From positions 62,001-126,000 of the forward strand of contig JAAYCX010000011.1 of NCBI GenBank assembly GCA_012729555.1: a stretch of DNA of 64,000 nucleotides, in the 5' to 3' direction. The DNA is from Acidobacteriota bacterium. Its GTDB lineage: Bacteria; Acidobacteriota; UBA6911. Within the stretch, counting starts at the first letter, position 1; every line of letters begins with the position of its first letter. A program made the position numbers and the translations under genes. Below, in pieces: positions 1 to 64,000 of the stretch. The notes below the pieces were generated by a model. The model was not told where the DNA came from, did no database searches, and was given only the letters and a program-made list of their open reading frames with translations.

Positions 1-558
1 GAGATCGTCCGGCGGCTCCCGCCGGAGAGGGGGATCCTCTTCGTCCCCGACCGGCACCTGGGGGACTGGATCCGGGAGCAAACCGGGAGGGACATGGTGC
101 TGTGGAACGGCCTCTGCCCGACCCACCTGCGGATCCGCCCCGACATGATCCGGGCGGCGCGGGAGGCGCATCCCGGCGCGGAAGTCCTCATCCACCCCGA
201 AGCCGCGCGCGAGTGCCGCGCGCTTGCCGACGCCGTCCTGTCGACCGGGGGGATGCTGCGCCGCGCCGCCGGGAGCGGGGCGGGGGAGTTCATCATCGCC
301 ACCGAGACCGGGATCCTGCACACCCTGAGGAAGCACAACCCGGGCAAGCGCTTCTACCCCGTCTCCGAGGAGGTGGTCTGTCCCAACATGAAGCGGGGCA
401 GCCTGCTCTCGGTCAGGCGCGCGCTCGACGGGACGGGCGGGGAACGCATCACGGTGCCGCCGGAGGTCGCCCTCGGGGCTTTGCGCGCGCTCGAGCGCAT
501 GCTCGAGCTGGGGAGGGAAGAAACCATTGCCCCGGCCGGGGGGAAGCCGTTAGTATGA
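1..558 (+). CDS. nadA: Quinolinate synthase, C-terminal part (5' end outside window)
   Basis: The frame is open from base 1, so the start lies upstream; 185 residues are visible. The visible part reads FVPDRHLGDW, then LWNGLCPTH, then VLIHPEA, and near the end FYPVSEEVVCPNMK, all typical of the C-terminal domain of NadA. NadA is a 4Fe-4S enzyme that condenses iminoaspartate with dihydroxyacetone phosphate to quinolinate in de novo NAD synthesis. The Cys in GLCPTH and the one in VVCPNMK fit two of the three cluster ligands. The internal ATG at base 94 is not the start, because recognisable NadA sequence precedes it. The next gene starts about 90 bases downstream on the same strand. Identity is secure; only completeness is unknown. 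Confidence 0.93.
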   Translation, partial: EIVRRLPPERGILFVPDRHLGDWIREQTGRDMVLWNGLCPTHLRIRPDMIRAAREAHPGAEVLIHPEAARECRALADAVLSTGGMLRRAAGSGAGEFIIATETGILHTLRKHNPGKRFYPVSEEVVCPNMKRGSLLSVRRALDGTGGERITVPPEVALGALRALERMLELGREETIAPAGGKPLV

Positions 559-646
559 AAGTCGAGCGCGGGAAGGACGGGACGGGTCCGTCCGGGAATC
601 GATAGAGGGGCGCGGTCCGCGGCGCGGCCCGATGGGGGAGACGGCT

Positions 647-1591
647 ATGAGGCGGCTGAACGTTCTGGCTCTGGGAATCATGCTTGCGACCGGGATGCTG
701 GCGTCCTGCTCCAGGAAGGACAAGGCTCCGGAAAGACCGGCGGAGGTCGCCGCCCCGGCGGACGCCGCGGGGATGATGGGCCTGGTCCCGGAGGACCCGG
801 GGGTCGCCGGGTGGGCGCGCCGGGGGGAGGTGCGGTTTTTCGGCGAGGACGACCTGTTCGAGCTGATCAACGGCGCCGCGGAGAGCTACTTCGTCTACGG
901 GTTCCGGCAGGTGGCGGCGGCGGAGTACGGCAGCCCGGCGCAATCCTCGCCGATATTGCTCGAGCTCTACCGGCTGGCGGACGCGCGCAACGCGTTCGGC
1001 ATCTACCGGTCCGAACTTCAGTCCGACGCCGATTTCCGGCCGATCGGGGCGGAGGGCTACATCGGGGAGACGGGGCTCAACTTCTGGGCCGGCCCCTACT
1101 ACGCCAAGCTGGCGGTCTACGAGGAGTCGGAGGAGCTCCGGCGGGAAATGGAAAAGTTCGCCCTCCGCCTGGCGGAAAGGATCGGGGCTCCCGGCGGACT
1201 CCCGCCCGAGGTGGCGCTCTTCCCGGAGAAAGACCTGGTCCCTCATTCGATCCGGTTCCTTCCGGCCGACGTGCTGGGGCAGACGTATCTGCGGGAGGCG
1301 TTCGAGGCCAGGTACCGGAGCGGGGGCGGGGAGACCCGGGTGGTGGTCCTCTCGCCGGGGGGCGAGGCGGCCGCCCGGGAGGCCATGGATAAATACCGCA
1401 TCTTCACCGCCGGCGGGGGGGAAGTGCTCCGGGAGGTGTCCTCCCCGGGGGACGGCGGGTTTGTCGGCAACGACGCGTATTACGGCCCCATGGCCGCGCT
1501 GCGGAGCGGCGGCAGGATCGCGATCGCCCTCGGCGGCCCGTCGGCCGATGCCGCGCTCGGGCAGGCCGCGGCCTGCCTCCGCGCGAAATAG
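647..1591 (+). CDS. Predicted lipoprotein, DUF6599-like
   Basis: A 314-residue protein with an N-terminal hydrophobic segment ending in the lipobox LASC (Cys21), so it is probably an exported, lipid-anchored protein. I chose the ATG at 647 rather than the in-frame ATG at 632 because a GGGGGAG stretch sits at the right distance before 647 and the signal peptide then starts with MRRLN. The body contains FGEDDLFELINGAAESYFVYGF and several short alpha/beta stretches; I associate this with the DUF6599 family, often found in Acidobacteriota, whose function is not known. No catalytic motif is visible. It ends four bases before the stop of the convergent aldo/keto reductase gene. The lipoprotein call is firm; the family assignment is from memory. 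Confidence 0.7.
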   Translation: MRRLNVLALGIMLATGMLASCSRKDKAPERPAEVAAPADAAGMMGLVPEDPGVAGWARRGEVRFFGEDDLFELINGAAESYFVYGFRQVAAAEYGSPAQSSPILLELYRLADARNAFGIYRSELQSDADFRPIGAEGYIGETGLNFWAGPYYAKLAVYEESEELRREMEKFALRLAERIGAPGGLPPEVALFPEKDLVPHSIRFLPADVLGQTYLREAFEARYRSGGGETRVVVLSPGGEAAAREAMDKYRIFTAGGGEVLREVSSPGDGGFVGNDAYYGPMAALRSGGRIAIALGGPSADAALGQAAACLRAK

Positions 1592-1595
1592 GTTT

Positions 1596-2789
1596 CTACA
1601 GGTACATCGATTTCAGGTCGCGGATGTTCTCCGCGATGCGGACGTAGTTGGAACAGCGCGCGCCGCAGTCGCCGCAGTCGCCGCAGGATGCCAGGCGGGC
1701 GCTCCCCCCGATCTCGTCCAGGGTCGCCCGCGCGTGCAGGAAGTTGCCGTAGCGCGCTGCGTACATGTGGGTGCGCATCAGGGTGGGGATGTCCACCCCC
1801 CGGGGGCAGGTCGGCACGCATTGGCTGCACTGTTGGCAGTAGGCCATTTCCGCCTGCAGGTTCTTCTCCGCCAGGAATTTCCGCTCCTCTTCGTTGTACT
1901 CCAGCCCGTAGGCCACGGAGAAATCCTCGGTCATGTGGGCAAAATTGGTGTATCCCGGGATGGCGGTGGTGATCTCCTCGTGCCGCAGGACCCATTTCAG
2001 GGCGGCGGTCTGGTTGACGGGCGGCCCCGGCTGGAACCCGCGCCGGCCCGATGCCTGGGTCTTCATGGCGATGACGCCGACGCCGGCAGCGGCCGCTTTC
2101 CTGATGGCGCCGAGCAGGGCGGAGTCGCCGGCCTGGGTGAAGTTGACCGAAACGGTGACGGTGTCGTAAAACCCGGTCTTGGCGGCGTCGTTGAGGACAT
2201 CGGCCTGGGCCGAGTGGGTCGACACCCCCACGAAGCGCGCCCGGCGCGAGGACTTGGCCTCGGCGAGGGCCTTGCGGACCCCCGGGTCGTTCATCTGCGC
2301 CACGCTCGGACCGTGCAGCATGAGGATGTCCACGTAGTCGCTCTGCAGCCGCTTGAGGCAACCGTCGAAATCGGCGCGAAGCCGGGCGGCGACCTCGTCG
2401 GCCGGGACGTCGGGTCCGAGGCGCGGCACCCGGATCTTCGTCTGGATGGTGACGTTCTTGCGCACTCCGAGGTTCTTGATGACCGTCCCGATCATCTCCT
2501 CGTTGCGTCCCGCCTGGTACCCCATGGCGGTGTCGAAGAGGCGGACGCCGATTTCATACGACTGCTGCACGACCGCGGGGTTGTCCGCGTTCATTACGCC
2601 CATGCTCACGATCGGCACCTCGATGCCGGTGCGCCCCAGCTTGCGCCGGAGGATCTTTCCCTTCGCCTGCGGTTTCGCGCCCTGGGCCAGGGCCTGGCCG
2701 GCGCCGATTCCGGAGAGCGCGATCGGCGCCACTGCCAGGGCGCTTCCGGAAAGAAAATGCCTTCTGCTCAGATTTGTCGGGGATGCCAT
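1596..2789 (-). CDS. Tat-exported aldo/keto reductase with C-terminal 2x[4Fe-4S] module
   Basis: This 397-residue protein starts with a twin-arginine signal (SRRHFL, then a hydrophobic stretch ending near GQALA), so it should be exported folded with its cofactors. The aldo/keto reductase barrel keeps the expected tetrad: Asp in LFDTA, Tyr in GYQAG, Lys in IQTKI and His in LMLHG. After the barrel come two four-Cys patterns, CxxCxxCxxxCP (CQQCSQCVPTCP) and CGDCGDCGARC, each able to hold a 4Fe-4S cluster. It is the last of three minus-strand reductase genes, 150 bases after its neighbour, and probably co-transcribed. Substrate and electron partner are unknown; the Fe-S tail suggests electron exchange rather than simple NADPH use, which is inference. 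Confidence 0.85.
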   Translation of the reverse strand: MASPTNLSRRHFLSGSALAVAPIALSGIGAGQALAQGAKPQAKGKILRRKLGRTGIEVPIVSMGVMNADNPAVVQQSYEIGVRLFDTAMGYQAGRNEEMIGTVIKNLGVRKNVTIQTKIRVPRLGPDVPADEVAARLRADFDGCLKRLQSDYVDILMLHGPSVAQMNDPGVRKALAEAKSSRRARFVGVSTHSAQADVLNDAAKTGFYDTVTVSVNFTQAGDSALLGAIRKAAAAGVGVIAMKTQASGRRGFQPGPPVNQTAALKWVLRHEEITTAIPGYTNFAHMTEDFSVAYGLEYNEEERKFLAEKNLQAEMAYCQQCSQCVPTCPRGVDIPTLMRTHMYAARYGNFLHARATLDEIGGSARLASCGDCGDCGARCSNYVRIAENIRDLKSMYL

Positions 2790-2939
2790 GGGGTCAAGCT
2801 CCTTTGGTGACTGGTGTGGGTGCCTCGCGGCCCGGGCCGCATTTCTGCTTTATGGCACATAAGGAAGGGGGTGGTCAAGCACAACCGCGCGACCTGCCCC
2901 CCGCCAAGGCCACTTGGCGCCCCCGGCCCCGCGCCTCCC

Positions 2940-4169
2940 CTACGCCCGCCGGAGAAGCGCGTGGGCCTGGGCGAGCGTTGCGGGGATTTCCAGCCCCTGC
3001 GGGCAGTGGCCCATGCAGGTGCGGCAGCCGGCGCAGGCGTCGGCGCGGCGCTCCAGGCCCGAGTAGAGTTCCCGCGCGGAATCGAGATCGCGGTCGTCCA
3101 GGGCGTAACGGGCGAAGCGGAGGATCTCGGCGATGGGCACCCGCTCTGGGCAGTGGGGCTGGCACTCGGTGCACAACCGGCAGGCGGTCCGGTCGGCGCG
3201 GGCGGTCATGAGCTCGAGCGCCCGCAGGTCGGCCGCCCGGAGCGGGCGGCCGGCACCGGAGTAGGTGTCGACGAATTCCTCCAGGTTCCGGACCCGGATG
3301 ATGGCGGTGTCGACGTTCGAACCGGCGGTCAGCCAGCGCGTCAGCGCGTTGTGGGGGGTGGTGCCGGCCGGGAGGCGGCGCATGAATTCCGGGTCTTCCC
3401 TCATCCTGCCGATGCCGCGGGAGGTCTTCATGGCCGTGGTGCCGAATCCCCCTTTCCGGGCCGCTTCGAGAAAACGGGTCGTGGCCGGGTCCTCGCCGTA
3501 GGAATACATGAGCTGGGCGTGCTCGTAGACGCCGTCACGCATGACGGCCGAAAGCACCTCGGCCGCGCTCTCCCCGCCGGGGACGCGGGAGTTCCCGGCG
3601 TAGCCGTGCTGCGACAGGCAGAGGTGGCGCACCCGGCCCTCCTTTTTCAGCCGTTCGAAGGCGCGGACGAAACCCCGGTCGGCCTTGAGCTCGGCGGCGC
3701 TGTGATAGCCGAAGTGCAGCTGCATATCGTCAAAATACCCGAGCCCGGTCCTGTCCAGGCTTTCGCGCACGAAGGCGTAATGGGCCTCCTCGTCGATGCG
3801 GCCGCTCTCGTGATTGCCCCCGACCCGGTCCACCGTGACCTGGCAGTAGTGGGCTTCCCGGTTTTTGAGGATGGCGGGCGGGACCCCCGAATCCCCCCAG
3901 CGGTTCGCCATGTGCCAGTAGTTCATGCCGCACCGGACGGCGGCCTCGACGAGCGGCGCCGGCATGCCGGCGTATCCGAAGAGGACCGAGACCTTCCGGC
4001 CGCTTTTGCCCAGTTCGGTGCGCGGGAGGCGGCCGACCGTGGCGACCGCCTCCTCGATCGATGCCTGGGCCCGGGCGGGGCGGGGAAGGCTTCCGCCCAG
4101 CCCGGCCACCACCGCGGCCGTGGAGCAGCGGAGAAATTCGCGACGCTGGAGGCGGGTCTGCTGTTTCAT
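2940..4169 (-). CDS. Tat-exported aldo/keto reductase-like protein with degenerate active site and 2x[4Fe-4S] tail
   Basis: A 409-residue paralogue of the neighbouring reductase. The Tat signal is QRREFLR followed by a hydrophobic segment. The C-terminal ferredoxin-like tail is intact, with CRLCTECQPHC and CAGCRTCMGHC, each a CxxCxxCxxxC pattern. The barrel looks catalytically altered: where relatives have FFDTAxxYG this protein has YWHMANRWG, so the usual Asp and Tyr are His and Trp, and no Lys lies at the usual strand position (QVTVDRVGG). The His strand is kept (MQLHFG). It may bind or relay electrons instead of reducing carbonyls, or use a different chemistry. It lies 12 bases after the first reductase of the run, so translation is likely coupled. 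Confidence 0.82.
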   Translation of the reverse strand: MKQQTRLQRREFLRCSTAAVVAGLGGSLPRPARAQASIEEAVATVGRLPRTELGKSGRKVSVLFGYAGMPAPLVEAAVRCGMNYWHMANRWGDSGVPPAILKNREAHYCQVTVDRVGGNHESGRIDEEAHYAFVRESLDRTGLGYFDDMQLHFGYHSAAELKADRGFVRAFERLKKEGRVRHLCLSQHGYAGNSRVPGGESAAEVLSAVMRDGVYEHAQLMYSYGEDPATTRFLEAARKGGFGTTAMKTSRGIGRMREDPEFMRRLPAGTTPHNALTRWLTAGSNVDTAIIRVRNLEEFVDTYSGAGRPLRAADLRALELMTARADRTACRLCTECQPHCPERVPIAEILRFARYALDDRDLDSARELYSGLERRADACAGCRTCMGHCPQGLEIPATLAQAHALLRRA

Positions 4170-4181
4170 TGCGGTATCCCC

Positions 4182-5105
4182 CTAGGTATAGGCCGCGAGG
4201 TCCTCGCGGATCTGCTGGAAATTGGCCATGGCGACGGCCATGCCGTCCACGCGTCCCCTCTCGAGGATCCAGCCGAGCGCGCTGGTGAAATCGGGCTTGC
4301 CGCCCCCCGCGGGGGGGCGGGGGCCCCCGGAACAGGTCTTCATGGCCACCACCCCGATGCCGCGTTCCCGCGCCTGTCCGATCGCCGCTTCCAGCTCCGC
4401 CTGGTCCCACGCGTCGGAGCGGCCGGAATTGGAGTGGACGTAGGAACCCTTGTGGTTGTACGGGACCATGACGACGTCGTAAAAATTCACGCGCGCCGCC
4501 GCCCGCAGCATCGCGATCTGGTTGCCGTGGGAGGAGAAGCCGTGGGCCCGGATCTTTCCCACCTTTTTCGCCCCCGCGAAGAAGGCGCGCACCGCCTCGT
4601 GGTGGGCCAGCCCCGGGTCGGTGGCGTTGTGGATCAGCAGGATGTCGATGCAGTCGGTGCGCAGCGCCCTCAGGCTGGCCTCGAGAGACCGGCCCATTTC
4701 GCCCGTGACCCGCCGGACGTCGGCGGGTGCGGGATCGGCGCCGCTCCCCGGCGCGAGACGGAGCTCCAGCTTGGACTGCACGACCACCTTCCCGCGGCGT
4801 CCCGCCAGCGCTTCTCCCACCATCTCCTCGTTGCGGCCGCCGGAATACGACCGGCCGGTGTCGAAGAAATTCATCCCCGCCTCGGCCGCCGCCCGCACCA
4901 GCGACGGTTCCATGGTGCGGGTGGCGCCGAAGCCGATGGGGAAGATCTCGAGGCCGGTGCGTCCCAGGGGGCGCGTCCGCGGCTGCGCGCCCCGGGGGGT
5001 GTCCGCCCCGGAGGGATCGCCGCCGACCAGGCCCGCGACGAGGAGGGCGGACGATGATTTCTTCAAAAATTCCTTGCGTGACATGGATGGGGGGCGTCTG
5101 TCCAT
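4182..5105 (-). CDS. Exported aldo/keto reductase, no Fe-S tail
   Basis: This 307-residue protein is the first gene of the three-gene minus-strand reductase run. The N-terminus has a Tat-like signal with Arg-Lys instead of Arg-Arg (SRKEFLKK) and a short hydrophobic segment. The barrel keeps the catalytic set: Asp and Tyr in FFDTGRSYSGG, Lys in VVVQSKLE, His in ILLIHNA. It ends after the barrel, without the Cys-rich tail of its two neighbours. I kept the ATG at 5105 because AAAGGG lies eight bases before it; an internal ATG at the Tat motif (near 5084) is the alternative. Whether the three proteins form one periplasmic complex cannot be told from sequence. Confidence 0.82.
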   Translation of the reverse strand: MDRRPPSMSRKEFLKKSSSALLVAGLVGGDPSGADTPRGAQPRTRPLGRTGLEIFPIGFGATRTMEPSLVRAAAEAGMNFFDTGRSYSGGRNEEMVGEALAGRRGKVVVQSKLELRLAPGSGADPAPADVRRVTGEMGRSLEASLRALRTDCIDILLIHNATDPGLAHHEAVRAFFAGAKKVGKIRAHGFSSHGNQIAMLRAAARVNFYDVVMVPYNHKGSYVHSNSGRSDAWDQAELEAAIGQARERGIGVVAMKTCSGGPRPPAGGGKPDFTSALGWILERGRVDGMAVAMANFQQIREDLAAYT

Positions 5106-5146
5106 GGTCGTATCCCTTTCAGGAAGCGGGGGCCTGCGATGCGTTC

Positions 5147-5176
5147 ATTGTGAGGGATCCCCGGCGGTCGGTGCAA
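5147..5176 (-). promoter_or_regulatory. Possible promoter of the reductase operon
   Basis: On the minus strand TTGCAC (5171-5176) is followed after 18 bases by CACAAT (5147-5152), about 40 bases before the start of the first reductase gene. The match is moderate, and nothing else in the gap looks better. Confidence 0.35.
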
Positions 5177-5226
5177 GCGCAATCGGCGGGCGGGCCTGAA
5201 ACGCTTCCGGCGGGGCCCGAAAGGGC

Positions 5227-5232
5227 TATAAT
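5227..5232 (+). promoter_or_regulatory. -10 box (TATAAT) for the 5272 gene
   Basis: A perfect TATAAT lies 40 bases before the ATG at 5272. No good -35 box is seen 17 bases upstream (CTTCCG). A GAGGTGA ribosome site sits five bases before the start. Confidence 0.5.
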
Positions 5233-5271
5233 ACGCAGTATCGGATCCTGCGACCCGAAGCGAGGTGACGC

Positions 5272-7041
5272 ATGCAGAACGCGCGGCGTGACCGGATCGC
5301 CCAGTGGGCTTTCGACACCCGGCCGATCCTGGGGAGGTTCCATCTGTGGCTGGAGGACGTCGACGAGGAGTGCCTCCGCCCCGGCTCCGGGAGCGGGGAG
5401 GGGTTCTTTGTCGGGGACGGGCTCCGGCGGTCCTTCATCATGGCGGCGGCCGTCACGGCCCTGGGAACGAGGCTTTTCGGGCGGTACGGTGAAGGGAGGG
5501 GGAAGACAAAGGCGGAGGTCAACCGCATCAAGAAGGACGCCGATGCGCAGAGCGCCTACGCGCTCAGCGAGGCCCTCTGGTATCTCTCCCGCGGCCTTCC
5601 GGAAAACCACGCGCTCCTGGTCAGCATGGGGGAGGGGCTGATGCCCAAGGCCGGCGAGACGCCCGAGCAGGGGTCGAACCCCCTGCTCGGGTTCGGCCGG
5701 GTCTATGCCCGCCCGATGGTGGCCCTGAAGCTCGACCGGTTCGTGCGGCGGCTGCTCAACGACGGCCGCTACGGGTGGGGGCGCTTCTGGGACGACGTGC
5801 GCGCGGCCGGGCTGACGGTCTGGGGCGCCGCCATCGACACCCTGGAAAACACCTCCCGCTTCGCCGAAGGGGCGGTCACGGGGCCGATGACGGTCCTGCA
5901 CCTGTACGACCAGCCCCTGGTCGTCAGCCGCCCCTACGAGGGGTACATGGGGACCCTGGCGCTCCCGAGCGCGGTCCACGACACGGCGGCGCGCCGGTCC
6001 CGGCTGATTTCCTATCGCACCCCCCGGGCCCTGGTCTACGAGGCCATCGCGGACACCTATCCCGGCATCGAGAGCGCGAACGTCCACGTGTGGACCCTGA
6101 CGGGCAGGGCCCGGGAGGGACGCCTCCGTTCGCTCTGGGAGGAGTGGCGGGCGGTGGGGGCGCACCTGGTCGAGGACGGCTGGGCGCTGCCCACCGGCGG
6201 GCGGGTCTTCACGAGCTCCGGCACCTACGCCCCCGCCCGCTCCATCGGGCCCTGGCGGGATGCCGAGGGACGGCTCCATCTTTTCATCCTCGACGGGTAC
6301 GCGGGCACGGCGGAGGCGGTCCAGGCCTCGAGCCTCGACCCGGTCCTCGGCACCCGGACCTCCATGTCGGTCTTCACCTCCCGCTTCAAGGTCGGCTGGG
6401 ACCGGGAGCGCGAAGTCATGGGGATCGACCCCGCCGACGGGGACTGCCGGCGGCGGCTGGCCGCGGTCCTGGGCCTGGAGCCCGGGGACGGCCTGGTCGC
6501 CTCCTACCTCGAGGACATGAAGCGGGCGCGCGAGGCCCGCATGCCGCTCCGGGACTCGGCCGTGGCCATCGACGATTTCTTCCCGCTCAAGGAGTGGAAC
6601 CTCCTGGCCGTCGCCGGGCACATGCTGCCCGACCCCTACAGCGGCGCCGAAGGGGTCGAGTGCGTGGGGCCCGGGGCGTACCGGGTGACCACCTCGGCCC
6701 TGTCCCGGGAGGGGATCGTGCGCGTCACGCTGCGGCTGCGCCTGGAGGAATCGCTCGAGAAGAGCCGGCTGGTTTTCTCCCCGCTGCTCGACCGCTTCTA
6801 CTACGGCGAGGATTTCCGCGCCCGGCCGGTGAAGATTTCCGACTCGGGGAGGATCCGGAACGAGCTCCAGACGCTCTGTTCGGAGGCCCTCGACTACCTC
6901 GAGGACGGGCGCATCCGCGTCCGCTTCTCCCGCATCGACGAGGCGGTGCTCCCGCCGGACAAGCAGCGGCGCATCCGCGAGGTGCTCGAGTGGTACCGGG
7001 AGCACCACCCGATCTGGTTCCGCTGGCTCGTCATCGACTGA
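5272..7041 (+). CDS. Unrecognised 589-residue cytoplasmic protein
   Basis: I do not recognise this protein. It is long, has a clear promoter box and ribosome site, shows no signal peptide or membrane segment, and has acidic/basic, globular composition throughout. Stretches that look conserved are LVSMGEGLMPKAGETP (about residues 122-137), the aromatic YDQPLVVSRPYEGYMGTL (about 213-230), VFTSSGTYAPARS, and near the C-terminus REHHPIWFRWLVID. It has no Walker motif, no Cys clusters and no HTH. The gene stands alone between the minus-strand reductase run and the minus-strand lipoprotein gene. Codon use matches neighbours, so it is a real gene. An enzyme role is possible but unsupported. Confidence 0.75.
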   Translation: MQNARRDRIAQWAFDTRPILGRFHLWLEDVDEECLRPGSGSGEGFFVGDGLRRSFIMAAAVTALGTRLFGRYGEGRGKTKAEVNRIKKDADAQSAYALSEALWYLSRGLPENHALLVSMGEGLMPKAGETPEQGSNPLLGFGRVYARPMVALKLDRFVRRLLNDGRYGWGRFWDDVRAAGLTVWGAAIDTLENTSRFAEGAVTGPMTVLHLYDQPLVVSRPYEGYMGTLALPSAVHDTAARRSRLISYRTPRALVYEAIADTYPGIESANVHVWTLTGRAREGRLRSLWEEWRAVGAHLVEDGWALPTGGRVFTSSGTYAPARSIGPWRDAEGRLHLFILDGYAGTAEAVQASSLDPVLGTRTSMSVFTSRFKVGWDREREVMGIDPADGDCRRRLAAVLGLEPGDGLVASYLEDMKRAREARMPLRDSAVAIDDFFPLKEWNLLAVAGHMLPDPYSGAEGVECVGPGAYRVTTSALSREGIVRVTLRLRLEESLEKSRLVFSPLLDRFYYGEDFRARPVKISDSGRIRNELQTLCSEALDYLEDGRIRVRFSRIDEAVLPPDKQRRIREVLEWYREHHPIWFRWLVID

Positions 7042-7073
7042 GGGAGGGACCGGACGACGCCCCGCTGGAGGGC

Positions 7074-8081
7074 CTACCAGCCCGACTCCATCCCGAAGGG
7101 GACCGTGGTCAGGACGGCCTCGATCTGGCGGATCCTCCCCTGGCGGATCTTGAAGATTTCGGCGATGTAGAAGGAAGAGGGTTGCCGGAACATCGGGTCG
7201 ACGTCCACCTTCTTTCCGTCGAGCGAGGTTGAGTACCGTGCGGTGCTCCCGTCATGGTCGAAATAGCCGAACGCGAAGGCCAGGCCCGTTGCAGGGTCCA
7301 CGACCTCGAAACGGCGCTCGCGGATATCGGACACGATCACGGAAAAACCGGTGTCGAACTGCGCCCGGCACCCCATGTGCTGCATGGAGCCCTCCGGGGA
7401 GTCGGGGTCGTTCGCCATGACCATCCCGTTTTCGCGCCGCTGGCAATCGGGGTCGAAGGGGACGTTCCGGCCGTGGTTGTCGGTGTCGAGTCCCGTGAAA
7501 TAACTGTTGCCGATGGCGACCAGCTCCGCGCGCGACAGACGCCCTTCCTCGGGCAGTACCTGCTTCATGAGAGGGTGCGGCTCGGTGTGCGTGCGGCGGC
7601 CCGCGCCGGCCGGCGCGTCCATGGAGATGTTGCGGACGACCAGGTTCTCGATTGCGGAGATGAGACGCCCCCCGTCGACGGAGAGGCGCGCGGCGAACCA
7701 GTTCCGGTTCCCGTTTTCATCGAGGATGCCGAGCAGCCCGACCGAGCCCGCTTCCTCGTCGATGACGTCGACGCGGTAGTCGGGCATGGCGGATGCGGTG
7801 TTCCACAAACCGTCGCCCAGGTTGAGGCGGACGCCGTTTTCGGTGTACTTGACGTTGCGCGTCACCGGAAGCCGGGAGGCGTCGTGGGCGACGAGGGCCT
7901 CGAGGTAGAGGTCCATGAAGCCCGCAAGGCACGCGCGATCGCATTCGGTATGGACGGCAACCCGCTCCACGGGGGCCACGGAAACCGGGATTCCCGCCCG
8001 CGGCGGGTGGGGCTGATTCCGGCAGCCGGCGGCCGCGAGGAGGGGAAGAAGGACAAAAAGCAGTTTCCGGGATCGATGCAT
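7074..8081 (-). CDS. Predicted lipoprotein, possibly NTF2/SnoaL-like
   Basis: This 335-residue protein begins MHRSRKLL, followed by a leucine-rich segment and the lipobox LAAAGC (Cys20). I placed the start at 8081 because GGCGGGAG lies just before that ATG; the longer reading frame upstream overlaps the rex1 promoter and gene and is a shadow. The mature part has FMDLYLEALVAHDASRLPV and later IGNSYFTGLDTD and a final RIRQIEAVLTTVPFG, which resemble the helix-plus-sheet pattern of NTF2/SnoaL-like small-molecule-binding domains, perhaps two copies. No catalytic residues can be assigned. It is divergent from rex1 and shares its 160-base upstream gap. Confidence 0.65.
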   Translation of the reverse strand: MHRSRKLLFVLLPLLAAAGCRNQPHPPRAGIPVSVAPVERVAVHTECDRACLAGFMDLYLEALVAHDASRLPVTRNVKYTENGVRLNLGDGLWNTASAMPDYRVDVIDEEAGSVGLLGILDENGNRNWFAARLSVDGGRLISAIENLVVRNISMDAPAGAGRRTHTEPHPLMKQVLPEEGRLSRAELVAIGNSYFTGLDTDNHGRNVPFDPDCQRRENGMVMANDPDSPEGSMQHMGCRAQFDTGFSVIVSDIRERRFEVVDPATGLAFAFGYFDHDGSTARYSTSLDGKKVDVDPMFRQPSSFYIAEIFKIRQGRIRQIEAVLTTVPFGMESGW

Positions 8082-8192
8082 GAACTCCCGCCTTTCCTTG
8101 GAATCAGGGATCGCTCTATCATAGCCCCGCCCGGTGGGGCGGGGAAAACAAAAAGTGCAGCCACCGGGGTCCGGAAAAAGAGAGAAAATTTC

Positions 8193-8221
8193 TTGACAAT
8201 AATTGTGAATGAGTACACAGT
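8193..8221 (+). promoter_or_regulatory. rex1 promoter with embedded Rex-type operator
   Basis: The -35 TTGACA is at 8193-8198 and, 17 bases on, CACAGT occupies the -10 position (8216-8221). TGTG at 8204-8207 and CACA at 8216-8219 are separated by exactly eight bases, the core geometry of Rex operators (TGTG-N8-CACA). Binding would cover the spacer and -10 box, so repression and autoregulation are expected. Confidence 0.72.
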
Positions 8222-8243
8222 AACAGTGGAAGGAGAGAGCACG

Positions 8244-8927
8244 ATGAAATCGATCCGAAAGCAGGTCGAGACCGCCTCTTCCGCGCAGTTCGGCGGCCGG
8301 CGAATCGCGCTGCAGACGATTGAAAGGCTTTCGACCTACCGGCGGGTCCTGGAGGACCTGCATGGGCAGGGGGTACAGTACGTCTATTCGCACCAGCTGG
8401 CCGAATATGTCTCGGTGACCCCGGCCCAGCTCCGGCGGGATCTTTCCCTGTTCGGTTCCTTCGGAAACATCTCCCGGGGGTACAACGTCCGGCACCTGAT
8501 CACCGTGCTCTCCGGCCTGCTCGGGACCTCGGAGATCCAACCGGTGGCCCTGGTGGGGGTTGGCAACCTCGGACGCACGCTCCTGGCCTACGGCGGCTTC
8601 GTCGAGCGCGGGTTTTCGGTGGAGGTGGTCTTCGACAGCGACCCCGCCAAGATCGGGAGGGTGATCGCCGGGAGGCGCTGCTTCGATATCGCCGAGGCGG
8701 AAGGGATCCTGGCCGGGCGCCCGGTCGACATCGCCATCCTCGCCTGCCAGCCCCAGGGGCTTCAGAAAATCGTCGACCGCTTCGTGGCGGCGGGGGTGAA
8801 GTCCTTTCTCTCCTTTGTCCCGGCCATCATCCGCGTGCCGCGCGGAGTGCACGTGGAGATGGAGGATATCTCGGCCAAGCTGGAAAAGCTTTCGTTCCTG
8901 GTGAAAAACCGGGTGGAAGAGGGATAA
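8244..8927 (+). CDS. rex: Redox-sensing transcriptional repressor, Rex family (copy 1)
   Basis: A 227-residue protein. Residues 1-80 form a winged helix with the Rex pattern (YSHQLAEYVSVTPAQLRRDL, then FGNISRGYNV). A Rossmann domain follows, with G105-x-G-x-x-G (GVGNLG) for NADH. Rex proteins bind operators when NAD+ dominates and release when NADH accumulates, derepressing fermentative and hydrogenase genes. The ATG at 8244 has an AGGAGA ribosome site; the longer open frame upstream has no such signal. It is the first gene of hydrogenase module 1, with its own operator and another in the gap after it (8939-8967). It is a clear paralogue of the gene at 24405. The target assignment is inference from operator position. 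Confidence 0.9.
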   Translation: MKSIRKQVETASSAQFGGRRIALQTIERLSTYRRVLEDLHGQGVQYVYSHQLAEYVSVTPAQLRRDLSLFGSFGNISRGYNVRHLITVLSGLLGTSEIQPVALVGVGNLGRTLLAYGGFVERGFSVEVVFDSDPAKIGRVIAGRRCFDIAEAEGILAGRPVDIAILACQPQGLQKIVDRFVAAGVKSFLSFVPAIIRVPRGVHVEMEDISAKLEKLSFLVKNRVEEG

Positions 8928-8938
8928 GGGAAAAATTT

Positions 8939-8967
8939 TTGAAGTTAGGTGTGAAAATATACACAGT
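8939..8967 (+). promoter_or_regulatory. Module 1 promoter with Rex-type operator
   Basis: TTGAAG (8939-8944), 17 bases, then CACAGT (8962-8967). TGTG (8950-8953) and CACA (8962-8965) are eight bases apart. The arrangement is identical to the site before rex1. The expected transcript starts near 8974, giving a leader of about 58 bases before the receiver gene. Confidence 0.7.
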
Positions 8968-9031
8968 GAACCTGGTAACAGAGAAGCCTCAGTGGTAAAA
9001 TTAACGGGCATTGAACAGAAGGAGAGAGATC

Positions 9032-9424
9032 ATGAATAGAAAAGACATTCTCGTTATCGACGACGACAGGGATCTCACCCAATCGCTGAAAGCGTACTTC
9101 GAAGCGCGGGGCTTCGGCGTGCGCACGGCCCACAGCGGCGGGGACGGGATGCGGGAGATCGAAAACGCCCGGCCCGACATCATCCTCCTCGACATCATGA
9201 TGGACAGCGACGCCGACGGATTCAACCTTGCCTATAAACTCAAGGAGGACAAGGAAAAGGGGGAAATCCCCATCATCATTCTCTCCGGATTCACCGATTA
9301 CCTCGAAAGCAGGTCGGGATCGTTCGAATTCGTCATGGGGCGCGACTGGCCCGCGACGGAGTTCATCAAAAAGCCCGCTGCGCTCGCGGACATCGACCAG
9401 GCGGTCCGCCGGTTGCTCGCCTGA
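9032..9424 (+). CDS. Single-domain response regulator (receiver only)
   Basis: A 130-residue protein that is all receiver domain. It has the acidic pocket in VIDDDRD, the phosphoacceptor Asp in LLDIMMD, and the Lys in FIKKP. There is no output domain. After the phosphorylation strand it has an inserted loop (MMDSDADGF), and a longer loop precedes the KP motif; the same form recurs in the receivers at 15630, 30661 and 33155, so these four are one subfamily. The ATG at 9032 is preceded by GGAGAGAG; an upstream TTG at 9011 is less likely. It opens the hydrogenase module 1 operon behind a Rex-type operator and is the likely target of the HydS kinase at 13639 (inference). Confidence 0.88.
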   Translation: MNRKDILVIDDDRDLTQSLKAYFEARGFGVRTAHSGGDGMREIENARPDIILLDIMMDSDADGFNLAYKLKEDKEKGEIPIIILSGFTDYLESRSGSFEFVMGRDWPATEFIKKPAALADIDQAVRRLLA

Positions 9425-9449
9425 TCCCGGAAGACCGGAAGGAGGAGAT

Positions 9450-9902
9450 ATGCAGACCATAGCCGAGATCATCGACCGGCAGGGTGAGCTCAGCCCCTCG
9501 AGCCTCATCCCGCTCCTTCAGGCGGCGCAGAAGGAGTTCGGGTACGTCACGGACCCGGCCATAGCCGGAATCGCCCGCGCGCTCGGGGTGCCGCGGAGCA
9601 CCGTCTACGGCGTCGCCACTTTTTACAACCAGTTCCGGCTCGACCCGCTGGGCGAGCACGTGATCGAGATCTGCCGCGGCACGGCCTGCCACGTGCGCGG
9701 GAGCGGGAGGCTGTGCGACCACCTGCGCCGGAGGCTCAAGCTGCAGAAGAACGGGAACTCCCGCGACGGTCGCTTCACGCTGCTGACCCCGGCGTGCCTC
9801 GGCGCCTGTTCGATCGCGACCGTGGTCCGGGTCGACGGCGAATTCCACGGCAACGTGGACGAGGAGAAGCTGGACAGGATGATCGACGATCTTTCGAGGT
9901 GA
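9450..9902 (+). CDS. hndA: HndA/NuoE-like [2Fe-2S] subunit of hydrogenase complex 1
   Basis: A 150-residue NuoE-family protein. A helical N-terminal half contains VYGVATFYNQF, the family hallmark, and a thioredoxin-like half carries four cluster ligands as C75-x4-C80 (CRGTAC) and C116-x3-C120 (CLGAC). In Hnd and Hyd complexes this subunit passes electrons between the flavin subunit and the hydrogenase. A GGAGGAG ribosome site precedes the ATG at 9450; the open frame upstream overlaps the receiver gene and is a shadow. It is followed two bases later by the NuoF-like gene, so the genes are coupled. The product is cytoplasmic. Confidence 0.92.
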   Translation: MQTIAEIIDRQGELSPSSLIPLLQAAQKEFGYVTDPAIAGIARALGVPRSTVYGVATFYNQFRLDPLGEHVIEICRGTACHVRGSGRLCDHLRRRLKLQKNGNSRDGRFTLLTPACLGACSIATVVRVDGEFHGNVDEEKLDRMIDDLSR

Positions 9903-9904
9903 TT

Positions 9905-11914
9905 ATGAACAAGAGCGAACTTTTGCAGCCCTGTTGCGACGCCTGCCGGCACCGGCCTTCGTCCCCCTGCGTGAACGCCGTGGCGTGCATCGAAAAGGGC
10001 CCGCTGTGCCACGACGGCCCCGGGTGCCGTCAGCTGCGCGCCGATCGGCTCGCCCGTGCGCGCCGGGGGGGGGAGGGGATCCTGATCTTCCTCGGCATGG
10101 GCACCTGCGGGCTTGCCAACGGCGCCGGGGCGATCCGGAAACGGGTCGAGGCCTTCCTGGGGGAAAACCGGCTGGATGCCGCCATCGTGGATGTCGGCTG
10201 CATCGGTTACTGCCAGAAGGAGGTGTTCGTCGATATCGCCCTTCCCGGCGGCCCCCGCATCGCCTACGCGGGCGTGACGCGCGACAATGTGGACGGCCTG
10301 TTGGGAGACGTGCTGCTGCGGGGCAGACCGGACCACCCGCTCGCCCTGGGCCGGCACGACGGGACGACGGGGCCCCTGGCCTCCCTGCCGGAGATCGGCC
10401 GGGTCCCTTTCTTCGCCCGCCAGCAGAAGGTGGTGCTGGCCAACTGCGGCATCATCGATCCCGTGTCGCTCGACGCGGCGCTCGCACGGGGGGCGCTCCG
10501 AGGCCTCAGCCGCGCGCTTTCCTCCATGACTCCGGCCGAGGTGTGCGATGCCCTGGTCGCCTCGGGGCTGCGCGGCCGGGGGGGGGCGGGATTCCTGACG
10601 GGGCGCAAATGGCGCATCGCCCACGACCAGGCGAGCGCCGAAAAGTACGTCATCTGCAACGCCGACGAGGGGGACCCCGGGGCCTTCATGGACAGGGCCG
10701 TGCTCGAGGGGGACCCCTTCCGCGTGCTCGAGGGGCTCCAGATCGCGGCCTACGCCATCGGGGCGCGGAAGGGATACATCTACTGCCGAGCCGAGTACCC
10801 GCTGGCCATCGAGCGGCTGGAGGCGGCCATCGCGGCGCTCCGGGAGGCGGGGCTGCTCGGGGATAACATCCTCGACAGCCAGTTCTCCTTCGATGTGCGG
10901 ATCAAGCCGGGGGCGGGAGCCTTCGTCTGCGGCGAGGAGACGGCCATCATCCACAGCATCGAGGGGCGGCGCGGCATGCCGCGTCCCCGCCCCCCGTATC
11001 CCGCCGAGAAGGGGCTCTACGGCAAACCCACCGTCCTTAACAACGTCGAGACGCTGGCCAACGTCCCTCCCATCCTGGAGAGGGGCCCGGAATGGTTTTC
11101 CGGCATCGGCGCGGGCGCCTCGGGCACGAAGGTCTTCGCCCTGTCGGGCGCCGTGCGCTCGAGCGGCCTGGTGGAGGTCCCGATCGGCATGCCCCTGTGC
11201 GAAATCGTGGAGGAGATCGGGGGGGGCGCCCTGCCGGGCCACCGCCTCAAGGCGGTGCAGATCGGGGGACCGAGCGGCGGATGCCTCCCGGCCGACCGGC
11301 TCGACGTGCCCGTCGACTACCGCGCGCTGCAGGAGCGGGGGGCCATCATGGGGTCGGGAGGTCTGGTCGTCATGGACGAACGCTCCTGCATGGTGGACGT
11401 GGCCAAGTACTTCATGGACTTCATCCGGTCGGAATCGTGCGGCAAGTGCACCCCCTGCCGCGAGGGGACCACGCGCCTGTACGAGATCCTCGAGGCCCTC
11501 TGCCGGAAACCGGTCGACAGCGAAATGGAGCGGCTGCTGCGCTTCCGGGGGCTGATGGCGGCCGAGGAACTGGCGGAAACCATCCGGGAGGGGTCGCTGT
11601 GCGGGCTCGGCCAGACGGCGGCCAACCCGGTGCTCTCGACCCTGCGCTACTTCCGCGACGAGTACGAGGCGCACCTCTACGAGCACCGCTGCCCCGCGGG
11701 GGCCTGTGAAGGCCTGCGCACCTTTGCCATCGACAACGCCCTCTGTATCGGGTGCGGGATCTGCCGCAAGGAATGCCCGCAGGGGGCCATCGTCGGCGAG
11801 CGCAAACAGGCCCATTACATCATCGAGGACCGCTGCATCGGCTGCGGCGCCTGCGTCCCGGTCTGTCCGAAGGACGCCATCGAAAAGGCGCCGTGGCGGG
11901 AGGTGACACTGTGA
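9905..11914 (+). CDS. hndC: HndC/NuoF-like NAD(P)H-FMN subunit of hydrogenase complex 1
   Basis: The protein has 669 residues. In order: a Cys-rich N-terminal stretch (Cys 10, 11, 14, 22, 28, 35, 41), a thioredoxin-like [2Fe-2S] domain (FLGMGTCG; VGCIGYC), the NuoF core with the FMN/NAD(H) motifs GRGGAGFLTGRKW (about 222) and GAGAFVCGEET (about 336), the 4Fe-4S motif SCGKCTPC (about 511) with CGLG, and a C-terminal double ferredoxin (CIGCGICRKEC, CIGCGACVPVC). This is the usual layout of HndC/HydB, the flavin subunit where bifurcating hydrogenases split electrons between NAD(H) and ferredoxin. The N-terminal seven-Cys stretch is not standard. The stop overlaps the next gene's GTG by four bases. 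Confidence 0.93.
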   Translation: MNKSELLQPCCDACRHRPSSPCVNAVACIEKGPLCHDGPGCRQLRADRLARARRGGEGILIFLGMGTCGLANGAGAIRKRVEAFLGENRLDAAIVDVGCIGYCQKEVFVDIALPGGPRIAYAGVTRDNVDGLLGDVLLRGRPDHPLALGRHDGTTGPLASLPEIGRVPFFARQQKVVLANCGIIDPVSLDAALARGALRGLSRALSSMTPAEVCDALVASGLRGRGGAGFLTGRKWRIAHDQASAEKYVICNADEGDPGAFMDRAVLEGDPFRVLEGLQIAAYAIGARKGYIYCRAEYPLAIERLEAAIAALREAGLLGDNILDSQFSFDVRIKPGAGAFVCGEETAIIHSIEGRRGMPRPRPPYPAEKGLYGKPTVLNNVETLANVPPILERGPEWFSGIGAGASGTKVFALSGAVRSSGLVEVPIGMPLCEIVEEIGGGALPGHRLKAVQIGGPSGGCLPADRLDVPVDYRALQERGAIMGSGGLVVMDERSCMVDVAKYFMDFIRSESCGKCTPCREGTTRLYEILEALCRKPVDSEMERLLRFRGLMAAEELAETIREGSLCGLGQTAANPVLSTLRYFRDEYEAHLYEHRCPAGACEGLRTFAIDNALCIGCGICRKECPQGAIVGERKQAHYIIEDRCIGCGACVPVCPKDAIEKAPWREVTL

Positions 11915-13605
11915 ATATCGAGATCAACGGAAGAGCGGTGGCGTGTCACGAGGGGGAAACGGTGCTGGCGGCCGCCTCCCGGGCAGGCATCCGGATCCCC
12001 CACCTGTGCGCCATGGAGCACTCCTCCGTGCCGCACGCCTCGTGCAGGGTGTGCCTGGTGGAGGTGGAGGGGCAACCGCGGCTCGAGACGAGCTGCACGA
12101 TGAAGGTCCGGGAGGGGCTTTCCGTCCGGACCCATTCCCCGCGTGTCCTGCGCATCCGGCGCAACATCGTGGAACTGATGCTGGCGAGCCACCCGGACGA
12201 CTGCCTGTACTGCGAACGTTCGGGGGACTGCGAGCTTTCCCGCCTGGCCGCCGGGATGGACATCCGCGGGCGCCGCTACGGCGGAGGGCCCAAGGGACAC
12301 CCGGTCGATGTTTCCTCCCCCGCCATCGTGCGCGATCCCAACAAGTGCGTGCTGTGCGGGCGCTGCGTGACGGTGTGCCAAGACGTGCAGGGGATCGGCG
12401 CCATCGACTACGCGGGCCGAGGGTTCCGCACCCTTGTCCGGCCGGGGGCGGACGCGGGCCTGGACGTTTCGGACTGCGTGTTCTGCGGACAGTGCGTGAG
12501 GGTGTGCCCGACCGGGGCCCTGCGGGAGAAGAGCGCGTTCGCCGGCCTGGTCGAGGCGCTGGCGGATCCCGGGACCCGGGTGGTCGCCCAGATCGCGCCG
12601 GCCGTTCCCGCCACGCTGGCCGCGGAGCTCGGGCTGCGGGGCGTTCCGGAAGCGCTGGGGCTGCTCAGCGGGGCGCTGCGGCGGATCGGTTTCGACGCGG
12701 TCTACGACACGGCGTTCACGGCCGATCTCACGGTCATGGAAGAGGCGCACGAGTTTCTCGGCCGCCTGGAGCGGGGGGGGCCGCTGCCGATGTTCACCAG
12801 CTGCTGCCCCTCCTGGGTCCGGTTCGTCGAGCTGCACCGTCCGCGCTTCATCGGGAACCTCTCGACATGCAAATCGCCCCAGCAGATGGCGGCCACCCTC
12901 ATCAGGAAGCGGGCGGCGCAGCCGGGACGCCGCCTTTTCTCGGTCGCCGTCATGCCCTGCACGGCGAAGAAGTACGAGGCGGTGGAGGTCGGGGACCTCG
13001 ACGCGGTGCTCACGACGCGGGAGCTCGGCCCGCTGCTGGAGAAATTCGGCCTGCGGCTCGATGCGGACCTCGAGCCCGCGGAACTCGACGAGCCTTTCGC
13101 GGAGGCCAGCGGCGGCGGTCGCCTGTTCGGGGGGAGCGGGGGCGTGCTGGAATCGGCGCTCCGGACAGCGGCCCACCTCAAAGGGGATTCCAGCAGGCTG
13201 GGCCCGTCGGTGCTGACGCCCCTCCAGGGGGACGAACGGCTCCGGACCTTTACCGTCACCCTGGGCGGGCGGCAACTGCGCTGCGCGGTGGTGAGCGGAC
13301 TCGGGGCCGCGCGCGCGCTGCTGGAGCAGGTCGAGGCGGGAACGCTGCCGCTCGATTTCGTCGAGGTCATGAGCTGCCCGGGAGGCTGCATCGGCGGAGG
13401 GGGACAGCCCCGGTCGGTTTCCGAAGGGGGCCTGAAGGCGCTGCGCGGCAAGATCCGCGACGCGGACCGGAGGGAGAAGCTGCAGGGGGCCCACGAAAAC
13501 CGGGCGGTGCTTCGCCTGTACGAGGAGGTCCTCGGCGGGGCCGGGAGCCGGAAGGGCCACCAGTGGCTCCACCGGGGCTACAGCGACCGGAGCGAGCGAC
13601 CCTAG
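11911..13605 (+). CDS. hydA: [FeFe] hydrogenase catalytic subunit, HydA/HndD type (complex 1)
   Basis: A 564-residue group A [FeFe] hydrogenase. An N-terminal 2Fe-2S domain (Cys33, 45, 48, 62) is followed by a His-ligated 4Fe-4S site (HPDDCLYC..C), two ferredoxin 4Fe-4S sites (CVLCGRCVTVC; CVFCGQCVRVC), and the H-cluster domain. Its three signatures are TSCCPSW (C298/C299), MPCTAKKYE (C350) and EVMSCPGGCIGGGGQP (C489/C493). Both Cys of TSCC are present, so the proton-relay Cys and the H-cluster ligand are in place. The GTG start at 11911 overlaps the hndC stop (GTGA), so the two are translationally coupled. With HndA and HndC it should form a cytoplasmic, probably electron-bifurcating, NAD(P)H/ferredoxin-linked hydrogenase; bifurcation itself is inferred. 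Confidence 0.95.
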   Translation: MNIEINGRAVACHEGETVLAAASRAGIRIPHLCAMEHSSVPHASCRVCLVEVEGQPRLETSCTMKVREGLSVRTHSPRVLRIRRNIVELMLASHPDDCLYCERSGDCELSRLAAGMDIRGRRYGGGPKGHPVDVSSPAIVRDPNKCVLCGRCVTVCQDVQGIGAIDYAGRGFRTLVRPGADAGLDVSDCVFCGQCVRVCPTGALREKSAFAGLVEALADPGTRVVAQIAPAVPATLAAELGLRGVPEALGLLSGALRRIGFDAVYDTAFTADLTVMEEAHEFLGRLERGGPLPMFTSCCPSWVRFVELHRPRFIGNLSTCKSPQQMAATLIRKRAAQPGRRLFSVAVMPCTAKKYEAVEVGDLDAVLTTRELGPLLEKFGLRLDADLEPAELDEPFAEASGGGRLFGGSGGVLESALRTAAHLKGDSSRLGPSVLTPLQGDERLRTFTVTLGGRQLRCAVVSGLGAARALLEQVEAGTLPLDFVEVMSCPGGCIGGGGQPRSVSEGGLKALRGKIRDADRREKLQGAHENRAVLRLYEEVLGGAGSRKGHQWLHRGYSDRSERP

Positions 13606-13638
13606 CGGGGCGCGGCGTCGCGGAAAGGGAGCGTCATC

Positions 13639-15633
13639 ATGTTCACCGCCATCGAGACCATCAAACAGAACTGCCGCCGGTGCTACACCTGCGTCCGCTC
13701 CTGCCCGGTGAAGGCGATCCGCATCGTCGACGGTCAGGCGTCGGTCGTGGCGGAACGCTGCATCGCCTGCGGACGCTGCACCACCGTGTGCAGCCAGAAC
13801 GCCAAGACCTACGTGTCGGGCGTGGAGTTGACGAACGCCCTGCTGTCGGGGGCGCTCCCCGTGGCGGCGCTCGTGGCCCCCTCCTATCCGGCCGAGTTCG
13901 CCGGGATCGAGCCGGACCGGGTGGTGGGGGCCCTGCGCGCCGCCGGGTTCCGCTATGTCGTCGAGGTGGCCAGGGGGGCGGACCGGGTTTCGGCCGCCTA
14001 CGAGGAACTGCTCTCCCGGGACCCCGGAGGGTCCTGGATCGCCACCGCGTGCCCCGCCATCGTCGAGCGCATCCGGAAGTATCACCCCGACCTGGTCCCC
14101 CGGCTGGCCCCGATCGTCTCTCCCATGATCGCCATCGCCGAGGAGGTGCGCGCGATCCACGGCCCGGAGGTGCGCTGCGTCTTCATCGGCCCCTGCATCG
14201 CCAAGAAGGTGGAGGCCAGGGACCCGCTCCTGCCCCCGGTGGTCGACGAGGTCCTGACCTTCAGCGAAATCCGGCGCCTGTTCGCGCAGCGGGGCATCGA
14301 ACCGGGAAGCGCGGAGCCGTCGGCGGCCGACCCGCCGCGGGCGGGCTCGGGCCGCGCCTTCCCCCTGGTCGGGGGGCTGCTGATCAGCGCCGGCCTGGAA
14401 TCCGACCCGCTCGACGGGCGCTTCGTCGTGGCCACCGGGCGGCGCGAAACCGACGAGGTGCTGGCCGACATGGAATCGGGGGGAATCCGTCCACGCCTGG
14501 TGGAGGCCCTGATGTGCCACGGTTGCCACGAGGGGCCGGGCATGTCGCGGGCGGCCGCCCGCCACCGCCGGCGTGCGAGCATCTGCGACTTCGCCCGGCA
14601 GGCGCGGCCGGGAACGGGGGGGGGCGCCCCCCCGGAACGGCTCGAGAGGGACTTCTCCCGCGACGACCGGCGCCTCGCGGAACCCACCGAGGAGGAGATC
14701 CGCAACGTCCTGGCGCGCACGAACAAGTTCACGCCCGAGGACGAGCTGAACTGCGGCGCCTGCGGCTATCCCACGTGCAGGGCCAAGGCGGCGGCGGTGG
14801 TCAACGGGCTGGCCGAGGAGGCGATGTGCCTCCCCTTCCTGATCGACCAGGCCGAGCGGGTGTGCCACGAGCTGCACGTGCCCTGGCGGGACCTGCGCGA
14901 AATCCACCGCCAGCTGGTAAGCACCGAAAAGCTGGCCTCGCTCGGGCAGCTGGCGGCGGGGATCGCCCATGAACTGAACAACCCCCTGGGGACCATCCTC
15001 CTCTATGCCGGCCTCATCGAGCGCAAGGTGGGGGGCGGGGCGGCGGTGGCCAGGGACATCGACCTGGTGCAGAAGGAGACCCAGCGCTGCAAGAGGATCG
15101 TGGCGGGCCTGCTCGATTTCGCCCGCCAGAACCGCGTGCGGTTCTCTCCCTGCCGGCTGGACCGGTTCCTGGCCGGGGTCCTCGAAAAGTCCTTCGACGC
15201 CGCGGCCCTCGGGCGCGCCGGCGTCCGCCTGTCGCTGGAGCCGGTCCCCGAACCGATCGAGGCCGACATCGATGCCGACCAGATGACGCAGGTCGTCGTG
15301 AACCTGGTGCGGAACGGGATCGAGGCGCTGGGGGACCGCGGCGGGAAGGTGACGGTGTCGCTCGAATGGGCGGGCGCCCGCGACCGGGTCCGGTTGGCGG
15401 TCCGGGACGACGGCTGCGGCATCCCCGCGGAAGACCACGACCGCATATTCCAGCCCTTTTTCACGACCAAGAGCATAGGCCGGGGCACCGGCCTCGGGCT
15501 CGCGATCACCTACGGCATCGTCAAGATGCACCACGGGTCGATCTGGTTCGAGTCGGCGCCGGGGGAAGGGGCCGCCTTTTTCATCGAACTGCCCGCGAGC
15601 CAGGCGCGGCAGACAAGGAGCATGACGTCATGA
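13639..15633 (+). CDS. hydS: H-cluster-domain sensor histidine kinase (HydS, group C [FeFe] type), copy 1
   Basis: A 664-residue soluble fusion. Residues 12-51 hold a two-cluster ferredoxin (C12, 15, 18, 22; C41, 44, 47, 51). An H-cluster-like domain follows with modified signatures: TACP (C138; Ala replaces the proton-relay Cys), GPCIAKK (C186) and LMCHGCHEGPG (C293/C296). Next is a CxxCx4C Fe-S domain (from C372, NCGACGYPTC), then HisKA with H444 in AHELNNPLG and a HATPase with DDGCGI and GTGLGL. There is no membrane segment. This is the architecture of group C1 sensory [FeFe] hydrogenases, thought to report H2. It follows hydA by 33 bases and overlaps the next receiver gene by four bases. 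Confidence 0.9.
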   Translation: MFTAIETIKQNCRRCYTCVRSCPVKAIRIVDGQASVVAERCIACGRCTTVCSQNAKTYVSGVELTNALLSGALPVAALVAPSYPAEFAGIEPDRVVGALRAAGFRYVVEVARGADRVSAAYEELLSRDPGGSWIATACPAIVERIRKYHPDLVPRLAPIVSPMIAIAEEVRAIHGPEVRCVFIGPCIAKKVEARDPLLPPVVDEVLTFSEIRRLFAQRGIEPGSAEPSAADPPRAGSGRAFPLVGGLLISAGLESDPLDGRFVVATGRRETDEVLADMESGGIRPRLVEALMCHGCHEGPGMSRAAARHRRRASICDFARQARPGTGGGAPPERLERDFSRDDRRLAEPTEEEIRNVLARTNKFTPEDELNCGACGYPTCRAKAAAVVNGLAEEAMCLPFLIDQAERVCHELHVPWRDLREIHRQLVSTEKLASLGQLAAGIAHELNNPLGTILLYAGLIERKVGGGAAVARDIDLVQKETQRCKRIVAGLLDFARQNRVRFSPCRLDRFLAGVLEKSFDAAALGRAGVRLSLEPVPEPIEADIDADQMTQVVVNLVRNGIEALGDRGGKVTVSLEWAGARDRVRLAVRDDGCGIPAEDHDRIFQPFFTTKSIGRGTGLGLAITYGIVKMHHGSIWFESAPGEGAAFFIELPASQARQTRSMTS

Positions 15634-16070
15634 ACGAACTGAAAGCGAACACCGGGAAACACACACTCCTCTTCATCGACGACGATCCCGTTTTCCTCGA
15701 GGCGCAGAAGGCTTTCTTCGGCGCCCGCGGATACACGGTGCTCACGGCCGGCGGGACCGACGCCGCGCTCGAGCTGCTCCGGGAGGAAACACCGGACCTG
15801 ATCCTCCTCGACCTCATGATGGAGCACACCGACAGCGGATTCCGGCTGGCGCACCGCATCCGGCGCGAGGAGCGCTTCCGCCTCACCCCCCTGGTGATGC
15901 TCTCGGGCGTCGCCTCGGAGACGGGGATCGGGTTCGCCCGGGAGCGGGAGGCGCTCCGGGAGTGGTCGCACCTCGATGACTTCCTCGACAAGCCCGTCAG
16001 CGCCCACCGCCTCCTGGCCGTGGTCCGTGAGCGGCTCGGCGGCCCGGACGAACCGGCCGGGGGGAGGTGA
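15630..16070 (+). CDS. Single-domain response regulator
   Basis: This 146-residue receiver starts at an ATGA overlap with the HydS stop, so it is coupled to the kinase and is its most likely partner. The acidic pocket is FIDDDP, the phosphoacceptor Asp lies in LLDLMME, and the Lys in FLDKP. It has the same inserted loop (MMEHTDSGF) and long loop before the KP motif as the other three single receivers of the locus. There is no output domain; the C-terminus is a short Gly/Pro tail. Function as a phosphorelay intermediate or allosteric effector is inference. Confidence 0.88.
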   Translation: MNELKANTGKHTLLFIDDDPVFLEAQKAFFGARGYTVLTAGGTDAALELLREETPDLILLDLMMEHTDSGFRLAHRIRREERFRLTPLVMLSGVASETGIGFAREREALREWSHLDDFLDKPVSAHRLLAVVRERLGGPDEPAGGR

Positions 16071-16073
16071 GCC

Positions 16074-17528
16074 ATGGCCGCACGCATCCTCGTGGTGGAC
16101 GACGAGCCCGGGATCCTTTCGGGCGTAGGGGAGATCCTGACCCTGGAAGGGTACGAGGTGGATACCGCGGACTGCGGGCGCCGGGCGCAGGAACTCATTA
16201 CGCAGCAGCCGTACGATGTCGCCCTGATCGACTACCGGCTGCCGGACGTGGACGGCCTGACGCTCCTGCGGTCGATCCGCCAGAGGTGCCCGGAGGTGAT
16301 GACGTGCATGATCACGGCCTATGCCAACATCGAAACCGCCGTCTTCGCCACCCGGCAGGGGGTCGACCTCTTCCTCCCAAAACCCTTTTCCCCGGACGAC
16401 CTGCTCGGGGCGGTCGACACCCTGCTCGGCTACAAGAAGCTGCGCGACGAGGCCGGCGAGCTGCGGGCGGCCCACGCGGCCAGCCTGCGCGAACTGGCCT
16501 CGGAGAAGAGCCAGACCCACTCGCTGGTGGCGAGCCTCCGTGACGGCGTGCTGGCCGTCAACCGGGAGGGGGAGATCGTGCTGGCCAATCGCGCGATGGA
16601 GGAGATGCTGGGTGCGGCGGCCGGTGAACTCCTGGGGCGGCAGGTGGGTCCGGCCCTGGGCGGCGGCGTGCTGGCCCCCGCCGTGGCCGCACTCGACCCG
16701 CAAAACCCCGCGCCCGCGGTTTTCGAGGCGGAACGGGGCGAGCGGCGCCTGTTCGTGACCGTGAGCGGATTCTACGACGACGAGGGCGCCATGCTCGGGC
16801 GCATCGTGACGGCGGTGGACATCTCCTCGGTGCGGAGGATGGCGCTGGAAAAGGCCCGTTTCACCCGCACCCTGGTCCATGAGCTGCGCGCCCCGCTCGG
16901 GGCCCTGAAATCGATCGTCGAGGTGATGAGGGACCGCAGCCTGGGGGACGACCTCGGGCCCTACCTCTCCTTCCTGGACCGCGCCGATGAGCGGATCGAC
17001 GGCCTCGGGGAACTCATTTCCGACCTCCTGTCGCTCTCGCGCATCGAACACGAGGGAGCCCCCCGGCGACCCGACGCTCCCGCCGACACCCCGACCGTCG
17101 TCGGCGAGGTGGTCGAGCTCTGGCGCGACCGGGCCTCGGCGCGGTCGGTCCGCATCGAGGTCGATCTCGCGCCCGAACTCCCCCCCTGCACGATTCCGGC
17201 CGACGACCTGCGCACCCTCCTGACAAACCTGGTGGGCAACGCCGTGAAGTACAACCGCGCCTCGGGGAGCGTCACGGTCCGGGCCGGCCGTTCGGGGGAG
17301 GGGCTGGAGATCGCCGTGAGCGATACCGGCATCGGGATCGAACCCGGCAACCTCGCCAGGCTCGGGGAGGAATTTTTCCGGGAGAAGCGGAAGGAGACCC
17401 GGGGGGTCGAGGGGAACGGCCTGGGGCTGGCGATCGTCAGGCGGCTGGTGGAGCGCGCCGGGGGACGCCTGGCGGTCCGGAGCCGTCCGGGGGAGGGGAG
17501 CGAGTTCCGCGTGATTTTTCCCTGCTGA
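16074..17528 (+). CDS. Receiver-PAS-histidine kinase hybrid (module 1)
   Basis: A 484-residue protein with an N-terminal receiver (VVDDEP; Asp in LIDYRLPD; Lys in LPKPF), a short helical linker, a PAS domain (about 150-262, SLRDGVLAVNREGEIVLANR), HisKA with H269 (LVHELRAPLG) and a HATPase (NLVGNAVKYN, DTGIGI, GNGLGL). The receiver here is the classic NtrC-like form, unlike the four single receivers nearby. With a receiver at its front it could take phosphate from HydS or another kinase and pass a signal on, but no DNA-binding protein is encoded next to it. It starts three bases after the previous stop and closes module 1. Confidence 0.87.
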   Translation: MAARILVVDDEPGILSGVGEILTLEGYEVDTADCGRRAQELITQQPYDVALIDYRLPDVDGLTLLRSIRQRCPEVMTCMITAYANIETAVFATRQGVDLFLPKPFSPDDLLGAVDTLLGYKKLRDEAGELRAAHAASLRELASEKSQTHSLVASLRDGVLAVNREGEIVLANRAMEEMLGAAAGELLGRQVGPALGGGVLAPAVAALDPQNPAPAVFEAERGERRLFVTVSGFYDDEGAMLGRIVTAVDISSVRRMALEKARFTRTLVHELRAPLGALKSIVEVMRDRSLGDDLGPYLSFLDRADERIDGLGELISDLLSLSRIEHEGAPRRPDAPADTPTVVGEVVELWRDRASARSVRIEVDLAPELPPCTIPADDLRTLLTNLVGNAVKYNRASGSVTVRAGRSGEGLEIAVSDTGIGIEPGNLARLGEEFFREKRKETRGVEGNGLGLAIVRRLVERAGGRLAVRSRPGEGSEFRVIFPC

Positions 17529-17587
17529 CCCGGCGTCGGGAGCACGGTCGGCGTAACGGGAGGGGGGTCCGGGACGTAATAGAGGTC

Positions 17588-17616
17588 TTGACAAGTAAGT
17601 AAGCGCTTACTTAATA
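17588..17616 (+). promoter_or_regulatory. Promoter with TetR-type operator palindrome
   Basis: TTGACA (17588-17593) and TTAATA (17611-17616) are 17 bases apart. Between and into them lies a perfect 18-bp palindrome, TAAGTAAGC/GCTTACTTA (17596-17613). It sits directly before a TetR gene and is almost certainly its autoregulatory operator. The predicted transcript start is only a few bases before the ATG at 17627. Confidence 0.8.
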
Positions 17617-17626
17617 TTGGCCCCCT

Positions 17627-18319
17627 ATGAACGATGCGCGCCCGGCACCCCAGCGAATGTCCGCACCCGACCGCCAGCAGCAGCTGCTCGAGGCCGCGCT
17701 GAACGTTTTTTCCCGCAAGGGGTTCAAGGGCGCGACCACCCGGGAAATCGCCGCCGCCGCGGGGGTGACCGAGGCCATTATCTTCCAGCATTTCCCTTCC
17801 AAGGAGGCGCTCTACAGCGCGGTGCTGGAACTCCACTTCGACACCGGGGACGAGGACTCGTGGCGGGAGCAGGTCGAGGCCTGCATGGAGCGGAGCGACG
17901 ACGAGGGCCTGGCGGTCGTTTTCATCCGGCGCATCCTCGAGGCCTACGTCAACGACACGGCGCTGCAACGCGTCATCCTGTTCGCCGCCCTGGAAGGGCA
18001 CGGGCAGGGGCTGGCCCGGATGAAGGAGCAGTACGCCGCCACGTTCGAGAAGCTGGTGGCCTACATCCGGCGTCGGCAGCGCGAGGGCGCGCTGGTCGAG
18101 GGCGACCCGCACACCCTCCTGATCGCGCTGGGGGCCCTGGCGCACCAGTACGGCCAGATCACCCGGATCATGAATGCGCCGACCCTGGACCTTCCCGACG
18201 AGGAGCTGGCGCGGCAGTTCGCCCGGATCCTGCTCGGGGGGATCCGAAAATCCCCGGCGCCTGCCGGCCGCAAAGGGCGCGGGGTCGCCAAGGCAGGCCA
18301 CAGAAAGGCGAAGAGCTGA
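17627..18319 (+). CDS. TetR-family repressor of the efflux operon
   Basis: A 230-residue protein with a TetR N-terminal helix-turn-helix (TTREIAAAAGVTEAIIFQHF, about residues 37-56) and a helical ligand-binding half ending in a basic Lys/Arg tail. It is the first gene of an efflux operon, three bases before the adaptor gene, and a perfect palindrome covers its promoter. No ribosome site precedes the ATG at 17627 and the predicted transcript starts within a few bases of it, so it may be translated from a nearly leaderless message. The in-frame ATG at 17657 also lacks a ribosome site. The inducer is unknown. Confidence 0.9.
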   Translation: MNDARPAPQRMSAPDRQQQLLEAALNVFSRKGFKGATTREIAAAAGVTEAIIFQHFPSKEALYSAVLELHFDTGDEDSWREQVEACMERSDDEGLAVVFIRRILEAYVNDTALQRVILFAALEGHGQGLARMKEQYAATFEKLVAYIRRRQREGALVEGDPHTLLIALGALAHQYGQITRIMNAPTLDLPDEELARQFARILLGGIRKSPAPAGRKGRGVAKAGHRKAKS

Positions 18320-18321
18320 AC

Positions 18322-19602
18322 ATGTCACGAATTCCCATCTTCCTGTTCATGGTTGTGCTGTCGTTGTCCGCATGCTCCGGCCCGCAGGGCCCCGCCCGCA
18401 AGGCGGAAGCGGTTTCCGCGCCGGAGGCCGAATATGCCGTCGGCAAGGCGCTCGTGAAGGAGGTCGCCTCCTCCTTCAGCGCCAACGGCTCCTTCATCGC
18501 CGAGGAGACTTCCGATCTCGCCCCGGCCGCGGGCGGGCGGGTCGCCGCCACCCCGGTGGACGTGGGCGATTTCGTGAAAAAGGGCGAGGTGATCTGCCGG
18601 CTCGAACAGCGCGAAGCCGAACTCCGGCTCGAGCAGGCGCGCGCCGCCCTGGAACAGTCGAAATTCATGCTGCGCCAGGCCGAGTCGCGGGTGGGCCACA
18701 GCGGGCCGGGCGCGTTCGACCCCGAATCGGTCCCGGAGGTGTCCTCGTCAAGGGCGGCCTACGAGTCGGCCCTGGCGTCGGCTCGGCTGGCCGCCGCCGA
18801 CGCGCGGCGCTATGAAAACCTGGTCCGGAGCGGGGACGTTTCCCAGAGCAGCTTTGAGAAGTTCCGCACCCAGCAGGAGACGGCCGAGGCCGCCGCGAAC
18901 TCCGCCCGCAGGCAGTACGAGGGCCAGCTCAACGCGGCGCGGCAGAACTTCGGGGCGATCGAGGCCGCCCGCGCCGCCCTGGCCGCGGCGGAATCCCAGG
19001 TGGCCCAGGCCCGGAAGAACCTGGAGGACACCTCCATCCGTGCGCCGTTCGACGGCTATGTCACCGACAGGCCTACGGCCGTCGGGCAGTGGCTCGGAAC
19101 CGGTAACAAGGTGGCGACCCTGGTGAGGATCGCGCGCGTCAAGCTCCGGCTCGAGATCCCCGAACAACAGGCGGCTCTCGTCAAGACCGGCATGGGGGTG
19201 ACCGCGCGCGTGGCCGCCTACCCGCAGCGGGATTTCGCCGGGCGGGTCAGCGCCGTCGTGCCGGCCGTCGACTCCATTTCCCGCGTCTTCATCGCCGAGG
19301 CCCGGTTCGACAACCCCCGGGCCGAGCTCCGGCCGGGCATGTTCGCGAGCGCCAGGGTGAATCTGCCGGGGACGGAGCGGGCGGTCTTTGTTCCGGAGCG
19401 GGCCGTGTTTTACGACAACACGACCGACGCCAGCCACGTCTATATCGTCGCCGACGGGGTCGCGCGCCTGAGGGTGGTGCTCCGCGGGGATTCCGACGGC
19501 GACCAGGTGCGGGTCCTCAGCGGGCTCGAAGGCGGCGAAACGGTGATTCTCTCAAACCAAACGGACCTGTACGACGGCGCCCCCGTCTCCACCCGTCCAT
19601 AA
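18322..19602 (+). CDS. RND efflux periplasmic adaptor (HlyD/AcrA family) lipoprotein
   Basis: A 426-residue adaptor. The signal peptide ends at LSAC (Cys18), so it is lipid-anchored in the periplasm. The biotinyl-lipoyl half-motif GGRVAATPVDVGDFVKKG is followed by a long alpha-helical hairpin rich in Ala, Glu and Gln (about 95-235), the second lipoyl half (SIRAPFDGYVTD), and beta-barrel and membrane-proximal domains (FVPERAVFYDN). It would bridge the RND pump and outer-membrane channel, both encoded in the next gene. It starts two bases after the TetR stop and 12 bases separate it from the pump gene. Substrate unknown. Confidence 0.92.
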   Translation: MSRIPIFLFMVVLSLSACSGPQGPARKAEAVSAPEAEYAVGKALVKEVASSFSANGSFIAEETSDLAPAAGGRVAATPVDVGDFVKKGEVICRLEQREAELRLEQARAALEQSKFMLRQAESRVGHSGPGAFDPESVPEVSSSRAAYESALASARLAAADARRYENLVRSGDVSQSSFEKFRTQQETAEAAANSARRQYEGQLNAARQNFGAIEAARAALAAAESQVAQARKNLEDTSIRAPFDGYVTDRPTAVGQWLGTGNKVATLVRIARVKLRLEIPEQQAALVKTGMGVTARVAAYPQRDFAGRVSAVVPAVDSISRVFIAEARFDNPRAELRPGMFASARVNLPGTERAVFVPERAVFYDNTTDASHVYIVADGVARLRVVLRGDSDGDQVRVLSGLEGGETVILSNQTDLYDGAPVSTRP

Positions 19603-19614
19603 AGGACTCCAGTC

Positions 19615-22600
19615 ATGCACTCCCTTGCCAGACTCTGCATCAAGCGCCCGGTTTTTGCGACGATGCTGATCCTCGCGTTCATCGTCTCGGGCGTCTTCAC
19701 CTATTTCTCGCTCGGCGTGGACCGGATGCCCAAGATCGACGCCCCCTTCGTGATGGTCACCGTGGTCAACCCCGGGGCCTCCCCCGAGGAGGTCGAAAAC
19801 GAGATCACCAAGAAGATCGAGGATGCGGTCAACAGCATCAGCGGGCTCGAGGAGCTCACCTCCACCTCCTCGGAGGGGATGAGCCTGGTCCGGATCGAGT
19901 TCGCCCTGTCCAAGGACGGGAACGTCGCCGCCCAGGAGGTGCAGAACAAGATCAACCAGGTCATCAACGAGCTGCCGGCGAGCGCCGAGGTCCCGGTGGT
20001 GTCCAAGATGGACCCGGACGCCTCCAGCGTGCTGCAGATCGCCGTCAGCGCCCCGCGCTCCACCCGCGACGTCACCCTGATCGCCGACAAGCTGCTCAAG
20101 CAGAAGCTCGAGAACGCCGAAGGGGTCGGGCAGGTCCGGATCCAGGGGGGGGCCAACCGGGAAATCCGCATCATTCTCGACCCCGACCGCCTGCGCGCCT
20201 ATGACCTGACGGTCACCGAGGTGATCGCGGCGGTGCGGAGCCAGAACATGGAGATGCCGGGCGGCAGCCTCCGTTCGGGCGCCCGGGATTTCACGATCCG
20301 CACCTCGGGCAAGATCACCGAGCCGGCGGAGTTCAACGACATCGCCGTCGCGACCCGCGGCGGCTACAGCGTCAAGGTGCGTGACATCGGGCGCGCCGAG
20401 GACTCGAGCGAGGAGCCGACTTCGGCCGTGCGCCTCGACGGCAACCCGGCCGTGCAGCTGGCGGTGTACAAGCAGTCGGGGACCAACACCGTGGAAGTCG
20501 CCGAGGCGGTCAAGCGCAGGCTGGAACAGGTGCGGTCGGAACTGCCCAGGGACGTCAGGGTCGAAATCATCAGCGACCAGTCGATCTTCGTCCAGGCGGC
20601 CATCAACAACATCCGCAACCACCTGTTCGAGGGGAGCCTGCTGGCTTGCATCGTGCTCTACTTCTTCCTCGCCAACTGGCGCACGACCCTGATCGCGGCC
20701 GTCGCGATCCCGGTTTCCATCATCTCCGCCTTTTCGGTGATGGCCATCTTCGATTACACCATGAACCAGATCACCATGCTCGCCCTGACCCTGATGGTGG
20801 GGGTCGTGGTCGACGACGCCATCATCGTGCTGGAGAACATCTACCGGTACATGGAGGAGAAGAAGATGGGGGCGTTCGAGGCGGCCGAACGCGGGACCAA
20901 GGAGATCGGGCTCGCCGTGCTGGCGACGACGGTCTCGCTCCTGGCCGTCTTCGTCCCGGTCGGGTTCATGGGGGGGATGACGGGACGCTTCATGAGCGCC
21001 TTCGGCTTCACCTGCGCCGGGGCCGTGGTGGTCTCCATGCTGGTGTCCTTCACGCTCACCCCCATGCTCTGCTCGCGCTTCGTGCGCCCGCCGGCCGAAG
21101 GGACGGGGCGCCGGTCGAAGGACGCGAAGTTCTTCCGCTTCCTCGACGCCACCTATACCCGCGCGCTGGTCTGGGCGATGGCTCACCGCAAGACCGTCGT
21201 GCTCGCCTGCGTCGGGGTGATGCTCTCGATCGTCCCGCTCTTCATGCTGAGCGGCAAGAACATGTTCGTCCGCGACGACCAGTCGCAGTTCAACATCAAC
21301 ATCCGCCTCCCCGAAGGGAGTTCGCTCGCCGAAACCACGCGCTATTCCGAGGACATCGCCCGGAGGGTGCGCGGGCTCGAGGGGGTGACCCACACGCTGA
21401 ACACCGTGGGCGGGGACTCGGGCGGGGGCACCAACGAGTCTTCCATCTACGTCAAGCTGGTGGACATCGGGGAGCGGGACGAGTCGTCCAACGACATGGC
21501 CACGCGGGTCCGGGAGATGCTTCAAAACCACGCGGAGGAGGTGTTCCTCTCCGTGGCCGCCTCGAGCGGGATCGGGCCGGGCGGGATGAGCGACGTCCAG
21601 TACTACCTGCAGGGGCCCGACATCGCCAGGTTGTCGGAATATTCCGACCGGCTGGTGGCCCGGGCACGGACCCTCCCGGACCTCGTCGACATCGACAGTT
21701 CGGTGCGCTCGGGCAAGCCTGAGGTGCGGTTGGATATCGACCGGGAGCGGGCGGCCGACCTGGGGGTTTCGGTCCAGGGGGTCCAGCAGGCGCTCAATAC
21801 CCTGGTTGCGGGCCAGACCGTGGGCACCTTCAACGCCGGGGAGGACCAGTACGACGTCGTGGTGCAGGCCGAGGGGCGTTTCCGCGGCAGCGTCGAGGGG
21901 CTGGAAAAGCTCGCGGTGGCTTCCTCCACCGGGTCGGTCGGCCTCAGGGAGGTCGTGCGGGCGCGCGAGAGCTTCGGCCCCTCGGCCATCGAGCGGCTCA
22001 ACCGGCAGCGGATCGTGGAGATCTCCGGCAACCTCAGGCCGGGGGGCTCCCAGTCCACCGCCGTGGCGGGATTCGAACGTTTCATCGAGGAACTCGACAT
22101 GGAGCCGGGCTACAGGGGGGGCGCGACGGGGATGACGGGGGAAATGGGGAAGGCGGGTTACAACTTCGCGGTGGCGTTCGCGCTCGCCTTCATCTTCATG
22201 TACATCGCCCTGGCGGCGCAGTTCGAGTCGTTCATCCATCCCGTGACGATCCTGATCTCGCTGCCGCTGGCGGTGCCGTTCGGGCTCCTGGCCATGCTCG
22301 TGACCGGGCAGGACATCACCATCATGTCGGGGCTGGGGCTGCTCCTGCTCTTCGGCATCGTGAAGAAGAACGCCATCCTCCAGATCGATCATACCAACGG
22401 CCTGCGCGCCGCGGGGATGAAGCGCTACGAGGCCATCATCCAGGCCAACCGGGACCGGCTGCGGCCGATTCTGATGACCACGATGGCCCTGGTGTGCGGC
22501 ATGATTCCCCTCCTGCTGTCGCGCGGGGCGGGGGCCGGTACCAACCACTCCATCGGGTGGATGGTGGCGGGAGGGCAGACCCTCTGCCTCGGTCTTACGC

Positions 22601-24300
22601 TCCTGGCGGTCCCGGTCTTCTACTCGCTCTGGGAGGACCTCGGGCTCTGGCTCCGCTCGCGCCGTTTCATCCGCTGGCCCGCGAAGCGGGCGGCGAAAGC
22701 GGCGGCGGCCGCCCTGGTCGCGGCGGTCCTGGCCATCTCGTTCCTCCCCCGGACGGCCGGGGCCGCCCAGGCACCCGGGGAGGACCCGATGCGCCCCCGC
22801 ATCGGGATAGAGGGAGAACTCCCGGTCGCCCTGGGACAGGTGATCGAGTGGGTTCTGGCCAACGATCCCGAACTCGCCATCTCCCGCATCGCCCTCGAGA
22901 GCGCCGGGTACGAAATCGAGACCGCCAAGGGGCATTTCGACCCGGTGCTCGGCTTCGAAGCCTTCAGGTCCAAGACGGCGATCCCGATCGCCTCCGCCAT
23001 CGGCGGATCGTCGAGCGGCCGGCTGGTCAACAAGGAGCTGTCGTTCAATCCGAAGATCAGCGGGAACCTGCCGTGGATCGGTTCGACCTACAGCCTGGTC
23101 TTTTCCGACGCCAAGGAGGAGAGCGACAGCCTCTTCAGCCAGCTCAACCCGCAGTACCCATCGTCGCTGACCTTCAATTACAGTCAGCCCCTGTGGCGCG
23201 GCCTGCGCATCGATTCCGGCCGGCGCGCCCTGATGGTGGCCCGCCGCAACCGGGAGCTGGGCGGGGAACAGCTGCGGCAGAAGGTGATCGAACGGGTGAC
23301 CCGGGGGGTCGAACTCTACTGGGAACTCGCCTACGCGCGGCAGAACCTCCAGGTGCAGCGCGAGGCGGTCGAGCTGGCACGGGCGCAATACGAAAGCAAC
23401 CGCCGGCAGGCGGAGCAGGGGATCCTGGCGCCGATCGAAGTGGTCGCCGCCGAGACCCAGGTGGCGACTTTCCTGCAGGGGCTGGCCGCCGCGCAACAGG
23501 CCCTCACGGCCGCGGAAAACAACCTGAAGCAGATGATCGCGTCCGGCCCGGAGGATCCCCTGTGGGAGACCGCCCTGGTTCCCGAAACACCGCCCGCGGC
23601 CGATTTCAAGCCGCCCGATCCCGCCGAGGCGCTCCGGCAGGCACTCGCCGGGCGGCCCGAACTGACCGAGAGCGCGCTCCGTATCGCCATCAACGCCATC
23701 GACACGCGCTACTGGCAGGACCAGAAGAAGCCGCAGGTCGACGCCGTCGCCACTTTCGCGGCGTCGGGCCTGGCCGGAAGCCGCCAGGCGGCGAATCCCT
23801 TCGGCGACTTCCCGGTGGGATCGGTCCCGGAGCACCTGCTGGGAGGAAACCGCCAGTCGCTCACCAATATCTGGGACGGACGCTATCCTACCGCCAAGGT
23901 GGGGATCCAGATTTCACTCCCCCTGCGCAACCGCGCGGCGGCCGGGAACGCGGCCGCCTCCCGGGCCGAAGGGAGGCGGCTCGAGCTCCTGCGCCGGCAA
24001 ACGGAGATGTACGTGAAGGCCGATGTCCGCAACGCGCTCGAACAGTGGAATGCGGCCGGGATCCGGTACGAAGCGGCCGTCACCGCGCGCCGGGCGGCCG
24101 AGGATCAATACGGGAGCGAACAGCGGCAGTTCGAGGCGGGCACCTCCACCATGTTCCTGGTCTTCGAGCGGCAGTCTGCCTTTATCGCGGCCCGGAGCCG
24201 GGAGGTGCGTGCCCGCGCGGACCTCGCCGCGGCGGCGGCGAACCTGGACCGGGCCACGGCCCGGACCCTTCAAACCCACCATATCCGGCTTTCGGAATAG
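19615..24300 (+). CDS. RND efflux pump fused to a TolC-like outer-membrane factor
   Basis: One uninterrupted frame of 1561 residues. Residues 1-1020 are a complete HAE1-type RND transporter: N-terminal helix, porter domains, and the TM4 proton-relay pair D400-D401 in VVVDDAIIVLENIYR. After the last RND helix come basic residues, a hydrophobic Ala/Leu/Val stretch (about 1026-1045) and TAGAA|Q at 1048-1052, which looks like a signal-peptidase I site. Residues 1052-1561 are a full outer-membrane-efflux protein, with the long periplasmic helices (GVELYWELAYARQNL; QFEAGTSTMFLVFERQ) and beta segments. Pump and channel thus share one start codon; whether they are cleaved after export is unknown. RND-OEP fusions are, I believe, known in CusA-like proteins of Bacteroidota. 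Confidence 0.9.
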   Translation: MHSLARLCIKRPVFATMLILAFIVSGVFTYFSLGVDRMPKIDAPFVMVTVVNPGASPEEVENEITKKIEDAVNSISGLEELTSTSSEGMSLVRIEFALSKDGNVAAQEVQNKINQVINELPASAEVPVVSKMDPDASSVLQIAVSAPRSTRDVTLIADKLLKQKLENAEGVGQVRIQGGANREIRIILDPDRLRAYDLTVTEVIAAVRSQNMEMPGGSLRSGARDFTIRTSGKITEPAEFNDIAVATRGGYSVKVRDIGRAEDSSEEPTSAVRLDGNPAVQLAVYKQSGTNTVEVAEAVKRRLEQVRSELPRDVRVEIISDQSIFVQAAINNIRNHLFEGSLLACIVLYFFLANWRTTLIAAVAIPVSIISAFSVMAIFDYTMNQITMLALTLMVGVVVDDAIIVLENIYRYMEEKKMGAFEAAERGTKEIGLAVLATTVSLLAVFVPVGFMGGMTGRFMSAFGFTCAGAVVVSMLVSFTLTPMLCSRFVRPPAEGTGRRSKDAKFFRFLDATYTRALVWAMAHRKTVVLACVGVMLSIVPLFMLSGKNMFVRDDQSQFNINIRLPEGSSLAETTRYSEDIARRVRGLEGVTHTLNTVGGDSGGGTNESSIYVKLVDIGERDESSNDMATRVREMLQNHAEEVFLSVAASSGIGPGGMSDVQYYLQGPDIARLSEYSDRLVARARTLPDLVDIDSSVRSGKPEVRLDIDRERAADLGVSVQGVQQALNTLVAGQTVGTFNAGEDQYDVVVQAEGRFRGSVEGLEKLAVASSTGSVGLREVVRARESFGPSAIERLNRQRIVEISGNLRPGGSQSTAVAGFERFIEELDMEPGYRGGATGMTGEMGKAGYNFAVAFALAFIFMYIALAAQFESFIHPVTILISLPLAVPFGLLAMLVTGQDITIMSGLGLLLLFGIVKKNAILQIDHTNGLRAAGMKRYEAIIQANRDRLRPILMTTMALVCGMIPLLLSRGAGAGTNHSIGWMVAGGQTLCLGLTLLAVPVFYSLWEDLGLWLRSRRFIRWPAKRAAKAAAAALVAAVLAISFLPRTAGAAQAPGEDPMRPRIGIEGELPVALGQVIEWVLANDPELAISRIALESAGYEIETAKGHFDPVLGFEAFRSKTAIPIASAIGGSSSGRLVNKELSFNPKISGNLPWIGSTYSLVFSDAKEESDSLFSQLNPQYPSSLTFNYSQPLWRGLRIDSGRRALMVARRNRELGGEQLRQKVIERVTRGVELYWELAYARQNLQVQREAVELARAQYESNRRQAEQGILAPIEVVAAETQVATFLQGLAAAQQALTAAENNLKQMIASGPEDPLWETALVPETPPAADFKPPDPAEALRQALAGRPELTESALRIAINAIDTRYWQDQKKPQVDAVATFAASGLAGSRQAANPFGDFPVGSVPEHLLGGNRQSLTNIWDGRYPTAKVGIQISLPLRNRAAAGNAAASRAEGRRLELLRRQTEMYVKADVRNALEQWNAAGIRYEAAVTARRAAEDQYGSEQRQFEAGTSTMFLVFERQSAFIAARSREVRARADLAAAAANLDRATARTLQTHHIRLSE

Positions 24301-24350
24301 GACCGACCGGGCGCGGCATTCCAGGAATTCGCGTGATGGCCAGTTTTTGC

Positions 24351-24379
24351 TTGACATGCCGTGTGAAACGAATCACAAT
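24351..24379 (+). promoter_or_regulatory. rex2 promoter with near-consensus Rex operator
   Basis: TTGACA (24351-24356), 17 bases, then CACAAT (24374-24379). The operator TGTGAAACGAATCACA (24362-24377) is TGTGA-N6-TCACA, very close to the known Rex consensus. Its position relative to the promoter boxes is identical to the two sites at 8193 and 8939. Confidence 0.85.
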
Positions 24380-24404
24380 GCGAAAGAAATAACGGAGCGA
24401 TGAA

Positions 24405-25088
24405 TTGAACAGGGCATCGTATCGGACCATAGGGCGCTTAACTCATTACTGGAGAGCGCTTAGAGACCTCGAGACCGAGGGGCAGACGTACGCGTACTCC
24501 CACCTCCTTGCGGCCAAAGCGCAGGTGACGGCAGCCCAGGTCCGCCGGGACATCATGGTTCTCGGGTACAGCGGCACCCCGGCACGGGGGTACGAGGTGC
24601 GCCGGCTGATCGAGTGCATCGAGGCCTACGTTTTCCCCTCGAGCGAACAGCGCGCGGCCATCGCGGGGGTGGGAAACATCGGTCTCGCCCTTCTGAAATT
24701 CTTCACCGGCCGCCGGCCGAACCTCCGGGTCACGGCCAGCTTCGAGGCCGACCCGGAAAAGTTCGACCGGCTGATTTACGGGTGCCGGTGCCACTCGATC
24801 GACAGCGCCGGGGAAGTGATCCGCCGGGAGGGGATCAGCGTGGGCATCATCGCGGTCCCGGACACCGAAGCCCAATACGTGGCCGATGTCTTCGTCGCCG
24901 CCGGGATCCGGGGCATCCTGAATTTCGCCCGGACCCCGCTCGAGGTGCCCGCGGGGGTTTACGTGGAGAACATCGACCTGGCCATGTCTCTGGACAGAGT
25001 GGCCTTTTTTGCGCGCCGGTCCCTGAAAACGGAACAGGCGGCCTCGCCGGCCCAGGCGCCATCGACGATAAAGGAGAGCACATCATGA
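24405..25088 (+). CDS. rex: Redox-sensing transcriptional repressor, Rex family (copy 2)
   Basis: A 227-residue paralogue of the protein at 8244. The winged helix is YSHLLAAKAQVTAAQVRRDI with RGYEVRRL, and the NADH-binding loop is G88-x-G-x-x-G (GVGNIG). The start is a TTG at 24405 with GGAG seven bases upstream; the ATG at 24400 runs into a stop after one codon, so TTG is the only good choice. The stop overlaps the next gene's start (ATGA), coupling the repressor to the module 2 hydrogenase operon, which it presumably autoregulates through the operator at 24362-24377. The HTH differs enough from copy 1 that the two might discriminate operators; that is speculation. Confidence 0.88.
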   Translation: MNRASYRTIGRLTHYWRALRDLETEGQTYAYSHLLAAKAQVTAAQVRRDIMVLGYSGTPARGYEVRRLIECIEAYVFPSSEQRAAIAGVGNIGLALLKFFTGRRPNLRVTASFEADPEKFDRLIYGCRCHSIDSAGEVIRREGISVGIIAVPDTEAQYVADVFVAAGIRGILNFARTPLEVPAGVYVENIDLAMSLDRVAFFARRSLKTEQAASPAQAPSTIKESTS

Positions 25089-25558
25089 ACGACGTGGAAT
25101 CGGTCCTGAAGAAATTCCCGCGGGCGGGCAGGGACGCCCTTATTCCCATCCTGCAGGAGGTTCAGGAAAGCCAGGGGTATCTCTCCCGTGAAGCGGTGGC
25201 CCGGATCGGCAGACACCTCAGGCTGCCGGCCACGAAGATCTACGGGGTGGCGACATTCTACAACCAATTCCGGTTCCAGCCCCGCGGCAAGTACCACTTC
25301 ACCGTCTGCCGGGGGACCGCATGCCACGTCAAGGGATCCAACCGGGTGCTGGAAATGGCCGAAAAGATGCTGAAGCTCAAGGCGGGGCAGACTTCGCGCG
25401 ACCGGTTGTTCAGCCTGGAAACGGTGGCCTGCATGGGAGCGTGCGGACTCTCCCCGGTCATGAACCTCAACGGCGAGTTTTACGCGAAGGTCACCCCCCA
25501 GAAGCTGGTCAAAATCATCCAGGAATGCAGAGAAACGGAGTCCAAAAATGAGTCTTAA
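25085..25558 (+). CDS. hndA: HndA/NuoE-like [2Fe-2S] subunit of hydrogenase complex 2
   Basis: A 157-residue NuoE-like protein with the family helix motif IYGVATFYNQF and four Cys in CRGTAC and CMGAC for a [2Fe-2S] cluster. It overlaps rex2 by four bases (ATGA) and the following flavoprotein gene by 11 bases, so all three are tightly coupled. It is a close paralogue of the gene at 9450 and plays the same role, electron transfer next to the flavin subunit, in the second complex. The longer upstream frame overlaps rex2 and is a shadow. Confidence 0.92.
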   Translation: MNDVESVLKKFPRAGRDALIPILQEVQESQGYLSREAVARIGRHLRLPATKIYGVATFYNQFRFQPRGKYHFTVCRGTACHVKGSNRVLEMAEKMLKLKAGQTSRDRLFSLETVACMGACGLSPVMNLNGEFYAKVTPQKLVKIIQECRETESKNES

Positions 25559-28500
25559 TTCCTTCGACAGGACGCTGGCGCCGACGGGAAAATGCTGGGT
25601 CGGTTTCCGCGAAATCTCCGAAAGCCTGCTGGGCGACCTCAAGTCGGAACCGTTCGCCGGCGCCCGGGAGGCCGGGACGCTCGAGCAGCTGCTGGCCTCG
25701 CTCCGGCGCGAGCGGGTTGCGCATCCGGTCATCTTCATCGGCGCGGGGACCTGCGGCCTGGGGGCGGGCGCGGCCCGGACCATCGCCGCGGTGAAGGAAT
25801 TCCTGGAGCGGCGGGGCAAAAAGGGGGAAGTCGTCGAGGTCGGCTGCAACGGGATGTGCTCCGACGAACCGATCGTCGACATCCAGATGCCCGGGAAATG
25901 CCGTGTCAGCTTCGGTTCGGTGACCGCCGACAGGGTCGACGCGCTGCTCGAGGCGGTAATGTTCGACGACCGGGTGCCCGGGGACCTGGCGCTCGGCCAG
26001 TACCACACCCGCGGCGCCGAGCCCTGGGACGGGGTGCGCTACCTCGAGGACCATCCCTTTCTCGCGGGCCAGGTGCGCGTGGTGCTCCCCGCGAGCGGCG
26101 TCATCGACCCCGGCGACATCAACGAGTATATCGCCCACGGGGGATACAGCTCGATCGCGCGCATCCTGCGCGGCATGACCCCGGAGGAGGTGATCGACCA
26201 GGTGCTCCGGAGCGGGCTTCGGGGGCGCGGGGGGGGCGGGTTCCTGACCGGGATGAAGTGGAAGTTCGCCCGCAGCGCGGCCGCGGACCAGAAATACCTG
26301 ATCTGCAACGCCGACGAGGGGGACCCGGGCGCCTTCATGGACCGCGCCGTATGCGAAAGCGACCCGCACCGGCTCCTCGAAGGGATGCTGATCGCGGCCT
26401 ACGCCATCGGGGCGACCAAAGCCTACGTCTACATCCGGGCGGAATACCCGCTGGCGATCCAGCGCCTCAACGAGGCGTTCGCGCAGGCGGAGGGGGCCGG
26501 GCTGATCGGCTCCAACATCCTCGACAGCGGCGTCGACCTTTCGATCCGGCTCAAGATGGGGGCCGGGGCGTTCGTTTGCGGAGAGGAGACGGCCCTGATC
26601 CACTCCATCGAGGGCAGGCGCGGGATGCCGCGCCCCCGGCCCCCTTTCCCCGCCGTGCAGGGGCTGTTCGGGAAGCCCACGGTGATCAACAACGTCGAGA
26701 CCCTCAGCAACCTCCCCGTCATCATGGACCGGGGGGCGGACTGGTACGCGGGGATGGGGACCAAGGGGAGCAAGGGGACCAAGGTGTTCGCCCTCTCCGG
26801 GATGGTGCGGCGGACGGGCCTGGTCGAGGTCCCCATGGGGACGACGCTGCGAGAGGTGGTGTACACCATCGGCGGAGGCATCCCGAACCGGAAGCGGTGC
26901 AAGGCGGTGCAGATCGGCGGGCCCTCGGGGGGATGCGTTCCCGAGGCCCATCTCGACCTGCGCACCGATTACGAGGAACTGAAGGCCTTCGGCACCATCA
27001 TGGGGTCGGGCGGGCTCGTCGTCGTCGACGAGTCCACCTGCATGGTCGATTTCGCCAAGTACTTCATGGAATTCATCCAGTCCGAGAGCTGCGGCAAGTG
27101 CATCCCCTGCCGCGAGGGGACGCGGCGGATGCTGGAGATCCTCGAGGCGGTGACGCGCCCGCGCCACAAGGAGAGCGACCTCGACCCCCTGCTGAGGGTG
27201 CAGGGCATCATGCAGCTGAAGCGGCTGGCCGAGACCATCAAGACGACCAGCCTGTGCGGGCTGGGGCAGAGCGCGCCGAACCCGGTCCTGTCGACGCTCG
27301 AGTGGTTCCGCGACGAGTACGAGGCGCATATGTTCGAGCGCCGCTGCCCGGCCGGGTCGTGCAAGGAACTGGTCGGTGCCCCCTGCCAGAGCGGGTGTCC
27401 CGTCGGGACCGAAGTCTGGCGCTACGTGGCGCACATCGCCCGCGGCGAATACCAGGAGGCCTACCGCGTCATCCGGGCGTCCAACCCCTTCCCGTCGGCC
27501 TGCGCGCGGGTGTGCCACCACCCCTGCGAGTCGGTGTGCCGCGCGGGGGCCACCGGGGGTGAACCGATCGCCATCCGGAGCCTGAAGCGCTTCGTGGTCG
27601 ACACCGTCGTCCCCGAGGCGGAGACCGCGGTGATCGTCCCGCGGGCGGACGCGGCCCGCATCGCCGTCGTCGGTGCCGGTCCCGCGGGGATGGCGGCCGC
27701 CGGCGACCTCTCGCGGATGGGGCACGAGGTGACGGTGTTCGAAAGGGAGACGCAGGCGGGCGGCATGCTCATGGCCGCGATCCCCGAATACCGGCTGCCG
27801 CGCGAAGGGCTCAAGCGCGAGATCGCCCGGCTGCTCAACCCCAATATCGAGATGCGCTACGGGCAGGCGCTGGGGCGGGACTTCACCCTGGACCGGCTGT
27901 TCGCCGACGGCTACAAGGCGGTGTTCGTGGCCACGGGCGCGCACGGCAGCAAGAAGCTGGATCTACCCGGGGAAGAGGCGGCCGGGATCGTTCCGGGCGT
28001 CCGGTTCCTGAAAGCCTACAACCTCGAGGGGAAAGCGATGGCCCGGGGGCGCGTCGGCGTCATCGGCGGGGGCAACAGCGCAATGGACGCCGCCCGGGTA
28101 GCCGTGCGGCAGCCCGGGGTGGAGAGCGTGACCGTTTTCTACCGCCGCACCCGGGAGAGCATGCCGGCCTACGCGGAGGAGATCGCGGCCGGGCTGGAGG
28201 AGGGGGTCGTGCTGGAGACACTGGTGACTCCCGTGGCCGTCGAGCGCGAGGAGGGGCGCCTTTCGGGGCTCCGGCTGCTGCGCAACGGGCTCGGGGCCCC
28301 GGACGCCTCGGGGCGGCAGAAGCCGGTACCGATCGAGGGCTCGGAGTTCGGGGTGCCGCTCGACACCCTGATCGTGGCCATCAGCGAGGAACCGGAGACG
28401 GAGGGGCTCGAGGGCCTCGGCTTCAGTTCCTGGGGCACCGTCGAGGCCCACCCCGAGACCTGGGCCACGGGCCGGGACGGGGTGTTCGCCGGGGGGGACG

Positions 28501-28814
28501 TCGTCACCGGCCCCAGCACGGTGATCGGGTCGATCGCCTCGGGCCGGAAGGCGGCGGTGATGATCGATCGCTACGTTTCCGGAAAGCTGATGAAGGTCCT
28601 CCCGAAGGTCCAGCTCCCCACGGTCTATATCCAGCCGGTCGGGGAAGTGGACGAGGAGGGGCAGGACCTGCCGCGGCTGGAGCTTCCCCTCCTTCCGGAG
28701 GCCCGGAGAAGGGGGTGTTTCGCGGAAGTGGAACTCTGCCCGACCGAAGCGCAGGCCATGGCCGAGGCGCGGCGCTGCGCCCGCTGCGATTTGGAATTCA
28801 CGCAACCGCAATGA
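25548..28814 (+). CDS. HndC/NuoF flavin subunit fused to GltD/NfnB-like FAD oxidoreductase
   Basis: A 1088-residue fusion. Residues 1-600 are HndC-like: thioredoxin-like [2Fe-2S] domain (FIGAGTCGLG; VGCNGMC), FMN/NADH motifs (GRGGGGFLTGMKW; GAGAFVCGEET) and the 4Fe-4S motif SCGKCIPC with CGLG. Where copy 1 has two ferredoxin clusters, this protein continues into a GltD-type module: Cys motifs CQSGCP and CARVCHHPCESVC, an FAD-binding GAGPAGMAAA, a second nucleotide loop GGGNSAMDAAR, and a final FAGGDVVTGPSTV. GltD and NfnB modules use NADPH, so complex 2 may handle both NADH and NADPH (inference). The C-terminus adds CARC. It overlaps hndA by 11 bases; hydA follows after 66 bases. Confidence 0.92.
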   Translation: MSLNSFDRTLAPTGKCWVGFREISESLLGDLKSEPFAGAREAGTLEQLLASLRRERVAHPVIFIGAGTCGLGAGAARTIAAVKEFLERRGKKGEVVEVGCNGMCSDEPIVDIQMPGKCRVSFGSVTADRVDALLEAVMFDDRVPGDLALGQYHTRGAEPWDGVRYLEDHPFLAGQVRVVLPASGVIDPGDINEYIAHGGYSSIARILRGMTPEEVIDQVLRSGLRGRGGGGFLTGMKWKFARSAAADQKYLICNADEGDPGAFMDRAVCESDPHRLLEGMLIAAYAIGATKAYVYIRAEYPLAIQRLNEAFAQAEGAGLIGSNILDSGVDLSIRLKMGAGAFVCGEETALIHSIEGRRGMPRPRPPFPAVQGLFGKPTVINNVETLSNLPVIMDRGADWYAGMGTKGSKGTKVFALSGMVRRTGLVEVPMGTTLREVVYTIGGGIPNRKRCKAVQIGGPSGGCVPEAHLDLRTDYEELKAFGTIMGSGGLVVVDESTCMVDFAKYFMEFIQSESCGKCIPCREGTRRMLEILEAVTRPRHKESDLDPLLRVQGIMQLKRLAETIKTTSLCGLGQSAPNPVLSTLEWFRDEYEAHMFERRCPAGSCKELVGAPCQSGCPVGTEVWRYVAHIARGEYQEAYRVIRASNPFPSACARVCHHPCESVCRAGATGGEPIAIRSLKRFVVDTVVPEAETAVIVPRADAARIAVVGAGPAGMAAAGDLSRMGHEVTVFERETQAGGMLMAAIPEYRLPREGLKREIARLLNPNIEMRYGQALGRDFTLDRLFADGYKAVFVATGAHGSKKLDLPGEEAAGIVPGVRFLKAYNLEGKAMARGRVGVIGGGNSAMDAARVAVRQPGVESVTVFYRRTRESMPAYAEEIAAGLEEGVVLETLVTPVAVEREEGRLSGLRLLRNGLGAPDASGRQKPVPIEGSEFGVPLDTLIVAISEEPETEGLEGLGFSSWGTVEAHPETWATGRDGVFAGGDVVTGPSTVIGSIASGRKAAVMIDRYVSGKLMKVLPKVQLPTVYIQPVGEVDEEGQDLPRLELPLLPEARRRGCFAEVELCPTEAQAMAEARRCARCDLEFTQPQ

Positions 28815-28880
28815 CCGAAAGGACGGACGGGGCCCAGGGAACCGGTTGTACTGACAGGACGCATGGATTGAGGTGAACCG

Positions 28881-30596
28881 ATGATCGAGATGCAAGTGGA
28901 TGGCAGGACTATCGAAGCCAGCGAGGGGGAGACCATTCTCTCCGCCCTCAAACGGGAAGGGATCCAGGTCCCGACGCTCTGCCACATGGAGGGGCTGCCG
29001 CCCAGCGGCGCCTGCCGGATGTGTGTCGTGGAGATGGAAGGCGCGCCCGGGCTGATCCCCTCCTGCTCCTACCCCGTGGCCCCGGGAATGAAGCTCCAGA
29101 CCCGTTCGCTCAAGGTGCTCGAGGCGCGCAAGACGATCGTGGAACTCCTGCTCGGCAACCACCCCGACGACTGCCTCTACTGCGCCCGGAGCGGAAAGTG
29201 CGACCTGCAGCAGCTGGCCCAGACCATGGGGGTCCGTCAGCGGTCGTTCCGGGGGAAGAAGAACACGATGGAGCGGGACGTTTCCGGGCCGATCGTCAGG
29301 GACCCGGAAAAATGCATCCTGTGCGGGCGCTGCGTGCGCGTCTGCGAGGAGGTGCAGGGGATCGGGGCGATCGAATTCGTGGGGCGGGGGTGCCGCTCCT
29401 ATATCGGCACCGCGTTCGACCAGGGCCTCAACGTCTCCGCCTGCGTCAATTGCGGGCAGTGCATCATCGCCTGCCCGACGGGCGCCCTGTCGGAGCGCTC
29501 CAGCCTGGGCGAGGTCATCGCCGCCCTGGCCGACCCGGACAGGATGGTGGTCGTCCAGCACGCCCCCGCGGTCAGCGTGAGCCTGGCCGAGGAATTCGGG
29601 GTCGAACCGGGGCAGGACGTCGACGGCAAGATGGTGGCGGCGCTCCGCCGCGTGGGGTTCGACCGCGTGTTCGATACCTCCTTTGCGGCCGACCTGACCA
29701 TCATGGAGGAAGCGTCGGAACTGGCCCGGCGGGTCGCGGACGGCGGCGTGCTGCCGATGTTCACCAGCTGTTCGCCGGGATGGATCAAGTTCGTGGAACA
29801 GTTCTATCCCGACCTGATCCCGAACCTGTCCACGTGCAAGAGCCCGCAGCAGATGATGGGGGCCATCATCAAGAGCTATTTCGCCGAACGCGAGAAGATC
29901 GACCCCGCCCGCATCGTGAGCGTCTCGATCATGCCCTGCACGGCCAAGAAATTCGAGTGCGGCCGGCCCGAAATGGCGCCCGGCTACGTCCCCGACGTCG
30001 ATTACGTGCTGACCACGCGGGAGGCGGCGCAGCTGCTGCGCATGTTCGGGGTCGACCTGATGGCGATGAGAGCGCAGTCGGCCGACACCCCCTTCGGCGA
30101 GCGGTCGACGGCGGGGAAGATTTTCGGCGCCAGCGGCGGTGTGATGGAGGCGGCGGTCCGCACGGCCCACTTCCTCCTCACCGGAAAGGAGCCGGCCCGG
30201 CTGGAGGTGCAGCCGCTGCGCGGCATGAAGGGGGCCAAGGAGATCCGGGCCAAAATCGGCGGCCTGGAGGTCGGGGCCGCCGTCGTCAGCGGGCTGGGGA
30301 ACGCGCGCCGGCTGCTGGAGGAGATCCGGGCGGGGAGGAAGGACCTGCACTTCGTCGAGTTCATGACCTGCCCCGGGGGGTGCATCAACGGCGGCGGCCA
30401 GCCGATCGGGTCCGACCCGGACGCGGCGCGCGCGCGGATGCAGGCGCTGTACCGGATCGACCAGAGCGAATCCGGGCGCGTCAGCCACAAGAACACGCAG
30501 GTCGCGAGGCTCTACGAGGAGTTCCTGGGCAAGCCGCTCGGGAAGAAAAGCCACCAACTCCTCCATACACAATACAACGCCAGGGATATACTATAG
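28881..30596 (+). CDS. hydA: [FeFe] hydrogenase catalytic subunit, HydA/HndD type (complex 2)
   Basis: A 571-residue group A [FeFe] hydrogenase with the same domain order as copy 1: 2Fe-2S domain, His-ligated 4Fe-4S (HPDDCLYC..C), two ferredoxin clusters (CILCGRCVRVC; CVNCGQCIIAC) and the H-cluster domain. L2 is MPCTAKKFE (C353) and L3 is EFMTCPGGCINGGGQP. L1 reads TSCSPGW: position 297 is Cys but 298, 55 residues before the L2 Cys, is Ser, where many enzymes have the second Cys. GAGGTGA precedes the ATG. It is 66 bases after the flavin fusion gene and 64 bases before a receiver. Cytoplasmic; partner of the proteins encoded just upstream. Confidence 0.94.
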   Translation: MIEMQVDGRTIEASEGETILSALKREGIQVPTLCHMEGLPPSGACRMCVVEMEGAPGLIPSCSYPVAPGMKLQTRSLKVLEARKTIVELLLGNHPDDCLYCARSGKCDLQQLAQTMGVRQRSFRGKKNTMERDVSGPIVRDPEKCILCGRCVRVCEEVQGIGAIEFVGRGCRSYIGTAFDQGLNVSACVNCGQCIIACPTGALSERSSLGEVIAALADPDRMVVVQHAPAVSVSLAEEFGVEPGQDVDGKMVAALRRVGFDRVFDTSFAADLTIMEEASELARRVADGGVLPMFTSCSPGWIKFVEQFYPDLIPNLSTCKSPQQMMGAIIKSYFAEREKIDPARIVSVSIMPCTAKKFECGRPEMAPGYVPDVDYVLTTREAAQLLRMFGVDLMAMRAQSADTPFGERSTAGKIFGASGGVMEAAVRTAHFLLTGKEPARLEVQPLRGMKGAKEIRAKIGGLEVGAAVVSGLGNARRLLEEIRAGRKDLHFVEFMTCPGGCINGGGQPIGSDPDAARARMQALYRIDQSESGRVSHKNTQVARLYEEFLGKPLGKKSHQLLHTQYNARDIL

Positions 30597-30660
30597 AGCT
30601 TCCGCGCGACGGGTGCGGGACCGGGAGCCCCGGAGATGCCGGGCAAGGGAGAGGACGAGA

Positions 30661-31077
30661 GTGAAAAAGAAGATACTGGTCGTGGACGATGATTTCGATC
30701 TCCTCGAACAAATGACGGTGATCCTGACGGCCGCGGGATACGAAGTCGCGGGCGCGGAGGGGCGCGCGGCGGCCGAGGAGAAGCTGCTCGGGTTCAAGCC
30801 GGACCTGGCCATCCTCGATCTGATGATGGAGGAGAAGGATTCCGGCTTCGTGCTCAGCCACCAGATTCACAACCTGTACCCCGGCACGCCCCTCATCCTG
30901 CTGACGGCCGTCGCCGGGGCCACGGGGCTGTCCTTCTCGGCGCTCTACCCGGAGGCGCAGTCGTGGATCAAGGTGGACCGGATCCTGGACAAGCCGGTGC
31001 GGCCGGAGCAGTTGAGGTCGGAGGTGCGCCGGCTGCTGCGGGAACCCGCCGCCGACGCGGCGGGCGGCCACACATAG
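30661..31077 (+). CDS. Single-domain response regulator
   Basis: A 138-residue receiver starting with GTG at 30661 (GAGAGGA upstream); the ORF-leading region before that lacks a start signal. Acidic pocket VVDDDF, phosphoacceptor Asp in ILDLMME, Lys in ILDKP. It shares the MMEEKDSGF insertion with the other three single receivers. It sits between hydA2 and hydS2, the opposite arrangement to module 1, where the equivalent receiver stands before hndA. No output domain. Likely substrate of HydS2 (inference). Confidence 0.88.
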   Translation: MKKKILVVDDDFDLLEQMTVILTAAGYEVAGAEGRAAAEEKLLGFKPDLAILDLMMEEKDSGFVLSHQIHNLYPGTPLILLTAVAGATGLSFSALYPEAQSWIKVDRILDKPVRPEQLRSEVRRLLREPAADAAGGHT

Positions 31078-31126
31078 AGCGGGCGCCCGCCCCGCGGCGG
31101 GCAGGCCGGAACCTGGGGGAACCGAC

Positions 31127-33124
31127 ATGCAGGCGGCTTGTTTCGTACAGACGATCAGGGAGCGCTGCCGCGTATGTTACACGTGCGTGCGCGAGTGCCC
31201 CGCCAAAGCCATCGGCATCTCCGACGGCCAGGCCCGCGTGATCCCCGAACGCTGCATAGGGTGCGGCAACTGCGCCCGGGTGTGCAGCCAGGGGGCCAAG
31301 CAGGTGCTCGACGGGACCCGTGACGTGGCCGAGCTGCTCGGAAGCCACGGCGCGGTGGCCGCCGTCATCGCCCCCAGTTTCGCCGCCGAGTTCGAGGAAT
31401 GCCCCCCCGAGGCCGTCGTCGGGATGGTGCGCGCCCTGGGCTTCCGCCACGTTCACGAGGTCGGGTTCGGCGCCGATCTCGTGGCCCGGGGATACCGGGA
31501 GCTGCTCGAGAGTTCCCCCGGCAACCGCTACATCGCCTCCACCTGCCCGGCGCTGGTCGGGTACGTCGAAAGGTACTATCCCGACCTGGTCCCCAGGCTG
31601 GCACCCATCGTCTCCCCGATGGTGGCGACCGCGCGCGTGCTCCGGACTCTCTACGGCCCCGGGGTCCCGGTCGTGTTCATCGGGCCCTGCATCGCCAAGA
31701 AGGGGGAGGCGGCCGGGCAGGAGGTGGAGGGCGAGGTCGCCGCGGTGCTGACGTTCGCCGAGTTCCGCCAGATGCTCTCGAGCGCCGGGATCACGCCCGG
31801 CGCGGTGGCTCCGGGGGATTTCGATCCCCCCTGGAGCGGTCCCGGGGGCCTTTTCCCCATCAGCCGGGGATTGCTGCAGGCGGCCGATATCCGGGAAGAC
31901 CTGATGCAGGGCGAGATCATGGCCACCGACGGGCGGACCAATTTCGTCGAAGCGATCCAGGCGGCCGAATCCAACAGCCTGGACGTGCGCCTGCTCGAGG
32001 TCCTCTGCTGCAACGGCTGCATCATGGGGGCGGGCATGACGGTCGACACCACCCTGTTCTGGCGCCGGAACCTGGTGGGCCGGTACGTCAAGAACCGCTG
32101 GCGGGGGGAGCGGCAGGATCGGTGGGAGTCCGACATGGAGCGCTTCGGCGACGTCGACCTCGCGCGCAGGTTCACCCCCTACGACCAGCGCATCGCGCAG
32201 CCCTCACGGGAGGAGGTGACGGCCATCCTCGCGCGCATGGGGAAGCTCAGGCCGGAGGACGAACTCAACTGCGGCGCGTGCGGCTACGACACCTGCGTCG
32301 AGCACGCCATCGCCATCCACCGGCACCTGGCCGAAACCGAGATGTGCCTGCCGTACACCATCGAGAAGCTCCGGGACACCAACCAGCAGCTCGAGGAGTC
32401 CCACGAGCAGCTGGTCAGCACGCAGGAAGCGCTGATGCACTCCGAAAGGCTCGCCAGTATGGGGCAGCTGGCCGCCGGGGTGGCCCACGAGGTCAACAAC
32501 CCTCTCGGCATCGTCCTGATGCACGCCCACATGCTGCTCGAGGAGGCCGGGGAGAAGACGGAGTGGAAGGAAGACCTCGACATGATCGCGGAGCAGGCGG
32601 ACCGCTGCAAGAAGATCGTGATGCGGCTGCTCCACTTCGCCCGCCAGAACAAGGCGGTCCTGCGGACGGTGGACCTCGGCGAACTGCTGCGGCACGCGGT
32701 CAAGGCCTACCCCTTTCCCGCCCATATCCAGGCGCGGGTGGAGACCCCGATCGAGGACCCCGTGGTCGACCTCGACCCCGACCAGATCAACCAGGTCCTG
32801 ACCAACCTGTTCGGCAACGCCTGCGACGCGATGCCGGACGGCGGGGCCGTCCTGGTGACCGCCGAAGGGGACGCGGACGGGGTCCGCTTCTCCGTCGCCG
32901 ACACCGGCATCGGGGTGCCGAAGGACAACCAGTCCAAGATCTTCGAGCCCTTCTTCACCACCAAGCAGATCGGGAAGGGGACCGGGCTGGGGCTTGCCGT
33001 TACCTACGGAATTGTTAAGATGCACAGGGGGGACATCACCATGGTGTCCAACAGCGACCCGTCGGCGGGGCCGACGGGGACTCAATTCACGGTCAGGCTT
33101 CCGCGCAGGTCGCGGGACGAATAG
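31127..33124 (+). CDS. hydS: H-cluster-domain sensor histidine kinase (HydS, group C [FeFe] type), copy 2
   Basis: A 665-residue paralogue of the kinase at 13639. The ferredoxin Cys are 14, 17, 20, 24 and 43, 46, 49, 53. The H-cluster-like signatures are STCP (C140; Thr where catalytic enzymes have the relay Cys), GPCIAKK (C188) and VLCCNGCIMGAG (C294, C295, C298). The Fe-S domain NCGACGYDTC follows, then a helical linker (NQQLEESHEQLVSTQEAL), HisKA with H454 (AHEVNNPLG) and a HATPase (DTGIGV, GTGLGL). It is soluble, so it should sense in the cytoplasm. It lies between two receivers, 49 bases after the first and 30 before the second. The proposed ligand is H2; redox sensing is an alternative. 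Confidence 0.9.
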   Translation: MQAACFVQTIRERCRVCYTCVRECPAKAIGISDGQARVIPERCIGCGNCARVCSQGAKQVLDGTRDVAELLGSHGAVAAVIAPSFAAEFEECPPEAVVGMVRALGFRHVHEVGFGADLVARGYRELLESSPGNRYIASTCPALVGYVERYYPDLVPRLAPIVSPMVATARVLRTLYGPGVPVVFIGPCIAKKGEAAGQEVEGEVAAVLTFAEFRQMLSSAGITPGAVAPGDFDPPWSGPGGLFPISRGLLQAADIREDLMQGEIMATDGRTNFVEAIQAAESNSLDVRLLEVLCCNGCIMGAGMTVDTTLFWRRNLVGRYVKNRWRGERQDRWESDMERFGDVDLARRFTPYDQRIAQPSREEVTAILARMGKLRPEDELNCGACGYDTCVEHAIAIHRHLAETEMCLPYTIEKLRDTNQQLEESHEQLVSTQEALMHSERLASMGQLAAGVAHEVNNPLGIVLMHAHMLLEEAGEKTEWKEDLDMIAEQADRCKKIVMRLLHFARQNKAVLRTVDLGELLRHAVKAYPFPAHIQARVETPIEDPVVDLDPDQINQVLTNLFGNACDAMPDGGAVLVTAEGDADGVRFSVADTGIGVPKDNQSKIFEPFFTTKQIGKGTGLGLAVTYGIVKMHRGDITMVSNSDPSAGPTGTQFTVRLPRRSRDE

Positions 33125-33154
33125 GCCGGGCGTGGTTCTCGAAAGGAGACTGCA

Positions 33155-33538
33155 ATGGCTCACATTCTGCTGGTCGACGACGACCAGGACATAATCGAGA
33201 TGAATCGGACGGCGCTCTCCCAGCGGGGGCACAGGATCACGGCCGCGTTTTCGGCCGCCGAGGCGAAAAAGGCCGCCGAGGCGGACGCGCCGGAACTGGC
33301 GGTGCTGGATGTCATGATGGAGGAAAAGACGGTTGGTTTCGAGCTGGCGCGCCAGCTCCATGCTCTCTATCCCGCGATGAAACTGGTCATGCTGACGGGC
33401 ATCAGCAAGGAGATGGACCTGAGATTCAGCTTCGGGCCCGACGAGACCTGGCTGCCGGTGAGCAAGTTCCTGGAAAAGCCGATCAATCCCCGCATCCTGG
33501 CCGACGAGGTCGACGGTCTCCTGAAAGAGACTGCATAA
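33155..33538 (+). CDS. Single-domain response regulator
   Basis: A 127-residue receiver after hydS2, matching the position of the 15630 receiver after hydS1. Acidic pocket LVDDDQD, phosphoacceptor Asp in VLDVMME, Lys in FLEKP. It carries the shared loop as MMEEKTVGF. There is no output domain. GAAAGGAG lies before the ATG. Confidence 0.88.
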   Translation: MAHILLVDDDQDIIEMNRTALSQRGHRITAAFSAAEAKKAAEADAPELAVLDVMMEEKTVGFELARQLHALYPAMKLVMLTGISKEMDLRFSFGPDETWLPVSKFLEKPINPRILADEVDGLLKETA

Positions 33539-33554
33539 CGGAAGGACGCCGGCA

Positions 33555-34694
33555 GTGGATCTCCTGAACATACTCATCGTGGACGACGAATACGGGATGC
33601 GGCGGGGGGCGGAGCGCGCCCTGCGGGACATGCACCTGCACCTGCACGACATCAACGGGGACGTCCGCTTCAGCATCCGCACGGCGGCCGACGGCAAGGA
33701 ACTCGAAGAGAAGATGAACGAGGGCCCGACCGACATCCTGGTCCTCGACTACAAGCTGCCGGATACGACGGGACTCGACATCCTGGACCGTCTCATGAAG
33801 CAGCCGCTGGACCTGCTGGTCATCATGATCACCGCCTACGCCTCGCTCGATACCGCGGTGACGGCCACGCGCCGGGGGGCCTACGATTTTCTCGCCAAGC
33901 CCTTCACGCCCGAGGAACTCCGGGGCGCCGTCCGGAAGGCGGCGCGGCACCTGATCCTGCAGCGCCAGGCGCGGCGCCTGGCCGAGGAAAAGCGGCAGGT
34001 GCGTTTCCAGTTCGTCAGCGTCCTCGCGCACGAGATGAAATCGCCCATCTCCGCCATCGAGGGCTACCTGCAGATGATGCGCGAGCGGGCGGTGGGCGAT
34101 CGTCTCGCGGATTACGACCATATCGTGGACCGCTGCCTCGTGCGCATCGAGGGGATGCGCAAGCTGATCTCGGACCTGCTCGACATGACCTCGATCGAGT
34201 CGGGGCAGCGCCAGCGGGCGATCGCGACCGTCGAGTTGGGCGAGCTCGCGCGCCAGGCGGCGGAAAACGTGAGGGGCGAGGCCGCGCGGCGCGGCATCGC
34301 GATCGAACTGGACGTGCCGGAAGGGGCCCGGATGGAGGCGGATCGGGCCGAGATCGAGATGATCTTCAACAACCTCGTCTCCAACGCGGTGAAATACAAC
34401 CGGGACGGGGGCCGCGTGGGAGTGCGGGTCCGGGACTCCGATGGCGAGGTCCGTATCGCCGTGGAGGATTCGGGCATCGGCATGACGCCGGAGGAGTGCC
34501 AGCGCCTTTTCAGCGATTTCTCGCGCATCAAGAACGACAAGACCCGGCACATACTGGGAAGCGGCCTGGGCCTGTCGACACTCAAAAAGATCGTCACGTT
34601 GTACGACGGGGATATTGCCGTGAAGAGCCAGCCGGACGCCGGCAGCACCTTCAGCGTGGTGCTCCGCCGGGACGTCCCGAGCGCTTCCCGCTAG
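33555..34694 (+). CDS. Receiver-histidine kinase hybrid (module 2)
   Basis: A 379-residue protein starting with GTG: receiver (IVDDEY, Asp in VLDYKLPD, Lys in LAKPF), then HisKA with H159 (LAHEMKSPIS) and HATPase (NLVSNAVKYN, DSGIGM, GSGLGL). Compared with the module 1 hybrid at 16074 it lacks the PAS domain but has the same order otherwise. The receiver has an enlarged segment before the phosphoacceptor strand (HLHLHDINGDVRFSI). It begins 16 bases after the single receiver and ends 11 bases before hydG, so signalling and maturation genes are probably in one transcript. Confidence 0.87.
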   Translation: MDLLNILIVDDEYGMRRGAERALRDMHLHLHDINGDVRFSIRTAADGKELEEKMNEGPTDILVLDYKLPDTTGLDILDRLMKQPLDLLVIMITAYASLDTAVTATRRGAYDFLAKPFTPEELRGAVRKAARHLILQRQARRLAEEKRQVRFQFVSVLAHEMKSPISAIEGYLQMMRERAVGDRLADYDHIVDRCLVRIEGMRKLISDLLDMTSIESGQRQRAIATVELGELARQAAENVRGEAARRGIAIELDVPEGARMEADRAEIEMIFNNLVSNAVKYNRDGGRVGVRVRDSDGEVRIAVEDSGIGMTPEECQRLFSDFSRIKNDKTRHILGSGLGLSTLKKIVTLYDGDIAVKSQPDAGSTFSVVLRRDVPSASR

Positions 34695-34705
34695 CGGAGC
34701 AGGGT

Positions 34706-36130
34706 ATGCCTGGATTGAGTGCATTGAAAACCAGCCCGGGGGCGGTCGATTTCATCGACGACGAGTTCCTCGCCCGGCTCCTCGACCAGCCGGCGCCCGA
34801 CCGGGAGAGGGTCCGGGACATCGTCGCCAAGAGCCTGGGCAAGGAGCCGCTCACGGTCGAGGAGACGGCCGCGCTCCTGAGGGTCGAGGACCCGGAGCTG
34901 CTGGAGATGGTTTTCGGCACCGCCCGGACCCTGAAGGAAACGGTCTACGGCAACCGCATCGTGCTCTTCGCTCCGCTCTATGTCGGCAACGACTGCGTCA
35001 ACGATTGCGTCTACTGCGGCTTCCGGCGCAGCAACGGGCTGGCGGTACGCCGCACCCTCACGCCGGAGGAGCTGTGCGGGCAGGTCGAGCGGCTGGAGGA
35101 CGCGGGGCACAAGCGCCTCATCCTGGTTTTCGGCGAGCACCCCAGGTACGACGCGGAGTTCATAGCCGAACAGGTGCGCACCGTTTACGGGGTGCGGAAG
35201 GGGCACGGAGAGATCCGCAGGGTGAACATCAACGCGGCGCCGATGGACGTCGAGGGCTACCGCACCATCAAGGGCGCGGGGATCGGCACCTACCAGATCT
35301 TCCAGGAGACCTACCACCACGAGACCTACCGGCGCATGCACGCCCCCGGCACCCGCAAGGGGGACTACGCCTACCGCCTCGACGGGTTGAGCCGGGCCAT
35401 GGAGGGGGGGTGCGACGATGTCGGCATCGGCGTCCTGTTCGGCCTCTACGACTGGCGCTTCGAGGTCCTGGGGCTCGTGGCGCATGCGCAGTACCTGCGC
35501 CGGCGGCACGGCGTCGGTCCCCACACGATCAGTTTCCCGCGGCTGCGCCCGGCCAGCGGCGTGGAGTTCGCCGGGCTGGGACCGATCGCCGACGAGGACT
35601 TCCGCCGGGTGATCGCCACCTTGCGGCTGGCCGTCCCCTACACCGGGTTGATCCTGACGGCGCGGGAGCCGGCCGGGCTCCGGCGCGAACTCCTCAAGCT
35701 CGGGGTTTCCCAGATCGACGCCGGCAGCCGCATCGAGATCGGCGGGTACACCGAGCGGGACTCCCGCCAGGTCCGGGACCGGGAGCAGTTCGAGCTGGGG
35801 GACACCCGGGGCCTGGACGCGGTGATGCACGAACTGATCGAGGACGGGTACCTCCCCAGCTTCTGCACCGCCTGCTACCGGCTGGGCCGGACGGGCGAGC
35901 ACTTCATGGAATTCGCCATCCCCGGTTTCATCAAGCGCTACTGCACCCCCAACGCCCTCACGACGCTCCAGGAATACCTGGTGGACTACGCGTCGCCCGC
36001 GACGCGGCGGGCCGGGGAGGCCCTCATCCGCGCGGAGCTCGGGCGTCTCGGCCCGGAGGCCAACCGGGACGAGATCGAGAAACGGCTCGAGCGCATCCGG
36101 GCGACCGGCGACCGGGACCTCCTTTTCTGA
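34706..36130 (+). CDS. hydG: [FeFe] hydrogenase maturase HydG (radical SAM tyrosine lyase)
   Basis: A 474-residue protein with the radical SAM motif C97-x3-C101-x2-C104 (CVNDCVYC) and the HydG-specific C-terminal CX2CX22C (CTAC..C) that holds the auxiliary Fe-S cluster carrying the dangler iron. HydG cleaves tyrosine to give CO and cyanide and builds the Fe(CO)2CN synthon of the H-cluster. GVEFAGLGPI and ETYHHETYRRMHAPGTRKG match the family. The ATG at 34706 follows AGGG; the longer upstream frame overlaps the kinase. The gene follows the module 2 kinase by 11 bases and is followed by an aspartase-like gene and hydF. Confidence 0.95.
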   Translation: MPGLSALKTSPGAVDFIDDEFLARLLDQPAPDRERVRDIVAKSLGKEPLTVEETAALLRVEDPELLEMVFGTARTLKETVYGNRIVLFAPLYVGNDCVNDCVYCGFRRSNGLAVRRTLTPEELCGQVERLEDAGHKRLILVFGEHPRYDAEFIAEQVRTVYGVRKGHGEIRRVNINAAPMDVEGYRTIKGAGIGTYQIFQETYHHETYRRMHAPGTRKGDYAYRLDGLSRAMEGGCDDVGIGVLFGLYDWRFEVLGLVAHAQYLRRRHGVGPHTISFPRLRPASGVEFAGLGPIADEDFRRVIATLRLAVPYTGLILTAREPAGLRRELLKLGVSQIDAGSRIEIGGYTERDSRQVRDREQFELGDTRGLDAVMHELIEDGYLPSFCTACYRLGRTGEHFMEFAIPGFIKRYCTPNALTTLQEYLVDYASPATRRAGEALIRAELGRLGPEANRDEIEKRLERIRATGDRDLLF

Positions 36131-36153
36131 ATCCACGATCCGCGGGTGCCGAC

Positions 36154-37566
36154 ATGGAAGGTTGCCGGACGGAGCACGATCTGCTGGGGGAGCGGGAGGT
36201 GCCCGCGGACGCCCTCTACGGCATTCACACCGCCCGGGCCGTCGAGAATTTCCCGCTCTCGCTGCGCCCCGTCCACCCGGGGCTCGTGCGCGCCTACGGC
36301 GCGGTGAAGCTGGCGGCCGCGCGGGTGAACCACGAGCTGGGGCGCTGGGACGAAGGGACGTTCCGGGCCATCGAGGCCGCCTGCCTGGAGATGATGGACG
36401 GCGTGCTCGAGCGGCATATCCTGGTGGATGCGCTCCAGGGGGGCGCCGGCACCTCGACCAACATGAACGTCAACGAGGTGCTGGCCAACCGCGCCCTCCA
36501 GCTTCTGGGCGCCGCGCCGGGGGACTACGCGCGGATCCACCCGCTCGAGGACCTCAACCGGCACCAGTCCACCAACGACACCTACCCGACCGCGCTCCGG
36601 GTGGCCGCCATCTTTTCGCTCCGGCGCCTCCAGGGGGAGGTGATCGGCCTCCTCGGGGAGTTGCAGGCCAAGGAGCTCGAGCTGGCCCACGTGGTGAAGG
36701 TGGGCCGGACGGAGATGCAGGACGCCGTCCTGACGACGCTCGGGTGCGCGATGGGGGCCTGGGCGGAGGCGATCGCCCGCGACCGGTGGCGCATCTACAA
36801 GTGCGAGGAGCGCCTGCGGGTCGTGAACCTGGGGGGGACCGCCATCGGGACCGGGATCGCGGCGCCCAGGGAGTATATCTTCCGAGTGGTCGACCGCCTG
36901 CGGGAGATCACGGGGCTGGGGCTGGCCCGGGCGGAGAACCTGATCGACGGCACCCAGAACGCCGACGCCTACGTGGAGGTGGGCGGGATCCTGAAGGCCT
37001 CGGCCACCAACCTCGTGAAGATCGCGTCCGACCTGCGGCTCCTCTCTTCCGGCCCGGAGGCGGGGATCGGAGAAATCCGGCTGCCGGCCAGGCAGGCGGG
37101 CTCCTCGCTGATGCCGGCCAAGGTGAACCCCGTCATCCCGGAGGCGGTGACGCAGGCGGCGCTGCGGGTGGCGGCCAACGACCAGGCGCTCGGCCAGGCG
37201 TGCGGGATGGGGTGCCTCGAACTGAACCCGTTCCTGCCGCTGGTGGCGGACTGCCTGCTCGAAAACCTGGACCTGCTGGCCCGCGCCGCCCGGATCCTCG
37301 GCGAGCACTGCATCCGGGGCCTCCAGGCCGACGAGGCGCGCTGCCGCAGGGGGGTGGAGGCGTCCACCGCCGCGTGGACCGCCCTGGCGGACGCGCTCGG
37401 CTACGAAAGGGCGCAGGAGATCTCCCGCCTGGCCCGGGAGGAGGGGAAGAGCGTAAGGGAGGCGGCGCTCGCGCACGGGGGGCTGACCGAAGCGGAGTTC
37501 GAGGAGCTGATCGCGCCCGACAGTGTCACGCGGCTGGGGTCCCCGCCGCCGGAGGAAAAGGAATGA
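36154..37566 (+). CDS. aspA: Aspartate ammonia-lyase-like enzyme in the maturation operon
   Basis: A 470-residue member of the fumarase/aspartase superfamily. It has GGAGTSTNMNVNEV (about 106), TEMQDAV and the signature GSSLMPAKVNPV, near the usual GSSxMPxKxNP. Aspartase releases ammonia from aspartate, giving fumarate. The gene lies between hydG and hydF with a four-base overlap with hydF, an arrangement I recall from other [FeFe] maturation loci. Ammonia is thought to supply the bridgehead nitrogen of the H-cluster dithiolate, so a local ammonia source is plausible; that role is inference. Fumarase activity is less likely given MPAKVNP and context. Length is normal for the family. Confidence 0.85.
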   Translation: MEGCRTEHDLLGEREVPADALYGIHTARAVENFPLSLRPVHPGLVRAYGAVKLAAARVNHELGRWDEGTFRAIEAACLEMMDGVLERHILVDALQGGAGTSTNMNVNEVLANRALQLLGAAPGDYARIHPLEDLNRHQSTNDTYPTALRVAAIFSLRRLQGEVIGLLGELQAKELELAHVVKVGRTEMQDAVLTTLGCAMGAWAEAIARDRWRIYKCEERLRVVNLGGTAIGTGIAAPREYIFRVVDRLREITGLGLARAENLIDGTQNADAYVEVGGILKASATNLVKIASDLRLLSSGPEAGIGEIRLPARQAGSSLMPAKVNPVIPEAVTQAALRVAANDQALGQACGMGCLELNPFLPLVADCLLENLDLLARAARILGEHCIRGLQADEARCRRGVEASTAAWTALADALGYERAQEISRLAREEGKSVREAALAHGGLTEAEFEELIAPDSVTRLGSPPPEEKE

Positions 37567-38777
37567 AAGATACGCCCAGGGGGATGCGGCTTCACATCGG
37601 CCTGTTCGGCCGCCGCAACGTGGGGAAGTCCTCGCTGCTCAACGCCCTCACCCGCCAGGAGGTTTCGATCGTCTCCGATGTCCCGGGAACGACGACCGAC
37701 CCGGTGGAGAAGCCGATGGAACTGCTGCCGCTCGGGCCGGTGCTCTTCATCGACACGGCCGGGGTCGACGACGTGGGCGCCCTCGGGGAGTTGCGCGCGG
37801 GGCGCACCCGGCAGGTGTTCGAACGGACCGACCTCGGGATCCTGGTGGCCGAGGCGGGGAGCTGGGGTGAATTCGAGGAAAGGGTCCTCGGGGAACTCGA
37901 GAAGCGGAAGATGCCCGTCATCGTGGTGTTCAACAAGGCGGATATCGGAGCCGCCGCGCCCGAGACGCTGCGGGACCTCGAGGGGCGGAAGGTCCCCGTG
38001 GTGGCGACGGCCGCCCGGGAGGGGAGGGGACTGCCGCAGCTGCGCGAGGCCCTGATCCGGTCGGCCCCCGAGGCGTTCCTCGAGGCGCCGCCGATCCTGG
38101 GGGACCTGATCTCCCCGGGGGGGGTGGTGGTACTGGTGGTCCCCATCGACCTGGAGGCCCCGCGCGGCCGGCTCATCCTTCCGCAGGTGCAGTCGATCCG
38201 CGACGTGCTCGACCACGACTCCTGCTGCCTGGTGGTCAAGGAGCGGGAGCTCCGGGGCGCGCTCGACGGGCTGCGCGAGCCCCCGGCGCTGGTCGTAACC
38301 GACTCCCAGGTCTTTCTGAAGGTGGCCGGGGACGTGCCGGACAGCGTTCCCCTGACCTCCTTTTCCATCCTCTTCGCCCGGCTCAGGGGGGACCTGCGGG
38401 AGTTCGTGCGCGGGGTGAAGGCGGTGGACCGGCTGCGGCGGGGGGACCGCGTCCTGGTCCTGGAAGCGTGCACCCACCACCCCATCGGGGAGGACATCGG
38501 CAGGGTCAAGATCCCGCGCTGGCTCCGGCAATACACGGGGACCGACCTCGACTTCGTCCACCTGCAGGGGCACGATTTCCCGGAGGACATCGGGTCGTAC
38601 CGGCTGGTCGTCCACTGCGGCTCCTGCATGCTCAACCGCCGCGAGGTGATCTCCCGCATCCTGCGCTGCCGGGAGGCCGGGGTCCCCATCACCAACTACG
38701 GGGTGGCGATCACCTACTCGCTCGGGGCGCTCGACCGGGCGCTGTCCCCCTTCCCGGGACTCGGGCGCGGGCGCTGA
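37563..38777 (+). CDS. hydF: [FeFe] hydrogenase maturation GTPase HydF
   Basis: A 404-residue protein with an N-terminal GTPase (P-loop GRRNVGKSS near residue 16, DTAG switch, NKAD for guanine), a dimerisation region, and the C-terminal metal site CxHx45HCxxC (C303, H305, H351, C352, C355). HydF carries the 2Fe subcluster and inserts it into apo-hydrogenase. The start overlaps aspA by four bases (ATGA). HydE, the third maturase, is not in this window, so it must lie elsewhere or be absent. The gene ends ten bases before the convergent molybdenum hydroxylase gene. Confidence 0.95.
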   Translation: MKDTPRGMRLHIGLFGRRNVGKSSLLNALTRQEVSIVSDVPGTTTDPVEKPMELLPLGPVLFIDTAGVDDVGALGELRAGRTRQVFERTDLGILVAEAGSWGEFEERVLGELEKRKMPVIVVFNKADIGAAAPETLRDLEGRKVPVVATAAREGRGLPQLREALIRSAPEAFLEAPPILGDLISPGGVVVLVVPIDLEAPRGRLILPQVQSIRDVLDHDSCCLVVKERELRGALDGLREPPALVVTDSQVFLKVAGDVPDSVPLTSFSILFARLRGDLREFVRGVKAVDRLRRGDRVLVLEACTHHPIGEDIGRVKIPRWLRQYTGTDLDFVHLQGHDFPEDIGSYRLVVHCGSCMLNRREVISRILRCREAGVPITNYGVAITYSLGALDRALSPFPGLGRGR

Positions 38778-38786
38778 CGCCGGCCG

Positions 38787-41198
38787 TCAGATCCTGCCGA
38801 GCGCCCGGAGGACCCGGTCGGGGGTGGTGGGATAGTCCGTCACCCATTTCCCCGTGGCGTTGTAGATGGCCGAGGCCGTGATTCCCGACATGGCCGCCCC
38901 CACGTTTTCCCCCACCCCGAAGGCGCCGAAGGCGGCGTATCCCAGGTGGCTTTCGGTGACATGGCACTCGGCCGGCGGGTAGTCGTTCATCGTCCCGATG
39001 TGGTACTGGACCAGGTCGAAGTTCAGCCCCACCCCGGTGCGCGGGCACCAGATCTGCTCCTCCGTGGCGCTCCGGCCGAGCCCCATCACGGCGCCGCCGT
39101 ACTGCTGGGCCTGCGCCCCGCGCGGGTTGAACAGGTGGCCCACGTCGTTGACGCAGACGATGCGCGTGATGTCGACCATCCCGGTGTCGGTGTCGACCCC
39201 GGCCTCGATGAAATGCGCCTGGCGCCCCATGACGTACATCGTCGGATCGGGGCTGCCGTCGGCGGTCAGGCCGGCGACGGTTCCGACCACGGGATGCGAC
39301 AGGGCGGGGTCGGCGTCCCAGAAGATGTCGGCCACCTCGCGCACCGTCTTCCTGTTTTCCGGGCGGGCTTTTTCAAAAACGAAGCTGTCGCGGACGTCGA
39401 GCTCTTCCGGGCGGAGGCCGGGGAACGCCGGGGGCCCGGCGGTCTTGAAGAAGTGGCTCGAGTTGTACGCGGGGGTGGGCCTCACGGCGTACTCGAGGAT
39501 CTTCCGCTTCAGCTCGCGGGCGGCCATCACCAGCTGGGTGTTGATATAGGCGGTGGAAAAGGAACCGCCCGGCTGCCACATGTAGAAGCTCGAGTTGTCC
39601 GAGCGGCGCTCCTGGATCACGGTGTCCTCGTATTTCAGCCCCAGTTCCGAGGCGACGACGTGCCGGGCGCCCGATTCGGTGTCGGAGCCGATGTCGCTGC
39701 GGACCCCCACGATGGCCACGATGCCGTTGCGCAGCATCAGGCAGGCCCAGGACATCGCGCTCGCGGGCGCCTGCCAGGTCCATTCGAGCACCTGCATGAA
39801 GCCCATCCCGTGCATTTTCCCGTCCGGGAGCTTTCGCGCTCCCGGCGGGTGCCATTTCCGGTCCCAGTCGATGGCCGCTTTCCCCTTCTCGATCACCTCG
39901 CGCAGGCTCCAGCGTTCGGGGAAGCCGTTCTCCCTCTGGTAGCGCGTGACCCAGTCCCGGCCGCGACCCCGGCAGCCGTCGTTGCGCAGCGCCACCTCCG
40001 TGGGGTCGAGCCCGAACTCCGCGGCCACCCGGTCGAACATGACCCCATGAGGAACGCAGCTGTTGGCCCCGTGGCGGAAGCACATCTGGTGCCCCCGGTT
40101 GACGAGCCCCCACTCGCAGGTGGCCCGCAGATTGGGGATCGCCGTCCCCTCGTAGGTCTTCTCGGCCAGGGCGTTGCGCGGGCCGACGACGTGCCAGGCG
40201 GCGGAGGCGATGGTCCCGTCCTTTTTCGCGCCGACCTTGCAGCTGTAGGTGCCGCCGTCGTCCCCCAGGCAGTAATGGGCGCTCTCGTCGTACAGGAGCT
40301 TGACGGGTCTCCCCGCGGCCCGGCGGGCGAGGATGACGGCCAGCCGGGTGAAGCAGGCGGAGTAGGCGAGCCAGGCGAAGCCGCCGAACATGCACCCCTG
40401 GTAGGGGAGGGTGGCCGTGATTTTGGACCACTCGGCGAGGGGGGGGACCGGTCGCTCCCGGGCGTCGGATGGGTTGACGAGGAACCAGTGCGGGATGTCG
40501 TGGTGGTGGACCCAGAGGTCGACGAATTCCCCCCGCCACTGGGCGATGCATACCGCGGGTTCGGCTCCCACCGGCGCGTTCATTTCCCGGGTGACCTTGT
40601 ATTCGATCACTCCGTCCGCCGAGGCGAATCCCCGGTCCGGATCCCCGAGGGTGAAACTCTCCGCCAGGATGGTATTGGGTTCGCGGGCATGGGCGCCGGT
40701 GCGCCGGACGTCGGCCATGATCTTGGGCGCGTCCGGGCGGACCGACGCCTCCATGTCCAGGACGAAGGGGATCTCCTCCCATTCGATCTCGACGAGGCGC
40801 AGGGCGCGGTCGCAGACCTCCTCGCTGTCGGCCGTGATCGCGACCCCCATGGGGTGCTGGAAGAAGTCGGCCGTGCCGGGGAGGGTCAGGATGTCGTAGT
40901 TGCCCGAGATTTCGTACCAGGCCCCGGTGGCGCTGTCATGGGCGATGTCCGGGTCCGTGAATTGGAGCACGTCCCGGACCCCCGGGAGCGCCCGGGCGCG
41001 CGCGCAGTCGATGCGCGTGATCCGCGCGTGGGCGTATGGGGAGGTCAGGATCTTGGCGTACAGCATTCCCGGCAGCGTGATGTCGCGGGTGTAGGCCGCC
41101 CTCCCGCTCACCTTCTCCCAGGCGTCCTGCCGGCGGATGGACGGCTGCGTCTCGCGGTAGTTCTCCGGCACCTTCCATGTCCACGGCCTGTATTCCAT
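38787..41198 (-). CDS. Xanthine dehydrogenase-family molybdopterin-binding large subunit
   Basis: An 803-residue molybdenum hydroxylase large subunit. After an N-terminal hammerhead domain (KVSGRAAYTRDITLPGMLYAKIL) come molybdopterin-binding segments and the C-terminal GVGENVG, whose Glu corresponds to the catalytic base of the family. The start is the ATG at 41198, right after a run of G; the longer frame upstream overlaps the FAD oxidoreductase. The usual FAD and 2Fe-2S subunit genes are not adjacent. The middle region reads MFGGFAW rather than the common GGGFGGK. It sits eight bases after the FAD oxidoreductase gene in a three-gene operon. Substrate unknown; hydroxylation of an aromatic or heterocycle is a guess. 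Confidence 0.85.
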   Translation of the reverse strand: MEYRPWTWKVPENYRETQPSIRRQDAWEKVSGRAAYTRDITLPGMLYAKILTSPYAHARITRIDCARARALPGVRDVLQFTDPDIAHDSATGAWYEISGNYDILTLPGTADFFQHPMGVAITADSEEVCDRALRLVEIEWEEIPFVLDMEASVRPDAPKIMADVRRTGAHAREPNTILAESFTLGDPDRGFASADGVIEYKVTREMNAPVGAEPAVCIAQWRGEFVDLWVHHHDIPHWFLVNPSDARERPVPPLAEWSKITATLPYQGCMFGGFAWLAYSACFTRLAVILARRAAGRPVKLLYDESAHYCLGDDGGTYSCKVGAKKDGTIASAAWHVVGPRNALAEKTYEGTAIPNLRATCEWGLVNRGHQMCFRHGANSCVPHGVMFDRVAAEFGLDPTEVALRNDGCRGRGRDWVTRYQRENGFPERWSLREVIEKGKAAIDWDRKWHPPGARKLPDGKMHGMGFMQVLEWTWQAPASAMSWACLMLRNGIVAIVGVRSDIGSDTESGARHVVASELGLKYEDTVIQERRSDNSSFYMWQPGGSFSTAYINTQLVMAARELKRKILEYAVRPTPAYNSSHFFKTAGPPAFPGLRPEELDVRDSFVFEKARPENRKTVREVADIFWDADPALSHPVVGTVAGLTADGSPDPTMYVMGRQAHFIEAGVDTDTGMVDITRIVCVNDVGHLFNPRGAQAQQYGGAVMGLGRSATEEQIWCPRTGVGLNFDLVQYHIGTMNDYPPAECHVTESHLGYAAFGAFGVGENVGAAMSGITASAIYNATGKWVTDYPTTPDRVLRALGRI

Positions 41199-41206
41199 CC
41201 CCCCCC

Positions 41207-42637
41207 CTAGTGGGTCCCGAACAGGATCGCCCCCTGCTGCTGGAGGACCCGCTGGAGTTCCGTGACGTCCGCCTCGAGCCGCCTGGGAGTGATCCCCTGC
41301 CGGGCCGCGAGGGCGGCGGCGACGCCGGCGGCCTGGCCCGTGACCATGGTCAGCTGCAGGAAGCGCGCATAGGAGGCGCGGTCGGTCGAGATCGCCTTTC
41401 CCGCCACCAGCAGGTTCTCGACCTTCCGGGGGACCAGACAGCGGTAGGGAATGTCGTAGGAGCCGCCGTCCTTCGGGTAGACGATCCCCTCGTAGGAGAT
41501 GGTGTCGGCCGTGGCCACGTGCTTGGCCCCGCTGGCGAAGGAACTCTTCCCGATCACGTCGGGGAATTTGCGCGCCTCGGCCACGTCCCGCTTGCACAGG
41601 ACATAGTCCCCCACGATCCGCCGGCTCTCCCGGATCCTCAGCTCCGGGCAGACGCGCGTCAGGTAGGAGTTCTCGAACCCCGGCATGTAGCGCTTGATGA
41701 AGCCCAGGGCCATCCGGATCTGCGCCCGGCACTCGATTTCGCAGCGGGTCAGGTCGCGGACGTCGGTGGGGTCGGCGTTGCCCACCTGCGAGGAATGCTG
41801 GAAGTGCGCCTGCAGGACCCCGTTGTCGCGCGGCATGATGAAGAAGCCGACGCCGCTGTAGGGGTGGTACTCCCCGGCGGCCACCGCGCGATCCCGCAGG
41901 GTGTAATACCCCATGAAATTGGTGATTTCCCTCACGTCCTCGACCCGCCGGATCCTCTCGACGATCTCCTCTTCGGTCCAGCCGAGGTAGGGATGGGTCA
42001 TGGCGTTGAACTCGTAGGCCGCGTTCTCCTTGACGTAGCCCAGCACCTTGTCCCAGTCGACCCCGTCGACGGTGAAGGAGACCGTGTGCGGCTCCAGTTC
42101 CTCCTTCGGGACCTGGTCGCAGGGAGCCCCGGCGCGCGCGGCCAGCTCCCCCTCCCCGGTGCAGTCGATGACGACCTTGCCGAGCACGGTCTGCCGGCCG
42201 GAGGGGTTTTCCACGATCACCCCGCGGATCGCGTCCCCTTCCATGACCGCGTCCACGACCAGGGAATGGAGCAGCAGTTCGACGTTGTTTTCCGCCATCA
42301 TCTGGAAGACGAGGAGCCCCCAGTAATCGGGGTCCACCAGGGCGAAGCTGTAGCCGACGCGGAAATCGGGGGTGGTGTGGGGCAGGGCGTGCCCCGCCTC
42401 GAGCAGCCGCCGGTGGGTTTCCTCCATGATCCCGGCGATGATCTGCTCCCGGCGCGGGTTGAACATGTAGGCGTAGGCGAACCCCGGCGGCCCGGACACG
42501 TTCATCTGCCCCCCGAGGGCGCCGAGGCGCTCGATGAGGAGGGTGCGCGCGCCGGCGCGCGCGGACGCGATGGCGGCCGCTACCCCCGAGGTGCCCCCGC
42601 CGGCTATGACGACATCGTATTCACCGTATATTTCCAT
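41207..42637 (-). CDS. FAD-dependent oxidoreductase
   Basis: A 476-residue flavoprotein with an N-terminal dinucleotide fold VVIAGGGTSGVAAAIASARAG and a second FAD contact LLVAGKAISTD with a C-terminal TGQAAGVAAA, typical of the FAD_oxidored family (PF12831-like). The middle part, VIDCTGEGELAARAG, is another family mark. No signal peptide or Fe-S motif is seen. It is the middle gene of a minus-strand operon between a UGSC-like protein and a molybdenum hydroxylase large subunit, which suggests a shared pathway. The substrate cannot be told. Confidence 0.85.
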   Translation of the reverse strand: MEIYGEYDVVIAGGGTSGVAAAIASARAGARTLLIERLGALGGQMNVSGPPGFAYAYMFNPRREQIIAGIMEETHRRLLEAGHALPHTTPDFRVGYSFALVDPDYWGLLVFQMMAENNVELLLHSLVVDAVMEGDAIRGVIVENPSGRQTVLGKVVIDCTGEGELAARAGAPCDQVPKEELEPHTVSFTVDGVDWDKVLGYVKENAAYEFNAMTHPYLGWTEEEIVERIRRVEDVREITNFMGYYTLRDRAVAAGEYHPYSGVGFFIMPRDNGVLQAHFQHSSQVGNADPTDVRDLTRCEIECRAQIRMALGFIKRYMPGFENSYLTRVCPELRIRESRRIVGDYVLCKRDVAEARKFPDVIGKSSFASGAKHVATADTISYEGIVYPKDGGSYDIPYRCLVPRKVENLLVAGKAISTDRASYARFLQLTMVTGQAAGVAAALAARQGITPRRLEADVTELQRVLQQQGAILFGTH

Positions 42638-42670
42638 GCACTCTCTCCGCTGCGCCCCGCGGGCGGCTGG

Positions 42671-44383
42671 TCAGTTCCTGAATTGCTCGATGCTCCGCGC
42701 CGGGGTGCCGTCGGGCAGGGTCACCGGCAGGACGATCCCCTCGCTGTGCAGCGCCCAGGGGAGGATGACGCCCGAATGCCCCCCGCGCCCCCCGGCGACG
42801 ACCACCTCGATGTCCCGGGGCGACCGGGTCACCGGCATCGGGTGGCGGTGGGCGAACTGCGGGGGGCGCACCGGGACCAGCCCGCGGTTACGCACCATGG
42901 GCACGTCGTGGACCGCCCTCAGGTGGATATGCTCGCGGATGGCGTCCTTGGTGTACCCCGAGTTTTTCAGCATCATCCCGTGATCCGGGGTCAGGACCAG
43001 CACCAGCGGCCCCGGGATGTAGGCGTTGTTGGTCCCGAGCGTCGTGCAGCAGTCGGTCAGGGTGTCGAGCAGGTCGTGGCCGTCCAGGCTCAGGAAATCG
43101 ATAATGTCGTGTTGCGGCTCCGCCTTGAGCACGTAGACGGTCGTGGTCCGGGCGTCGCAGCGCTCCTCGTTGATCATCGGCCACTGGGCCAGGGAGGGCT
43201 CCTCGGCGAAGCAGTAGGTGAACTCCGCCTGGGAGGCGAGGCAGTCGAGGTCGCAGACGCCGGGGACCGCCCGGCACACGTCGAGGATGACGAGGTTGAC
43301 CGCCCGCCCGATGGTGGCGTTGGCCGGATACCCGGGACCCAGGCACCCCTGCCGGCCCGAGATCCCGATCTCCCGGGCGATCGGGCCGCTGACCAGGACG
43401 AGGTTCCCCCCGGGGTGGGACGTCGTCACCGACTGCAGCAGGTTGTAGCGCGGGTCGGCCATCGCCCGGAACGCGGCCACCAGGACCGGCATCGCCTCGG
43501 GCCGGCACCCGGCCATCACCGCCGCGACGGCGACGTCGCGGACCGTGACGTCCTTGCCCGCGGGTCCGACTTCGCGCCAGAGGGGGGTTCCCGGCGCGAA
43601 GGGGCAGCAGGAGAACATCCTTTCGAGGCGTGCCGCGGTCGGGGGGATGACCGGCAGGCCGTCCCCCAGGTGTTCCCGGTCGAGGTACTCCATGATCTCT
43701 TCCATGTAGCAGCCCGGTTCGTACACCCTCTCCTCGCGCGGCTCGATCCCCGCGGTGACGGGAAGCAGCCCGTCGGCGGCGGGGGGGACGAGGTCCATCT
43801 TGAAATCGATGCGGGCGGCCTCCCGGACCCGCTCGGGCGTCCCCGCGAGCGAGTCCATGATGAAGTCCCACTTGAGGTCGACCTGGGCCCGCACCTCTTC
43901 CCGGGTGCTGGCCTGGTAGATGTCGATCTTGCACAGGCAGAGGTTCCCCGCGCGGTAGACCGCGACCCCCTCGACCAGGTCCCCGCCGGGGGGGGCTGTG
44001 ATGTAGACGCTCGGGATGCCCAGCTTCTCCAGCGCGATGGTGACGATGCAGGTCGCGGGGGAGGTCCCCATGTCGCCGAGGGCCACGACGGCGGCCGCCG
44101 GCTTTTCCCGGGCCAGCATCGCCGCGTACGCCTCCAGTTCCCGGGTGTCCTTGCCGCGCACGGTTTCCCGGTAATCGACGAAATTCGAGATTCCCAGCCC
44201 GCGGAGGCGCTCCCGGATGCGGACGAAGACTTCGTCGTAGTTGCAGAAGCCCAGTTTCGTGTTGTCGTAAAAGAGAATTTTGCCCCGCCTGAGGTCCTCG
44301 ATGCCGCCGCGGGGCGCCAGGGGAACGGTCGGCCGTTCCTGGTGCCCGCGCGGATCGAGGAGCGGCGCCAGTTTTTTATCCAT
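42671..44383 (-). CDS. Two-domain protein, UGSC-like N-terminal half without the UGSC motif
   Basis: A 570-residue protein with two parts. The N-terminal half (about 30-190) resembles the UGSC family of selenoprotein-like proteins: ILFYDNTK at the front and GDMGTSPATC followed by ALEKLGIPSV where relatives have GDUGSCT and LExRGIPT, so the redox U/C-G-S-C is replaced. The C-terminal half (about 230-570) has DGLPVIPPTAARLERM, VRDVAVAAVMAGCRPE and GCLGPGYPANATIGRAVNLV, a family I know only as a companion of UGSC proteins. It is the first gene of the minus-strand operon with an FAD oxidoreductase and a molybdenum hydroxylase. Function unknown; family recall is not firm. Confidence 0.65.
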   Translation of the reverse strand: MDKKLAPLLDPRGHQERPTVPLAPRGGIEDLRRGKILFYDNTKLGFCNYDEVFVRIRERLRGLGISNFVDYRETVRGKDTRELEAYAAMLAREKPAAAVVALGDMGTSPATCIVTIALEKLGIPSVYITAPPGGDLVEGVAVYRAGNLCLCKIDIYQASTREEVRAQVDLKWDFIMDSLAGTPERVREAARIDFKMDLVPPAADGLLPVTAGIEPREERVYEPGCYMEEIMEYLDREHLGDGLPVIPPTAARLERMFSCCPFAPGTPLWREVGPAGKDVTVRDVAVAAVMAGCRPEAMPVLVAAFRAMADPRYNLLQSVTTSHPGGNLVLVSGPIAREIGISGRQGCLGPGYPANATIGRAVNLVILDVCRAVPGVCDLDCLASQAEFTYCFAEEPSLAQWPMINEERCDARTTTVYVLKAEPQHDIIDFLSLDGHDLLDTLTDCCTTLGTNNAYIPGPLVLVLTPDHGMMLKNSGYTKDAIREHIHLRAVHDVPMVRNRGLVPVRPPQFAHRHPMPVTRSPRDIEVVVAGGRGGHSGVILPWALHSEGIVLPVTLPDGTPARSIEQFRN

Positions 44384-44529
44384 CGATCCCCGTCTTTCCC
44401 TGGAGGGTGTATCCCGTGACCGGGGTGCCGCCGCCGAACCGGCGGGAGGCGCCCCGTGTCCCTGCCGGCCCTTTGTACCACAGAAGGGGGAGGGGGTGGC
44501 AAGACCTGATGGGGAAGGGGGCGGGGAAA

Positions 44530-44564
44530 GCCGGCCGCCGCGGATGCAGCCCGCGGCGGCCGGC
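44530..44564 (-). terminator. Strong hairpin after the M1 peptidase gene
   Basis: A perfect 14-bp stem (44530-44543 with 44551-44564) and seven-base loop lie nine bases past the stop of the minus-strand peptidase gene. On that strand it is followed by CTTTCCCC rather than a pure T run, so it is a terminator-like hairpin, perhaps also an mRNA stabiliser. Confidence 0.6.
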
Positions 44565-44572
44565 TCCGGGGA

Positions 44573-46975
44573 CTACTTTTTCTTGGTGCTGGTTTTTTCC
44601 GACAGGATCCACAGGTCGGGGTCCAGCGCGACCGAGGAGGGTTTCATCGGCAGGGGGATCTTGAACGCGGTTTCCGGCCCGTTGGCATAGACCGCCGCGC
44701 GCCCCATCTGGTCCCCCGGGAATTTGAAGACGACGGGGAGCGGCATGAACCAGTTGGGTCCGGCGTTCTCCTGGAAAATGGTCCCGGTGACCACGGCGGA
44801 GCCGTTGTCTCCCTGCTCGATCCTGTATTCCATCCGGTAATTGGGCAGTTTCGCCTCGTACACCCACTGCTGGAAGAACCAGCCGAGATCCTTCAACCCG
44901 AACATCTTCCCGATCGGAGCGTTGGCGAAATGCGCGCCCGCGACGCGCATGAAGTCCTCGGTGGTGGCCGCCCGGTTCTGGTACTGCTTGACGAAATCGG
45001 ACATCATGTCGAAGAACGGCTGGCCCGACCCGGTGTTGGGGTCCGAGAGCAGGAAGTGGAGCATGCGCAGCACCATCGCCCCCTTGTTGTAGATCAGGTC
45101 GCTGTAGACGTTCATCGTGTTCCGGGTGCTCAGGCGCTGCCCCAGGATGAGGGGCCCGATTTCCGCCAGCTTCTCCTTGCCGACCCCCCGGTCGGTTTTC
45201 GGGGGGAAGGGGAGCACGTAGCGGGCGTCGTCGATCAACTCCCTCTGGTTTTTCATGCTGTCGCGGAACCCGGTGTAGAGCATGCCGGAGTATTCGGCGA
45301 AACCCTCGCTCAGCCACTGGTCGCGGTACGACCGCCAGGCGACGATGTTGCCCCACCACTGGTGCGCGGTTTCATGCGCGATGAAGGAAAAGACCGCGTA
45401 GTTGGCCTCGTCCGCCCTGGGGATCATCAGCATGGTGGGGAACCCCTGTCCGAAGTTGAAGGGGTGGATGGTCGCCTTGAAGGAGGGGTACGGGTACGCC
45501 CCGAAGTACTCGCTGAAATAGTTCAGGACGTTCCCCATCTCGGCGAGGATGAATTCCTCCTTGACGTTGCTGACCGAGGCCGGGACCGAATAGAAGTCGA
45601 GATCGATCTCCCCGAACTGCAGCTTGCGGTGATCGGTGTGGCGGACGAGCTTTCCGGCCGCGAAGGAGATGAAGGAAACCGGGGTGTCCATCCGGAATTC
45701 GGTCAGGCCGTCACCGGAATCGGGCCAGGTGCCTTCGCGGACCAGCTTGCCGATGCTGGCCACGCGGTCGTTCTTGTCGTGGCGGAACAGGGCATTGAAG
45801 GTGGAGCGCTTGAGGTAGCCGTGCTTCGGGTACCAGCCGTTGTTGTCCTGGGGGTAGTAGCAGTTCAGAAACTTGTCCTGGTTGTCGATGAAGTCGCCCT
45901 CGAGCGCCACCTCCACGCTGAAGGCCTCCCCCTTCTTCATCGCCTTCGGCAGAAGGATCGTCAGTCCCGATTCCCAGTCCTCCTGGATACAGGGGATGTC
46001 CTTCCCCCCGTGGCGGGCCGACGTTACCCGCATCGCCTCCTTCAGCCGGACGTTGTCGAACTCCGTCAGGCCCTCGTTGACGTCCATCGGGACCGCCTGC
46101 AGCCCGTCGACCAGCGACTGGAAATCGATCCGCATCCTGGTGCGCAGGATCTTGCGCGCGTCGCGCACATCGATCTCCATGTCGTAATGGAGCGGGGCGA
46201 CCAGGTCGAAGCTGTCGGAATAGCTGGCCTGGTTCCGGGCGAAATTCTCCTCCGAGTAGGTGGCGATCCACATGTCGTTGGTGTAGACGTAGGGGGCGTA
46301 GGCGAACAGGAGCACTTTTTCCCCCCCGTTGATGCCGAAGGCCGAGCCGGGAAGGCGCGTCTGCGGGTCGACGAGATAGGTGAACCGCCCGCGGCTCCCC
46401 TTGTCGAACTGCCCCAGGAAAACGCCGGGGGATTCGGCGTTGGCCAGGGAAACCATGAGGCGCGCGGAGACGTTGGCCCCCGTTTCCTTGAGCAGCCTCG
46501 GCCCGAGCTCGGCCGCCAGCTTCCGGGCGTCGTCCGGCACCGCGGCTCCCGGCTCCATCCCCTTCCCGATCTGCTCGAAGGTGTCGTCGCTGAAGCGCAG
46601 CACGGCGGTGCGGAAATCGCTCTCGGCCGTGTCGGTGTCGATGAAGCGCACCATGGCCTCTTTTTCATAGGAGATGTCGGGCGCGGGCGCCTTGAAACTC
46701 CCGCTGCCGATGAAGACCGCACCCGTAACCCGGCCGTTGACCGGGGCGGCGAAATAGAAGTCCCCGTTGAAGACCATTTCGGCGCGGTCTTTTTTGAGCG
46801 TGAGGCCGCTCACCGCCGCCTTCCCCTGGAGATCGAACGCCTTCAGGGCCTCGTAGAGGGCGCGGCCGTTCGTCGGGGCGGCTTCCTGCGCCGGGATCCC
46901 GACGGCGAAGAGCGCCGAGCACACGATCAGGGCGGGAAGGGGACCATAGCGGTGAAACCGTTTCGGCAGATGCAT
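44573..46975 (-). CDS. M1-family metalloaminopeptidase
   Basis: An 800-residue exported peptidase. The N-terminus is a signal peptide (hydrophobic LPALIVCSALFAVG, then PAQEAA). The zinc site is complete: HETAH (H534, E535, H538) with the third ligand E557 after 18 residues, as in HExxHx18E; the GxMEN-type substrate motif is not obvious. It has about 300 extra residues before the catalytic domain, rich in beta structure. M1 enzymes remove N-terminal residues from peptides; a periplasmic or outer-surface role is inferred from the signal peptide. The gene stands alone, with a terminator-like hairpin behind it and a 282-base divergent gap in front. Confidence 0.88.
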   Translation of the reverse strand: MHLPKRFHRYGPLPALIVCSALFAVGIPAQEAAPTNGRALYEALKAFDLQGKAAVSGLTLKKDRAEMVFNGDFYFAAPVNGRVTGAVFIGSGSFKAPAPDISYEKEAMVRFIDTDTAESDFRTAVLRFSDDTFEQIGKGMEPGAAVPDDARKLAAELGPRLLKETGANVSARLMVSLANAESPGVFLGQFDKGSRGRFTYLVDPQTRLPGSAFGINGGEKVLLFAYAPYVYTNDMWIATYSEENFARNQASYSDSFDLVAPLHYDMEIDVRDARKILRTRMRIDFQSLVDGLQAVPMDVNEGLTEFDNVRLKEAMRVTSARHGGKDIPCIQEDWESGLTILLPKAMKKGEAFSVEVALEGDFIDNQDKFLNCYYPQDNNGWYPKHGYLKRSTFNALFRHDKNDRVASIGKLVREGTWPDSGDGLTEFRMDTPVSFISFAAGKLVRHTDHRKLQFGEIDLDFYSVPASVSNVKEEFILAEMGNVLNYFSEYFGAYPYPSFKATIHPFNFGQGFPTMLMIPRADEANYAVFSFIAHETAHQWWGNIVAWRSYRDQWLSEGFAEYSGMLYTGFRDSMKNQRELIDDARYVLPFPPKTDRGVGKEKLAEIGPLILGQRLSTRNTMNVYSDLIYNKGAMVLRMLHFLLSDPNTGSGQPFFDMMSDFVKQYQNRAATTEDFMRVAGAHFANAPIGKMFGLKDLGWFFQQWVYEAKLPNYRMEYRIEQGDNGSAVVTGTIFQENAGPNWFMPLPVVFKFPGDQMGRAAVYANGPETAFKIPLPMKPSSVALDPDLWILSEKTSTKKK

Positions 46976-47170
46976 CGAATCCTCCTGTTGCTGACAATGG
47001 GCCTAATGCTCCGGGTCCGTTCCCGCACCGGGGGGTGCGGGGGATCCCGGCTCGGTTGTGTGCAATGTCCAAGACTGCCGCTATGATATACGAAATATCC
47101 ATAAATCAAATGAAGAAACTGAGAGTGCGGGCGCATTTGTCCGGACCGGGGTGCGCCCCGGAGGGGCCGG

Positions 47171-47199
47171 TTGACACGCCCCGGCCCGGCGGCTATATT
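47171..47199 (+). promoter_or_regulatory. Strong promoter of the NusG-like gene
   Basis: TTGACA (47171-47176), 17 bases, TATATT (47194-47199): the best sigma-70 match in the window. Transcription should begin near 47206, leaving a leader of about 52 bases. The rest of the 46976-47257 gap holds an AT-rich patch around 47090-47115 and no gene. Confidence 0.75.
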
Positions 47200-47257
47200 C
47201 AACCCGTTCTCCCCCGGGAGGCCCTCATCGTTTCAGGAAGGGTGACGTTCCAGAGCC

Positions 47258-47818
47258 ATGGCCGAACCGCATGACCCGTTATCCGGCACCCCGCCCGCGC
47301 CGCCCGGGGGGGATGCCGTGCCGGCGCCCCGCTGGTACGCCCTTTATACCCGGAGCCGTTTCGAAAAGAAGATGCTGGCCGCCCTGGCGGAGCGGGGGAT
47401 CGAGGTCTTTCTGCCGATGCGCGAAGTCCTCAGCCGGTGGAAGGACCGCAGGAAAAAGGTCTGGCTCCCCCTTTTTCCGGGCTACCTGTTCGTCCGCCAC
47501 GCCGACACCCCGGAGAACCGCCACCGCGTCCTGAAGCTCCCGGGCGCGGTGCGTTTCGTGGGGTTCGAGGGGCGCGCCGAGCCGGTTCCCGACCAGCAGA
47601 TCGTCGCCGTCCGCCGTTTCCTGGAGGCCAGCGTCGCCGCCGACCCCTACCCCTACGTGAGGGTGGGGACGCGGGTGGAAGTCACGGCCGGTCCGCTCGA
47701 GGGCGTCGTCGGCATCCTGGTCGAGAAGCGGGGGCGCCTCCGGTTCGTGCTCCAGGTGGACCTGATCCGCCAGGCCGTCGCCGTCGACATAAACGCTGCC
47801 GACGTCCGGCCGCTCTAG
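47258..47818 (+). CDS. NusG-family antitermination paralogue (UpxY/RfaH/LoaP-like)
   Basis: A 186-residue protein. After a Pro/Ala-rich N-terminal tail, the NGN domain reads RWYALYTRSRFEKKM, LPLFPGYLFVR and a KOW domain near the C-terminus has RVEVTAGPLEGVVGIL. WYALYTRSRFEKKM and the FPGYLFV strand are typical of specialised NusG paralogues that antiterminate long polysaccharide or metabolite operons. Here no such operon follows: the next gene is convergent, six bases away. The general housekeeping nusG normally sits near rplK and secE, so this is a paralogue. The ribosome site AGGAAGGG is about 15 bases before the ATG, farther than usual. Confidence 0.85.
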   Translation: MAEPHDPLSGTPPAPPGGDAVPAPRWYALYTRSRFEKKMLAALAERGIEVFLPMREVLSRWKDRRKKVWLPLFPGYLFVRHADTPENRHRVLKLPGAVRFVGFEGRAEPVPDQQIVAVRRFLEASVAADPYPYVRVGTRVEVTAGPLEGVVGILVEKRGRLRFVLQVDLIRQAVAVDINAADVRPL

Positions 47819-47824
47819 TCCGCA

Positions 47825-50386
47825 TCACGCGGGCCGTTCCGGCCAGGGGTGTTTCGGGTAGCGCCGGCCCAGTTCCCGGCGGATGGCGGGATAGTGGTTT
47901 TTCCAGAAACCGGCCAGGTCCTGCGTGACCTGGACCGCCCGCCCGCTTGGGGCCAGCAGGTGCACCGTCAGGGCCTCCCGCCCGGCGCAGATCGCCGGCG
48001 CCGCCGTCATGCCGAAGAAATCCTGAATGCGCGATGCGATCCAGGGGGGGCGCCCCGGTTCGTAATGAATCCGCGCCGAGCGCCCCCGCGCGAGCCCGAT
48101 CCGTTCGGGCGTTTCCCGCTCGAGCAGGGCGCGTTGGCGTCCGGAGAGCGGCTCGACGAGCGCGGCGACGAGGCTGGCGGAGGCGAGTTCGGCGAGGCTG
48201 CGGCGGTCGCGGCAGAGGCGCTCTACGGCGGCGGCGACGGCTTCGGCGCCGAGCGGGGGGAACCCGCTGTCGGGGAAGTGGCGGGCCAGGAGCGCCGCGC
48301 GGACCTCGAGCCCGGGGACCGAGGCGTGATCGGGAAAGAGCCCGATGCCGCGATCCGCGGCGGCCGTGGCGAGCAGGCGCGAAGCCTCCTCCGACGGGGG
48401 GGCGGGCCGGATCGACTCCTCGAGGGCGATCCGCTCGTACATCGTTCTCCGGACCTCGTCCACCCTCCCCGCGGCGGCGTTCCACACCCGTTCGGTCTTA
48501 TCGACCAGCGCATCGGGGAAGAGCGCGGCCAGCCATTCGATCTCGACGGAGGAGGCCAGCCGGACGATGGGGAGCGCCGCTGCGGGGGCGGAGGGGTCGG
48601 GGCGGTCCTCGATATCCACCGCGACCAGGAACGGCCGCTCGCGCACCACGCTCCGGTCCGACAGCCGCGCCCCTCCTCCCGAGGCCAGCAGGAGTTCGTG
48701 CGAGTGGGGGCGCCGCCGCCGGGCCACCCGGTCGGGAAAGGCGCGGAGCAGGGCGACCAGAAGCGCCTCCTCCCGCTCGCCGGGGGTGAGAGGAGGGCGG
48801 GGGGGCGCCGGGGCGAGGGAAGAGATCCTCGCGAGCTGCCGGTGGGAGAGCCGGACGGCGCCGACGGCGCGCGGGTCCAGGTCGAGCGCCCGGATCCGTT
48901 CCGGGTCAAAACGGGCCGACTCCGCCTCGCGGAACAGGTCCGCCAGGTCCAGGAGGTCGGACAGGCCCGAGGCGGCGCCCCTGCGCGCCGCGCCCGGGGC
49001 GCCGAAGCGGGCGCGGGCGTCGAGGCGGATGTCCCTTTCCCCGAGGAGGGCGGCGAGCAGCGCCGCGTCTTCGGCCACCCCCTGCGCTTCCCCCTCCACC
49101 ATCATCCGGGCAATCCTGGGGTGGACCGGGAACCGGAGCATCCGCCGCCCGTCGGCGGTGATGCGGCCGGCCGCGTCGATCGCACCCAGCCGGCCGAGGA
49201 GCGTGCGCGCGGCCTCGAGCGCCGCCGGGGGCGGGGGCTCCAGCCAGGGGAAGGCGCCGGTGTCGCGGACCCCGGAGCCATGGAGCACGAGGAGGGTTTC
49301 CGAGAGATCGGCGCGGCTTATTTCGGGGGGGTCCGCATCGGGGCGCGTACTCCAATCGTGCCGGGTATAAAGGCGGCGGACCCGTCCGGAGCGCGTCCGT
49401 CCCGCGCGTCCCGCGCGCTGCGCGGCGCTGAATTTGCCGATCCTGGCGGTGGCGAGCCTGGGCCGGCCGCTCCAGGCGGAATGGGTGGAGACACGGGCGA
49501 GCCCGCTGTCGACGACGGCGCCGATGCCGGGAATGGTGATCGATGTCTCGGCCACGTTGGTGGACAGAATCACCCTGGGTCCCTCCCCCGGCTGGAGCGC
49601 CCGTGTCTGCTCCCCTGCCGGGAGGTCCCCGTGCAGGGGCTGGATCCGGAATCCGAGGCGGCCGGCGGCCGGGCGGAGCGCCTCCCCGGCGCGGCGGATT
49701 TCGGCGGCGCCGGGGAGGAAGACCAGGATGTCGCCCTCCAGGCCGGAGCGGAAGAGGCCCAGGACCGCGCCGGCCACCCTCTCCTCGAGCGGCCGGCGGT
49801 CGATCGTCTCATCGTAGGCGATGTCGAGGTCGTAGCGCGTCTCCGCGAGCGAAATGACGGGGGCGCCGTCCAGAAACTCCGCGACCGGTCGGGGGTCCAT
49901 GGTCGCCGACATGACGAGGATCTTCGGGCGCCCGGCGCGCCGCCTCAGCCGGCGGAGAAAGGCGAGCGCGAGGTCGGTCGCGAGGCTCCTCTCGTGGAAC
50001 TCGTCCAGGATGACGAGCGAAACCCCCTCGAGGCCGCGATCCTCCGTCATGCGCCGCACCAGGATCGCCTCGGTCAGGAAGCGGATCCTGGTGCGCGGGC
50101 CGCCGACGGTCTCGAACCGGATCGCGTAGCCCGCGGTTTCCCCCGGCTTTTCCCCGAGTTCCCGGGCGACCCGCAGCGCTCCCATGCGGGCCGCCAGCCG
50201 GCGCGGCTCCAGGACCAGGATTTCGCCCGCGGCGGCGAACCCTTCCCGGTAGAGGAAAGGCGGGATCCGCGTCGTTTTTCCCGCCCCCGGGGGCGCCGTC
50301 AGCACCAGGGCCCCCGCGGACGCGAGGGCCGCAGCGATGTCCGGGAGGCGGGGGTCGATGGGGAGCGGTTCCGACGGCGTTTCCAT
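47825..50386 (-). CDS. hrpB: ATP-dependent helicase HrpB
   Basis: An 853-residue DEAH/RHA helicase. Walker A GAGKTT is near residue 33, the box II motif DEFH in VILDEFHERSL, and SAT and the RAGRAGR helicase motif VI (AAQRAGRAGRTRSGR) are present. After the helicase core come the HA2-like domain and the HrpB-specific C-terminal region ending in WPERPA. The ATG at 50386 is preferred; the longer frame extends into the next gene and is a shadow. It is convergent with the NusG-like gene and 17 bases downstream of the GH3 gene, so both are probably transcribed together. RNA target unknown. Confidence 0.92.
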   Translation of the reverse strand: METPSEPLPIDPRLPDIAAALASAGALVLTAPPGAGKTTRIPPFLYREGFAAAGEILVLEPRRLAARMGALRVARELGEKPGETAGYAIRFETVGGPRTRIRFLTEAILVRRMTEDRGLEGVSLVILDEFHERSLATDLALAFLRRLRRRAGRPKILVMSATMDPRPVAEFLDGAPVISLAETRYDLDIAYDETIDRRPLEERVAGAVLGLFRSGLEGDILVFLPGAAEIRRAGEALRPAAGRLGFRIQPLHGDLPAGEQTRALQPGEGPRVILSTNVAETSITIPGIGAVVDSGLARVSTHSAWSGRPRLATARIGKFSAAQRAGRAGRTRSGRVRRLYTRHDWSTRPDADPPEISRADLSETLLVLHGSGVRDTGAFPWLEPPPPAALEAARTLLGRLGAIDAAGRITADGRRMLRFPVHPRIARMMVEGEAQGVAEDAALLAALLGERDIRLDARARFGAPGAARRGAASGLSDLLDLADLFREAESARFDPERIRALDLDPRAVGAVRLSHRQLARISSLAPAPPRPPLTPGEREEALLVALLRAFPDRVARRRRPHSHELLLASGGGARLSDRSVVRERPFLVAVDIEDRPDPSAPAAALPIVRLASSVEIEWLAALFPDALVDKTERVWNAAAGRVDEVRRTMYERIALEESIRPAPPSEEASRLLATAAADRGIGLFPDHASVPGLEVRAALLARHFPDSGFPPLGAEAVAAAVERLCRDRRSLAELASASLVAALVEPLSGRQRALLERETPERIGLARGRSARIHYEPGRPPWIASRIQDFFGMTAAPAICAGREALTVHLLAPSGRAVQVTQDLAGFWKNHYPAIRRELGRRYPKHPWPERPA

Positions 50387-50403
50387 GACGAAGGCGCCGG
50401 GCG

Positions 50404-53028
50404 TCAATCCGGGAGCGCCGCGAGGACCGCCGCGCCGATCGCCCCCTGGGCCTCGAGCACCGCCGCTTCCCCCTTCCGCCCGTTGGCGAGCAGGATGGCG
50501 AACGCCCCGCGTGAAGGGTCGGCCCAGAAAAAGGAGCCGTTCGGCGCGTTGTGCCCGAAGGCCGTGCGCCCCAGGGCCGCGGTCCAGTCCGCCGCGGAGG
50601 GTTTCGACCAGGGGCCCCGCGATCCGGTAAGCGTCGCGATCGTGGCCGCATGGGCGTAACGGCGATGGGCGTACAGTCCGCGGTTGAGCAGCATCTGGGC
50701 CCAGGTCGCCAGGTCGCCCGCGGTGCTGTACAGGTCGAGCGGCAGGGGGGGGCGCCTTCCCTGGAGGGGGGGCGGTGGGACGGGGGAGGTGTGCTTCATC
50801 CCGAGGGGCGCGAGGAGGTTTTCGGCGGCGAAGCGGCTCCAGGGGACGCCCAGGGAGCGGGAGACCGCCTCCGCGAAGAGTTCCGCGCCGGCGGTTTCGG
50901 GGCCGCCGAGGGAGCCGAAGAGGTCCCGGATCTCCCCCTTCCCGGGCGCCGTATCCCCGGCTTCGGGGACGTAATCGGCGACGGCGGAGCGGAGGTCGAA
51001 CCCCCTGTCCTCCATCGCCGGCACCGCCGCCATGGTGGCCGCCACCGGGCCGGACAGGGCGTCCAGGTCGAAGATCGTATCCGGCCCGACGGCCGGCGCG
51101 TCGGGCGCCGACCCCGTCCTTCCCATCGACGCCTCCAGCACGATCCTCCCCCCGAGCCCGACGACCAGTTCGACGCCGGGCAGCACCCCGGACCCGGTCA
51201 GGCCCCGGAGCAGGCTCCGGGTGGGGTCGAAGGCGCCCGGGGGGAACCCCGTCGACGCCGTATCGGCCCGTTCGAGCACCATCTCGAGCTTCGGGATCTC
51301 GACCCCGGAGCCGGCATCGGCCTGCCCCGGGATCGTAACGGGCATCCTCCCCGCGACGCGGACGGCGCCCGCAAGCGCCCGCGCGGCGGCGATCTGCGAG
51401 GAATCGGAATAGCTGAAGGTGCACAGGGACGTCGCCGAAGGGGGCGCCAGTTCGAGCACGTAGGGGTTGCCCAGCGCGATCCAGATCACGGGCCGGGGGG
51501 AGGCGGCCAGCTGCGCCAGGAGCCGGCGCTGCACGGCGGGCACCGAGCGGGCGGGCTTGCCCGACGCCAGCCGGACGACGATGGAGCAGAGGACGACATC
51601 CGCGCGCGCCGCGCTCCGCAGGATGGCCGCCTCCTGCTCGGCGGGGATCCGGGCGTTGGCCCACGCCGTGGCCGCGGAGGGAAAACGGCGGCGCAGTTCG
51701 GCCTGGAAAACGGAAGCGGGGGAGGAGTCCAGTTCGGGGGTCAGCACGAGGCTGTAGATCTTCCTGTCCTCGAGCGGGTCGAGGGGCAGCAGCCGTGCGT
51801 CGTCCCTGACGACGGTGACGGCGCGGTCGGCGATTTCCTGGGCCAGGGCCAGGCTCTCCGGGGCGGCCACGGCTTCGCCGATCGGGGGGACTTCGACCCG
51901 CCGGTGGAGATGGAGCCGCATCCGGCTCTTGGCCTCGAGGATCCTGCGGACCGAACCGTCGATGCGGGCTTCGGAAATCTCCCCGCGCCGGACGGCGCGC
52001 TCGACCTCGTTGATGGCCACGAGGGCGTCGGTGGGCAGGAGCAGGACATCGGCTCCCGCCGCGATGGCGGCCACGGCCGCCCGCCCGCCCCAGGTGTGCC
52101 CCGTCACCCCCGCCATTTCCAGGGCGTCGGTGACGACCAGACCCTCGAACCCCAGTTCACCCCGCAGGGTGTCGGTGAGGACCTTCCCGGAGAGGGTGGC
52201 CGGGGTCCCGGGATCTCCCGTCACCGCCGGGACGGCGACATGGGCCGTCATGATGGAGTCCACCCCCGCGGCGATGGCGCTTTTGAAGGGGACGAATTCC
52301 AGCGAGTGCAGCCGGCGGGCGTCCGCCCGGATCACCGGCAGGCCGATGTGCGAATCGACGGCCGTGTCCCCATGCCCCGGAAAATGCTTTGCGGTGGTCA
52401 GCACGCCCCCCTCGCGCGCCCCCCGGATGAAGGCGGCGCCCAGGCGGGCGACCGTTTCCGGGTCCTCGCCGAACGACCGGATGTTGATGACGGGGTTGTC
52501 GGGGTTGCTGTTGACGTCCACCACGGGGGCGAAGATCCAGTGAACCCCCAGGGCCCGGGACTCGCGGGCCGTGACCCGGCCCTGCTCCCGGGCCAGCCCC
52601 TCGTCCCCCGCCGCGCCGAGCGCCATCGCCCAGGGGAAGGGGGTCGTGTCCGAAATCCTGAACGCCGCCCCGCGCTCGAAATCGGAGGCGACCAGCAGCG
52701 GCAGCCGCGAAAGCCCCTGCAGTTCGTTGAGCAGGACGGCCGATTCGTAGATGTCGCCGGCGAACAGGACCAGCCCGCCCACGTGGTGCTCGCGGATGTC
52801 CGATGCGATTTTCCGGAATTCGGGACTGCGGCGGTTGGTGAACGTGCCCGGAACCCGGATCTGCACCAGCTGGGCGATCTTGTCCCTCAGGGAGAGAGCC
52901 TCGAGGGTTTTTTCGGCCCAGGCTTCGCCCGGGTCGCGCTGGAAGGCGGTGGCCAGAAGCCAGACGCAGAGGATGGCGACGACCGTCCGGGGGGAAAACA
53001 GTTTCGCGGGTTTGGGCAACCGGTCCAT
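50404..53028 (-). CDS. GH3 glycosidase fused to degenerate beta-lactamase-like domain
   Basis: An 874-residue exported protein (hydrophobic segment at 14-29). Residues about 35-400 are a GH3 domain of the NagZ kind, with KHFPGHGDTAVDSH and the nucleophile Asp in VVTDALEM (about residue 300), so beta-N-acetylhexosaminidase activity is likely. A GH3 C-terminal alpha/beta domain follows. The last 250 residues resemble a serine beta-lactamase/penicillin-binding-like domain, but where SxxK is expected it reads FDLDALSGP, with Ala and Gly instead of the catalytic Ser and Lys, and the HTG box is HNA. That domain is probably inactive and may bind cell wall. Such fusions are known in Acidobacteriota and Bacteroidota. 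Confidence 0.88.
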   Translation of the reverse strand: MDRLPKPAKLFSPRTVVAILCVWLLATAFQRDPGEAWAEKTLEALSLRDKIAQLVQIRVPGTFTNRRSPEFRKIASDIREHHVGGLVLFAGDIYESAVLLNELQGLSRLPLLVASDFERGAAFRISDTTPFPWAMALGAAGDEGLAREQGRVTARESRALGVHWIFAPVVDVNSNPDNPVINIRSFGEDPETVARLGAAFIRGAREGGVLTTAKHFPGHGDTAVDSHIGLPVIRADARRLHSLEFVPFKSAIAAGVDSIMTAHVAVPAVTGDPGTPATLSGKVLTDTLRGELGFEGLVVTDALEMAGVTGHTWGGRAAVAAIAAGADVLLLPTDALVAINEVERAVRRGEISEARIDGSVRRILEAKSRMRLHLHRRVEVPPIGEAVAAPESLALAQEIADRAVTVVRDDARLLPLDPLEDRKIYSLVLTPELDSSPASVFQAELRRRFPSAATAWANARIPAEQEAAILRSAARADVVLCSIVVRLASGKPARSVPAVQRRLLAQLAASPRPVIWIALGNPYVLELAPPSATSLCTFSYSDSSQIAAARALAGAVRVAGRMPVTIPGQADAGSGVEIPKLEMVLERADTASTGFPPGAFDPTRSLLRGLTGSGVLPGVELVVGLGGRIVLEASMGRTGSAPDAPAVGPDTIFDLDALSGPVAATMAAVPAMEDRGFDLRSAVADYVPEAGDTAPGKGEIRDLFGSLGGPETAGAELFAEAVSRSLGVPWSRFAAENLLAPLGMKHTSPVPPPPLQGRRPPLPLDLYSTAGDLATWAQMLLNRGLYAHRRYAHAATIATLTGSRGPWSKPSAADWTAALGRTAFGHNAPNGSFFWADPSRGAFAILLANGRKGEAAVLEAQGAIGAAVLAALPD

Positions 53029-53059
53029 TTTCGTTCGCTCGGCAACGGGCTGTTCGGGC

Positions 53060-53527
53060 CTATCCCATGTAGAGGGTCTGGGTGTTGACGGGGAGCCCGA
53101 GCAGTTTGAGGTAGGTGAACAGCTGCATCTTGTGGTTGGTGAAGTGCTCCTGGAAGAAGAAGGCCATTCTCTCCAGCTTCCCCGAGGCCCCCCAGGGGGT
53201 GGAGACCACCTTCTCGGCGAATTCCTCTTCGGTCACCGCGTCGAGCAGGGCGCGGAGGGTGGCCTTGTCCCGCTCCAGCATGGAGAGGGCGTCCCGGGCG
53301 CTGCAGGAGGGCATCCCCTGTCCTTCGGCCTGCTGCGGCCAGGTGTTGCGGACCAGCATTTCGAGCTCGGTGCCGATGCCGTCGGCGAGGTGGCGGATGA
53401 GCTGCCCGAGGCTCATGAAACTTTCGCCCGGCTTCCAGTCCAGTTTGTCCGCCGGGACCATCTTCATCATGTTTTCGACCGGACGGTAGCCGTCCACCGC
53501 GTACTGGTAAAAGTCGTCCTTTTTCAT
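53060..53527 (-). CDS. DinB-family four-helix protein
   Basis: A 155-residue all-helical protein of the DinB/DUF664-like family. Metal-ligand His candidates are H46 (LIRHLAD) and H128/H132 (HFTNHKMQL), the usual three-His pattern. Such proteins bind a divalent metal and often act as thiol-dependent transferases, but the substrate here is unknown. AGGAGGGGG lies four bases before the ATG at 53527; the longer upstream frame has no start signal and overlaps the divergent mutase gene region. It is followed by the GH3 gene 31 bases later. Confidence 0.82.
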   Translation of the reverse strand: MKKDDFYQYAVDGYRPVENMMKMVPADKLDWKPGESFMSLGQLIRHLADGIGTELEMLVRNTWPQQAEGQGMPSCSARDALSMLERDKATLRALLDAVTEEEFAEKVVSTPWGASGKLERMAFFFQEHFTNHKMQLFTYLKLLGLPVNTQTLYMG

Positions 53528-53634
53528 GGTACCCCCTCCTCGTAAAATGGTGATCGTGGCCTGACCAGAGTACCACAGCGGCGGCGGATCCGGCATCGGT
53601 TGCGGGCGTAAAAACTCGGGGGGGCTCCACGGAA

Positions 53635-55299
53635 ATGCGTTATCATGGGGGCATGGTATGCCAAAGCCGGATCGTCCCGACCACCCCTTTTGAAGACCAG
53701 CGCCCCGGCACCTCGGGGCTGCGCAGGAAGACACGGCGCTTCATGCAGCCGCACTACGTCGAGAATTTCGTGCAGTCCATCTTCGATTCGGTGCGCGAGG
53801 AGGGTACGCCCGACTTTTCCGGGGAGACCCTGGTCGTGGGCGGCGACGGGCGCTACCACAACCGGGACGCGATCCAGAGCATTCTGAAGATCGCCGCCGC
53901 CAACGGTTTCGGGCGCATCCTGGTCGGGCGCGGCGGGCTGCTGTCGACGCCGGCGATGTCGGCCGTCATCCGCCGCCGGGGGGCGCTCGGGGGGATCCTC
54001 CTGACGGCGAGCCACAACCCCGGGGGGGCCGAGGCCGATTTCGGGATCAAGTACAACATCCGCAACGGCGGCCCGGCGCCCGAGGGGGTCACCGAGGCGA
54101 TCTACGCGCACACGCGCGCCATCGAACGCTTTCTCACGCTCGAGGCTCCCGGGGTCGACCTCGACCGGGAGCGTACCCTGGGGCTGGGGGACGCGGAGGT
54201 GGCCGTCATCGACCCGATCTCCGATTACGTCGCGGTCCTCGGGGGGATATTCGACTTCGATGCCCTCCGGGGGTTCTTCCGTAACGGGTTCCGGCTCGTA
54301 TTCGACGCCATGCACGGGGTCACCGGGCCGTACGGGCGGGCCATCCTGGAAGGGATGCTGGAAGCCCCCGAGGGCACCGTCATCCGCGGGACGCCGCTCG
54401 AGGACTTCGGCGGGGGGCACCCCGACCCCGACCGGAGGCACGCCGGGGACCTCTTCAGGAGGATGTCCCTGCCCGACGCCCCGGACATGGGCGCCGCCTG
54501 CGACGGGGACGGCGACCGCAACATGATCCTGGGCCGGGGGGTTTTCGTGAGCCCGGGCGACTCGCTCGCCGTCATCGCGGAGCGCGCGGCCGGGTGCATC
54601 CCGGGTTACCGCTCCGGGCTGCGGGGGGTGGCGCGCTCGATGCCTACGAGCACCGCGGTGGACCGCGTGGCCCGGGCCCTGGGGGTCCCCTGCCATGAAA
54701 CGCCGACCGGGTGGAAATTTTTCGGCAACCTGATGGATTCGGGGCGGTGCACCCTCTGCGGGGAGGAGAGCTTCGGCACGGGGTCGGACCACGTGCGCGA
54801 AAAGGACGGGATCTGGGCCGTCCTCTGCTGGCTCTCGATCCTCGCCGGCGCTCGCGCCTCGGTCGGGGAGACGCTTTCCGGCCACTGGCGCCGCTTCGGG
54901 CGCAGCTACTTCCAGCGCCACGACTACGCGGGGCTGGACGCCGCAGAGGCCGGGAGGATGATGGACGACCTGAGGGGGCGCGTCCCCGCGCTCGCCGGGA
55001 CCCGGCTGGCGGACGCGGCCGTGCGGGACGCCGATGACTTCAGCTACACCGACCCGGTCGACGGCAGCGTCAGCCGCAACCAGGGGATCCGGATCCTGCT
55101 CGACGAGGGTTCCCGCATCGTGGGCCGGCTGTCGGGAACGGGGACCGAGGGGGCGACGCTGCGGCTCTATTTCGAAAGGGTCCGGCCCGAGGGGGGGCTG
55201 CCGCTGGAAGCGACCCTCGCGCCCCTGGTCCGGGCCGCGCGCGGCCTGCTCCGGATCGAGGAGCGGTTCGGCCTCACGGGCCCCTCGGTGGTGACCTGA
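53635..55299 (+). CDS. pgm: Phosphoglucomutase, PGM1-type
   Basis: A 554-residue alpha-D-phosphohexomutase. N-terminal TTPFEDQRPGTSGLR, active-site loop TASHNPGG with the phosphoserine, metal loop DGDGDRNM, and substrate loop GEESFGTGSDHVREKDG match PGM1-like enzymes more closely than typical bacterial Pgm, being close to eukaryotic and cyanobacterial forms. It interconverts glucose 1- and 6-phosphate. Start uncertain: ATG at 53635 or 53653 (seventh codon), neither with a strong ribosome site; TATCAT at 53640 may be part of a -10 box. The gene is monocistronic between a divergent DinB gene and trxB. Confidence 0.9.
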   Translation: MRYHGGMVCQSRIVPTTPFEDQRPGTSGLRRKTRRFMQPHYVENFVQSIFDSVREEGTPDFSGETLVVGGDGRYHNRDAIQSILKIAAANGFGRILVGRGGLLSTPAMSAVIRRRGALGGILLTASHNPGGAEADFGIKYNIRNGGPAPEGVTEAIYAHTRAIERFLTLEAPGVDLDRERTLGLGDAEVAVIDPISDYVAVLGGIFDFDALRGFFRNGFRLVFDAMHGVTGPYGRAILEGMLEAPEGTVIRGTPLEDFGGGHPDPDRRHAGDLFRRMSLPDAPDMGAACDGDGDRNMILGRGVFVSPGDSLAVIAERAAGCIPGYRSGLRGVARSMPTSTAVDRVARALGVPCHETPTGWKFFGNLMDSGRCTLCGEESFGTGSDHVREKDGIWAVLCWLSILAGARASVGETLSGHWRRFGRSYFQRHDYAGLDAAEAGRMMDDLRGRVPALAGTRLADAAVRDADDFSYTDPVDGSVSRNQGIRILLDEGSRIVGRLSGTGTEGATLRLYFERVRPEGGLPLEATLAPLVRAARGLLRIEERFGLTGPSVVT

Positions 55300-55328
55300 T
55301 TGGGCTTCCACCGCCGGTCTGTTATAAT
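55300..55328 (+). promoter_or_regulatory. trxB promoter
   Basis: TTGGGC (55300-55305), 17 bases, and a perfect TATAAT (55323-55328), 36 bases before the trxB start. Confidence 0.65.
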
Positions 55329-55364
55329 CGATCACTGTTCAACCACAACAGGCAAGGGTGTTTT

Positions 55365-56321
55365 ATGAGACACGTCATCATTATCGGCTCCGGTCCCGCG
55401 GGATACACCGCGGCCATCTACGCGGCGCGGTCCGGGCTGGATCCGCTCCTGTTCGCCTCCGAACCCCGGGGGATGCAGATGCCGGGCGGGCAGCTCATGT
55501 TCACGAGCGAGGTGGAGAACTTTCCCGGTTTCCCCGATGGGATCCAGGGCCCCGACCTCATGGAAGCGATGAAAAAGCAGGTGCTCCGTTTCGGGGTGGA
55601 GATGCGCGAGGAGGATGCCGAGGAGGTGGATTTCGGCCGACCTCCCGAGGTCGGCTCCGGCGGCCCCCTCCGCGTCCGCTCCCGTTCGGGATGGGAGGAG
55701 GCGCGCACCGTGATCGTCGCCACCGGGGCGAGCGCCAGGTGGCTCGACCTGCCCGGCGAGGACCGGTACCGCAGCCGCGGGCTTTCGGCCTGCGCGATAT
55801 GCGACGGGATGTTCTTCCGCAACCAGGAGGTCATGGTGGTCGGGGGCGGGGACACGGCCCTGGAGGAGGCGCTGACGCTGGCGCACCACGCCTCGAAGGT
55901 GACGGTGGTCCACCGCCGGGATGAACTGCGCGCGAGCCGGATCATGCAGGATCGGGCGGAGAGGGAAGCGAAGATCGCCTTCCTCTGGAACAGCGTGCTG
56001 ACCGCCTACCACGGGGCGGAGGTCCTGGAAGCCGTCACCGTGAAGGATGTCAAGAGCGGCGTGGAGCGCACGGTGCCGGTCTCGGGCGTCTTCATGGGGA
56101 TCGGGCACCAGCCGGCCACCGGGTTTCTCGGGGGCGCGCTGGAACTGAACCCGCAGGGATACATCGTCACCCGCAACGACGTGGAAACCAGCGTGGACGG
56201 GGTGTTCGCGGCCGGCGACGTACACGACCCCAACTACCGGCAGGCCGTCACCGCCGCCGGCTTCGGGTGCATGGCGGCGCTGCGGGCCGAGCGGTGGCTG
56301 GGGACGCACCCGGCGCAGTGA
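55365..56321 (+). CDS. trxB: Thioredoxin reductase
   Basis: A 318-residue FAD/NADPH disulfide reductase: FAD loop GSGPAGYTAAIYAA, redox disulfide CAICDG (C-x2-C), NADPH loop GGGDTALEEAL and C-terminal FAAGDVHDPNYRQAVTAAG. Length is standard. It keeps thioredoxin reduced in the cytoplasm using NADPH. It has its own promoter with a clean TATAAT. The stop overlaps the GTG of the next gene by four bases, so a glycosyltransferase-like gene is coupled to it. Confidence 0.95.
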   Translation: MRHVIIIGSGPAGYTAAIYAARSGLDPLLFASEPRGMQMPGGQLMFTSEVENFPGFPDGIQGPDLMEAMKKQVLRFGVEMREEDAEEVDFGRPPEVGSGGPLRVRSRSGWEEARTVIVATGASARWLDLPGEDRYRSRGLSACAICDGMFFRNQEVMVVGGGDTALEEALTLAHHASKVTVVHRRDELRASRIMQDRAEREAKIAFLWNSVLTAYHGAEVLEAVTVKDVKSGVERTVPVSGVFMGIGHQPATGFLGGALELNPQGYIVTRNDVETSVDGVFAAGDVHDPNYRQAVTAAGFGCMAALRAERWLGTHPAQ

Positions 56322-57400
56322 AACCGGCGGTCGCTTTCTATATCACGGCCCACGGCTACGGGCACGGGCGCCGGTCGTGCGACATCGTCCGGGCCTTCCG
56401 CCGCATCCGGCCGGACGCCGCGGTGCACGTGGTGAGCGGGCTCGGGGAACCGTTCCTGCGGAGCCAGCTCGGCCCCGGCGCTTACACCCTGCGCGCGGGA
56501 TCGTTCGACGTCGGGATGGTCCAGCTCGACTCGATCCGGGTGGACGTCGAGGCCACGCTGCTGCGGGCCGAGGGGGTCTGCGCCCGGCGGAGGGAGAGCG
56601 TCGACGCGGAGCGCGAGTTTCTCGGCAGGCAGGGCATCGGCGTCGTGGTGGCCGACATCCCGGCGATCCCCATCGAGGCGGCGGCCGGTTTGGGAATCCC
56701 CAGCCTGGCCGTCGGGAACTTTTCCTGGGACTGGATCTATGAGGGCCTGTGCGCTCGCGACCCGCGCTGGGGGGAGGTCGTGGAGGCCTTCCGGGAAGGG
56801 TACGCCCGGACGGGACTGCTCCTGCGCCTCCCGTTTTCCCCCGCGATGGAATCCTTCCCCCGCAGGGAGGACATCCCCCTGGTCGCCGCCGCAGGCCGCT
56901 CGCGGCGAAAGGAGATCGCGCGGATCACGGGGTGCGACCCGGGCAGGAAGTGGGTCCTCCTCTCCTTCACGACGCTCGAGTGGGGGGCCGAGGCCCTGGC
57001 GCGCGTCGGGGAGATAGAAGACTGCGCCTTCTTCACCGTCCTTCCGCTCCGGTGGGAGTCGCCCAACCTCCATGCCCTGGAACGGGAGCGCGTCCCTTTT
57101 TCCGACGTGGTCGCCTCCGTCGATGCGGTGGTCTCCAAGCCCGGCTTCGGTATCCTGTCCGACTGCGTCGTCAACCGCAAGCCGTTGGTGTACGCCGAAC
57201 GGAGCGATTTCCGGGAATACCCCGTCCTCGAGGAGGCCGTCGGCCGCTACCTCCGGAACGTCCACATCCCCGCCGCGGAGCTCTACCGCGGGAACCTGCG
57301 CCCCTTCCTCGACCGGCTCGAGCGGAGGCCGGAACCGGCGGAGCGGCTGACGGGGGGCGGGGCGGATATCGCCGCGGCCCGCATCGCGCAGCTCCTCTGA
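56318..57400 (+). CDS. Glycosyltransferase-like protein, arabinokinase N-domain type
   Basis: A 360-residue two-domain GT-B-like protein starting at a GTGA overlap with trxB. The front reads AFYITAHGYGHGRRSCDIV and the second half KPGFGILSDC with RSDFREYPVLEE, the pattern of the MurG/GT28-related family that also forms the N-terminal half of plant L-arabinokinase. Donor and acceptor are unknown. An alternative upstream ATG at 56267 overlaps trxB and is unlikely. Coupling to trxB may be accidental. It ends eight bases before the convergent YjbQ gene. Confidence 0.72.
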   Translation: MKPAVAFYITAHGYGHGRRSCDIVRAFRRIRPDAAVHVVSGLGEPFLRSQLGPGAYTLRAGSFDVGMVQLDSIRVDVEATLLRAEGVCARRRESVDAEREFLGRQGIGVVVADIPAIPIEAAAGLGIPSLAVGNFSWDWIYEGLCARDPRWGEVVEAFREGYARTGLLLRLPFSPAMESFPRREDIPLVAAAGRSRRKEIARITGCDPGRKWVLLSFTTLEWGAEALARVGEIEDCAFFTVLPLRWESPNLHALERERVPFSDVVASVDAVVSKPGFGILSDCVVNRKPLVYAERSDFREYPVLEEAVGRYLRNVHIPAAELYRGNLRPFLDRLERRPEPAERLTGGGADIAAARIAQLL

Positions 57401-57407
57401 CGGCGTT

Positions 57408-57833
57408 TCATTCCCCGATGATCTTGATCAGGATCCGCTTTTTGCGCCCGCCGTCGAACTCGCCGTAGAAGATCTGCTCCCAGGGCCCGAAGTCGAGCGC
57501 CCCGCCCGTAACGGCCACGACCACCTCGCGCCCCATGACCTGCCGCTTGTGATGGGCGTCGCCGTTGATTTCGCCGGTGAGGTTGTGGCGGTACCGTTCG
57601 GTCCCCGCGTCGAAGGGGGCCAACCGCTCCAGCCAGCGGGCGTAGTCCTCGTGCAGGCCGGGCTCGTCGTCGTTGATGAAGACGCTTGCGGTGATATGCA
57701 TGGCGTTGACGAGGACGAGGCCCTCCCGGATGCCGCTCTCCCGGAGGGCGGCCCGCACCTCGGGGGTGATGTTGAGGAACTCCATGCGGCCCGGGATGAG
57801 GACCTCGAGCACCTTGCGGTGACTTTTCATCAT
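57408..57833 (-). CDS. YjbQ-family protein (secondary thiamine-phosphate synthase-like)
   Basis: A 141-residue YjbQ/UPF0047 protein with [40 protein letters not shown] and [13 protein letters not shown], all family marks. YjbQ proteins have weak thiamine-phosphate synthase activity but the physiological role is unclear. The ATG pair at 57833/57830 overlaps the stop of the HAD gene (ATGA) behind an AGGAGG, so either codon may start it. Confidence 0.88.
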
Positions 57834-58510
57834 GCCTCCTCGGGAAAAGGGGGGAGCCCCCAGGCGGGAAGGTTCACCTCCTCCAGGCTGCGGAGGACCT
57901 GGTGCGCCCCGTCGCAGGCGGCCTCGTCCAGGTGCGGGTCGGGGACCGCGACGACGTACATCCCCGCGGCGAGCGCGGCGGCGACCCCCGCGGGGGAATC
58001 CTCGAACACCAGGCAGCGGCCCGGGTCGGCGCCGACCGTCCGGGCCGCCAGCAGAAAAATGTCGGGCGCGGGCTTGCCCCGGCCGACGGCCGGGTCGTCC
58101 CCGGTGACCACCGAGGAGAAGATGCGGAACCACTCCCGGTGCCGGGTGATTTTCAGCTCGAAATGGCGGCGATCGGAGCTCGTGGCCACCGCCATGGGGA
58201 TCCCGTGCCGGTGGAGGTGGCGGCTGAGGCGCACCGCCCCGGGCATCGGCTCGGTCTGGGGGAAGAGCTCGTCCAGCATCCCCTGGCGCGCCTCGAGGTA
58301 TTCGGGGACCGAGAGGGGGAGCCCGAGGCCCTCGATCACCACCCGGGCCGAATCCTCGGCCCGCAGCCCGATCATCCGGGATTTCACCGTCCAGTCGAAC
58401 ACCTTGCCGAAACGGGCGGCGACCGCCCCGTGGGCGCGGGTATAAAAGGGCTCGGTGTCGAGCAGGAGCCCGTCGTTGTCGAAGATGACGTATTCGATTC
58501 TCTGGATCAT
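57830..58510 (-). CDS. HAD-family phosphatase (pseudouridine-5'-phosphatase-like)
   Basis: A 226-residue HAD hydrolase. Motif I is [11 protein letters not shown] (D11, D13), motif [10 protein letters not shown], motif III Lys in [10 protein letters not shown] and motif IV EDSPAG. A helical cap follows motif I, as in beta-phosphoglucomutase-like and HDHD1-type phosphatases; [10 protein letters not shown] is most like pseudouridine-5'-phosphatase. The natural substrate is not certain. It overlaps YjbQ by four bases. Confidence 0.86.
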
Positions 58511-58535
58511 AGGACCTCTTGGGCGCTCCCGGGGC

Positions 58536-59234
58536 TCAGCGTGCGGCCAGCCCGAGAAAGATATCGTACAGGGCGTGGGACGCCGCGGCCAGCCCGAATC
58601 CCCGCGCGATGAAAATCAGGCCGAAATACAACCCGCCGGCCGCCCGCAGGGCAAAACTTCCCGGGGAGAAAGGGTCCCCGCCGGGGCCGATGTAGTGGAA
58701 GGCGGCGAAGATCAACGCCGCGGAGAGGACGGCGCCCGCCGTCGCCGCGGCATGGCCGCCGGGCAGGATCCTGCGGAACAGCCAGAGGAGGAAACCGAGG
58801 AGGAGCCACCGGAAGAGGAACTCCTCGTACACCCCGGCCCCGCAGTAGAGGATGAAGTCGCGGAGGACGGGCGCCGGATCGGAGAGGGCCAGGGGGAGGC
58901 GCGGGCCCAGCCAGCCGAAGGCGGCCAGGAGCACGAGGGCGAAAAAAGCGCTTTCCAGCAGGCTGAGCGCCAGCAGGCGGGCGCGGATCCTGCCGGGCGC
59001 GCGGGTGCGCCATTGCCAGGCGGCCAGCGCCGCGGCCAGGACCAGGGCGGAGGCGTAGACCGAAAAGACCCCGAGCGCGCCGAGGAGGCGGATGATCAGC
59101 GCGTCGGCGCCGTTGATGTGCGTGCCGCCGACGAGCAGCGTCCCCGCGTGGTACACCAGCAGGAAGGGGAAAACCAGGGCGGCCGAGTAGACGGGCCGGC
59201 GCGTTTCCCGGAGGTATCCGCGGTACTTCTTCAT
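58536..59234 (-). CDS. CPBP-family intramembrane metalloprotease-like protein
   Basis: A 232-residue integral membrane protein with about six hydrophobic helices. It holds the CPBP/Abi signature EExxxR (YEEFLFRWLL) and the later His motifs FAAFHYIG and ASHALYD. Bacterial members are Rce1-like proteases or immunity proteins; the substrate here is unknown. I chose the ATG at 59234 (MKKYRG); the upstream TTG at 59255 is in frame but less likely. The start has no clear ribosome site. It precedes the HAD gene by 25 bases. Confidence 0.85.
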   Translation of the reverse strand: MKKYRGYLRETRRPVYSAALVFPFLLVYHAGTLLVGGTHINGADALIIRLLGALGVFSVYASALVLAAALAAWQWRTRAPGRIRARLLALSLLESAFFALVLLAAFGWLGPRLPLALSDPAPVLRDFILYCGAGVYEEFLFRWLLLGFLLWLFRRILPGGHAAATAGAVLSAALIFAAFHYIGPGGDPFSPGSFALRAAGGLYFGLIFIARGFGLAAASHALYDIFLGLAAR

Positions 59235-59398
59235 AGGGGAGGCATCATACCTCAACCGGCCCGGCCCGGCGAGGGCCGGAGTGCCCCCTTTCCGCTCCCG
59301 GTTGCCTTGAGCCGCCCGAGGTGCGATACTGAAAGGCCGCCCGTGCTATCATGGGAGGGGGGCAGGGAGCGGCCGGAATCGCTTCGGAGCTGGAACCA

Positions 59399-60427
59399 AT
59401 GGATGTCGATCGGGTCAGCATCAAGGACACTCTCGGTCGGGAACTGAGGGACCTGAGGATATCGGTCACCGACCGGTGCAACTTCCGGTGCGCATACTGC
59501 ATGCCGCTCGAGCAGTACGAGTGGATCGACCGGAGGGAGATCCTCACCTTCGAGGAGATCACGCGCCTGGCCGGGCTGTTTTTGCGGTCGGGGGTCGAGG
59601 AGATCCGGCTCACCGGGGGGGAGCCCCTGTTGCGGCACGGGCTGGATACCCTGGTTTCCGCCCTCGCCGGCCTGGGAGGGCTCAGGGACCTTTCCCTGAC
59701 GACCAATGCCTCGCACCTGAAAGAGCACGCGGCGGGGCTGCTCCGCGCGGGCCTCGGGCGGATCAACGCGAGCCTCGACACCCTGAGTCCCGCGAAATTC
59801 CGTGCCCTGACCCGGCGCGACGACCTGGCCGGCGTCCTGGAGGGGCTGCTGACCGCCCGGTTCCTGGGCTTCGATCCGATCAAGATCAATTCCGTGATCC
59901 AGCGCGGCGTCAACGACGACGACATCCTCCCCCTGGTCGAGTTCGCGCGGCAGAACGGGTTCTGGCTCCGGTTCATCGAGTTCATGGATGTGGGGAACTC
60001 CAACCACTGGGTATCGGAGAACATGATACCCAAGGGGGAGATCCTGGATCTCATCCACGCGCGGTATCCCCTCGAGGAGGCCGGGCGAACCGACCCGAGC
60101 GCGCCCGCGGTCAATTACGCGTATGCCGACCGGAAGGGCAACATCGGCGTCATCGCCTCGGTGACCGAGCCCTTCTGCGCCGGCTGCACGCGCGCGCGCC
60201 TGACGGCCGACGGCAAGCTCGTCCTCTGCCTCTTTTCCGACCGGAGTCTCGATCTCAAGCGCCTTCTGCGCGGCGGCGCCGGGGACGGGGAAATCCTGCA
60301 GACCATCCGGTCCGCCTGGGAATCGAGGACCGACCGTTACTCCGAAGAGCGCCTGGAGGCGATGAAAGCGGGTGATTACGAGCCGGGGTCGCGCCGGAAG
60401 ATCGAGATGATCCGTATCGGCGGCTGA
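59399..60427 (+). CDS. moaA: GTP 3',8-cyclase (molybdenum cofactor synthesis)
   Basis: A 342-residue radical SAM enzyme. The N-terminal cluster is C27-x3-C31-x2-C34 (CNFRCAYC); the second is at the C-terminus (CAGC..C with TRARLTADGKLVLC), and the protein ends in the conserved Gly-Gly. It converts GTP to 3',8-cyclo-GTP, the first step of molybdopterin synthesis, which would feed the molybdenum hydroxylase at 38787. I prefer ATG 59399, giving normal length; the ATG at 59351 overlaps a TATCAT promoter-like box and has no ribosome site. Its stop is immediately adjacent to that of the convergent rhomboid gene. Confidence 0.92.
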   Translation: MDVDRVSIKDTLGRELRDLRISVTDRCNFRCAYCMPLEQYEWIDRREILTFEEITRLAGLFLRSGVEEIRLTGGEPLLRHGLDTLVSALAGLGGLRDLSLTTNASHLKEHAAGLLRAGLGRINASLDTLSPAKFRALTRRDDLAGVLEGLLTARFLGFDPIKINSVIQRGVNDDDILPLVEFARQNGFWLRFIEFMDVGNSNHWVSENMIPKGEILDLIHARYPLEEAGRTDPSAPAVNYAYADRKGNIGVIASVTEPFCAGCTRARLTADGKLVLCLFSDRSLDLKRLLRGGAGDGEILQTIRSAWESRTDRYSEERLEAMKAGDYEPGSRRKIEMIRIGG

Positions 60428-61249
60428 TCACCGCGCGAAGAAAATCCCCGAAGTGGCCACCGAAGCGACGATGGAGAGGGCCGTCAGCCCCAGGCAGACG
60501 AGGGCCGCGATCGTGTGCGCCACCCGCTCGGGGAGGAGGGGGTTGAGCACCCGGCCCGCGAGGAATCCCCCCACGAACCCCCCCAGGTGGGCGAAGTTGT
60601 CGATGTTGGGCATCAGGAACCCGAAAACAAAAAGGATCGCGGCGTAGGTCAGCGCCTGGCTGCCGACCTGGCGGCTCCCGGTGCGCCGGCCGTAGGCCAC
60701 CAGCGCCCCCAGCAGCCCGAAGATGGGGGCGGAGGCCCCCACCGTCAGCGGGATGCCCCAGAGGCTGCTCAGCAGGAACCCGGCGATGGAGGCGACCGTG
60801 TAAATGATGGCCGCGCGGGAGGCCCCGTACAGCTCGGCCGCCGCCGGGGCCAGCTGGCGTATCCAGAGCAGGTTGAACGCGATGTGCAGCAGCCCGCCGT
60901 GAAGCCAGGCGGCGGACAGGACGGTCCACCAGCGGTCGTAGCCGAACACGGGGATGGCGCCGCTGGCGCCGAAGGCGGCCAGGCTCCGCGTGCTCGGGGA
61001 GAGGATGGAGAGCCCCGACATCCGGATCCCCTGCGGGTCCATGAAGAGGGTGGCCGCGTACAGCAGCGCGCAGCCGTACAGGACCACGGGGACGAACCCG
61101 AGGCTGCCCCCCGCACGGCGCAACACCCCGGCGAAGCCCCACATCCCGGGGTTGCGCCGGCCGCAGTTGTAGCAGACCTCGTCCTTCACCCCGACCAGTT
61201 TGCCGCACGAGGGGCAAAGCACGGACCCTGTTTTCTGTCGCTTCAGCAT
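60428..61249 (-). CDS. Rhomboid-family intramembrane serine protease with N-terminal zinc ribbon
   Basis: A 273-residue membrane protein. The N-terminus is a four-Cys zinc ribbon (C12, C15, C26, C29). About six or seven hydrophobic helices follow. The rhomboid marks are WLHGGLLHIAFNLLW, the catalytic Ser in VGASAPIFG (GASx) and the His in HLGGFVGG. Zinc-ribbon rhomboids occur in several phyla. Start at ATG 61249; the longer upstream frame is a shadow. Substrate unknown. The stop adjoins the moaA stop. Confidence 0.88.
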   Translation of the reverse strand: MLKRQKTGSVLCPSCGKLVGVKDEVCYNCGRRNPGMWGFAGVLRRAGGSLGFVPVVLYGCALLYAATLFMDPQGIRMSGLSILSPSTRSLAAFGASGAIPVFGYDRWWTVLSAAWLHGGLLHIAFNLLWIRQLAPAAAELYGASRAAIIYTVASIAGFLLSSLWGIPLTVGASAPIFGLLGALVAYGRRTGSRQVGSQALTYAAILFVFGFLMPNIDNFAHLGGFVGGFLAGRVLNPLLPERVAHTIAALVCLGLTALSIVASVATSGIFFAR

Positions 61250-61373
61250 GGGGACATTATGACGGCAACCGGCGGGTTTGGGAATTCCCAATCGCCCGCC
61301 GGGCCGAAAATTATGGGACTTCTTCCCCAAGCCCTCGCGCCGGTGTGCTATTTTGACCACGGGAGGAGGGGTC

Positions 61374-62372
61374 ATGGCAGAGGTCGCCGTCATCGGGGCG
61401 GGGAGCTGGGGGACGGCGCTCGCGGGTGCGCTGGCGGACATGGGGCACGGCGTCCGGCTCTGGGCGCGCGAGGAGGAGGTGGTCGCCTCCATAAGGGAGG
61501 AGGGGCGGAACCGGCTCTTTCTGCCCGATGTCGTCCTGCCCGCCGCCGTCCGGGCCACCTCGAGCCTCGAGGAGGCGATCGGGCCGGCGGGGATCGTGCT
61601 GACGGTGATGCCGTCGCACGTCTGCCGCGCCCTGTACGAACGCATGCTCCCGCTCCTGGGGGCGGGCCAGGTGCTCGTGAGCGCCACCAAGGGGCTGGAA
61701 CAGGCGACGCTGATGCGCATGAGCGAGGTCATCGGGGAGGTTCTCCGCTCCCGCTTCACTCCCCGGATCGCGGTCCTGTCGGGACCGAGCTTCGCTCGCG
61801 AGGTGGCGCGCGGGGAGCCTACGGCGCTCGTGGCGGCCTCCGGCTGCCCGGAGGTCGCGGAGCGGATCCAGCGGGAGTTTTCCTCCCGGACGCTGCGCCT
61901 GTACGCTTCCGAGGACGTGGTGGGGGTGGAACTGGGGGGCGCGGTCAAGAACGTCATCGCCATCGCCGCGGGCGTCATCGAGGGGCTGGGGCTGGGGCAT
62001 AACCCCATGGCCGCCCTCGTCACGCGGGGGCTGGCCGAAATTTCCCGCCTGGCCGCGGCCTGCGGCGGGAAGCAGGAGACCCTGGCCGGGCTGGCAGGGA
62101 TGGGGGACCTCGTGCTCACCTGTACCGGGGCGCAGAGCCGGAACCGCGGGGTGGGGGTCGAACTGGGGAAGGGGCGGACCCTCGGCGACATCCTGGGACC
62201 GATGCGCGAGGTGGCCGAGGGGGTGAAGACCACCGAAGCCGTGCTCGAGCTCTCCCGGCGCCTCGGGGTGGACATGCCGATAGCGACGATGGTCGGGCGC
62301 CTCCTGCGCGGCGCGATCGGCCCGAGGGAGGCTATCGGCGAACTGATGGAACGGTCGCTCAAGAGCGAATAG
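61374..62372 (+). CDS. gpsA: Glycerol-3-phosphate dehydrogenase [NAD(P)+]
   Basis: A 332-residue enzyme with an N-terminal NAD(P) fold (VIGAGSWGTALAGALA), LSGPSFAREV, and the catalytic Lys region GAVKNVIAIAAGVIEGLGLGHN, then GLAGMGDLVLTC and a helical C-terminal domain. It makes sn-glycerol 3-phosphate from DHAP for phospholipid synthesis. GGGAGGAGG precedes the ATG at 61374. A membrane protein gene follows 30 bases later and may share its transcript. Confidence 0.95.
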   Translation: MAEVAVIGAGSWGTALAGALADMGHGVRLWAREEEVVASIREEGRNRLFLPDVVLPAAVRATSSLEEAIGPAGIVLTVMPSHVCRALYERMLPLLGAGQVLVSATKGLEQATLMRMSEVIGEVLRSRFTPRIAVLSGPSFAREVARGEPTALVAASGCPEVAERIQREFSSRTLRLYASEDVVGVELGGAVKNVIAIAAGVIEGLGLGHNPMAALVTRGLAEISRLAAACGGKQETLAGLAGMGDLVLTCTGAQSRNRGVGVELGKGRTLGDILGPMREVAEGVKTTEAVLELSRRLGVDMPIATMVGRLLRGAIGPREAIGELMERSLKSE

Positions 62373-62402
62373 GCCCCGCGGGGGCCGGAAATTGGAGGGG
62401 CG

Positions 62403-63242
62403 GTGAAGACCCTGGCCTGGAATATCGTACTGATCCTCGTGGGGAGCGCCCTGTGCGCGGCGGCGGTGAACGGCATCCTGCTCCCGCAGGGGTTCCTCAG
62501 CGCGGGGTTCACCGGGGTCACGCTCCTCATCCACCTCGTGAGCGACGCCCTCCCCCTGGGCCTCGTCTATTTTCTGCTCAACATCCCGCTTTTCCTCGTC
62601 GGATGGAAGTTCGTCGGCCGGCGTTTTTTCCTCTACAGCATCCTGGGGATGACGATCCTTTCCGCCGCGCTCCATTTCGTGCGCGTGCCGGTCCCGGTCT
62701 CGGACCCGATCCTGGCGGGCATGCTCGCGGGAATCATCAACGGCTGCGGAAGCGGCCTCATCCTCCGGTCGATCGGGTCCGCCGGGGGCGTGGACATTCT
62801 GGCCGTCATCCTCAACAAGAAGTTTTCGGTCAAGGTCGGGACCACCTCGCTTCTCTTCAACGCCGGCCTGCTCCTCGGGGCCGCGCTGATCTTTTCCCTG
62901 GACATGGCGCTGTACACGCTCCTGTTCATCTACGTGAGCGCGCAGATGATGAACCTCGTCGTCATGGGGCTCAGCAAGAGGAAGACCATGCTGATCGTCT
63001 CCGAGCACTGGCCCGAGATCTCGCGGGAGATCCTGAAAAAGGACCGGCGCGGCGTGACCATCCTTGAAGGGAAAGGGGCGTACAGCGGGGAGGCGCAGCA
63101 CGTCCTCTATACCGTCATCTCCTTCAGGGACCTTCCCCAGATCAAGAAGGCGATCACCGGCGTCGACCCGAAAGCGTTCGTGGTGGTGATGGACACGCAG
63201 GAGGTCATGGGGCGCAGGATGGGCAACCAGCCGCACTGGTAG
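62403..63242 (+). CDS. YitT-family membrane protein
   Basis: A 279-residue protein with five or six hydrophobic helices (first VLILVGSALCAAAVNGILLP) and the YitT motif FSAGFTGVTLL/GSAGGVDILAVILNKK, followed by a soluble C-terminal DUF2179 domain (TMLIVSEHWPEISREIL) ending in MGNQPHW. The start is GTG at 62403 with GGAGG upstream. Function unknown; the C-terminal half is thought to bind a small ligand. It probably follows gpsA in one transcript and is convergent with the DUF4010 gene. Confidence 0.88.
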   Translation: MKTLAWNIVLILVGSALCAAAVNGILLPQGFLSAGFTGVTLLIHLVSDALPLGLVYFLLNIPLFLVGWKFVGRRFFLYSILGMTILSAALHFVRVPVPVSDPILAGMLAGIINGCGSGLILRSIGSAGGVDILAVILNKKFSVKVGTTSLLFNAGLLLGAALIFSLDMALYTLLFIYVSAQMMNLVVMGLSKRKTMLIVSEHWPEISREILKKDRRGVTILEGKGAYSGEAQHVLYTVISFRDLPQIKKAITGVDPKAFVVVMDTQEVMGRRMGNQPHW

Positions 63243-63261
63243 GGGGACGGCACCTGCGGGG

Positions 63262-64000
63262 TCAGGCCAGCCAGAGCGCGGCGGCGCCCGCAACCGCGAT
63301 GACGAGCGTCGCCGGAAGCACCCTCCTCTTGAGCGCCCTGCTGCTGAAGAGGAGGACGAAGGCGCATTTGACGAAGGTGTTGGCCAGGGCGGCCAGGGTG
63401 ATGGCGCCCGCGGCCGTTTCCAGCCCCCCCCCGGTCCGGGCGAAGCCGGCCATGGAGAGGGTGATGGCGTCCACGTCGGTCAGGCCGGCCAGAAACGAGA
63501 CCAGGTAGAGCCCGCCCGCGCTGAAGCGATCCCGGACGATGCTGACGGTCACGAGCACCAGGGCGAAAACCAGGCCGAAACTGACGGCGCGGGTGAGGCT
63601 GAAGGGGTTTTTCAGCGGGACTTCCCGGGTGGTCCCGTGGCCCCCGGTCCGGGCGCGGAGGCTGCGGCGATGGAAGAAGGCGGCCGCCCCGAACGAAGCC
63701 AGGCCCATGGCTATGAAGGGGGGCGCCAGCCCGGCGAGGAGCGGGGGGTACACCACCGCCACTTCCACCAGCACCCGCGGGAACATCACCCCCCAGGCGA
63801 TCAGGATCCCCAGGGCGAAAAGGTCCCCCGAGTCGGCCCGCCCCGAATCCCTCTCGCCCCGGGCGAAGGAGAGGGTGACGGCGGTGGAGGACACCACTCC
63901 CCCCGTCAGCCCGGTCAGCGCGGTGCCCCGTCCCGGTCCCAGCCAGCGGGTGGCGACATAACCGACCAGGGAGAGGGTGGAGATCAGGATGACCAGGAGC
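63262..64000 (-). CDS. MgtC/DUF4010-family membrane protein (5' end outside window)
   Basis: The minus-strand frame stays open from the stop at 63262 to the window edge at 64000, so the start is missing. The visible 245 residues are strongly hydrophobic, with several helices and LVGYVATRWLGPGRGTALTG followed by VSSTAVTLSFA, the pattern of DUF4010 proteins related to MgtC. The GTG at 63897 is therefore not the true start. Role unknown; MgtC-like proteins affect metal or pH homeostasis. Confidence 0.82.
   Translation of the reverse strand, partial: LLVILISTLSLVGYVATRWLGPGRGTALTGLTGGVVSSTAVTLSFARGERDSGRADSGDLFALGILIAWGVMFPRVLVEVAVVYPPLLAGLAPPFIAMGLASFGAAAFFHRRSLRARTGGHGTTREVPLKNPFSLTRAVSFGLVFALVLVTVSIVRDRFSAGGLYLVSFLAGLTDVDAITLSMAGFARTGGGLETAAGAITLAALANTFVKCAFVLLFSSRALKRRVLPATLVIAVAGAAALWLA

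Follow-up and report, generated by a model that had tools for sequence, protein, structure and literature searches.

A UGSC-like protein that has lost its redox motif is paired with a flavoprotein across phyla and is joined by a molybdenum-hydroxylase subunit in one Acidobacteriota genus

On contig C11 of an uncultured Acidobacteriota bacterium, three genes lie on the minus strand at 38787-44383 of the window, the whole 64,000-nucleotide stretch of DNA analysed here. They encode a UGSC-like protein (42671..44383, 570 aa, two domains, selenocysteine absent), an FAD-dependent oxidoreductase of family PF12831 (41207..42637, 476 aa) and the large subunit of a molybdenum hydroxylase (38787..41198, 803 aa), separated by gaps of 33 bases and 8 bases, respectively. 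The trio recurs in identical order in further genomes of the genus (G003, G004, G006, G007 and G008), which rules out an assembly artefact and bears out the three-gene operon proposed in the initial annotation, coordinates included. Purifying selection acts on each of the three genes (dN/dS of 0.06-0.18 in comparisons with the genomes at dS < 0.7), and scans of the locus for promoters and terminators gave no signal above shuffle level. A longer, 981-aa open reading frame for the hydroxylase is a start-site artefact, as homology and coding potential begin at MEYRPW, 41198.

To our knowledge, the UGSC proteins, a large selenoprotein family, are of unknown function, and among the matches listed in literature searches the only papers on the family were bioinformatic ones on selenium or trace elements. 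The window protein shares the two-domain layout of 18 UGSC paralogues in the same genome, all of which carry an in-frame TGA (predicted selenocysteine) and read U-x-x-C, and its N-terminal domain (residues 8-129, 43997..44362, minus strand; predicted to be Rossmann-like) scores above the Pfam cut-off for PF24696 (27.0 bits versus 25). Unlike the family, however, it lacks the U/C-G-S-C (U/C-x-x-C) redox motif: where its relatives carry Sec/Cys-x-x-C, the motif column reads D-M-G-T-S (residues 104-108, 44060..44074, minus strand), which replaces D-U/C-G-S-C. It also falls far below the cut-off of the NCBIfam equivalog NF041046 (20.8 bits versus 125), belongs to a separate clade and has a dedicated flavoprotein partner. 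The loss of the redox residues, which the initial annotation had already noticed, is therefore confirmed. The C-terminal domain (residues 227-570, 42674..43705, minus strand; DGLPxxPPT ... GPGxxANATIGRA) corresponds to no Pfam family and retains its conserved residues.

DMGTS is present in the window protein and in 7 of 7 orthologues from the genus, as well as in every readable relative of a clade with support of 100/100 that spans gut-type Clostridia, Chloroflexota, Sporomusa termitida, Serratia, Vibrio and eight genomes of the genus. Because the replacement is fixed in this way across phyla, and because the gene is open over 570 codons with dN/dS of 0.06-0.15 against G004, G006 and G005, decay can be ruled out. 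So can an origin from the genome's own 18 selenocysteine paralogues, as the 15 DMGTS sequences in the tree all fall on one side of a branch, apart from these paralogues. Homology to the glycine reductase protein GrdB was rejected for want of profile support: the window protein had no match to PF07355 (glycine reductase selenoprotein B) at E 0.1, and the one match in its own genome is below the cut-off and lies on contig C81, outside all UGSC loci. When the predicted model (pLDDT 84.9) was run through Foldseek, nothing in the PDB matched at E 0.001 or better. A second search, covering the N-terminal domain, gave Rossmann-like matches, the best with a Z of 9.6 across 131 residues (3.2 A); these are uninformative on function. 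An 'Unknown_1' fusion of UGSC family (seleno)proteins is mentioned in PMC2398784.

The second gene encodes an FAD_oxidored protein, matching PF12831 with 322.4 bits (cut-off 27) across nearly its full length and carrying the dinucleotide motif GGGTSG at its N terminus. Within PF12831 it forms a subfamily of its own that goes with the DMGTS clade, and a close solved relative is absent; a fold search with its low-confidence model (pLDDT 64.9) gave flavoproteins of the geranylgeranyl-reductase and halogenase types. The flavoprotein adjoins the DMGTS gene at 15 of the 18 loci with usable flanks (the window in G000, G003-G008, L193-L196, L198, L200, L202 and L313 of Sporomusa), compared with 0 of 69 loci of other relatives of the C-terminal domain (Fisher p 3e-14, computed on 14 of 16 loci, two plasmid loci having been added later). 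By gene order, therefore, the conserved unit is the UGSC-like protein with the flavoprotein, to which the genus has added the hydroxylase: genes 1 and 2 are paired across phyla, while the third is restricted at this locus to the genus. A plasmid search with the hydroxylase gave no match at E 1e-60. The co-occurrence in other genomes on which the initial annotation had staked its proposal is thus strong for the first two genes and stops at the genus boundary for the hydroxylase.

The restriction of the pairing to a clade without Sec/Cys makes it enticing to regard the two proteins as one enzyme, in which the flavin would have taken over the electron-transfer role of the missing residues; the retained conserved residues of the C-terminal domain would fit such a swap of redox centres. 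However, the DMGTS protein occurs without the flavoprotein in Serratia (L199), Vibrio (L314) and Dehalococcoidia (L197), and these are the deepest DMGTS branches of the tree, Serratia with Vibrio first and then L197. The motif was thus probably lost before the pairing arose, and we consider a swap unlikely.

The third gene has the three domains of the xanthine oxidase family of molybdenum hydroxylases, all above their cut-offs (Ald_Xan_dh_C 69.8, MoCoBD_1 45.8 and MoCoBD_2 97.8 bits). Its GVGEN motif (38904..38918, minus strand) places Glu764 in the GxGE column of other large subunits, and we take this residue to be the catalytic glutamate of the family. Its best sequence match among solved structures is the alpha subunit of 4-hydroxybenzoyl-CoA reductase (1rm6_A), followed by the large chain of CO dehydrogenase. 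In contrast to the family, it belongs to a genus-specific subfamily, has no small or medium subunit gene next to it and carries a glycine-rich loop whose alteration the initial annotation had pointed out: QGCMFGGFAW (residues 267-276, 40371..40400, minus strand) stands in place of a GGGFG-type sequence, and the loop is altered throughout the subfamily. A literature search for modular or orphan hydroxylase architectures yielded nothing useful.

The absence of neighbouring subunit genes, also remarked upon earlier, holds for the whole of contig C11, where neither Fer2_2 nor FAD_binding_5 genes were found; what did not stand is the picture of a hydroxylase without partners. The hydroxylase clade (support 100/100) takes in a copy in G005 that adjoins genes for an FAD medium subunit and for a [2Fe-2S] small subunit bearing a Tat-type leader, and orthologues of this pair are free-standing in the genome of the window (contig C65) and in G001, G003, G004 and G006. 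The small subunit is present at 64% or above in 9 of 10 genomes of the genus and is missing from G002, which is 76% complete. Subunits lying close by, just outside the window, would have counted against the initial annotation; instead, they are encoded at a distance, on another contig. Two more medium-subunit genes, one on C39 and one on C92, are truncated where their contigs end, so that the pair on C65 may not be the only one.

Could the hydroxylase have abandoned redox chemistry altogether and, as a paralogue that still binds molybdopterin but has an altered cofactor loop, act as a lyase, a binding protein or a regulator? QGCMFGGFAW or similar forms run through the whole clade, and 7 large subunits in the genome have no partner genes next to them, some of these (L130, L132_5368 and L134) with the glutamate motif replaced. 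The window clade, however, retains its active-site glutamate and is under purifying selection, and electron-transfer subunits adjoin the G005 copy; we regard a non-redox role as quite improbable. The same subunits bear on the suggestion of the initial annotation that the hydroxylase may hand its electrons to the flavoprotein. The two genes are neighbours in the genus, and G001 has both while lacking the UGSC-like gene. Yet the flavoprotein is conserved beside the UGSC-like gene in lineages without an adjacent hydroxylase, and PF12831 differs from the family of hydroxylase FAD subunits. Given the conventional [2Fe-2S] and FAD subunits beside the G005 orthologue and free-standing in the genome of the window and four others, we consider this partnership very unlikely.

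A degradative setting, by comparison, agrees with the surroundings of the genes in other genomes. Across lineages, the neighbours include aconitase X, the UroD family, UbiX/UbiD, hydantoinase-type proteins, a carbamoylase and transporters, which point to small-molecule catabolism, and the three genes probably serve in the degradation of some compound. Aconitase X lies near the UGSC-like gene in Serratia, Vibrio and Sporomusa; a scan of six sister loci of the genus (L080-L085) found no copy of it. Beyond the pair itself the set of neighbours is not constant, so that the context gives no reading of the substrate, which probably differs between lineages.

We give about an even chance to the view that the UGSC-like protein without Sec/Cys and the PF12831 flavoprotein form a horizontally spread catabolic cassette, which the catalytic subunit of a hydroxylase has joined in this Acidobacteriota genus. 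Against this view count the three DMGTS loci that lack the flavoprotein, as well as G001, whose flavoprotein and hydroxylase have no UGSC-like companion. As we infer the enzyme roles, the conserved C-terminal domain of the UGSC-like protein would bind and transform the substrate, by a chemistry that would run without thiol or selenol redox at the UGSC site, and the flavoprotein would oxidise or reduce that substrate or its product. The hydroxylase would hydroxylate a pathway intermediate using water and would pass its electrons to a shared [2Fe-2S]/FAD pair rather than to the flavoprotein; that hydroxylases share this pair is suggested by the gene order in one genome and by the gene counts.

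More tentatively, and with less than even confidence, the Sec/Cys-free branch may be a non-thiol enzyme with new chemistry that moves with its own flavoprotein between anaerobic bacteria of several phyla, while the hydroxylases of the genus may have a modular make-up, in which at least 7 interchangeable catalytic subunits would draw on a single free-standing [2Fe-2S]/FAD pair or a few of them, as on a switchboard, instead of forming fixed three-subunit enzymes. If real, a shared pair would explain the many orphan large subunits of the genus and alter the annotation of such genes. For the function of the C-terminal domain, the presence of the Sec/Cys-free branch with its fixed flavoprotein partner in the cultured acetogen Sporomusa termitida, whose strain DSM 4440 encodes the two genes as SPTER_RS24365-RS24370, offers a tractable route; in this species and in Vibrio europaeus, the UGSC-like gene is located on a plasmid.

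All three genes are on the minus strand, spanning 44383-38787 with gaps of 33 and 8 bases, in a genome (G000) of 3.83 Mb and 98 contigs from which the window covers C11:62001-126000. Gene 1 encodes a UGSC-like protein of 570 aa (42671-44383), gene 2 a FAD_oxidored flavoprotein of 476 aa (41207-42637; PF12831, 322 bits) and gene 3 a molybdenum-hydroxylase large subunit of 803 aa (38787-41198; Ald_Xan_dh_C, MoCoBD_1 and MoCoBD_2). Comparisons with the congeneric genomes G004, G006 and G005, the last without the hydroxylase, gave dN/dS values of 0.06-0.18; in more distant pairings, dS was saturated. Judging from synteny, the three genes likely act in one pathway. HydG-like, aspartase-like and HydF-like genes, read by eye at 34724-38777 on the opposite strand, converge with the operon and lie 9 bases from its end.

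The N-terminal domain of the UGSC-like protein scores 2 bits above the PF24696 cut-off and 104 bits below that of the NCBIfam equivalog, and D-M-G-T-S stands at the site where UGSC proteins carry U/C-G-S-C. Orthologues of 82-97% identity occur in seven of nine other genomes of the genus, all seven with DMGTS, and among 149 genomes no match outside the genus exceeded 36%. The best 80 of 559 matches in a collection scan include orthologues in gut-type Clostridia, Chloroflexota and a Dehalococcoidia MAG (64-69%) and in Serratia marcescens (49%), and a plasmid search added Sporomusa termitida pSPTER (67.8%) and Vibrio europaeus pVEu (50.3%). DMGTS recurs in nine loci of other lineages (L193-L199, L201, L202) and in Sporomusa and Vibrio; L200 lacks its N-terminus. 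Of 19 PF24696 loci in G000, 18 contain one in-frame TGA within a U-x-x-C motif, the window locus being the sole one with none, and the tRNA-Sec of this genome scores 72.4 bits (gathering score 47). In a 54-row tree, 15 DMGTS rows form one side of a 100/100 branch, separate from these Sec paralogues.

The 18 paralogues (L019-L035 and L037) are themselves a large selenoprotein expansion, with motifs such as GHUSSC, GDUGSC and GGUDGC rather than strict UGSC, and several carry signal peptides by eye. Two full-length UGSC homologues in G007, L099 (contig C21) and L087 (C100), have GAPSSST and GMSGGST in place of a Sec/Cys motif; being unlike the DMGTS family, they are possibly independent losses. 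The UGSC domain of the window protein (42671-44383, model residues 28-192) is predicted to be Rossmann-like, whereas PMC2398784, which describes a UGSC/Unknown_1 fusion, guesses at a thioredoxin-like fold. PMC13188914, for its part, describes functions as largely uncharacterised.

The flavoprotein gene adjoins the UGSC-like gene at 15 of 20 clade loci, is missing at three (L197, L199, L314) and is undecidable at two that meet contig ends (L086, L201). At E 1e-12, none of 69 other C-domain loci (L203-L271, with flanks of varied length) has a homologue. Outside that set, homologues were found at one of 17 other scanned UGSC loci of G000 (31%) and in a UGSC C-domain locus of G143 (L090; 32%). The deepest branches of the DMGTS clade lack the flavoprotein, which argues that motif loss preceded pairing. 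We take genes 1 and 2 as a conserved functional pair, in which the C-terminal domain of the UGSC-like protein would be catalytic and the flavoprotein would act on the same substrate.

In G000, G003, G004, G006, G007 and G008, the hydroxylase completes an unbroken three-gene run. G009 has the UGSC-like gene at one contig end and the flavoprotein-hydroxylase pair at another, G005 has the hydroxylase on a different contig, and G001 has it downstream of the flavoprotein, a second hydroxylase set lying between the two. At E 1e-60, no match was found outside this genus among 149 genomes. Its active-site Glu is retained and its glycine-rich loop is altered across the entire subfamily; separately, the GxGE glutamate is lost in the L130, L132_5368 and L134 subfamily. 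Within the stretches read, seven large subunits of G000 (window, L130, L131, two in L132, L133 and L134) have neither a small nor a medium subunit next to them. Of four small-subunit genes in G000, those on C80 and C75 adjoin their own large subunits, that on C97 and its large subunit share a single reading frame, and that on C65 (224 aa, with a twin-arginine-type N-terminus by eye) forms a two-gene unit with a 320-aa medium subunit and no large subunit. In G005, the orthologue of the C65 pair stands beside the orthologous hydroxylase, which shares a 100/100 clade with the window gene. We regard the hydroxylase as a neighbour specific to this genus and served by a C65-type pair, which may be a shared electron partner. 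Counting against a simple one-pair story are two further medium-subunit genes, on C39 and C92, 95% alike and truncated by contig ends.

Two hydroxylase fragments, an N-terminal one of 489 aa (L041, 15831-17297, end of C4) and a C-terminal one of 295 aa (L056, 3-890, start of C13), may be one gene split by assembly. A separate UGSC/molybdenum-hydroxylase neighbourhood is found in G144, G136 and G119 (L094, L095, L096), where UGSC N- and C-domain genes lie beside a CO-dehydrogenase-like set whose large subunit was matched by BLAST at 24% and whose remaining subunits were read by eye.

The wider neighbours are varied and mostly catabolic in type, pointing to no single substrate. A 4Fe-4S dicluster protein and an aldehyde-ferredoxin-oxidoreductase-type enzyme lie upstream of the operon in G003, G007 and G009. 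UroD-family genes occur at six of 19 scanned clade loci (one, L196, matching only weakly and in part, with no Pfam hit) versus none of 69 others, and aconitase X, an enzyme covered in PMC8184944, at three of 19 (Serratia, Vibrio, Sporomusa) versus one of 69. Single loci add a UbiX-type flavoprotein, UbiD and UroD (L194), an amidohydrolase, an Asp/Glu/hydantoin racemase and a carbamoylase (L193), or an amidase (L198). S. termitida is among the predicted trans-aconitate users in PMC11495376, the available sections of which do not mention genes 1 and 2. Serratia L199 and Vibrio L314 share aconitase X, a DUF126-type partner, the UGSC-like gene and an enolase homologue in the same order, the extra enolase being an odd member of such a cluster.
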